Of a DNA stretch of 31,823 bases, positions 1-31,823 are shown piece after piece. Position numbers and translations under genes: made by a program. Each line of letters starts with the position of its first letter. The stretch's first letter is position 1. The notes under the pieces were generated by a model, which was given only the letters and a program-made list of their open reading frames with translations, ran no database searches and was not told the DNA's origin. The stretch spans positions 1 to 31,823 of the IMG/VR virus record IMGVR_UViG_3300005513_000187; one strand, 5' to 3'. Origin of the DNA: a virus.

Positions 1-1262
1 AAGCGCGCGGCGCGCGCCAGCCGCGCGGCGGCATCGTGACCGCCGGCCGCCGCTTCCGCGCGCAGCACGTTCCAGCCGATGTCGTCGTGGCAGCGCACGT
101 AGCTGAGCCAGGTGGCGGCCGGCGGCAGCGCCGGCGTATTGCGGATGACTTCACGCAGCACGCCGGCGTCCTGTTCCGACAACGCCAGCCAGCCGGCCGC
201 CATCAGGCTGCTGTGGTAGGCGATGTGGCATTCGCGCGCCTGCTCGCTGCCCAGGTAGGCCGGCAGCTCGCGCGTCGGCACGATGGCCTCGGCCTTCAGC
301 AGCACGCCCGGCGCCACGAGGTCGACGATGGCGCGCAGCGCCTGCAGGATCTGGTGCGCTTCCGGCTGGTTCATGCAGTTCGTGCCCTCGCGCTTCCACA
401 GGAAGGCGGTGGAATCGAGGCGGAACACTTCGATGCCGCGGTTGGCCAGCCGCAGCAGGGTGGCGGCCATGGCGGCAAACACGGCCGGATTGGCGTAATT
501 GAGGTCCCACTGGTAGGGATAGAAGGTGCTCCACACCCAGCCGCCCATCGCCTCCACGTGGGTGAAATTACCCGGCGCGACCTGCGGGAAGACCTGGCCC
601 AGCGTGCGTTCATAGCGGTCCGGCATCTCGCGGTCGGGATAGACCAGGAACATGGCGCGCGCCTGCGCATCGCCGGCCTGGGCGGCCCGCGCCCAGGCAT
701 GGTCGTCGGCCACGTGGTTGAGGATGAAGTCCGAGCACAGGCTGATGCCGGCCGCGCGCAACTGCGCGGTCAGCGCTTCCAGGTCGGCATTGCTGCCCAG
801 CGCGGGCTCCACCTCGTCGAAATCGGAGACGGCGAAGCCGCCGTCATTCTCGCCCTGGCGCGCGCGCAGGAAGGGCAGCAGGTGCAGATAGCTGACGCCC
901 AGTTCCTGCAGATAGGGGATGCGCGCGGCCACGCCCTGGAGCTCGCCGCCGAAGTTTTGCACGTAGGCGCAATAGCCCAGCATGCGCTGGCTGAGGAACC
1001 AGTCCGGCTGCGCCGCGCGCTGTTCGTCCAGCGCGCGCAGGGCGGCGGGCCGGGCCGCGTGCAGCGCGCCCAGCATGGCCATCAATTCATCCAGCCAGGC
1101 CGCGAAGCCGGGCTGGTCGCCGTACAGGCCGGCCAGCAGTGTGCGCAGCACGCCCTCGTGCCTGGCGCACCTGCGTTGCATTTCGGCCTGCAGCGCTGCC
1201 GGCAAGGCAGCGCTCAGTGACGACGGACGAGGAGTTAAAGAAGAAGCGGACATCTGGGTCAT
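1..1262 (-). CDS. Amylosucrase / sucrose hydrolase (GH13), N-terminal 420 residues, truncated by window edge
   Basis: The enzyme acts on sucrose, either transferring glucose to a growing alpha-1,4-glucan (amylosucrase) or hydrolysing it (SuxB-type sucrose hydrolase); the two subfamilies cannot be separated from this part. Visible GH13 motifs are the nucleophile region RLDSTAFLWK (Asp283), the acid/base region LLKAEAIV (Glu325) and YVRCHDDIGW (His392, Asp393), preceded by an all-helical N-terminal domain (about 1-95). No signal peptide is visible, so a cytoplasmic location is likely. Full-length family members have about 640 residues, so roughly one third lies beyond position 1. ATG at 1262 and in-frame ATG at 1253 are both possible; neither has a clear ribosome binding site. 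The gene follows the GH3 remnant by 37 bp and probably belongs to the same transcript as the TonB-dependent receptor. Confidence 0.93.
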   Translation of the reverse strand, partial: MTQMSASSLTPRPSSLSAALPAALQAEMQRRCARHEGVLRTLLAGLYGDQPGFAAWLDELMAMLGALHAARPAALRALDEQRAAQPDWFLSQRMLGYCAYVQNFGGELQGVAARIPYLQELGVSYLHLLPFLRARQGENDGGFAVSDFDEVEPALGSNADLEALTAQLRAAGISLCSDFILNHVADDHAWARAAQAGDAQARAMFLVYPDREMPDRYERTLGQVFPQVAPGNFTHVEAMGGWVWSTFYPYQWDLNYANPAVFAAMAATLLRLANRGIEVFRLDSTAFLWKREGTNCMNQPEAHQILQALRAIVDLVAPGVLLKAEAIVPTRELPAYLGSEQARECHIAYHSSLMAAGWLALSEQDAGVLREVIRNTPALPPAATWLSYVRCHDDIGWNVLRAEAAAGGHDAAARLARAAR

Positions 1263-1299
1263 CGGTCTGGAAAAATCAAAATGGATACATTTAATAAAA

Positions 1300-1745
1300 C
1301 TAAGGGGCATAGGAAAAAACGGACCGCAGTCGAATGTCGGCAGAAGAGGCGCCAACCATCAAGTCAAACTCGCCCGGCTCGGCATGCCATTGAACCACCA
1401 GGTGTACAGGATTGCTGGCGCATGGTCGGCTACCCAAGCGAATACCAGCGGCCTGCCGGCGTTACTCATCACCACGACCGGCTTCCCGGTCGCGACGATC
1501 GCCTTGATCAATTCCTCCTGCACGCCGGGCAGGCCGAGCGCGCTACGGCTCTTGGCCTCGCCGCTCATGTCCCAGCGCTCGCCGACACCCGGCACCACCA
1601 CGTCCGCCTTATCCAGCGTCATCTCCTTCAGCAAGCTGTCCACGCGGTGCTCGATGTCGGCGCGGCTGTCCGCCCAGGCAGAACTGATCGTCACCAGCAA
1701 AGCGAACGCGCAGCCGAGGACTTTGGCATGATTAACGCAGGTCAT
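1300..1745 (-). pseudogene. Decayed GH3 beta-glucosidase remnant (signal peptide plus C-terminal pieces)
   Basis: The ATG at 1745 has an AGGTGAG ribosome binding site and starts an intact signal peptide (about 25 residues, ending SSAWA). The next residues look like a GH3 mature start (DIEHRVDSLLKEMTLDKA), but the reading frame then jumps straight into the second GH3 domain (DVVVPGVGERWDMSGEAKSR, then TGKPVVVMSNAGRPL), so the whole TIM-barrel domain is missing. The frame stops at 1359. From about 1390 the next frame over encodes the typical GH3 C-terminus (HAEPGEFDLMVGASSADIRL), ending at the TAG at 1300-1302. A normal enzyme has over 700 residues. At least two deletions, one frame-shifting, are needed. 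An exported fragment of about 120 residues could still be made but would lack catalytic residues. Confidence 0.85.
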
Positions 1746-1816
1746 GGACTCACCTATGTGATGATCGCTGACGCTCGCCGCAACGGTACACGCTGGCGGC
1801 AAGCGCTCGTCTCCGA

Positions 1817-4174
1817 TCAGAAGGAATATTTCAGCGACAGCTTGGCAGTGCGTCCGTTCAGGGCGCGGGCACTGGTGGTGCCGTCCAGCTCGGTGTACGC
1901 CAGTTTGTTGAACAGGTTATAGACGCCCAGCGACACCACGGTGGTCGGCGCCAACTTGTAATCGACGTGGCCGGTCACAATGGTGTAGGCCGGCAGACGA
2001 TTGTTGGGCGCGGTGTTGTCCGTTTCGGTCGCGCTGCTCACACCTTGTACGTTCACGCCGATATCGAAGGCATCGCCCGCGTATCCGCCGCCGAGCAGGT
2101 AAATCCATTTCGGCTGCCGATTTTCCGGCTGGCCGACCTGCGCCGGATTGGTCGAGGCCAGCACTTTGGCGTCGGTGTAGGTCAAGCCCAGATTGAAGTG
2201 ATAGTCGCCGATCCGATACCCCGATTCCAGCTCGACGCCCTTGCCTTCGTACTTGTTCGTGGAAAGCACCTGGAAGTTGTTGGTGTAGTTGAACTCGGAG
2301 GTCTTGGCATCGAACAGCGTGACGAACGTGCTGAGGGCGCCAAAGCGCGCCTTGACGCCGCCTTCGAGCTGATCCACCGTGTTGATCGGAATCGATGCGC
2401 TTCCGCTCAGCGGGCCATTGGCCATGATCCGGTCCGCGTTAAACGACGCCCCCTGGCTGTAGCGGGCAAACACCGAGACGTCTCTGTTGATCAGGTAGTT
2501 GGTGCCGATCGAGTATTCCGGGTGGCTGACCCGGTAGTCGACAGGGACGGCATTCGCAGCCGCGTAGGTCGGCATGGTGGTGGCCGGCGCGCCCGCGGCC
2601 ACGGTGGCGATGTTGTAGTAGCCCGACGCCTTTTGATTGTCCTCGCGGAAGCCCGCGTCCACGGTGAGCGGGCCGTTGCGGTAGTTGGCAAAGACGTACG
2701 GCGCGGTCGTCTGGTAGGAAGCGGCGTAGTCACGCTCGCAGCACGCGCCCCACGCCGGTCCCTGGAAGCCGTAGGCCGTCGTCCCGGCAATGGCGCTGTT
2801 GATCGGTGCCGGCGAGGAACTGGCGGAAGTCAGATAGGCATTGAAGTTCCAAACCAGGTCCACTTTCTGCGTATTGGTGAACAGGCCGGCGCCATACGTC
2901 AGCTCGCCGCCGCCGATGTTGTTGAGGCTGCGCGTCAGCTTCAGATCGTTGGTGGTCGAACCCAGATCCTTGACGTCGACGTCGAAAATGACGTTGGTAA
3001 ATGCCGGGCCGCTATATGCCTTGCCCTGGTTGACGCCATTGGCGTAGGTGGCGTCCGCCGGTGCCGCCGCGACGCTGCTGCCGGGGAAGAAGCCGGCCCA
3101 TTGGCCGGAGTTCTGCGCGGCGCGGAATTTGTCGTCGAGCACCCAGCCGCTGCCAATGTTGAGGTGGGTTTCCAGGCCCACGGCCGCGCTGCGCGCCTCC
3201 GTGCCCTTGTTGAGATGAATGGTCGACAGGGTGTTATTGTTGGTCAGCACCGTGTCTATCGGCATATTGGCCGAGTAGCCAGTGTAATGGCGTGGATCGA
3301 TCCCGGCGATAGTGTTGATATTGCCGTTCGAGATATCGACCGGCACCGGCATGTACATGGGCTGCTGGTCAGAGAGGTATTTGAAGTTCAACCGCACATA
3401 ACCCTGGTCAAACTCATGCGTTATATTGCCGCGGATCTGGCCGCCCTGGAGGCTGGCAGCGCTGTCTTTACGCGGGCCGACGCCACTGTCGTAATAGCCG
3501 CCGATGAAATAGCGGGTCTTGTCCGAAAGATGGCCGCCATAATTGAAGTCGAAGCGCTGTTCTCGGTAGCCAAGCCCGGTCGTGACGCCCACGCTGCCGC
3601 CGGTCTCTTCGCCGGTTTTGGTGATCAAGTTGATGATGCCGCCAGGACCATTGGTGGTCAGCGTGGACCCCGTGCCGCCGCGTACCACCTCGACGTGATC
3701 GACGGTAGTATCGATACGCATGAAGTCATCCGGGTTGCCAAATGCGATGTCACCAAACAGCAGAACTGGCAAGCCATCTTCCTGGAACTGGACATAGCGT
3801 GAACCCCCGGCGGAAATCGGCAGGCCGCGCACCGAAACGTTGGCATTGCCGCCGCCACCGCTCGATTGCACGAAAATCCCGGGAATGGTGCTGAGCAAAT
3901 CCGACGCGTTTTGCGGCTGGTTCGCCAGCAACTGGTCGCCGTCCAAAGAACTCACTGAAATGCTGGAGCGCATCTTGGTGGTCTTGCTGGAGGTGCCGGT
4001 GACGACCACCGTTTCCAGATTCAATCCCTTGTTATTTGCATCCACTGCAGCCGCGCCGTCGGCCGCCGGCGCCTCCTGCGCATAGCCATAGGCCGCCTGC
4101 AGCAGCGCACCTACCAGTACCGCCAATGGCTTTTTAGCCAACTTCACTTCCCACATCTTCTTCGCGTGGTTCAT
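1817..4174 (-). CDS. TonB-dependent outer membrane receptor, probably for sucrose or a related glycoside
   Basis: This is a 785-residue outer-membrane transporter. It has a signal peptide (about residues 1-32, cleavage near AYGYA), a TonB box (ETVVVTG, residues 54-60), a plug domain (about 70-210, with the typical VRGLPISAGG and VEVVRGGTGSTL stretches) and a 22-strand-type barrel ending in the aromatic-terminated strand KLSLKYSF. ATG 4174 is preferred over an upstream in-frame TTG (4189) because GAGGGG sits 7 nt before it. Placement between a LacI-type regulator and an amylosucrase argues for import of sucrose or sucrose-like sugars (SuxA-like role); the substrate is inferred from neighbours, not from the sequence. 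It lies 340 bp downstream of lacI and 71 bp upstream of the GH3 remnant. Confidence 0.92.
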   Translation of the reverse strand: MNHAKKMWEVKLAKKPLAVLVGALLQAAYGYAQEAPAADGAAAVDANNKGLNLETVVVTGTSSKTTKMRSSISVSSLDGDQLLANQPQNASDLLSTIPGIFVQSSGGGGNANVSVRGLPISAGGSRYVQFQEDGLPVLLFGDIAFGNPDDFMRIDTTVDHVEVVRGGTGSTLTTNGPGGIINLITKTGEETGGSVGVTTGLGYREQRFDFNYGGHLSDKTRYFIGGYYDSGVGPRKDSAASLQGGQIRGNITHEFDQGYVRLNFKYLSDQQPMYMPVPVDISNGNINTIAGIDPRHYTGYSANMPIDTVLTNNNTLSTIHLNKGTEARSAAVGLETHLNIGSGWVLDDKFRAAQNSGQWAGFFPGSSVAAAPADATYANGVNQGKAYSGPAFTNVIFDVDVKDLGSTTNDLKLTRSLNNIGGGELTYGAGLFTNTQKVDLVWNFNAYLTSASSSPAPINSAIAGTTAYGFQGPAWGACCERDYAASYQTTAPYVFANYRNGPLTVDAGFREDNQKASGYYNIATVAAGAPATTMPTYAAANAVPVDYRVSHPEYSIGTNYLINRDVSVFARYSQGASFNADRIMANGPLSGSASIPINTVDQLEGGVKARFGALSTFVTLFDAKTSEFNYTNNFQVLSTNKYEGKGVELESGYRIGDYHFNLGLTYTDAKVLASTNPAQVGQPENRQPKWIYLLGGGYAGDAFDIGVNVQGVSSATETDNTAPNNRLPAYTIVTGHVDYKLAPTTVVSLGVYNLFNKLAYTELDGTTSARALNGRTAKLSLKYSF

Positions 4175-4211
4175 TGCATGTCCCCTCAAATTGACTCCGT
4201 TTTAATCACAG

Positions 4212-4225
4212 CGTTGCGTGCAACG
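4212..4225. promoter_or_regulatory. Second operator-like inverted repeat upstream of the receptor gene
   Basis: The sequence CGTTGCGTGCAACG has 6-bp arms (CGTTGC/GCAACG) around a 2-bp centre. It ends 38 bp before the receptor start codon and shares the GCAA/TTGC half-site core with the palindrome at 4340-4353. It would lie in the leader, downstream of the proposed promoter, so it could help DNA looping or act as a roadblock. Binding is inferred only. Confidence 0.45.
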
Positions 4226-4315
4226 ATATGTGCCCTTTGAAGGGCGATGCCGTCCTGGCTGGAAGCTGATGCATGACAACTGCAGTGTTGCCATCTGTAG
4301 CTTGCAACTGAGTTC

Positions 4316-4344
4316 ATGCTACCACCGCAGCCGCCGTTTTGCAA
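4316..4344 (-). promoter_or_regulatory. Candidate sigma-70 promoter for the receptor operon
   Basis: On the minus strand TTGCAA (4344-4339) and TAGCAT (4321-4316) are separated by exactly 17 bp, each matching the consensus at four of six positions. The -35 element overlaps the left part of the operator palindrome at 4340-4353, which fits repression by blocking RNA polymerase. Transcription would start near 4308 and give a leader of about 135 nt. Confidence 0.4.
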
Positions 4345-4353
4345 TCGATTGCA
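4340..4353. promoter_or_regulatory. LacI-family operator palindrome
   Basis: TGCAATCGATTGCA is a perfect 14-bp palindrome with a central CG, the classic architecture of LacI/GalR-family operators. It lies between the LacI-type gene and the receptor gene and overlaps the candidate -35 element. The regulator encoded at 4517-5572 is the obvious ligand; this is inference from position and symmetry. Confidence 0.7.
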
Positions 4354-4516
4354 TATAATTTTTAGCAACTGTCGCATTAGCGTTAATGCCGTAGAAGTCG
4401 CGTATTTATTGGGTTTGTAGAAAACCCCTGTGTTGGCTCGGTGACAAATGGATGAAATTCATGCATTCGATTCCATAACACCCCAAACCGCTGCCGCGTG
4501 ACCGAGCAGGGGCAAT

Positions 4517-5572
4517 TCAGCAGGTGCTGGCGCGAACGACGAGTTCTGTTGCCAATTGTTGCGAGGCGACGGATTCGCCATCGATCAGGGCCAGCAAGGA
4601 GGCCACCAATGCCCGCCCCGCTTCGCGTATCGGCTGGCGGACCGTGGTCAACGGAGGATGGGAATAGCTGGAAAGTTCAATGTCGTCATACCCGACCACG
4701 GCCACGCGCCCCGGGACGTCCATGCCGAGCTGACGGAAGGTATTGATTGCAGTCATAGCCATCAGGTCGCTGCCGGCAAATACCGCATCGAACGCGACAT
4801 TGCGGCGCATCAGTTCGTGGACTGCCAGTTCGCCGCCGTTGGGAACGAAGGAGGCGGGAATCAGCAGGGCCGGATCGGGCGCGATCCCCGCCTTCGCCAG
4901 CGCCCGACACAGGCCGTCATAACGATGACCGATTTCCGGCAGGTGAATGTCGCCGAAGAAGGCGATATTTTTGCGGCCCTGCTCCAACAGATGGGTGCCG
5001 GCCAATGCTCCCCCGGTCACATTGTCGCCGCCTACCGTGCAGTAAAGCTGACGGGGCAACTGCGCGCCCCACACCACGATAGGAACCTGACGGGCCGCCA
5101 ACTGATTCAACTGGTCGTGGTGGCGCCATTGGCCGATCAGCACAATGCCGATCACGCGGCCAGTATCAAAAGGCGTCGCTGCGGCATCGAGTTCGTTCGC
5201 ATCCACACGAGAGACCAACATATCAAAGCCCTGGTCCGTCAGCGCGTCCGCCAAGCTACCAAGCATGGACAGAAAAAAGGGATCCGACATGTGTTGACGC
5301 TTCGTCGAATCGTAGGGAATCACCACGCCGATGGTACGGTTTTGTTTGAGCCGTAAATTTTGCGCGCCGATATTGATGGAATACTTTAATGACCGCGCCA
5401 ACTCCATCACACGCGTGCGCGTCTCTTCACTGATCAGCTTGCTGCCGGCCAGTGCACGCGAGACAGTGGATGTGGAGACCCCGGCCAAGCGGGCAATGTC
5501 GGCCATCTGCACACGCTGCTGCTGGGCAGCGCCACCACTCTCAGGCTTAGCGGGAGACGAAATTTTCGGCAT
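4517..5572 (-). CDS. LacI/GalR-family transcriptional regulator of the sugar locus
   Basis: The 351-residue protein has an N-terminal LacI-type helix-turn-helix (about residues 22-45, ADIARLAGVSTSTVSRAL) and hinge helix, followed by a periplasmic-binding-protein-like sensor domain (from IGVVIPYD near 80 to the end) with the family-typical FAGSDLMAM and VVGYDDIELSSY stretches. It is expected to repress the downstream receptor-amylosucrase operon until a sugar ligand binds. SuxR of Xanthomonas occupies the same position in an equivalent locus, but orthology is inferred. The first 20 residues before the HTH are a longer lead than usual. No strong ribosome binding site precedes ATG 5572. A palindrome between its promoter and start suggests autoregulation. 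Confidence 0.93.
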   Translation of the reverse strand: MPKISSPAKPESGGAAQQQRVQMADIARLAGVSTSTVSRALAGSKLISEETRTRVMELARSLKYSINIGAQNLRLKQNRTIGVVIPYDSTKRQHMSDPFFLSMLGSLADALTDQGFDMLVSRVDANELDAAATPFDTGRVIGIVLIGQWRHHDQLNQLAARQVPIVVWGAQLPRQLYCTVGGDNVTGGALAGTHLLEQGRKNIAFFGDIHLPEIGHRYDGLCRALAKAGIAPDPALLIPASFVPNGGELAVHELMRRNVAFDAVFAGSDLMAMTAINTFRQLGMDVPGRVAVVGYDDIELSSYSHPPLTTVRQPIREAGRALVASLLALIDGESVASQQLATELVVRASTC

Positions 5573-5603
5573 GGGTCAAAAAGGAGCGGAATCTTGAAGC
5601 ACA

Positions 5604-5615
5604 AAGCAATTGCTT
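5604..5615. promoter_or_regulatory. Palindrome in the lacI leader, possible autoregulatory site
   Basis: AAGCAATTGCTT is a perfect 12-bp palindrome 31 bp upstream of the regulator start and about 40 nt downstream of the expected transcription start. It contains GCAA/TTGC half-sites like those at 4340-4353, but without the central CG spacing, so binding by the same protein is uncertain. Confidence 0.4.
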
Positions 5616-5659
5616 AACTGGGATGCGAAGCGCCGCGCTGCCGAAAGGCCAACAAGTTT

Positions 5660-5668
5660 AGTATAGCA
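5660..5668 (-). promoter_or_regulatory. Extended -10 promoter element for the LacI-type gene
   Basis: The minus strand reads TGCTATACT, an extended -10 (TGnTATAcT). There is no convincing -35 hexamer 17 bp upstream, as is common for extended -10 promoters. The start of transcription would be near 5653, about 80 nt before the start codon. Confidence 0.45.
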
Positions 5669-5744
5669 TTGCGGGCACTGCCACCTCGTAGCTTCAACGC
5701 ACAGCGACAATGTCGTGCGCACACCGTGCACGGAGAGGAAAATG

Positions 5745-5768
5745 AAAAAGCCGGACAAGTCCGGCTTT
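5745..5768 (-). terminator. Rho-independent terminator of the tRNA-Pro gene
   Basis: A perfect 10-bp stem AAAGCCGGAC/GTCCGGCTTT is closed by 2 nt and followed on the minus strand by a T run. It lies 14 nt past the CCA end of the tRNA remnant, so it was the tRNA terminator before integration. It now separates the prophage from the host regulator gene. Confidence 0.8.
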
Positions 5769-5782
5769 CTCTTTCATTCGAT

Positions 5783-5830
5783 TGGTCGGGACGGTGTGAT
5801 TCGAACACACGACCCCTTGCACCCCATGCA
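5783..5830 (-). tRNA. 3' 48 nt of tRNA-Pro(GGG): prophage attachment core
   Basis: Read on the minus strand this is the anticodon loop ATGGGGT with anticodon GGG and the 3' stem strand GCAAG, then the variable region, the T arm GTGTG-TTCGAAT-CACAC and the acceptor strand CGTCCCGACCA. Of the 5' anticodon stem strand (CTTGC) only the loop-proximal TGC is left; beyond position 5830 the sequence no longer resembles tRNA, and the D arm and 5' acceptor strand are absent. This is the remnant left when a temperate phage inserts at a tRNA 3' half. The complete gene should be rebuilt at the other prophage end, out of view. Confidence 0.85.
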
Positions 5831-6035
5831 GTGTTGCATTTAATCAAAACACAGTGTACATGCGCATTTAGGACTTGGCTGTCTAATATACAGTAGTTTA
5901 TAAATCGATGGCTATGCCCGTATATTTATCGTTTTTTTGTAGAAATTAGACAGATTTTAGGCCGTCCTCACGCCCTCGCTACCCAAGTTTGCAGATGGGC
6001 TCGATCATCATTCAGACTGCCAGCATACGAACTGC
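5831..6035. other. AT-rich non-coding prophage end flanking the attachment core
   Basis: No convincing gene is seen in these 205 bp. The stretch contains an inverted repeat CTGTCTAAT (5879-5887) / ATTAGACAG (5945-5953) and several A/T runs, including a 7-T run near 5932. This composition is typical of attP arms, where integrase and host factor bind; actual sites cannot be assigned. Confidence 0.5.
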
Positions 6036-6863
6036 TTAGCCAAACTGAAGCGCGGCGCCATCACCGATATTGTCCAGCGCGGACAGCGCGCCCGCATAGC
6101 CATTATCGAAAAGTTGCTGGCGCACTGAACTAGGCATATTTCGATCCAAGCCTGAAGCGAAGCCGGTTTCGATGAAAGCGAAGTGTGCGCCCTGCTCCTT
6201 GCCGAGGTCCACATGCGTATTCTCGTTCGCAGATAGCATCAGGTCAACGAGCCGTGGAGCGATATCGAAGGCCGTATGCACGCCAGCATTGAGCGGAGAG
6301 GCTTTGGACACCAACTGAATGCCCAAGCGCGGCACATCATCGATCGTCAGCTTGTCGATCGGGATATTGTTGCAGCAGCCGCCGTCCATCAGCAATGCGC
6401 TGCCGTATTGGATCGGCGCATAGACGAACGGGATTGCCGCACTGGCGCGCGCTGCCAACGCAACAGGTGCATCCGGTGTCGCGCTGCGGCTGAACTCAAA
6501 CGGAACTTCCGCCCCAACGTCAGAGGCCATCACGACCAGGTCGACCGGCATCTGACTGAACAACAGGCCGCCGGTCTTTTCTGTGATCCAGTTCAGCAGC
6601 GTATTGCCATTGCAGTAGCCCATCCTTGTCATTGCGGACCAAGGCGAAAACGTCAGCATGTCAGACCAGTCGCGGGACATGGTCAATGCCTTCATGTCGG
6701 CCAACGACATTCCGGCAGCGGCCAGCGTCGCGACAATGGAGCCGCCGCTGGTGCCGGCGAGCTGCACTGGCGTATAGCCAGCATCCCGGATCGCGCACAG
6801 CGCGCCGACGTGCGCGCTGAACTTGAAGCCCGAACCGGAGAGAGCGACACGAATCGGCTTCAT
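6036..6863 (-). CDS. Patatin-like phospholipase, prophage-end accessory gene
   Basis: The 275-residue protein has the patatin Ser/Asp dyad: nucleophile elbow GTSGGS (Ser39) and DGG (Asp160, in LLMDGGCCNN). The oxyanion segment near the N-terminus reads LSGSGFKFSAHVG instead of the usual GGGxxG, but keeps the glycines and basic residue. No signal peptide or membrane segment is visible, so a cytoplasmic lipid acyl hydrolase is expected. It overlaps the upstream 93-aa gene by 4 nt (ATGA) and is the last gene before the attachment site, a typical place for lysogenic-conversion genes. It may help membrane destruction at lysis, alter host lipids, or exclude other phages; the sequence does not decide. 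Confidence 0.88.
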   Translation of the reverse strand: MKPIRVALSGSGFKFSAHVGALCAIRDAGYTPVQLAGTSGGSIVATLAAAGMSLADMKALTMSRDWSDMLTFSPWSAMTRMGYCNGNTLLNWITEKTGGLLFSQMPVDLVVMASDVGAEVPFEFSRSATPDAPVALAARASAAIPFVYAPIQYGSALLMDGGCCNNIPIDKLTIDDVPRLGIQLVSKASPLNAGVHTAFDIAPRLVDLMLSANENTHVDLGKEQGAHFAFIETGFASGLDRNMPSSVRQQLFDNGYAGALSALDNIGDGAALQFG

Positions 6864-7141
6864 TGCGCAGCTTGCGGAGCAGTTCCGGCGGCCAGTTCCG
6901 CGTTATATTGCGCCTTCGCCAAGGCGATCATCGACGGGGCCATGTTGACCGCCGACGCCACGGCGGCAGTATCGGTACTTGCCGTAGACAGGGCGGTCTG
7001 CGTCATTGCCAATGCAGCGTCCAGCTTAGTCGGTCCTGGCGCATGGGGCGCCATCGCCTCGATCGATTTCACGATATTGGAGAAAAACGGGAACAACTGG
7101 GTTGCTACGCTCAATGCTGCATTCATTTCGGCGAGATTCAT
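6860..7141 (-). CDS. Small phage protein of unknown function (93 aa)
   Basis: I do not recognise a family. The protein is Ala-rich and mostly helical, with no clear transmembrane segment. ATG 7141 is chosen because AAAGGA lies 6 nt upstream. The frame is open up to a GTG at 7273, but the extra 44 residues are Pro/Ser-rich and have no ribosome binding site, so the 131 bp between 7142 and 7272 are probably untranslated. The stop overlaps the patatin start, so the two are translationally coupled and may act together. Confidence 0.6.
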   Translation of the reverse strand: MNLAEMNAALSVATQLFPFFSNIVKSIEAMAPHAPGPTKLDAALAMTQTALSTASTDTAAVASAVNMAPSMIALAKAQYNAELAAGTAPQAAQ

Positions 7142-7272
7142 GATGATCCTTTCAGTAGGTACAGTTGAGGGGTGAAACGATGATGGAGCCAGGCTTACGC
7201 TTGACGGTGATGGATCCAATAGATCGACGGCAGGCAACGCGGCCTGCGAAGGTTTAGAAACGTGCGGCGACA

Positions 7273-7467
7273 CTAAGGCGCGGCGTCTTGACTGCCTTCT
7301 TCGTTTGGGGAATGCGTGCCGAACAAATCACGAACTGCATAGCCGAGATAGCCGCTGATGAGTGCCCAGATCGCCTCCGCGTTATGCGTCGGAGGGCAAT
7401 ATGAGATATAGACTCCGATGGCGATCGCCAATACTGAGAAAAGCTGAATTGCCCATTGACGGTTCAT
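7273..7467 (-). CDS. Two-helix membrane protein, holin or antiholin candidate (64 aa)
   Basis: ATG 7467 follows a near-perfect AAGGAGG ribosome binding site. Two hydrophobic stretches (about residues 6-23 and 32-50) are separated by a short Pro-containing turn, and the C-terminus is polar and acidic. Size, topology and position 10 bp downstream of the endolysin gene fit a class II holin, but small phage membrane proteins are too short for a firm family assignment. Confidence 0.6.
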   Translation of the reverse strand: MNRQWAIQLFSVLAIAIGVYISYCPPTHNAEAIWALISGYLGYAVRDLFGTHSPNEEGSQDAAP

Positions 7468-7477
7468 ATTGACCTCC

Positions 7478-7936
7478 TTACAGTTTGTCGAATTGCTGAA
7501 GATTTCGCGCCCGCATAGTGGCGATGATCTTGTCGGCATAGTTCGGATCTGTCGCCCAGCCTGCAGCAGCGATGGCGCGCGCCCATTCCTCAGGTGTCTT
7601 CGCAACGAAGCAGCCCGCATAGCGCCGGTTCGCACGCAGGAATAGAGGCCGGTCATCAATGCAGGCCTGCCAGTCTGGGTATAAACGCCATTTCGCCGGC
7701 TGGACCTCGGTTTTACCGGCGATCACCTCTTCGCTGGCCATCTGCCAGATCGGACCATGCCACGAACTGTCTGCCTTGATATTGAAGAGGTTGTGAGCGT
7801 TGATTGTCGTCTTTGCAGTGCCCCATCCTGACTCGATCGCGCCTTGGGCTATCGTGAAGCTCGCCGGGATTCCGGACTTTGCCATGCAGGCTTTGGCCAT
7901 CGGTGCGATGGCTGCAATGAATTCTTCTGGTTTCAT
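7478..7936 (-). CDS. Endolysin, FlgJ/GH73-type N-acetylglucosaminidase
   Basis: The 152-residue single-domain protein cleaves the glycan strands of peptidoglycan at lysis. It has the GH73 signature around FTIAQGAIESGWGTA, with Glu35 the probable catalytic acid, followed by the NLFNIKAD segment and a terminal YADKIIATMRAR helix typical of mannosyl-glycoprotein endo-beta-N-acetylglucosaminidase-like lysins. There is no signal peptide, so release to the periplasm should depend on a holin. Its start codon overlaps the stop of the XhlA-like gene (TGATG). Confidence 0.88.
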   Translation of the reverse strand: MKPEEFIAAIAPMAKACMAKSGIPASFTIAQGAIESGWGTAKTTINAHNLFNIKADSSWHGPIWQMASEEVIAGKTEVQPAKWRLYPDWQACIDDRPLFLRANRRYAGCFVAKTPEEWARAIAAAGWATDPNYADKIIATMRARNLQQFDKL

Positions 7937-8205
7937 CAGATGGCCTTATCTGCTTTGCCGTCGAGCTTGTTATCCATGCGCTCAAGCTGTCGCATGATGG
8001 CCTCATTGGAGCGGGTGAACTGTTCAATCACCTTCTCCAGGCCGTTTTGTGTCACATAGTTTTCCGCAACATGGAGCTTGAATTCGGCGAGAGACTTCTC
8101 TACCTCTCGCAAATCGTTGATCGCCTTTTTCAACGTCCAGCTGATGAAGGTGAAAAGCGCGCCACCAACAATCTCGACGACCAGGCGAATGTTTTCGAAA
8201 TCCAT
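7936..8205 (-). CDS. XhlA-like membrane-anchored coiled-coil lysis protein (89 aa)
   Basis: One N-terminal hydrophobic helix (about residues 7-26) is followed by a heptad-patterned coiled coil (about 30-80) and a charged tail. This layout matches hemolysin XhlA-type proteins that sit next to phage lysins and work with a holin. Sequence similarity is too weak by eye to be sure. It is coupled to the endolysin by a 1-nt overlap. Confidence 0.6.
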   Translation of the reverse strand: MDFENIRLVVEIVGGALFTFISWTLKKAINDLREVEKSLAEFKLHVAENYVTQNGLEKVIEQFTRSNEAIMRQLERMDNKLDGKADKAI

Positions 8206-8236
8206 CGAGGCTCCTTAGTATGGTTAAACTCTAGGA

Positions 8237-8722
8237 CTACTTGAAATCTGCATTGGTAAAGTGGTGCGGCTTTTTGTCGGAATGCGCATCTATAAGCGAA
8301 CCAGCTACCGCATTGAGAGGATCCAGGTTGACCTCGCCGGCCGGCGGTCTGTCGTCAACCCAGTTCTCCTGCAGCATGGAGTCGCGCAGGACCATCAGCC
8401 CTGCGATGGCCTTATCGATGTGATGCATCCCAGATTCTGGATCAATGTCCTGCCCTTCCCACCATGAAAACAAATGGCGCCCAACCGCGGCATCGAAATA
8501 AACCGATGCACGCACACCGACGGCCCGGTAGTTGTGACGACCATACTTGAGGGCGCCCTCCAGCATGGCGAGTCCGATCCGCCATAACACGCGAACCGGC
8601 AGACAGGATATGGGCGTCTTTCGCGTCCCGATCATGTCCTTAGGATTGGTTTGCTTCAATACTCCAAACGTGAGCGACTCGTGCTCATCGGCGAGAGGAT
8701 CTACTTTCGTTGTGTCAGCCAT
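8237..8722 (-). CDS. MazZ-like dATP/dGTP pyrophosphohydrolase (DUF5664 family)
   Basis: The 161-residue all-helical protein shows the hallmarks of the phage dATP/dGTP diphosphohydrolase N-terminal family: NPKDMIG (about 26-32), KYGRHNYR (about 59-66) and a helix pair HLFSWWEGQDID / HHIDKAIAGLMVLRD carrying acidic and histidine residues for metal binding. Members related to MazG split dNTPs to dNMP and pyrophosphate; in cyanophage S-2L the MazZ relative supplies dGMP for 2-aminoadenine synthesis. No PurZ or DatZ partner is in this window, so that pathway is not implied. ATG 8722 is preferred over 8749 because of a GAGGT site 8 nt upstream. Its start lies 19 nt inside the preceding membrane gene. 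Confidence 0.75.
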   Translation of the reverse strand: MADTTKVDPLADEHESLTFGVLKQTNPKDMIGTRKTPISCLPVRVLWRIGLAMLEGALKYGRHNYRAVGVRASVYFDAAVGRHLFSWWEGQDIDPESGMHHIDKAIAGLMVLRDSMLQENWVDDRPPAGEVNLDPLNAVAGSLIDAHSDKKPHHFTNADFK

Positions 8723-8952
8723 TGGTGCAACCTCATAGACGCCATGCACCCAAGACCAGCACCAAGGCCCATGGCAACGACAATAAGACCGTAGCCCTTA
8801 GCGGCGGTCGAGATCAGAAAAACTTCACATCCAGCCATGCACATTGACGTTGGCAGTACCCATAAATACTGTTTGCCGGAGACGTTCAAAGTCTGAAATG
8901 CCTTAAGGCCGACAAAACAAAAAGACGTGAGAAATGCGATGAGCAAATTCAT
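8701..8952 (-). CDS. Small phage membrane protein (83 aa), function unknown
   Basis: Three hydrophobic segments (about residues 2-18, 28-48 and 53-70) make this an integral membrane protein with a basic C-terminal tail. Its start overlaps the endonuclease stop by 4 nt (ATGA) and its end overlaps the MazZ-like start. It might be a holin-like protein, but its location among nucleotide and DNA enzymes rather than beside the lysin leaves the role open. Confidence 0.65.
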   Translation of the reverse strand: MNLLIAFLTSFCFVGLKAFQTLNVSGKQYLWVLPTSMCMAGCEVFLISTAAKGYGLIVVAMGLGAGLGCMASMRLHQWLTQRK

Positions 8953-9446
8953 GTGGCTTCGCCTTTATAACGTCGCAGATACGCAATCATGCTCTCTAGT
9001 ACAGACGGGTCCTCGCCAACGACGCCAATGGTCAGGTTGCACCTTGAGCAAAGCATTCCGCGGACTTTCCCGCTTTTGTGACAGTGATCTACGTTCAATG
9101 CATTGGATGATGTCCCAGCCATATTTGGCGGGTTGTCGCAGATCTCGCAAACACCGCCGGATCGAGTCTCTAATGAGTCAAGCTCCTTGAGCGTTAGTCC
9201 ATATTTCTTGGCTCGAGCCTTTCTCTGACTCTTCTCCCTGCGCTCTCTGAATTCAGGGCGTTCTTTCATTGCCATAGCTCGCCATTTACGCCCTCGAGCG
9301 TTATGACATGCCTTGCATTCTGATGCTCGGCCGAATTCGAATGCATTATTCTTAGGGAAGTCTTCGGCCGCCTTGCGAATTCCACATTTGCTGCATTCTT
9401 TTGTCATCGTTTCCGGATCCATCGGAAACTTCGGCATAACCCCCAT
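8949..9446 (-). CDS. Recombination endonuclease VII-like HNH/zinc nuclease
   Basis: The 165-residue protein carries an N-terminal zinc ribbon (C18, C21, C44, C47) and a C-terminal endonuclease VII fold: zinc cysteines C100/C103 and C133/C136 and the metal-binding DHCH (Asp120, His121, His123) followed by CNL (Asn137). T4 endonuclease VII resolves branched DNA during packaging; many phage relatives have undetermined targets. The start at 9446 overlaps the metallophosphoesterase stop (TGATG). The frame is open further upstream to 9647, but that stretch lies fully inside the preceding gene and does not look protein-like. ATGs at 9437 and 9407 are alternative starts. Confidence 0.82.
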   Translation of the reverse strand: MGVMPKFPMDPETMTKECSKCGIRKAAEDFPKNNAFEFGRASECKACHNARGRKWRAMAMKERPEFRERREKSQRKARAKKYGLTLKELDSLETRSGGVCEICDNPPNMAGTSSNALNVDHCHKSGKVRGMLCSRCNLTIGVVGEDPSVLESMIAYLRRYKGEAT

Positions 9447-10609
9447 CAGGTCAGCGCCCCCACGTCGACGCGATGACGCTCTATTTCGCCGTGCTCCTTG
9501 TGATGCACGATGCAGATCATGTCGCGGCCAGCTCGATAGCCGTGGCCGTTTGCATAGCTGTCTTTTGCGGCCAGGGTCCGGAACGATTCGCAAATGACGC
9601 CGGGTAGCTCCGTAACGTTCTGCGAGTGAACGTGTCCTGTGTACCAATACCTATGGCTTGTTTCGCCCCAATCCTTCGAGCGATCCGATGCCATGATGCC
9701 GCCCAATTGGGCGTGCTTGACCTTATCGCCATGGGTCGATCCGATCAGCACTTTCCCAAAGCGGTAGTACCAGAATGGCGATGGATGCAAATCGACTTCC
9801 ACGCGCTTCTCTCGATCAAAGAAGGCATCTAGCGTATATGCCAATGCCCAGATCGCCTCGGGATCGTGATTACCTTGCACGCAGCGCACAACAACCTTCT
9901 TATACTTTTGCAGGGCACGCTGAATCGCATGGCGATAAGTTTCGATGCCGACCTTCAGTACCTTGACGTACCGGCTGTCGACGTCAAGCTGATGCTTGGA
10001 CCGAGGTGTACTGTTGGTCTGGTCGTTCATATGGAAGACGTCGCCAAGCAGCAGAATGACGCCAGTATCGGCGCAGGGTGCCGATTGCATCAGGCGATCG
10101 ACAGCGGCAAGCGTCATGTCGCGCGCAATATTCAAATCGAATGCGTCACCACACTCCTGCTGCCATACCTGCAGGCCGATGTGCGGGTCACCGATTGGAA
10201 AGATGGCCAGCAGATCTTTGCAGATGACCGTAGGCGCCTTGGTGATTGGTGCCAGGCCGCGGACGTCCTCGCCCATCGTTTTGATCATTTCGCGCACCAG
10301 TTCCGCTTGGCGCTCCATGTCGGCCGTCGTCTTTACCCATTGAAGGCGCGGCTTTCCATCTTCGTCATACAAGGTCGACGTTCCGCGCAGCATATAGCCG
10401 TCGGGGATAATCTTGCTCATATCATGGTCTGGCGAATAGCCTCGCCGCGCCGCCTTGGCTGCCAATCCCTTCAGTGAATCTTGAATGGTTGCGCGCGCAA
10501 CCTTCAGAGCCCTGGCAGCCGCACTGAGAGTGCCATTCCGCTCTATCGCTTCGATGAACTCAACCTGTCGTGCAGTTGCGAACTCGATCAACTTCGGATC
10601 AATTTTCAT
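9446..10609 (-). CDS. Metallophosphoesterase with N-terminal helix-turn-helix
   Basis: Residues about 12-50 form a helix-turn-helix (NGTLSAAARALKVARATIQD) resembling those of phage terminase small subunits or replication proteins. The rest (about 130-385) is a calcineurin-like phosphoesterase with all five metal-ligand motifs: GDPHIG (Asp141, His143), LLGDVFHMND (Asp190), GNHD (Asn247, His248), STHGD (His293) and GHVH (His326, His328). The substrate is unknown; DNA ends, nucleotides or protein phosphates are possible, and the HTH favours a nucleic acid. Start overlaps the HslV-like stop by 4 nt (ATGA), end overlaps the nuclease start. Confidence 0.87.
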   Translation of the reverse strand: MKIDPKLIEFATARQVEFIEAIERNGTLSAAARALKVARATIQDSLKGLAAKAARRGYSPDHDMSKIIPDGYMLRGTSTLYDEDGKPRLQWVKTTADMERQAELVREMIKTMGEDVRGLAPITKAPTVICKDLLAIFPIGDPHIGLQVWQQECGDAFDLNIARDMTLAAVDRLMQSAPCADTGVILLLGDVFHMNDQTNSTPRSKHQLDVDSRYVKVLKVGIETYRHAIQRALQKYKKVVVRCVQGNHDPEAIWALAYTLDAFFDREKRVEVDLHPSPFWYYRFGKVLIGSTHGDKVKHAQLGGIMASDRSKDWGETSHRYWYTGHVHSQNVTELPGVICESFRTLAAKDSYANGHGYRAGRDMICIVHHKEHGEIERHRVDVGALT

Positions 10610-11034
10610 CGTTTCCCGCCTATGGTCATGGTTTGAACCTCCGCGCCCGTGGCGGAGTCATATTGCGACGCAATCCTGATAGCTTTGTTGGGAGAGGCGC
10701 CCATCGCCATAGCACCGAGCGCGAACGAAGCGCCAGAACCGATGGCGAAGTATCCGTCTTCGATCTGCAATGCGATCATCTCCGAGCCCCACCAGAGCAG
10801 CTCGCCGGCGGCGGTCAGTTCCAGAGCCTCGAAGCAGGCCTCATTGAACGATGGCTTTGCGCCAGGATTCCTGCGCCATTCGATGAACTGCATCGCCTGC
10901 TCGGCGTTGCCGCAAAATCCGATCAGCGATCCGTTTATGCGATGGATCTTAGTGGTCATGAATGCCGCGCCGCCAGAATCCGAGATGCGCTTATCCGCCG
11001 CCATGCTTCGGCGGTTGCAAACGATGGTGGTCAC
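10606..11034 (-). CDS. HslV/proteasome-beta-like Ntn hydrolase encoded by the prophage
   Basis: The GTG at 11034, preceded by GGGAG at 8 nt, starts a 142-residue protein that reads M-TTIVCNRRSMAADKRIS, so Met removal would expose Thr1 exactly as in HslV. Counted from Thr1, an Asp (13) and Lys (28, in TTKIHRI) take the places of HslV Asp17 and Lys33, and the segments GSLIGFCGNAEQ and GYFAIGSGASFALGAM match HslV strands and helices. HslV has about 175 residues; the missing part is mainly in the middle helices. No HslU-type ATPase is visible nearby. It may process a phage protein, use host HslU, or have lost peptidase activity. An upstream in-frame ATG (11127) would bury Thr1 and overlap the LamG gene. 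Confidence 0.78.
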   Translation of the reverse strand: MTTIVCNRRSMAADKRISDSGGAAFMTTKIHRINGSLIGFCGNAEQAMQFIEWRRNPGAKPSFNEACFEALELTAAGELLWWGSEMIALQIEDGYFAIGSGASFALGAMAMGASPNKAIRIASQYDSATGAEVQTMTIGGKR

Positions 11035-11063
11035 TGGAATGCTCCCGGAAAGCGTGCCGCGGC

Positions 11064-11852
11064 TTATGTGGCTACGAAGGCAAATGGGCGAGCACTGATG
11101 ACTATTGGGGCGCTTGGCGGTACCCAAATTTGCGGCGTAGGCATAAACAATTGCGAGGGGTTGCGTGATAGACTGACCAAATCACGCGCAGGCAAGGCGC
11201 GTGGCCAAAACCCGAACAAATAGAAATCCATGGGCCGCGTTATCTCACTGCTATCGCCTTTCTTCGCACCCAGTACCATACGGTCACTGTTCAAGACTGT
11301 TGAAGCAGTCGTGGCTTGCGTCAAATCGTAGCCATCTAGCGCAACCTGGCAAGTCGTATTATCGTAAGAAACCGCGATAACGTTAATTCGCCCAAGCTGA
11401 ACTTTCGGTGCGCCTGCCGATGCGGCCATGATGACGACGGTGTTATCGTTGACGATGTTCACCGTTCCATCACTTTGAATCTGAATCTGAAATGAACCAC
11501 TTGATGTGCTAGCTTCGAAGCTCTTTTCAAGCACCGTGTTATACGTCGAAAACGTATCCATGCGAAATGCGACCAGCACGGTAAATGCCGAAATATGGAA
11601 CGGAGCGACGTTGCCGAAATCGACCCATTCTCCCGCCGCTGTCAGGCGCGCGGCGCCTATGCCGCCATTTTGAACATAAGCCGCACCGCCTGTCGAAACG
11701 ATGCTTCCTGAAAGTTCCTGATGCGCACCTTGCGTCAACAAAGACGGCGTGTTGAACGGGCAAATAATCGCGTCAGCAGCGTATATGCTGCTGCGGTCTA
11801 ATTGCGCCTGTCCGGGCGGTCGTATCCGGTTGCCGCCGTAGGAAAGTTTCAT
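11064..11852 (-). CDS. LamG/concanavalin-like virion protein, probable carbohydrate-binding adsorption protein
   Basis: The 262-residue protein shows a beta-rich LamG-like jelly-roll pattern (about residues 60-225): alternating hydrophobic strands such as FTVLVAFRMD, SFQIQIQSDGTVNIVND and RINVIAVSYDN. Such domains in phages bind cell-surface glycans. Position directly downstream of tail fibre-type genes supports a virion role. ATG 11852 begins 2 nt after the preceding stop; an earlier ATG (11888) would lie inside that gene. The C-terminus, rich in Pro, Ile and Phe, resembles that of other phage LamG proteins. Confidence 0.68.
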   Translation of the reverse strand: MKLSYGGNRIRPPGQAQLDRSSIYAADAIICPFNTPSLLTQGAHQELSGSIVSTGGAAYVQNGGIGAARLTAAGEWVDFGNVAPFHISAFTVLVAFRMDTFSTYNTVLEKSFEASTSSGSFQIQIQSDGTVNIVNDNTVVIMAASAGAPKVQLGRINVIAVSYDNTTCQVALDGYDLTQATTASTVLNSDRMVLGAKKGDSSEITRPMDFYLFGFWPRALPARDLVSLSRNPSQLFMPTPQIWVPPSAPIVISARPFAFVAT

Positions 11853-11854
11853 AA

Positions 11855-12370
11855 CTATACCGTTTGCTTCTGGATACGTTGGTACCAAATGCCGTGATTG
11901 CCTGAAGTCGAATCAAGGTTCACGCCAGTATTTTGCGCAACGAAAACGCCCCAGGATTGTGGCATTTCACCGAACGCACGAGCGATGGATGTGGGGGGCA
12001 TGTAATACACTTGGCCGTTCGTCGCTTCGATGGCAATCGACCAAAGCAATTTCATCATAACTTGCTTACCGTTCGCACTCGTAAGGGTCCGTGAACCAGC
12101 CGAACCAGTAAGCGTATCTGGGTAGGTCGATGTGCCGCTTAAAATCGAAATAGGAGCGAAGGCCCATACTTCGATCAACTTTGCGGCTGTCGGCGAAGTA
12201 CCTAGCTTAATCATGCCGCTGACCAAATGGTCAAGGTCGAGATTGCTGGAATTGTCTATGATATCGCTTTGATTGCCGACCAGAAGTGTCGAACTCGTCG
12301 CCAAACTAGCCAACGTAATGTTCAGCGCAGCGGTGTTTGACGAAGGATACTTTGTTTTGATATCGGACAT
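11855..12370 (-). CDS. Predicted virion-associated protein (171 aa), unknown function
   Basis: No named domain is recognised. The N-terminal sequence MSDIKTKYPSSNTAALNITL followed by a beta-rich body resembles small proteins often encoded beside tail fibre genes in siphoviruses of beta-proteobacteria. The predominance of Ser/Thr/Asn and short strands fits a fibre or fibre-tip component. It lies 12 bp downstream of the DUF2793 gene and almost abuts the LamG-like gene. Confidence 0.6.
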   Translation of the reverse strand: MSDIKTKYPSSNTAALNITLASLATSSTLLVGNQSDIIDNSSNLDLDHLVSGMIKLGTSPTAAKLIEVWAFAPISILSGTSTYPDTLTGSAGSRTLTSANGKQVMMKLLWSIAIEATNGQVYYMPPTSIARAFGEMPQSWGVFVAQNTGVNLDSTSGNHGIWYQRIQKQTV

Positions 12371-12382
12371 TTGAAACCCCTA

Positions 12383-13279
12383 TTAACGAGTGCCTGGAAT
12401 GACGATTTTCAAATCGCTCAGATTCGCATCAGGCGTGCCCGATACGACAATGGAAACGACGTTGCCGGCCGATGCGGACTTCGCCGTATGGCTTGTGGTG
12501 GCGAACGTGGCGGATGTCGCGCTTGCGGCGAAAGTGATCGTGCCAATTGTCGTACCCTCGACTTGTACGTTAAACACGGCGCCTGTGAGAGCGGCGACGG
12601 TGCTCTTCGCATAGGCGCCGGCGAAATCTGCGGGCCATGAAATCGGGCGAGCGACGGGAACGGCCAGCACCGTGGCTCCGGTCGTCGGCTGGCCTGGGTA
12701 CCAGCACGTCAAATCAAATGGTTGCGTCTGCGGCGCATAGAGCGTATCGAAATACGTCTTCAGGGTCGCCTTGATGTTCGCCCAGTTCAGCTTCTTGAGT
12801 ACGTTTGAGGCCGCACTATCCATCAGTGCGACGCAATCAGCGTCGACAGGAGCCGTTTTTGCTGCAGCGCCGTTTATGTCGAGAGACATTACTAGACCGC
12901 CGCCCGACACGATCACATCGCCATAATCGCCGTCCGGGAGTACCGCGCCCGTCTCGACAATCCAGTTGGTTCCGTCGAATAGGTAGCGCCTGTCGTCGGC
13001 GCAAACCCATAGGCTGTTGCCATGGATCGGAGCGTAATATTTCCAACTCCCACCGAAGAAGTGCGCGATGTTATTGTCCTTGCCAGCCCATGTTCCAGTA
13101 GCACCCGCTGCGACGATGTAGACGTCACCGTTTGCCGGCGTCGATGGTGCGACAGTGAGCGTCATGCTCAGCGCACGGACAAGTCGTCCCTCGATCTGGC
13201 GCAGCGCGGTGTTGTGGGTAATCTCTTTTCCGCTTTGCGAAGACGAAAGCTCGTCCAGCCCCAGAATTTCTGTGGTCAT
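12383..13279 (-). CDS. DUF2793 tail fibre-type protein
   Basis: Residues about 3-110 match the DUF2793 pattern: LGLDELSSSQSGKEITHN, GDVYIVAAGATGTWAGKDN and the Trp-rich FFGGSWKYYAPIHG, typical of phage and gene-transfer-agent fibre proteins. A coiled linker (NVLKKLNWANIKATLKTYF) common in tail fibres follows, then a beta-rich C-terminal half (about 190-298). Probable role is host recognition. It lies 25 bp downstream of the tail tip gene. Confidence 0.75.
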   Translation of the reverse strand: MTTEILGLDELSSSQSGKEITHNTALRQIEGRLVRALSMTLTVAPSTPANGDVYIVAAGATGTWAGKDNNIAHFFGGSWKYYAPIHGNSLWVCADDRRYLFDGTNWIVETGAVLPDGDYGDVIVSGGGLVMSLDINGAAAKTAPVDADCVALMDSAASNVLKKLNWANIKATLKTYFDTLYAPQTQPFDLTCWYPGQPTTGATVLAVPVARPISWPADFAGAYAKSTVAALTGAVFNVQVEGTTIGTITFAASATSATFATTSHTAKSASAGNVVSIVVSGTPDANLSDLKIVIPGTR

Positions 13280-13304
13280 GTGATTTACCTGTTATGGAAT
13301 TGAC

Positions 13305-16300
13305 TTACGGCGTGTATGGCGTCCAGAGGCCTGGCGAATAGGTCGTGCCGTCGAAGATCAGCGGCTTCATGTACATGTCATAGGTATATTGAGCTTCGGC
13401 CGGAGGAATCCCCGCCGGGACTGCCTGCTTGACGTCGCGCCAGTGCTCTTCGCGGAATGCGATGAATGTTCCGTTTGTTGCGCCGCCAAGGAGCCGCGAA
13501 ATGAAGCCCTTGAATACGCCTGTGATTGGGTCGTATCCCGTCTCGTTTGGATCCAGCCGAGAATGCATAGTCCAAGTGTCGCCGCCGTCATCGCTTGAAT
13601 AATCGGCATTGTCTCCAATGGCAACGATACGGCCACTGGACAACACAAACAGTTTCCAAAGCGGGTTAGCCTTCCAATAGTCTGCAGCGAGCGTCGGCGC
13701 GGGCGAAATATCCTCCCAGGTTACGCCATCCGCACTTCTCACGATCACTGGTGTGCCAACGTAGTAGCCACTCGGGGACGGGGAGAAGAAATATTTCTTA
13801 ACCCCAGCAGCATAGAATTTCCCGCCGATATATTCGACCGCATAAAGTGCAGTCTCTACGCGGGAATCAGTTGTGAAATTGAGATACAAACTGGTGTACG
13901 GCCCATCAAATGTAGACGAGTAATAGAGGTTTTTCCCTCCAATCCCAACCGCTACATACATCCCGCCGCCATATGCGATGTCAAACAGCTCTGTCGCTGG
14001 ATTCGGATCCATGAGTGCATTACCAAAGTCGCCTGGTAGCGACACGCAGCAGTTGTGCTGCCAGGTGAGCGCTCCGTCGCTACTCGACATGATCTCACCT
14101 CGCTTGCGCAGCGCGATGAATCTACTGCCAGCTTTGATGACCCTCCGGATTTCATCGCCGCTATCATTGGCAAAGCCCGAAGGATAGGCGCTGTAGCTAG
14201 CCTGCGTCCAATTCGTCAAATCCGTGCTGGAGTGAATTCGATATGGGTTCCCTGCGCCCGGGGTCGCGACAACATATGTCGTCCCGTCATAGCAGACCTT
14301 ATCGAACGGCACTCCAGACGGGAGATTATTTGGCGCCAGAGCCGTGTAAGTCAGTCCATCGGTGCTTGCCCAGAGCGGGCTCGGAATTCCATCGACGATC
14401 AGCTCATATACGGACGGTGCGATGAAGTGCGAGCCATTCCAAAGGCGGGGCGCGCCCCATGGGTTTGCAGTCACCGTATTCCCTGTCGGTACGGGGTTGC
14501 CAGGATTTGCAGTTTGGACCGGATCGATGATGGGAGGCGGCGCATATGGGTCTGCTCCTGGCGCCGAAAAATCGTAGAACGGTGTCTGATTGTCGGTCCT
14601 GATGCTAACGCCGATGCCATCGCCATAGTCGCTATTCTTCTGCGCCACCCTGAATTTTAGTACAGGCGGCACGCCGCCGAAATCAGCCGTGATCGAGCTG
14701 GGCGAATAGACGAAGAATTCATCTGCCGTCGTATAGCTCTTCGAAACATCCCCGTCGACAGTGCTGACAGTGATGCTAAAGGTTGTGAATGCTCCGTCGA
14801 TCAGAACGTCAGTCCCGCTAAGCCACTCGCCACCCACAAGACTCCGATGCGCCCACGAAAACACGAAACCGCCATCGTTCAGCGATTCGGCCTTGAGGTT
14901 CGCAACGGAATATGGCCGGCGCCGTGCGGCACGATCCGTGAACGTCTGCGCGGCGGCATCTGAAAGCTTCGTCCTGAACGCTGGTGCCTTATACAGCCGC
15001 TCCTGGTTCAGGTCGCGTGATGGCGGATTGTAGAGGCGCCATGACACATCCGACGCCAGAATGAACGAATCGTCCACCTTGTGAAGAGACATCGCCCATT
15101 CCGTTCCCCGACAGCCGCGCAGCAACCCGGACAGGACGTAGGTATTGGGTCCAACAAGCGTGGCGTTCTTGTAGTGAATGATCTCCCAGATGCCATCGCG
15201 GCCGAGTGCGGCCACACCGTATCCATTCAGCACCTGGGTCTCTGTATAGCTAGGCAGCGTTGTGCCGCGTGCCATCACGATGGTTACAGTACTGCCTTCA
15301 TCGAAGATATTCCCTCCGGTGAAATTCGGCAGCACTGATATTGCAGTTCCGATCGCAGATTTATCTGAGAACGCGAGAATCGAATTATAGGTGCTGCCCT
15401 CGTCCTCACTGCGGAAAACTTCTGCGCCTGGCCAGCTCTGCTCCGTCCCGCACATGGCGACATAGAATCCTTTGTTCTGGTCCTCATCACGCAGGATCGG
15501 GATATCCATTAACTCCAGGACTGTCACCGACGGCTGGAAAATCGTCTGCGATGCGTATGCCGGCGTAACGCCATCGGCGCCGGACTGGGTGAACACTTCA
15601 GCGCTCTCCATTGCACCTTCCCATTGGATGATCCCATTGGGCTGATCGCGGCGGAGCGTGATCCTGGCCCGATAGGTTGCATTATCCGTGGGAAGGCTGA
15701 CGATATCCGTCGGTTCAAGGAATGCGTACTTACGGGTGGTGGTCCATTTGAATGTGTTGTTCTGCCAGGCCTGATACAGCATGGTCCGGGCAACTTCCTT
15801 AGCCTTGACTGAATTCATGACGATGGCCAGTTGCACCGTCAGATGCTGACGGGTGTCCTTGGTGATGCGGCGATCATATTGGTTTCCGACCTGATGGTCC
15901 GCATCGATATCAGGATACTGAACATCACACTGGACAGGCAATTCGGTTTGAAACGCCCGGATTACCTGCAGATTCGCTGGCATTTCCTGGCCATGCTCAT
16001 GCGCAGCGCGATCAATAGCCGGAATGGTCGTTACGGTCGACGATCCGCGCTTGACGAATTTAACCTGGTCCTCCGATTCAACTGCATCGAAATAAAATGC
16101 TTGCTGCAGCGGCTCGATCGCGGCCCGGCCAGCCATCTGGTGTGGAACCGGATAACCGATCACCTCGTCGGTGAGTTGCGAAACATTCAGGTCCGCGGTT
16201 GTGAGCCCGCCGCGCTGACAGATGTCGGAGACTATGTCACCTAAGAGGACCGTATCAGGAGCTAGCCGACCGCCAATTGGGATCTTCCATACCACACCAC

Positions 16301-17798
16301 TTTCTGCGACAAAATAATATCGGTCATTGTATGGAACACTGTTACCGCGGGTTTGCGCGACCAGCACTCCTGCGCCGGATCGAGTTTCCATCAATGTGCC
16401 GTCCAGGCCATATACGAGCAGATCGCCCCCGACGTCAACGTATACCAAGTCGGTATGCGGGTCATAGTGCATGCCATCCACGGGCGCAGTCGTGATGATC
16501 TTGGAGAGCGTGTTAGATGCCAGATCGAGCTTATAGACGTTGGAATTTAGCAGGCATGCCCAGTATATGCAGCCACGTACCTGGTCATAGCAGAATCGAT
16601 GGCCTTCAACGTTCGAGCCCCAATCTCCATTGTAGACAGGGGCTCCTCCTCCGAATGGCGTCACTAACAACCAGTTGCCATAGCCCGCAACGGCGATCTG
16701 GCCGCGATCTGGCATTTCGACGACGTAGTAGACCCAATTGGGAACTGGAATACCTGCATCTGCATCGTTATTCGGACCGAGATGATGAATCGCACCGGAG
16801 CCCAGGCCGTTATTTACGAAGCCATAGACTGTATGATCTGCGAAGTTGTACGCCACGGTCGCCAACTTACTGACGGCACCGGCATAGCTAAAATTCGTCG
16901 TTTCTCCGATCCTGAAAGTCCCGTCCGCTTGCACGGCGAGGAAGGTCGCGCAGCGACCGTAGACGGCACCAGACTCGGAATGCCCTACCCAGAGACCGCC
17001 ATCCGCGGCAACAATCGATGATACCCCCGTCGGGAAGCTGACCTCTCCGATGAGTTCGCAGGTTTCTGGATCGTAGATGAAGTCGGTACTGCCATGGACG
17101 GCATGCAGTGTAGTCGTACCTGATACCGGGTCAGAAAAAATCGCCAGTATTTCACCATCGCCGATGTTCACCGGCTCGGCGAATTCCGGCGTGCCAGAGG
17201 TAATCACTTCGAACTCGAACTGCGGCGGCCGGCCGTTCATCTCCGTAACGTCATAATCCTCGAAGACTACATATGCGTAACCAAGATATGCCGGACTTGC
17301 GCCGTCGGTCGCCTCGATCAGCGGGTCTACTTCCTGGTCTTCTGTGCCGAGATAGAACCGAATCTGGCCGATGGCAGGATCCATAGTCGCGCCAATATTG
17401 CTTGCGGAGACATCATAGACCAGCTTCTTGTTCGCCCAGACGCGCCGGATTCCAGCTATTGGGCCTTCGCAGACCAGAATGGCGAACGACATCGTATATG
17501 TGAATGTCTTCTGCTCCCCGCCGCCCTTCGCGCTTTGCGTGGTTTCGTGCTCGACTGCTTTCAGAGACTGCGGCCACATCACGGTTCCGGCATGGCGGTT
17601 ACAACCGTATTCGAACGGGATCGGATTCCCATAAACCGACATCTGGGTACTAAGGTCATTCAGACGCGGGCCGATGCGATCTGGCTGATGCAGAGCCGCA
17701 TCAACACCCGAACCGATGGAGTAGGCAATCGCCGCGAACTGTGGGTTGTAAGTGAAGGCGTAAGTAACCGCCGCCGCTGCAGCGCCAAGTAACGACAT
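13305..17798 (-). CDS. Tail tip / host specificity protein (1497 aa) with two propeller-like modules
   Basis: This is the central tip protein of a siphovirus tail. Residues 1-207 are the N-terminal hub with a hydrophobic Ala-rich start. Residues about 210-512 form an extra module with propeller-like strand repeats (for example VYKLDLASNTLSKI, LVYVDVGGDLLVYGLDG). The hub resumes near 513 (DTVLLGDIVSDICQRGGLT), continues through a Phage-tail_3-like region (about 580-740) and fibronectin-like parts. After a Pro-rich linker (about 1080-1115) a C-terminal module of about 380 residues holds five Asp-box-like motifs (such as STDGLTYTAL, SADGVTWEDI, SDDGGDTW), as in sialidase/BNR propellers. The gene overlaps the NlpC/P60 gene by 1 nt (TAATG). 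The glycan or protein receptor is unknown. Confidence 0.87.
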   Translation of the reverse strand: MSLLGAAAAAVTYAFTYNPQFAAIAYSIGSGVDAALHQPDRIGPRLNDLSTQMSVYGNPIPFEYGCNRHAGTVMWPQSLKAVEHETTQSAKGGGEQKTFTYTMSFAILVCEGPIAGIRRVWANKKLVYDVSASNIGATMDPAIGQIRFYLGTEDQEVDPLIEATDGASPAYLGYAYVVFEDYDVTEMNGRPPQFEFEVITSGTPEFAEPVNIGDGEILAIFSDPVSGTTTLHAVHGSTDFIYDPETCELIGEVSFPTGVSSIVAADGGLWVGHSESGAVYGRCATFLAVQADGTFRIGETTNFSYAGAVSKLATVAYNFADHTVYGFVNNGLGSGAIHHLGPNNDADAGIPVPNWVYYVVEMPDRGQIAVAGYGNWLLVTPFGGGAPVYNGDWGSNVEGHRFCYDQVRGCIYWACLLNSNVYKLDLASNTLSKIITTAPVDGMHYDPHTDLVYVDVGGDLLVYGLDGTLMETRSGAGVLVAQTRGNSVPYNDRYYFVAESGVVWKIPIGGRLAPDTVLLGDIVSDICQRGGLTTADLNVSQLTDEVIGYPVPHQMAGRAAIEPLQQAFYFDAVESEDQVKFVKRGSSTVTTIPAIDRAAHEHGQEMPANLQVIRAFQTELPVQCDVQYPDIDADHQVGNQYDRRITKDTRQHLTVQLAIVMNSVKAKEVARTMLYQAWQNNTFKWTTTRKYAFLEPTDIVSLPTDNATYRARITLRRDQPNGIIQWEGAMESAEVFTQSGADGVTPAYASQTIFQPSVTVLELMDIPILRDEDQNKGFYVAMCGTEQSWPGAEVFRSEDEGSTYNSILAFSDKSAIGTAISVLPNFTGGNIFDEGSTVTIVMARGTTLPSYTETQVLNGYGVAALGRDGIWEIIHYKNATLVGPNTYVLSGLLRGCRGTEWAMSLHKVDDSFILASDVSWRLYNPPSRDLNQERLYKAPAFRTKLSDAAAQTFTDRAARRRPYSVANLKAESLNDGGFVFSWAHRSLVGGEWLSGTDVLIDGAFTTFSITVSTVDGDVSKSYTTADEFFVYSPSSITADFGGVPPVLKFRVAQKNSDYGDGIGVSIRTDNQTPFYDFSAPGADPYAPPPIIDPVQTANPGNPVPTGNTVTANPWGAPRLWNGSHFIAPSVYELIVDGIPSPLWASTDGLTYTALAPNNLPSGVPFDKVCYDGTTYVVATPGAGNPYRIHSSTDLTNWTQASYSAYPSGFANDSGDEIRRVIKAGSRFIALRKRGEIMSSSDGALTWQHNCCVSLPGDFGNALMDPNPATELFDIAYGGGMYVAVGIGGKNLYYSSTFDGPYTSLYLNFTTDSRVETALYAVEYIGGKFYAAGVKKYFFSPSPSGYYVGTPVIVRSADGVTWEDISPAPTLAADYWKANPLWKLFVLSSGRIVAIGDNADYSSDDGGDTWTMHSRLDPNETGYDPITGVFKGFISRLLGGATNGTFIAFREEHWRDVKQAVPAGIPPAEAQYTYDMYMKPLIFDGTTYSPGLWTPYTP

Positions 17799-18211
17799 TA
17801 CTCAACTCCCGGGAATCGATAGACGCCGACGACCATGTTCTTCCAATGTTCCGTATACGCCTGCATTGCTACGCGCCGCGCGCCGACATACGCATGAACG
17901 ATCTTTCCATCTCCGATATACATGGCCAGGTGATGGGGCTCAGTCCCATCGAATGCCATCAACAGAACGTCGCCGGCCGCCGGATTCCCCTCAACGCGCT
18001 CCAGGTGACTGTCCATATATGGCTTCAAGGTCCCGTCTGGTTGAAGTGGATATGCCCGCTTCACGCCGCTTAGAGTGATGCCGCAAGCGGTCGCAATGCC
18101 GGCAACGGTGCCGACACAGTCTGCTCCAAGACCTTTTGCCGCCTGGTTTGCATGGAACGGCGTCCCCACCCATTCCATAGCCTCTTTCACAAGCTGCTCA
18201 CGTTTTGCCAT
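17798..18211 (-). CDS. NlpC/P60 peptidase, tail tip cell-wall hydrolase
   Basis: The 137-residue protein has the NlpC/P60 catalytic Cys in LGADCVGTV (Cys32) and His in HHLAMYIGDG (His94), with a further His106 in KIVHAY. Such proteins in tail tip clusters of gene transfer agents and lambda-like phages (gpK C-terminal part) cut peptidoglycan peptides during DNA entry. It is a single domain without the Mov34 domain found in lambda gpK. A strong AGGGAAG ribosome binding site precedes ATG 18211, and its stop overlaps the tail tip start. Confidence 0.9.
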   Translation of the reverse strand: MAKREQLVKEAMEWVGTPFHANQAAKGLGADCVGTVAGIATACGITLSGVKRAYPLQPDGTLKPYMDSHLERVEGNPAAGDVLLMAFDGTEPHHLAMYIGDGKIVHAYVGARRVAMQAYTEHWKNMVVGVYRFPGVE

Positions 18212-18269
18212 CTGCTTCCCTATCCTGCACGCTCAGGTCCGACGTCACACCCATCGACTGCCAGCTCCA

Positions 18270-19121
18270 TCACACACCCTTGTACATCTGATCCTGACCA
18301 GGTATTTTCGGGAATCCCCTAAACCTGATCACGTTGTTGTATTTTGTTTGACAATCCTCTGCGGACCTCTTCGAACAACCAGACCAGACCGTCACACTGT
18401 CAGAGATCGCGATTGGGTACGGCATCGGCTCCTGCAAGATCAGTTCTCCGCCGAAAAGGTGCTGCTTGATCTCCATGGAGAGACCGTTATTCTGGCCAGA
18501 AGTGAACTGCACTTTGCCGGCGGTGAAGAAGTCGGCGGCCTGCGTGAGCGCGGCCACGGTAAGTAGCCATTGGCTGCTGACCGCCGTGACGCTCTGAGAC
18601 GAGAACTTATATAGCCCCTCCGTCTCAGGCACGCCACATCGAGCATCAAACAGATTCGCATTGCAGGTAGGCGTCACTAGGTCGCCAAGGTTCTGCTGCA
18701 GCTTCTGGGTAATCCCGCGGAATTCGGAAGTGAATGAGTTACGATCCAGCGAAATTTCCCCGAAGGTATAGCGCTTTAGCTTCTCCGCTCCCATGGTCAG
18801 GTCAGCATAGTTCACGCGCAGCACGCGCACGTCGCACAGATCCCACAGACCGGCTGCGATATCAGCCTCACTGATCCCCAGCGCCAATAACGCGCCTTTT
18901 GCGCTCATCGTGTCGACGTTCATGGCCGCCGAGGTCTCGGCATCGGTCGGGATAACACCGAAGGCAGACTTATACACAACGCCATCAAAGGTAATGTCCT
19001 GATCATGGTCAGGCGTGACGGCCAGCACTGTCCCGTCTCGGCGCGTCATCTTGACCAGATGCGAGATCGTGGTAACCGACTGCGCATAGTGCGACTTCAG
19101 CGCGTCGCTGATCGTCTTCAT
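18270..19121 (-). CDS. DUF2163 tail assembly protein
   Basis: The 283-residue protein matches the DUF2163 / phage BR0599 family of distal tail proteins found in gene transfer agents and siphoviruses: early DGTVLAVTPDHDQDITFDG, ADIAAGLWDLCDVRV, and Cys-containing CNANLFDARCGVPETEG with a later WSGCSKRSAEDCQTKYNN segment that resembles the metal-binding Cys set of the family. It probably forms part of the hub that links tail tube to tip. Start overlaps the DUF2460 stop by 4 nt. Confidence 0.85.
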   Translation of the reverse strand: MKTISDALKSHYAQSVTTISHLVKMTRRDGTVLAVTPDHDQDITFDGVVYKSAFGVIPTDAETSAAMNVDTMSAKGALLALGISEADIAAGLWDLCDVRVLRVNYADLTMGAEKLKRYTFGEISLDRNSFTSEFRGITQKLQQNLGDLVTPTCNANLFDARCGVPETEGLYKFSSQSVTAVSSQWLLTVAALTQAADFFTAGKVQFTSGQNNGLSMEIKQHLFGGELILQEPMPYPIAISDSVTVWSGCSKRSAEDCQTKYNNVIRFRGFPKIPGQDQMYKGV

Positions 19122-19708
19122 ACCCTTACCTCAAGGATAGGGATCTGCCCCCATTGGATCAGCAAGCTCTCGCCGTTCTTGTTGATGGCATCGAGCTGCA
19201 TCGTGTCGGTGTCGAACCTCACCGGAACGTCGAATTCTCCCGACCACGCCGTCGGTGCGGCGCCTGATGTTACGGTCAGAATCCCGGTCGTATAGTCGAT
19301 CGAATACACACCAGATCCCGACACAGAAATTGTGCCGGTGACCGGCTTCGAAATGCTCCGCACCTCCGAAAGCGAGCCGGAGGCATACGTTTTCACCATC
19401 TGATACGTCGCGCCGGCGATAGCTGTGAACCCGCCGTTATCCGTCGTGGCCTGGTAGTCCGACCAGTCGCGGAAGCGAAAGCCATATGCGCGCCCCTTCA
19501 CAGATCGAAAGAATGCAATCAGCGCATCGGTATCAGCTTTCGTCATCGGCCTGGTGCCGACATCGAACTTCAACCTGGATGCGGACCAGACAGCCGTGCG
19601 GCTCTCAAACCCGTTGTCCACCGTGACGATGTTGGTGGTGTATTCCGGGCCGCCCTGAGCCCCAAGGGCGATCTGCAGCGGAAATCGCGCGGTCTCGTTG
19701 AAGCTCAT
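19118..19708 (-). CDS. DUF2460 distal tail protein
   Basis: The 196-residue protein has the DUF2460 (TIGR02217-type) pattern, with FNETARFPLQIALGAQGGPE at the start, the SRLKFDVGTRPMTKAD segment, and GRAYGFRFRDWSDYQAT in the middle, ending in a strand-rich region with FDTDTMQLDAINK. Members are the distal tail protein at the base of the tail tip. It overlaps both neighbours by 4 nt, so it is translated with the tape measure and DUF2163 genes. Confidence 0.87.
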   Translation of the reverse strand: MSFNETARFPLQIALGAQGGPEYTTNIVTVDNGFESRTAVWSASRLKFDVGTRPMTKADTDALIAFFRSVKGRAYGFRFRDWSDYQATTDNGGFTAIAGATYQMVKTYASGSLSEVRSISKPVTGTISVSGSGVYSIDYTTGILTVTSGAAPTAWSGEFDVPVRFDTDTMQLDAINKNGESLLIQWGQIPILEVRV

Positions 19709-22700
19709 CCATTCCTCCGCAGCGCGCGGTTCACCGCATTGCCCGACATGGCGGCTATCTGATCTGCGGATGCCCGCGACGTCGCCGGCGGCACGTTGAT
19801 ATGGAGGTTGATCACATTGGTCTGCGATGGCTTTTGATCGCTGTCACCGCCGCGGCTAAACAGTTCATTGGGCAGGATGGTACCGGCAGCCTTCGGAACA
19901 AAGAGTTCAGGACCGCGCTCACCCACAATCGATACCTTTCCAACTGGCGGATCGCCGCCATCGGCGAAGAAGCCGCCGAAGCTTCCGAACGTCCCGGCCG
20001 CACTGCCGAGGTCACCAACGGCTGATGCTCCTCCCATCGTGGACATTGAAGCCGCGGCAAGCTGCGCGGCGCCATTGAGCGCGGTAAATGACGCGACCAA
20101 GCCGCTAGTAACAGCATTCAGGCCGGTTGTCGAAGCAGCGAGACTTGCAAGCGGAGCAGTGGTCGCGCTAACCGAGGCGCCCAGCGTTGCCATGGCGGAG
20201 GCGCCGGATGCGGCATTTGCCGCACCACTGCCCGCAGTTGCCGATGCTGAAGCGCCGAATAGCCCCTTGATCATGCTGCCGGCGCTGTCAAACAGGCCGC
20301 TGAAGCTTTGCTTGAACGCGATCCTGGCGATATCGGCGTTGATCGAATTTACCAGGCCTTTAAACGATAGTTTGCCGGTCGAAGCGAAATTCACGAACGC
20401 GTCTTCGAGTCCCCTGAATGCGTTGGTCAGCGCCCCTTCAACCTGAGAGCCGACTTCGTTCGCTGCCTCACCGTATTTGCGGATAGCCTCCTCGGCTCCA
20501 AACCAGCCACTCCGCTGCTTATCCGCGACAGCCTGGATCTGGTCCATCCTGATCTTCTTGATGGCATCTGCCTTCGCATATTCTGCCGCGATCTCATCGC
20601 TGGTCAACTGCACACCATCTTTCTGCGCCCTGCGGATCGCCTCCTGGACCTCGCCATCGATGCGGTGGGCCTCGGTAAGCTTTTGGACTTCGACAGTGTC
20701 CTTGCCGATCAGGGAGAACATGAATGCTTCGTTGTCGATGGCGCGCCGTTGCTGCTCCAGATACTCCGTCATCCCTAAGTCGAAGTTCGTCCTGAACTTG
20801 TTCTGTACCGCCGCTGACATCGCGGCTTGGCGTTTCAGATATTCTTCGGTGCCTTTTTTGATACCGTCATTTTCGAGCGCGATCAGTGCAGCATTGATTT
20901 CGCGCTGGACGGCGCTTTGTTTAAGTCCTGCCGTTTCCGCATTGAGCTTTGTTACGCTGTCATCGAACTTCTTCAGCGAGATCAGACGCTTTTCTGCCAA
21001 CTCCAGATTTTCGAGCGCTTTCGCTTGATCTATATATGCCTGTTTCTGCGCTGATGACAGTGGAGAAAGTTTAGCTGCAATGCGCTCGGTATCGGCGAAT
21101 TTGCCGAGCGTAACATCAAACTCGGCCATAGCTGCCTTTGAGTCCCGAATCTTCCCGCCAAGACGCTCGAAGTTATCGACAACATACTGAATACCAACCG
21201 CCTGACGCTGCATTTCCAGCATGGCTTGGTTATATGGGTCGAGCAGCCCATTACTGTCGCCCGTGTTTTGACCAGGGGGACCTAGTTTTTTCGCGGCATC
21301 CTCTGCCTTCTGCCGCGCCAGCGCATTTGCCTGAATCCTCCGCCAGATGTCGCTCAGCGCGCCTCCGATACCCTTTGCAGCATCGCCCAGGTAATCAGCG
21401 GAAAACGACTTGGAAAAATCGGCCTTGATATCTCCCGCCAATTGACTTGCGCTTGCCCCAAGTTTTCCCAGTTCAGAGCGGAATGAGGAGAAGCTAAAAT
21501 CGCCGGAAAACACGCCGGCAACACCTTGGCCAAAGGCCTTTGCCAGATTGGACATATTCTCCAGCGTAGATTTCCAGTTGTCGGCGATGAATGTGAAGAC
21601 CGTCCCTATTGCGCGACCCACGCCAACGAAAGCGCCGATAACTGTATTGATCGTATTTGTCACGACCTTCAGATAGCCTCCAAATAGCGTCTCAGCAAAC
21701 TGCATCGCTGTCTTTCCCGATGACGACAAGGTATCGCCTACCGATTTTCCAATACCAGACACCTTATCTTTGAAGGAATTCCAAACGTCGCGTACTTTTC
21801 CGAAGAATCCTTGAATCGCATCCCATGCGGATAGAATCCCTTCCTTCAGAGTGTCCCACGCTCCTCCAATCCAACTGCCGATGGATGCCTCCGTGCCACC
21901 AATCGTTACCAACTTATCCTGGAAGAGATAAGCGGCTGCGGCTGCAGCGGCTATCGCGACAGCGATAGCCGCGAATGGATTGGCGAGAACCGCGGTATTC
22001 AGAGCAACCACGGCAGTGCGCAGTTTTGTGAATGCTCCGAGGCCCACAAGACCTGCACCAGACGTCGCGGCGCTCAGCGCAGTGATAGCAGTCGTAATTC
22101 CGGTAATCGCCGCCGGCAAGACCTTCGTAATCGTGAAAAATCCAACGACGCCAGTCGCTAGTTGGGGAAGGATCGGGATCACCTTCTCAAGTACGGGAAT
22201 CACGGTGACTAGAGCGCTACCCTTCCAGGCGTTAAGCTTCCCAACCATCTTCGTCCAGGTGATTTCCAGGTGCTCGGCCTTTTCCGCCAATTCCGTAGTT
22301 ACCTTCCCCTCGACGTTACCCCTCTCCGCGAGCTGCTCAAGCAGGGGTATCATCGTGGCGCCCTTCTTCCCCATCAGATCGATGGCCAATCCGGTTTTCC
22401 CGGCGCCACTGGTCATATCAGCGAACTTCTTGCCCACCTCAAGCATCACGTCGCCGACGGGCTTCAGCTTTCCAGTAGAATCCAGGTATGCGACACCGAG
22501 TTTTTTGAACGTATCCTGCTGTTTCTGTGCGCCGCCCTGCGCGTCATACATCGATTTCGACAGCTTTGCTGCACCGGCTCCGGCGTCTTGCATATCCATT
22601 CCGACGAGTTTCGACACCGCTTTCAGCGCAGAAAGCGCCTCCACGCTGGCGCCTGTCTGGTCGGACAGATGTTTGAGTTCCACCGCTCCTTCGATCGAAG

Positions 22701-22932
22701 ACTTGGCGACACTGACTAGTCCCGCAGCACCTCCAACGAGTCCAAGCGTCCCCATTGCCAATCCGGCCTTCTCGAACATTCCTTCCAGCGATTTCATCGC
22801 CGATTCGGCCTTACCAGCAGCCCTGGCGATCGCTTCCATATTCTGGTTCGCGATGTAAGCAGCCTTCTCGAAGGCGGCCTGGAACTTGATGATGTTCGCG
22901 TTCAGGTCAATATTCAACGAGCCAAGGGACAT
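19705..22932 (-). CDS. Tail length tape measure protein (1075 aa)
   Basis: The protein sets tail length and is ejected with the DNA. It has an N-terminal coiled-coil region, a Gly/Ala-rich hydrophobic centre (about 235-345, with VVGFFTITKVLPAAITGITT and an Ala-rich helix), long helices (540-840), and a lambda-type C-terminal domain near WFGAEEAIRKYGEAANEVG and DAFVNFASTGKLSFKGLV. The end carries the frequent tape-measure motif KVSIVGERGPELFVPKAAG. By the usual 1.5 angstrom per residue rule the tail would be about 160 nm. Confidence 0.93.
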   Translation of the reverse strand: MSLGSLNIDLNANIIKFQAAFEKAAYIANQNMEAIARAAGKAESAMKSLEGMFEKAGLAMGTLGLVGGAAGLVSVAKSSIEGAVELKHLSDQTGASVEALSALKAVSKLVGMDMQDAGAGAAKLSKSMYDAQGGAQKQQDTFKKLGVAYLDSTGKLKPVGDVMLEVGKKFADMTSGAGKTGLAIDLMGKKGATMIPLLEQLAERGNVEGKVTTELAEKAEHLEITWTKMVGKLNAWKGSALVTVIPVLEKVIPILPQLATGVVGFFTITKVLPAAITGITTAITALSAATSGAGLVGLGAFTKLRTAVVALNTAVLANPFAAIAVAIAAAAAAAYLFQDKLVTIGGTEASIGSWIGGAWDTLKEGILSAWDAIQGFFGKVRDVWNSFKDKVSGIGKSVGDTLSSSGKTAMQFAETLFGGYLKVVTNTINTVIGAFVGVGRAIGTVFTFIADNWKSTLENMSNLAKAFGQGVAGVFSGDFSFSSFRSELGKLGASASQLAGDIKADFSKSFSADYLGDAAKGIGGALSDIWRRIQANALARQKAEDAAKKLGPPGQNTGDSNGLLDPYNQAMLEMQRQAVGIQYVVDNFERLGGKIRDSKAAMAEFDVTLGKFADTERIAAKLSPLSSAQKQAYIDQAKALENLELAEKRLISLKKFDDSVTKLNAETAGLKQSAVQREINAALIALENDGIKKGTEEYLKRQAAMSAAVQNKFRTNFDLGMTEYLEQQRRAIDNEAFMFSLIGKDTVEVQKLTEAHRIDGEVQEAIRRAQKDGVQLTSDEIAAEYAKADAIKKIRMDQIQAVADKQRSGWFGAEEAIRKYGEAANEVGSQVEGALTNAFRGLEDAFVNFASTGKLSFKGLVNSINADIARIAFKQSFSGLFDSAGSMIKGLFGASASATAGSGAANAASGASAMATLGASVSATTAPLASLAASTTGLNAVTSGLVASFTALNGAAQLAAASMSTMGGASAVGDLGSAAGTFGSFGGFFADGGDPPVGKVSIVGERGPELFVPKAAGTILPNELFSRGGDSDQKPSQTNVINLHINVPPATSRASADQIAAMSGNAVNRALRRNG

Positions 22933-22940
22933 GGTTACTC

Positions 22941-23333
22941 CTACGTTTCTGGTATGGTGTCAGCGTTGCTGGCCGCCTCACGGCGCCGGCGTGCGTTCAA
23001 TGCTTCTGCTGCGAATATCAGTTTCCATTGCGCGGCAGTCTTCCCTTCGACGGTCGGCTCTTCTTTCGGTTCGCGGGCCGGATCTTCGAATAACAGGAAG
23101 TCTTTGATTTGATACGGCTCACGCCGCTTGTCCGGATCTCGGTTGATGTTCCCTAAGACCGAGATGATGTGTGCATGCATTGCATCGTGGGCGCGGATTC
23201 CGACGGGCTCTAGGGCAATGAATTCTTGCCACCCTAGGTATTCCTCATACGGCATCGCGTCGAGCTGACCAAGCGTCATCCCCAGCGCAAGCGCCAGGCG
23301 ATACTTCGCCCGGCGCCTGTGGTCATCGATCAG
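22941..23333 (-). CDS. Tail assembly chaperone GT extension (T part), reached by -1 frameshift
   Basis: This frame is open from the slippery site to the stop at 22941 and adds 130 residues to the G protein, giving a 238-residue GT fusion. The only ATG (23279) has no usable ribosome binding site, and the 18 codons before it encode protein-like sequence (LIDDHRRRAKYRLALALG), which fits translation only by frameshifting. As in lambda, the GT form probably bridges tail tube subunits and the tape measure during assembly and is absent from the virion. It lies between G and the tape measure, exactly where gpT is found in lambda-like phages. Confidence 0.82.
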   Translation of the reverse strand: MIDDHRRRAKYRLALALGMTLGQLDAMPYEEYLGWQEFIALEPVGIRAHDAMHAHIISVLGNINRDPDKRREPYQIKDFLLFEDPAREPKEEPTVEGKTAAQWKLIFAAEALNARRRREAASNADTIPET

Positions 23334-23656
23334 TTTGGGGATTCTTCGGTGCCAGTGATGAGACCATTGACTTTCATGACCGCCAAGGCGAGGTCGCTCA
23401 TAGCGTTGCTGGCCGAGGTATGCAGCGCTTCGACGTCCCCATCGTCAAGCATGCGCTCGCCAGCATCGTTGACCACGGAGGCAGCCACGAGACGCAGCCC
23501 GAGACTCTCCTTATCTTCCTCGGTAAGCTTCTGCATGTCCTCAACCTCTTTCAAGGTGAGCTGTCGGATCGAAACGTTGCCCACGCCTTCGATTTCCACT
23601 TGCGTGATCTTTGGTGCAAATGCGGCCAGAAAACTGGCCTTATCCAGAATCGTCAT
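23330..23656 (-). CDS. Tail assembly chaperone G
   Basis: The 108-residue acidic protein starts MTILDKASFLAAFAPKITQ, carries the family-typical VSIRQLTLKEVEDMQKL segment, and ends immediately after the slippery heptamer. It lies between the tail tube and tape measure genes as expected for gpG-like chaperones that coat the tape measure. Most ribosomes should terminate at the TGA 23330-23332; a minority would shift into the T frame. Confidence 0.85.
   Translation of the reverse strand: MTILDKASFLAAFAPKITQVEIEGVGNVSIRQLTLKEVEDMQKLTEEDKESLGLRLVAASVVNDAGERMLDDGDVEALHTSASNAMSDLALAVMKVNGLITGTEESPN
23333..23339 (-). promoter_or_regulatory. Programmed -1 ribosomal frameshift site (C CCA AAC)
   Basis: The minus strand reads TCC CCA AAC TGA at the end of G. 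C CCA AAC is a canonical X XXY YYZ slippery heptamer placed directly before the stop. Slipping back one base puts ribosomes on CCC AAA CTG, the frame that stays open through T. Confidence 0.82.
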
Positions 23657-23671
23657 GCTTTGATGCTCCTA

Positions 23672-24325
23672 TTAGGAAAGGGTGATATCGCCGGTGATCT
23701 TCAGGCTCATCTGGATTTCCAGCTTGCCGTTGACCTTGGCTTCGGGACCGTCGTACTTGGTCAGGAAGGCGTTGAAGGACATCGTGATGGTGGCGGATCC
23801 GCCAGTGATCACGATGCGGTATGGCGATGTAACGCCATCGTTGCAGTCCGTACGCATCAGCGTCTGCACGGCGCCGTTGACGAAGTTGGCAGTGATGTCG
23901 CAGGTTCCGTTGTCTTTCAGGCCCGCGATGTACTCCATCGCGCTCGACAGCAGATGGGTTACATCGATTGCGCTGACGCTGACACCGCCCAGTTTGATGT
24001 CGCTGGCTTCTTCGACCGCAGCATAGGCTGCAGTGGTAGCGGTGTAGGTGCCGACGACGGAAGCTGCGCCGCCTGGTGCAGTCAGGGTGTTGTAGGTGCC
24101 GGTCGTCGAGGACAGCTTCGTAAACGAGAATGTGCCGTTGTAGGCCGCCGGCGTTGCGCCGGTCACGACGATCGTGTCGCCCGTATTCAGCCCGTGGGCC
24201 GAAGCCATCGTGATCGTGGCGACTGAGCCAGAAGCCGTGATGCTGCTGATAGTTTGTGGGGTAACGGCGGAAGTAGCGCCGCGCTGGATGGTCGTTCCTT
24301 GGGAACGGATCGCCTGCGAACTCAT
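23672..24325 (-). CDS. Major tail tube protein with inserted beta-domain
   Basis: The 217-residue protein sits just upstream of the tail chaperones, the standard place of the tail tube gene, and has a strong AGGAGG ribosome binding site. The C-terminal half (about 105-217: EEASDIKLGGVSVSAIDVTH, TCDITANFVN, AKVNGKLEIQMSLKITGDI) is the tube fold. Residues about 25-98 are an extra Thr/Gly/Ala-rich module containing HGLNTGDTIVVTGATPAAYN, a beta-domain pattern seen in many phage proteins, likely exposed on the tail surface. Confidence 0.82.
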   Translation of the reverse strand: MSSQAIRSQGTTIQRGATSAVTPQTISSITASGSVATITMASAHGLNTGDTIVVTGATPAAYNGTFSFTKLSSTTGTYNTLTAPGGAASVVGTYTATTAAYAAVEEASDIKLGGVSVSAIDVTHLLSSAMEYIAGLKDNGTCDITANFVNGAVQTLMRTDCNDGVTSPYRIVITGGSATITMSFNAFLTKYDGPEAKVNGKLEIQMSLKITGDITLS

Positions 24326-24343
24326 TTGATGCCTCCTGAAATG

Positions 24344-24369
24344 AAAAAACCCGCCGAAGCGGGCGGGTT
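24344..24369 (-). terminator. Terminator-like hairpin just upstream of the tail tube gene
   Basis: On the minus strand AACCCGCC and GGCGGGTT pair (8 bp) around a 6-nt loop and are followed by a T run. It lies between the tail terminator gene and the tail tube gene, ending about 10 bp before the tube gene ribosome binding site. It would reduce read-through or act as a 5' mRNA stabiliser. Confidence 0.65.
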
Positions 24370-24391
24370 GAAAACGTTTCGAACTACAGTT

Positions 24392-24751
24392 TTATGCGTT
24401 CAGCCAGACGGAAAAGACCATCATTCGGCGATATAGCTTGGTATCGGGCTCATAGCCCGACTGATTGGAAATCGGTATGCCTGTCAGTACCGAGGACTGG
24501 GTTATGGCCTGCGTTACCAGATCCGCCAATGCGACCCCATCCCCACGTACCTTTGAATAGACATCAACCTGAAAATGCGCGTTATCGAGCGTCGACGGTC
24601 CCGTCAACGTCCAGTTGGCAGCGTTGAAGACCATCGAGTACACGATATACGGCTGCACATCTGTGTCCAGCGCGATATCCGGGCGAATCGTCGCGTCCTC
24701 AAGTCCCGGGAACGTGCTCATCGCGTTGTATATCGCCTGGTCGAAGTTCAC
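24392..24751 (-). CDS. Tail terminator / tail completion protein (DUF3168-like)
   Basis: The 119-residue protein has the DUF3168-type layout: a short N-terminal helix (FDQAIYNAMSTFPGL), a strand YIVYSMV, VDVYSKVRGDGVALADLVTQ in the centre and a terminal strand RMMVFSVWLNA. These proteins cap the tail tube at the head-proximal end (lambda gpU-like role). Position between gp10-like and tail tube genes agrees. The start overlaps the gp10-like stop by 4 nt. Confidence 0.75.
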   Translation of the reverse strand: MNFDQAIYNAMSTFPGLEDATIRPDIALDTDVQPYIVYSMVFNAANWTLTGPSTLDNAHFQVDVYSKVRGDGVALADLVTQAITQSSVLTGIPISNQSGYEPDTKLYRRMMVFSVWLNA

Positions 24752-25182
24752 TTTTGTTCCTCTTTGTCCAGGCGTTCACGCAGGCGCTCTTCAAAGCGGT
24801 CGACCGCGCGCTGCTTCGCAGCCTCAAAACTTGGGCGCATGAATGGCTTTGCGGCCATCTTCGAAGTACCAAACTCCAGAAATCGCCAGAAGAATGAGTG
24901 CTTGGAGTCCTTCAGCGTGATGATCGTTTCGGCGCTGCTCTTCGTTTGCCGGACGCGCTTCTTGATGACCTGCTTCTTTAGCCATCCGGGCGAAACCTTC
25001 ACCTTCCCGCGTATTTCGTAGTCCTTCGCCGCGATGTGGATGTTCTTCTGGACTTCTTTCTGGATAACGAGCGCAGCGGATCCAAGGCATGAAGCGAGCG
25101 CATTGTTCCCGATCTTCTCGGGCAGTTGTAGCAGCCGATCCTGTAGCTCCTTGAGCCCTTCGACCTTGATCTCAACCGTCAT
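24748..25182 (-). CDS. HK97 gp10-like head-tail joining protein
   Basis: The 144-residue protein starts with the family pattern VEIKVEGLKELQDRLLQLPE and carries the conserved FLEFGTSKMAAKPFMRPSFE stretch followed by a long charged C-terminal helix. Members act in neck/tail completion of siphoviruses. It overlaps the head closure gene by 11 bp. Confidence 0.88.
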   Translation of the reverse strand: MTVEIKVEGLKELQDRLLQLPEKIGNNALASCLGSAALVIQKEVQKNIHIAAKDYEIRGKVKVSPGWLKKQVIKKRVRQTKSSAETIITLKDSKHSFFWRFLEFGTSKMAAKPFMRPSFEAAKQRAVDRFEERLRERLDKEEQK

Positions 25183-25501
25183 TCAAGCCCTCTGTCGCGG
25201 GAATGATCAGTTCGAAGTTGCGTTCATCGACGTTCAGTGGCCGGGCCAGGTTGAAGTAGCGGCCGTTAAATACGGCCCGCATCGACGCGACGACCCCGGG
25301 CAGGTAACGCATTGTGATTTCATGCGATGTCTCGGATTGAACCGCTTGCGCCGCCATCAGTTCTCGGCTTGAGAGCGGACGGATCGCAGCCGGGACATTC
25401 GTCGCGAAGTCGACCCATGTTTGCATAGGGGCGCCAGTGTCGTCTTTCGTTGTCGCGCGCTTTTGGATCGTTATCCGATGGCGCAGGTCACTCGCGCGCA
25501 T
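25172..25501 (-). CDS. Head closure / head-tail adaptor protein (SPP1 gp16-like)
   Basis: The 109-residue all-beta protein shows the classic adaptor sequence start ASDLRHRITIQKRATTKDDT, then WVDFATNVPAAIRPLSSREL and SETSHEITMRYLPGV, FNGRYFNLARPLNVDERN. It closes the head after packaging and receives the tail. Its ATG overlaps the end of the connector gene. Confidence 0.88.
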   Translation of the reverse strand: MRASDLRHRITIQKRATTKDDTGAPMQTWVDFATNVPAAIRPLSSRELMAAQAVQSETSHEITMRYLPGVVASMRAVFNGRYFNLARPLNVDERNFELIIPATEGLNDG

Positions 25502-26349
25502 CAGTACACACTCGGCAGATAGGGATCCAGGAGGCCATCAACGAACGGCAGAAGTTCCATCTTGCCGCGGTTGAGGATAGCGACCTCTTCCCGGTTTTCA
25601 TACAAGGAGCCGACGCGCAGCAGCATCCAGCTCCGGATACCGTCCGGGACGACGCCGATAAAATTGCGGCCTGTGCCGTCGTCGGTGAACGTGATCGGGT
25701 TACCAGCCAGGTCAATCAGCGAATATGAGCCGGCATTTGCAGAGGAGACGAGGAACGTATCATCAGCATTGAGCGGTGCCGGCAAACTTCCTCCGCTGTT
25801 ATAGAACCGTACGCGATCACCGACTACCCAAGTCACAGGGCCGGATACCTGAAAATGCGATGCATCGGCAACGTGCGAGACCGTGATCGGCGACGCATAG
25901 CCGGCGTCGTATGTCACGATCACAGAGCCGATCTGCGGAAGCGGAATCGGCCATATTTTCCCGAAGCGCGGCGTGATAACTGCCGGCTCCATTGCCAGGT
26001 TCACGACATAGTCAGTCGGCGGCATCGTCTGCAGCACGCCAGCCATGTCGGTGTACTGTACGGAAACCACGTCCACCACAGGCGAACGGGGCAATTTGAT
26101 GCCATAGCTCGGGATGTTGAACTGGTTTTCTAGCGCGACGCCGGAACCACCAGGGAAGCGGTCAAGCACAAGCTGAATGCGCGCATGCAGGAGTTGGCGG
26201 CGCGTCTTTGACTCCGCCGCCAGGCGTGCAGCCACGATCAGGGACTTGAACTTGCTATCGTCGGTCGAGTCGATCACACGGCGGTCGTTCTTCGCCTCAT
26301 CGAGGTGAATTGGCTCGCCCGACGGCTGGATCAAGTATATTTCCGGCAT
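25501..26349 (-). CDS. Head-tail connector (gp6-like) with an inserted domain of about 80 residues
   Basis: Residues 1-152 and 233-282 together make a normal gp6-like connector: ending at VIVTYDAGYA and resuming VVPDGIRSWMLLRVGSLYEN with the ENREEVAI helix. Between them residues about 153-232 are an extra beta-rich module (SHFQVSGPVTWVVGDRVRFY, then TFLVSSANAGSYSLIDLAGN). Usual family members have about 190-200 residues; this one has 282. The insert lies in the loop after the conserved Gly-Tyr, so the core fold should be intact. The protein forms a ring under the portal. Confidence 0.83.
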   Translation of the reverse strand: MPEIYLIQPSGEPIHLDEAKNDRRVIDSTDDSKFKSLIVAARLAAESKTRRQLLHARIQLVLDRFPGGSGVALENQFNIPSYGIKLPRSPVVDVVSVQYTDMAGVLQTMPPTDYVVNLAMEPAVITPRFGKIWPIPLPQIGSVIVTYDAGYASPITVSHVADASHFQVSGPVTWVVGDRVRFYNSGGSLPAPLNADDTFLVSSANAGSYSLIDLAGNPITFTDDGTGRNFIGVVPDGIRSWMLLRVGSLYENREEVAILNRGKMELLPFVDGLLDPYLPSVY

Positions 26350-26393
26350 TTTCTACCCCAAGCAGGCGCCCGGCTCACACCGGGCGCCGGGTT

Positions 26394-26840
26394 TTACACT
26401 TGCTGGACGACCGCGGCCTGGTTCAAGGCCGAGGCAGGAGCGTAGCGTGGATTCACGCCGAAGATCGATGCGCCGAAGATCGACGCGGCAGTACCGACGG
26501 TCACGGACAACGCGACGTAGGCAAAGCCGTTGGTGACGTCCAGTTCCTCGCCGCGCACCTCGATGGTCGCCTGCTTGTTGTCGCCGGACGCCTTGACGAT
26601 CTGGGTGATGGATTTGCCGGTGATATCCTTGGCGTTGGTGCCGGATGCGTCGGTCGCCTGGCGCAGTTTGGCATCGATAGTCGCCGACGTCCCCAGGACG
26701 CCGGTTTGCAGCAGGGCCGCGATGGAATGGAAGTTCGCAACCGGAACCCAGCCGGAAACCACAGTGCTGGCCGCCACGCTGGCAGGATCCATAGTCGCCA
26801 GGATCGCGGTGCGATCGCTCATTTTCAGATTCGGATTCAT
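26394..26840 (-). CDS. Probable head protein (148 aa), possible decoration or cement protein
   Basis: The predicted product is beta-rich with repeated Ala/Thr/Val stretches (STIDAKLRQATDASGTNAKD, ATIEVRGEELDVTNGFAYVA) and has no membrane or signal segment. Similar proteins are common right after the capsid gene in siphoviruses of beta-proteobacteria, but I know no confirmed function. Position between capsid and connector suggests capsid stabilisation. It is a tentative assignment. Confidence 0.6.
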   Translation of the reverse strand: MNPNLKMSDRTAILATMDPASVAASTVVSGWVPVANFHSIAALLQTGVLGTSATIDAKLRQATDASGTNAKDITGKSITQIVKASGDNKQATIEVRGEELDVTNGFAYVALSVTVGTAASIFGASIFGVNPRYAPASALNQAAVVQQV

Positions 26841-26896
26841 GTCTTTTCCTCAGTAGATGGATGGATGGACGGGCGGCTTGCGCCGCCCTGCTGTCA

Positions 26897-28198
26897 TCAG
26901 CGAGCGCCCAACTGGACGAACGGGGAGAGCTTGTTGGAGCCCTTGGCCTGGGAGATGGCGGCGGCGATCTTGCTCTGGCCGTCCATGCGGAAGGTCGTAC
27001 GGAATGCGGTCGCATCGGCGTCGAAGTACAGGTGCATCGACGTCGCCGTTTGCATGCCGCCGGCCTTGGTGATGCTCTGGTAGTAGCTCAGGTCGACCAG
27101 CGAAACGTCGCCCTGCGAGCTGAACGCAGCGGCGTGTTGCGTAACGATGATCGGGCGCCCCAGCAGCATGCCATAAGGGCTGCCTTGGATGCCGCCGACA
27201 TTGGCGCCGGCCGGCAGATAGATCGGGTAGTTGCCCAGGGTCAGAGTGAACAGGTATGGCAGCACATCAGGGGCAATCAGCCACACTGCGTTGCCATACG
27301 AACCTTCTGGCAGGCGGGCGACCATGTTAGCCAGGTTGGTTGCGGACAGGGTGCCGGTGCTCTGTCCGGAATCCTTGGCCACGACCACCACCGCGCCACT
27401 GTTCAGTGCACCTTGGGGCAGGCCGGCACCAGTGCCGTTCAGGATTGCCTCGTTGGTCTTCCACTGCATCGACATGCCGATTTTCTTCGGCAGGTAGCTG
27501 CCCATGGCCGAGCTGTCTTCCAGCATTTCATCGGAGACGGGGACCAGCGCCATCAGCTTCTTCAGGCGCAGCACGGATTGGCCCAGAACCGGCTTGGTCG
27601 CGGTAGCAGCCGAGCCTTCGCCCTGCCAGTATGCGCGGATGCCGTTGGTGCCCCAGGCGGTGGTCTCGTCTTTCGGGAAGGCCATCGAATTGCCGGTCAC
27701 TTCGACGTTGTCGGTCAATGGCAGAAGAGCGGTATCGGTCAGCGACAACTGGAAGATCTCGGTGCTGAACTGCGGTGGAATCACGAAGCCGCCGTCCTGG
27801 CCGTTGCTCTCGCCGCCGAAGGTGCTCGGAGCAGCCGCACCGATCAGCAGGCGCTTGTCGATGCCGCCGCCATTGATCTTTGCCAGCGAGGCGCCGTGGA
27901 CGGCCTTCATGAATTCACCGACGAAGTTGAAGCCGCCTTTTGGATCTTTCGCGACGTTTTCTTCGACCGAGATGCGGGCACCTTCTGCAACCTGGACGCC
28001 CTCCGACACCTCGGCAGCGGCGATGGCCTGTTCACGGCTGATCCGCGCATCCAGACTGGAAACCTCCGTCATTGCCGCGTCGTAGGCCGTCTGTTCGTCG
28101 GCGGTCAGATCGCGATCTTCAGCGCTCGCGACATCGTTGATTTGCTTGGCTTTGGCAACCGCAGCCGCCTTTTTCTGTTGCAGGATTCGAATGCTCAT
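26897..28198 (-). CDS. Major capsid protein, HK97 fold
   Basis: The 433-residue protein has an N-terminal helical delta/scaffold region (about 1-105, ADEQTAYDAAMTEVSSLDAR), then the HK97 core: GGESNGQDGGFVIPPQFSTE, VEVTGNSMAFPKDETTAWG, the AYWQGEGSA glycine-rich segment and the VLRLKKLMALVPVSDEMLED helix with C-terminal ADATAFRTTFRMDG. The delta region is expected to be removed by the protease encoded upstream. GAGGAC lies 7 nt before the ATG. A terminator-like hairpin stands 14 bp upstream of the gene. Confidence 0.95.
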   Translation of the reverse strand: MSIRILQQKKAAAVAKAKQINDVASAEDRDLTADEQTAYDAAMTEVSSLDARISREQAIAAAEVSEGVQVAEGARISVEENVAKDPKGGFNFVGEFMKAVHGASLAKINGGGIDKRLLIGAAAPSTFGGESNGQDGGFVIPPQFSTEIFQLSLTDTALLPLTDNVEVTGNSMAFPKDETTAWGTNGIRAYWQGEGSAATATKPVLGQSVLRLKKLMALVPVSDEMLEDSSAMGSYLPKKIGMSMQWKTNEAILNGTGAGLPQGALNSGAVVVVAKDSGQSTGTLSATNLANMVARLPEGSYGNAVWLIAPDVLPYLFTLTLGNYPIYLPAGANVGGIQGSPYGMLLGRPIIVTQHAAAFSSQGDVSLVDLSYYQSITKAGGMQTATSMHLYFDADATAFRTTFRMDGQSKIAAAISQAKGSNKLSPFVQLGAR

Positions 28199-28212
28199 GG
28201 TTTTGTCCTCAG

Positions 28213-28240
28213 AAATAAAAAAGCCCGCTTGAGGGCGGGC
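28213..28240 (-). terminator. Terminator-like hairpin just upstream of the capsid gene
   Basis: On the minus strand GCCCGC / GCGGGC pair around a 6-nt loop and are followed by TTTTTTATTT. It separates the protease from the capsid gene, although both must be expressed late. It resembles the hairpin ahead of the tail tube gene. Confidence 0.7.
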
Positions 28241-28283
28241 GCTTGATTGCTACTGGGTTGCACATATCGACCGATGGGCCGGG

Positions 28284-28309
28284 CGCCGCCAATCGATGGA
28301 TTGGCGGCG
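28284..28309. repeat. Perfect 11-bp inverted repeat (hairpin) between protease and capsid genes
   Basis: CGCCGCCAATC and GATTGGCGGCG face each other across a 4-nt loop (GATG). No T run follows, so it is not a simple terminator. It lies in a 143-bp intergenic stretch that is long for this compact operon. Confidence 0.7.
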
Positions 28310-28341
28310 GCGGGCCTGTGCCGGCCCAAAATTGATTCAGG

Positions 28342-29370
28342 TTATGCTGCTGCGATCTCCAGGGCACGACGACGAGCGGCGATGCGGGCTGAGCGGGCAG
28401 CGCGAGCGGCTTCGTCATTCGATTCAGGTGCGACATCGCTCACGGTCGGCGCCACTTCTTCCGCAACCACCGTCGGTGCACCATTTTCGGCGCGAGTATC
28501 AGCAGCCGATTTGATCGCTTTCTGCATCTTCGAGACCACATCGTCGAAGGTACAGATGCCGTCGACCATGCCGGCCGAGAGCGCATCCTGGGCCAGCAGA
28601 CAACGTCCCTGCCCCATGCCGTCGCGCACTGTGGCGACCGGCGCGGCGCGGCCTTTGGCCACTGCCGAAGTGAATGCCTGGTAATACGAATCGACCTGGC
28701 TCTGCAGGAATGCCTGCGCTTCCTCGTCCAGCGGCCCGAGGCTGTTGCCCTCGACCTTGTATTTGCCGGCGGAGATGAAGTTGATCTTGTAGCCTTCCTG
28801 TTCCAGCGCCGCCGATTCATCGACGTGCTGCATATACACGCCGATGCTGCCGGCTTGGCCGCCAGGCGTGATAAACAACTGCTCGCACTGACTCCCGGTC
28901 CAATAGGCGGCTGATGCACACATAGAATTCACGAAACCGTAGATTGGCTTGGTGCCGCGCGCATTCATGATCTCTGCCGCCAGCTCTGCGGTGCCGAAGA
29001 CCGAACCGCCTGGCGAGTCGATGTCCAGAATGATCCCGCCAACCATGTCGTCGGCGAGTGCCGCACGCAGCGATTGGGAAAATGCTTGCGTCGACGTGCC
29101 GCCACTGCCCGAGATATCGTCGACCATCGAGGCACGCTGGCTCATCACACCATAAAGTGGAAGGACCACGATACCGCTGCCGACATTGGCCACTGCTTTT
29201 GCCCGCGCCGCCCGCGCAGCTTGGGCGGCCTGAACTTCGGCCATAGCTTCTGGCGTAGCCGGCTGGCCAGCGGCCCAGCGATGCAGCACTGCGGACATGG
29301 TGGCCAGATAATTCTTGTCCAGCGCCCAAGGCTGCGATGCCAGGGAAGAGAGAATGAGAGAGCCGCGCAT
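28342..29370 (-). CDS. Prohead protease, S49 (SppA/lambda gpC-like) family
   Basis: The 342-residue ClpP-fold serine protease matures the prohead. Motifs: GGIILDIDSPGGSV, nucleophile region NSMCASAAYW (Ser153), GQAGSIGVYM, and the general-base segment SAGKYKVEGNSLGPL (Lys203/Lys205). The C-terminal tail (about 290-342) is Ala/Arg/Glu-rich and could act as scaffold, as in lambda gpC/Nu3, where a scaffold is the C-terminal part of the protease gene; an in-frame internal start is not obvious. AAAGGA at the end of the portal gene serves as its ribosome binding site. Confidence 0.9.
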   Translation of the reverse strand: MRGSLILSSLASQPWALDKNYLATMSAVLHRWAAGQPATPEAMAEVQAAQAARAARAKAVANVGSGIVVLPLYGVMSQRASMVDDISGSGGTSTQAFSQSLRAALADDMVGGIILDIDSPGGSVFGTAELAAEIMNARGTKPIYGFVNSMCASAAYWTGSQCEQLFITPGGQAGSIGVYMQHVDESAALEQEGYKINFISAGKYKVEGNSLGPLDEEAQAFLQSQVDSYYQAFTSAVAKGRAAPVATVRDGMGQGRCLLAQDALSAGMVDGICTFDDVVSKMQKAIKSAADTRAENGAPTVVAEEVAPTVSDVAPESNDEAARAARSARIAARRRALEIAAA

Positions 29371-29373
29371 GTC

Positions 29374-30963
29374 TTATCCTTTGATGGCGAGTCGTTCAAG
29401 TTTGCAGCGGGCGATCTCCGCCAGCTCCTCGTTATTCAAACCTTGCGTTCCCGCGACGCTTGCCAACTGCTCGTCGCAATAGGCCTGCGCGCTCGTCATG
29501 CTGACGCCAAGCGCAGCAGATACAAATCCAGCATGCGCGACGTACGCGCGAGTCAGGGCATCAGCGCCGCCAGTCGCATAAGCCTTCGTCATCACCTCAA
29601 TCTCACGGCGTGCGATGCGCTCTGCTGCGGCGCCGGCGAGGGCAAGCAGCCTTTGATCGGGCGCAAAAAAACCCGCTGAAGCGGGCTTTTTGGACTTACC
29701 ATTGTCGGGCGCCGTCGCAGGCGGATCATCTGGATTCGCGTTCACCGGCAGCGCGGCACCGGACTCAATCTTTTCATCTTCTTCATCCGCAGCGCTATCG
29801 CTGATCATGTTCAGTGGCCGAAGCGGATCGTCCAGGCCTGGCAGCGGGTTGAATGATTCCGCAATACGCGCCTCATTTCGCGTTAGCCAGCCGCCGGTAA
29901 TACCCTTGTTGTAATACTGGGAGCGCGCTGCGGAATCGCCGCGCAACAGCGAAATCAGCGGGAATTCGACCTGCAGGGTATCGTCGTCGTGATCAATGAA
30001 CATGAACCGGATTGCCTCTTCCCAGCAATCGACCCAGGGCTCGATATCGTCGCAGACCGAGTCCAGCGACTGCATCTCAATGTTCGAGAAGGTGGCTTTT
30101 TCCAGGTCGCCGATCTTGTGAGGCCGCACGCCGAACATACGCGCAATATCCGAAACCGAATATTTACGTGCCTCGATAAACTGCGCGTCGCCATTGCTGA
30201 TTGGTACGCCGGGATGGTATTTGAGGCCGTATTCCAGCACTGCGACCTTGCCCTTGTTTTTTCCGCCCTGCTGCTCCTGCCAGGATTCAGCCCATAGACG
30301 CCGGGCCTCGGCATCCTTAAAGTTGGTCGGGTGTTCAATCCAGCCGCCAGTTGGAGCCGCATCGTTCTGGAAATACCGCGTGCCATAGTTCTGTGCGGCG
30401 ATCGCTCCGGCTAGGGCGTTCCTGGCCAACTGGATCGGGCTGTACCCAAGAATGCCGTCGCCGGAAAGTCCCTTCAAATGGAACATATCCTGGCGAGCGA
30501 CGAGCGTTTCGCTGCCGTCGTTATTCTTAATGCGATACCGCCAATTGGTGTCTGTCAGGATCTCCACCGTCACCCTGTCCGGATGGATGGGAATGAGATC
30601 GGTAACCTCGCCGCGGCTGTTCCCGAAGATGCAGGCGAAAGCATTGCCTCGCAGGGACAAATGGCCCTGCATCATCGCGCGGAATTCCGATGGGTTTTGG
30701 AACTCATTCGGGCGGCGTGCAAACAGCCGATAAAGCCAATGCTTCTTGATCTTCGTTTTGCCGCCGTCGGCCCGTTCTTCGTATAGCACGAACGGCAGTT
30801 TGGCGACGGTATAGGCCAAATAGCGGATGCACGCGTATACAGCGGTCAACTGGAGCGACGAATCGGCCGTCACATTCATCCCGTTGAATGGAACCGGGTT
30901 AAACCAGAACGAACCCCATGGCGAGCGATCGCCATTGTCGGCGCTGGGTGCAGATAAGAACAT
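29374..30963 (-). CDS. Portal protein, HK97 family, with C-terminal extension
   Basis: Residues 1-387 are a full HK97-type portal: LTAVYACIRYLAYTVAKLPF near the start, MQGHLSLRGNAFACI, IHPDRVTVEIL, QDMFHLKGLSGDGILGYSPI, ARMFGVRPHKIGDLEKATFS and the ending ITGGWLTRNEARIAE. The ring forms the packaging and ejection channel. Residues 388-529 are an extension of 142 residues that families of this size normally lack, with an acidic/Pro-rich linker (390-422), a KKPASAGFFA segment encoded by a terminator-like hairpin (29665-29691), and a helical end. The start overlaps the small membrane gene stop (TAAATG). Confidence 0.92.
   Translation of the reverse strand: MFLSAPSADNGDRSPWGSFWFNPVPFNGMNVTADSSLQLTAVYACIRYLAYTVAKLPFVLYEERADGGKTKIKKHWLYRLFARRPNEFQNPSEFRAMMQGHLSLRGNAFACIFGNSRGEVTDLIPIHPDRVTVEILTDTNWRYRIKNNDGSETLVARQDMFHLKGLSGDGILGYSPIQLARNALAGAIAAQNYGTRYFQNDAAPTGGWIEHPTNFKDAEARRLWAESWQEQQGGKNKGKVAVLEYGLKYHPGVPISNGDAQFIEARKYSVSDIARMFGVRPHKIGDLEKATFSNIEMQSLDSVCDDIEPWVDCWEEAIRFMFIDHDDDTLQVEFPLISLLRGDSAARSQYYNKGITGGWLTRNEARIAESFNPLPGLDDPLRPLNMISDSAADEEDEKIESGAALPVNANPDDPPATAPDNGKSKKPASAGFFAPDQRLLALAGAAAERIARREIEVMTKAYATGGADALTRAYVAHAGFVSAALGVSMTSAQAYCDEQLASVAGTQGLNNEELAEIARCKLERLAIKG
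29665..29691 (-). repeat. Terminator-like hairpin inside the portal coding sequence
   Basis: The inner stem is CCCGC/GCGGG around a TGAA loop (read on the plus strand) with A and T runs on both sides, giving a bidirectional terminator-like shape. On the coding strand it reads as KKPASAGFF (codons 425-433). It may be a translated remnant of a once intergenic terminator. Confidence 0.6.
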
Positions 30964-31119
30964 TTAGCGCTTCCGTGCGATATAGGCGCCGAAAACCGTC
31001 AGGCCAAGAATCAGAGCCCCAACCGTCACCAGCGCCGCCGGCACGCTTACCAATGCAAGGCCAGCGCCGATCAGGCCTAGCCCAACTAGCAGCGACATAT
31101 TGTAAACAAGGGTTTTCAT
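30964..31119 (-). CDS. Small two-helix membrane protein (51 aa) between terminase and portal
   Basis: ATG 31119 begins right after the terminase stop (TGAGATG), and GGTGG upstream serves as binding site. Two hydrophobic stretches (about residues 7-26 and 29-46) with a basic end make this an integral membrane peptide. Small proteins of this type are often found at this place in HK97-like head operons; no function is known to me. Upstream-extended starts in the terminase gene are unlikely. Confidence 0.6.
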   Translation of the reverse strand: MKTLVYNMSLLVGLGLIGAGLALVSVPAALVTVGALILGLTVFGAYIARKR

Positions 31120-31120
31120 C

Positions 31121-31823
31121 TCATACCACCAATAATGTGTAGTCGTCTGGCATCTGCGGACTCGAATCGCCAGACATAGCGCGGCCAATCCCCATGATCG
31201 CGGCAACAATGCCGTCAATCTTCAATTCGGGCTTTTCTTTTCGCGGGTAGATGTTGTCCTTCGCATCCACCTTTGCAACCACGTTCGATGCCATCCATGT
31301 CAGCACAGGATTTCCATCATGGTGCAGTCGTCCGGCCTTGACTGCGCTTTCCAATTCCTTCATCGGCAAGCTCATGTTCTGGACGGTCTGCCGGAACTCA
31401 ACAAGTTCGGCACCATCCTTCATCAACTGCTGCGCCATGTGCGCGGCGCGCCATGGATCGAAGGCGACCTCCGCCGGTTGGTACTCAGTCAGCGTGCCCT
31501 CGACATGCTCGCGGACCAAGTCATAATCGATTTCAGCGCCCTCGTGCTGCTCAAGGAAGCCTTCAATCACCCATTTTCGATAGGCGTCTCGATTTTTTGG
31601 ATCATTCTCTATTGCGTTTTCGGGCAGGAAGTACTTGCCGAACAGGTAGTAATGGTCCTTGTTATCGATCCGCTTTTTGAAGACCTGCATCACCACGCAG
31701 ACGTCTGACGTGCTCGCCAGATCCAGCGTTACCCAGTTTTCGCAGTCCTTAAACTGCTCTGGCCGCAAGGAAAAGTCAGCGCACTTGTTCCAGTCAAGGA
31801 TATTCAACCAGGCAGATTTCGCC
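31121..31823 (-). CDS. Terminase large subunit, C-terminal nuclease part (runs off window)
   Basis: About 233 residues are visible and the frame is open at the window edge, so the ATPase domain lies beyond 31823. The RNase H-like nuclease motifs are visible: WVTLDLASTSDVCVVM (first Asp), VAFDPWRAAHMAQQL (second acidic residue) and the final LKIDGIVAAIMGIGRAM (third Asp), followed by a short variable tail. The enzyme packages concatemeric DNA into proheads and cuts it. An internal TTG at 31807 is not the real start. Stop codon lies 1 bp before the small membrane gene. Confidence 0.92.
   Translation of the reverse strand, partial: AKSAWLNILDWNKCADFSLRPEQFKDCENWVTLDLASTSDVCVVMQVFKKRIDNKDHYYLFGKYFLPENAIENDPKNRDAYRKWVIEGFLEQHEGAEIDYDLVREHVEGTLTEYQPAEVAFDPWRAAHMAQQLMKDGAELVEFRQTVQNMSLPMKELESAVKAGRLHHDGNPVLTWMASNVVAKVDAKDNIYPRKEKPELKIDGIVAAIMGIGRAMSGDSSPQMPDDYTLLVV

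Follow-up and report, generated by a model that had tools for sequence, protein, structure and literature searches.

The DUF5664 (PF18909) protein of Arthrobacter phage Wayne has been reported to convert dATP, dGTP, and dUTP to their monophosphates, and a DUF5664-DUF550 protein is known from Acinetobacter phage SH-Ab 15497; MazZ/DUF550 and DUF5664 are handled as separate enzymes in that work (PMC12884076). Another described relative is F-CphI, a homing endonuclease of cyanophage S-PM2 that belongs to the DHHRN/EndoVII-motif family, in which most proteins that have a C-terminal motif group into an endonuclease clade and most that have an N-terminal one into a resolvase clade (PMC6083498). The remaining closest systems are the HslV/ClpQ and BPH peptidases, the Mre11/SbcD and PolD-DP1 nucleases, and a DNA-processing cassette of the Autographiviridae. 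All of these share features with parts of the gene block analysed here, which includes a metallophosphoesterase (MPE, phrog_704) that matches 2,103 of 50,697 phage records, or ~4% (tblastn). Our literature search found no study on the role of this phosphoesterase, and none that joins HslV, phage, and metallophosphoesterase.

Layout of the block and properties of its proteins

The window, by which we mean the whole stretch of DNA analysed, comprises the 31,823 bases of an IMG/VR virus record. Judging by gene content, its minus strand from ~31.8 kb down to 6 kb is the late operon of a temperate phage, with a terminase fragment, portal, protease, capsid, tail, tail fibre, the block, lysis genes, and a patatin in that order, while bases 1-5,600 resemble host DNA (TonB receptor, LacI regulator). 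The block occupies positions 8237-11034 of the minus strand and consists of five ORFs that overlap end to end. The junctions are ATGA between the HslV-like gene and MPE (10609-10606), TGATG between MPE and the EndoVII-motif endonuclease (9448-9444), ATGA between the endonuclease and a small membrane protein, mem (8952-8949), and an overlap between mem and the PF18909 gene (8722-8701) that measures 22 nt with the stop codon and 19 nt without it. All five ORFs and their junctions agree with a sequence-only reading of this DNA, which had also proposed that the overlaps couple translation across the block. As most of the junctions are preceded by their own SD-like purine run (judged by eye), coupling is no more than a possibility. 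Overlaps of this type are ordinary in phages, and since an ATGA or GTGA end occurs in 70 of 115 MPE genes, whichever gene comes next, the ATGA overlaps do not speak for partnership.

The HslV-like Ntn-hydrolase (10606..11034, minus strand, 142 aa) matches phrog_1040 with an E value of 6e-29 and PF00227 weakly (E 0.003). Its gene has a GTG start, and the N-terminus reads MTT, as in all 16 aligned homologues except one with MST. The predicted catalytic residues Thr2 (Thr1 after removal of Met), Asp14, and Lys29 are conserved in the 16 homologues, apart from the one in which Ser replaces T2, and the AF2 model (pLDDT 93) has HslV and BPH as its top Foldseek matches. The protein thus combines an N-terminal Thr, conserved Asp and Lys, and the HslV fold. 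It shares the Ntn fold and Thr/Asp/Lys residues with both HslV/ClpQ and BPH, but is shorter (142 aa versus about 175). Unlike HslV/ClpQ, it has no HslU-type ATPase that we noticed beside the gene or among the window genes examined, and host HslU could be its partner.

The MPE (9446..10609, minus strand, 387 aa; phrog_704, E 8e-109) has an HTH domain followed by a calcineurin-like phosphoesterase domain, whose metal-site residues D141, H143, D190, N247, H248, H293, H326, and H328 are invariant in 54 homologues and correspond to the phosphoesterase motifs with conserved D/H/N metal ligands seen in Mre11/SbcD. Searching the PDB by sequence with the MPE profile yielded no useful match. The AlphaFold (AF2) model (pLDDT 92.9) gave VIA-align Z scores of 15.8 to PolD-DP1, 15.3 to Mre11, and 14.4 to LpxH, which would place the fold structurally near the Mre11/SbcD and PolD-DP1 nucleases, with LpxH almost as close; for this last reason, the fold does not prove nuclease activity. 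The MPE shares the calcineurin-like fold and metal-site residues with these nucleases but differs from them in its N-terminal HTH domain and, with regard to Mre11/SbcD, in that none of its neighbours looked like a Rad50/SbcC partner.

The mem protein (8701..8952, minus strand, 83 aa) has three hydrophobic segments and a weak match to phrog_7045 (3e-5), and the alignment of its family shows that this small membrane protein is conserved. It has homologues in another family, m2 (hhalign probability 95%, E 5e-8). The last gene of the block (8237..8722, minus strand, 161 aa) encodes a dATP/dGTP pyrophosphohydrolase-like protein of the PF18909/DUF5664 family (E 2e-23; 82.6 bits against a cut-off of 27) that also matches phrog_2252 (E 2e-57). 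The earlier description of it as “MazZ-like” is loose given the separation of MazZ/DUF550 from DUF5664 noted above. Although the Wayne and SH-Ab 15497 proteins belong to the same Pfam family, the DNA of those phages contains 2-aminoadenine; neither purZ nor datZ of the Z-cluster (PurZ-DatZ-MazZ) was seen among the window genes examined, the window being a 31.8-kb fragment.

The endonuclease gene between MPE and mem

The EndoVII-motif endonuclease (8949..9446, minus strand, 165 aa) matches PF02945 with an E value of 6e-21 over residues 78-158. Its motif is C-terminal, at 72% of the length, with all five DHHRN residues present (D120, H121, H123, R129, and N137), and this position, with DHxH at residue 120, differs from the N-terminal motif of the T4 endonuclease VII resolvase. 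The protein has 33% similarity to F-CphI over 96% of its length and, like F-CphI, combines the C-terminal D-H-H-R-N motif with CX2C pairs, but no intron was seen near the gene, and homing is predicted from the sequence. Among PDB sequences, the restriction enzyme Hpy99I matches it best.

The closest relative of the window by MPE (locus L016, 77% identity) has the order HslV-MPE-mem-PF18909, as in the window minus the endonuclease, with MPE and mem joined directly by ATGA, so that the endonuclease is present or absent at one site in close relatives. We examined 79 IMG/VR loci seeded with MPE, which represent 47 lineages at 70% identity, together with 19 loci from GTDB; none has an EndoVII gene within 3 kb of MPE. 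The slot 3' of MPE is occupied by other genes elsewhere, namely an HNH/AP2-type endonuclease (L155), an HNH homing-type endonuclease (L103), and a GNAT acetyltransferase (L007). EndoVII does not always avoid MPE, as we had at one point supposed; in KMV-like phages (J8-65 and PP99) it lies directly upstream of MPE, and in J8-65 its motif is in the N-terminal third (29% of the length), the resolvase arrangement. The domain order of F-CphI and the variable occupancy of the site suggest that the window endonuclease is a mobile passenger, a putative free-standing homing-type enzyme outside the module formed by its neighbours. The block also shows how a homing endonuclease can masquerade as a member of an operon.

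Recurrence of MPE, mem, and PF18909 across phages

The MPE, mem, and PF18909 genes are real recurrent partners in many phages. They occur as MPE-mem-PF18909 in two loci (L192 and L194) and with an interrupted MPE..mem-PF18909 order in a third (L193), whereas loci L002-L005 have HslV-MPE-PF18909 just ahead of the terminase genes and L155 has PF18909-MPE-HNH-HslV. In lytic Vibrio phage SBP1 (Schitoviridae), MPE runs into the PF18909 gene via ATGA. The Autographiviridae cassettes resemble the block in that EndoVII, MPE, and polynucleotide kinase (PNK) stand in one run, with the order exonuclease-EndoVII-MPE-PNK-dNMP kinase-ligase in PP99 and exonuclease-EndoVII-MPE, an unassigned gene, PNK, and PF18909 in J8-65; they differ in lying in the replication region, in that no mem or HslV was found there, and in the resolvase-type EndoVII of J8-65. 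In VAP7, MPE adjoins a DNA primase. More generally, MPE in lytic phages is surrounded by exonuclease, EndoVII, polynucleotide kinase, dNMP kinase, ligase, or primase genes.

Among 248 whole Pseudomonadaceae genomes, PF18909 is present in four, MPE in five, and both in three (0.08 expected), and among 398 Burkholderiaceae genomes, PF18909 is present in ten, MPE in seven (strong matches), and both in three (0.18 expected); each set includes one seed genome among its three. Co-occurrence of the two genes is therefore above chance in both families. In all three of the Pseudomonadaceae genomes with both, the genes form a same-strand pair less than 1 kb apart, while the Burkholderiaceae pairs lie 6-36 kb apart on the same contig and are not adjacent.

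The mem gene adjoins the PF18909 gene in several phage groups and in both orders. In 35 of 49 m2-seeded loci, m2 runs directly into a PF18909 gene on the same strand, with m2 first, and MPE lies within 3 kb in 25 of the 49. These raw counts look stronger than the lineage counts because 36 of the loci form one cluster at 80% identity; per cluster, PF18909 adjoins m2 in two of nine and MPE is near in three of nine. Of 89 PF18909 loci, 18 have a small ORF with at least two hydrophobic segments adjoining the gene on its 5' side; the corresponding figures are 3 of 117 for MPE, 0 of 23 for HslV, and 1 of 28 for EndoVII. The order is reversed in RIO-1 and KZY1, in which an unannotated mem in the +1 frame follows PF18909. 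The feature labels from tblastn had suggested a PF18909-mem fusion in RIO-1, which we rejected since the mem ORF lies in the +1 frame and overlaps the PF18909 gene.

HslV is an occasional 5' partner of MPE, found no more than 300 nt upstream, and invariably on the same strand, in 8 of 79 loci, which belong to 4 of 47 lineages; in three loci (L086, L155, and L207) it lies downstream. On the 3' side, MPE is often followed elsewhere by a nucleotide-type gene, such as DUF6378 (four lineages) or DUF3310 (two), both of which we take to be of this type, a dNMP kinase (one), or a weak deoxyribosyltransferase-like match (one), or by mem or PF18909. Other 3' neighbours are acetyltransferase, HNH, lysin, terminase, and antiterminator Q genes and many unknowns. 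The other families are missing from most MPE loci, and MPE must therefore also function without HslV, mem, and PF18909 as partners.

By MPE, L016 is the closest relative, yet its PF18909 protein has 39% identity to that of the window, compared with 77% for the PF18909 protein of locus L091. At least four changes of the label “in the cluster” are required on the PF18909 tree, which is built from few columns and has rough support, and a single shared origin of the PF18909 genes of such blocks was rejected on this ground. The pattern would fit repeated recruitment or replacement of the gene rather than inheritance of one fixed operon. Judged by the refuting condition that the sequence-only reading set for itself, the five-gene unit falls, and a smaller grouping is left: MPE, mem, and PF18909, and HslV more loosely, recur together in unrelated phages in varied orders, while EndoVII is missing from the other temperate HslV-MPE and MPE-PF18909 loci fetched. 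What had been put forward as the best candidate for an undescribed system in the window does not hold as a system of five genes, but the MPE-mem-PF18909 association appears to be undescribed so far.

Possible functions of the block and rival explanations

Our preferred explanation, whose chances of being right or wrong we consider about equal, is that a temperate phage carries the block within its late operon as an accessory cassette for DNA ends and nucleotide pools, with MPE, mem, and PF18909 as the core, HslV as an occasional 5' partner, and EndoVII as a homing passenger. The activities, contacts, and joint function of the proteins that this involves are inferred. The PF18909 enzyme would cut dATP and dGTP (and dUTP) to monophosphates, as is known for one member of its family, and mem, given the adjacency of the genes, may hold or regulate it at the inner membrane. 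The fold, the metal-site residues, and the neighbours in lytic phages suggest that MPE could be a metal-dependent nuclease or phosphodiesterase that processes DNA ends or degrades DNA, with the HTH domain as its DNA-binding part. Together, the three would act late in infection to tune both nucleotide pools and the ends of DNA. HslV probably has a separate task in protein processing, and EndoVII presumably landed at the 3' junction of MPE without becoming part of the module. In a more specific version, MPE, mem/m2, and PF18909 would assemble into a membrane-associated complex, so far undescribed, that links the cutting of DNA ends to the destruction of purine dNTPs nearby; lytic phages would use it during replication and temperate ones late or during lysogeny. 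This version seems to us unlikely, though not negligible. The late-operon position is odd for genes that would feed nucleotides to replication.

The main rival is that the block is a set of unrelated, independently useful accessory genes (morons), each selected on its own, which lie side by side because this part of the late operon tolerates insertions. We regard it as a real possibility that is nonetheless somewhat doubtful. The highly variable gene 3' of MPE is as it predicts, most records with HslV, MPE, or PF18909 lack the other two, and insertion next to lysis, att, or terminase genes is classic for accessory genes, but it accounts poorly for the recurrence of mem-PF18909 and MPE-PF18909 in both orders, including in lytic Zobellviridae, Autographiviridae, and Schitoviridae, and for whole-genome co-occurrence above expectation. 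The five-gene unit of the sequence-only reading, in which all five proteins cooperate and EndoVII is integral, could draw on the overlaps and on the EndoVII gene that precedes MPE in J8-65 and PP99. It is greatly weakened by the closest relative, which lacks EndoVII; the gene is also absent from every other fetched temperate HslV-MPE or MPE-PF18909 locus, is near MPE in none of the 47 lineages, and differs in arrangement between J8-65 (resolvase) and the window (homing), and the five genes stand together at none of the fetched loci. We rejected this unit as having next to no chance of being correct.

Defences based on dNTP depletion and on nucleases are known types with similar components, and several relatives of the block have a prophage-edge position near lysis genes or att. 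A prophage exclusion or defence module is conceivable on these grounds, in which dNTP depletion together with a nuclease, a protease, and a membrane sensor would kill superinfected cells or block them. We think it improbable, as the same gene families are found in replication cassettes of lytic phages and PADLOC flagged nothing in the block but the EndoVII domain, as a generic REase_II. Of the joint roles first proposed, DNA or nucleotide handling therefore fits the identity of the partners, whereas countering host defence is left without support. A role of the block in lysis, with mem as a holin, is more improbable still. The weak phrog_7045 match carries the name “holin”, a mem homologue in LUZ24-like phages is annotated as a putative holin, and lysis genes come after the block in the window, but placement with lysis genes does not extend across the mem family: homologues sit between DNA polymerase genes in PaP4 and, in Sphaerotilus phage R1 and phage H101, next to or not far from DNA ligase. 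In addition, L016 already has a transmembrane endolysin-like protein and Rz/Rz1-like genes upstream of the block.

In a dATP/dGTP pyrophosphohydrolase and a little-annotated membrane protein, a phosphoesterase that is widely carried by phages gains concrete, testable partners. A DUF5664 protein is annotated elsewhere as “endolysin; inhibits RNA polymerase”. The set of partners suggests that this common annotation, as well as that of the mem homologue as “holin”, is wrong.

Genes flanking the metallophosphoesterase

The stop codon of the HTH-metallophosphoesterase gene (phrog_704) is repeatedly overlapped by a gene for a DUF6378 protein, a DUF3310 protein, a dNMP kinase or a deoxyribosyltransferase-like protein, a pattern drawn from comparison loci L008, L017, L030-L032, L041, L063, L078, L206, L209 and L210. 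This arrangement hints that phrog_704 is part of nucleotide metabolism in general. HslV-like predicted peptidases, one of which is encoded 5' of the metallophosphoesterase in the window, have two genes in one 48-kb virus record (L071, record G045), one immediately before the metallophosphoesterase gene and the second about 32 kb away.

Small membrane proteins beside PF18909 genes

Unannotated ORFs for homologues of the window's 83-aa membrane protein overlap the PF18909 pyrophosphohydrolase gene in the +1 frame in phages RIO-1 (L185, 5983-6243) and KZY1 (L188, 3983-4240). On the minus strand of L009, within 9743-10409, another homologue overlaps with an upstream ORF, and this record has a moderate PF18909 match (43.5 bits); the two are possibly a further pair of this kind. 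In existing annotations (phrog_2252; PaP4 gp41 and gp36, L265), a PF18909 (DUF5664) protein is labelled "endolysin; inhibits RNA polymerase" and the membrane protein homologue "holin", both of which look like propagated mislabels.

Likely prophage edge and patatin gene

A prophage boundary likely lies within 5640-6060 of the window, with host genes on one side and the patatin gene on the other. Judged by eye, about 5785-5830 looks like the 3'-terminal half of a tRNA gene with an adjoining hairpin terminator; ARAGORN called no tRNA. The patatin-like phospholipase gene itself, located at the prophage edge (6036-6863; PF01734, E = 1e-26), is a possible lysogenic-conversion gene.
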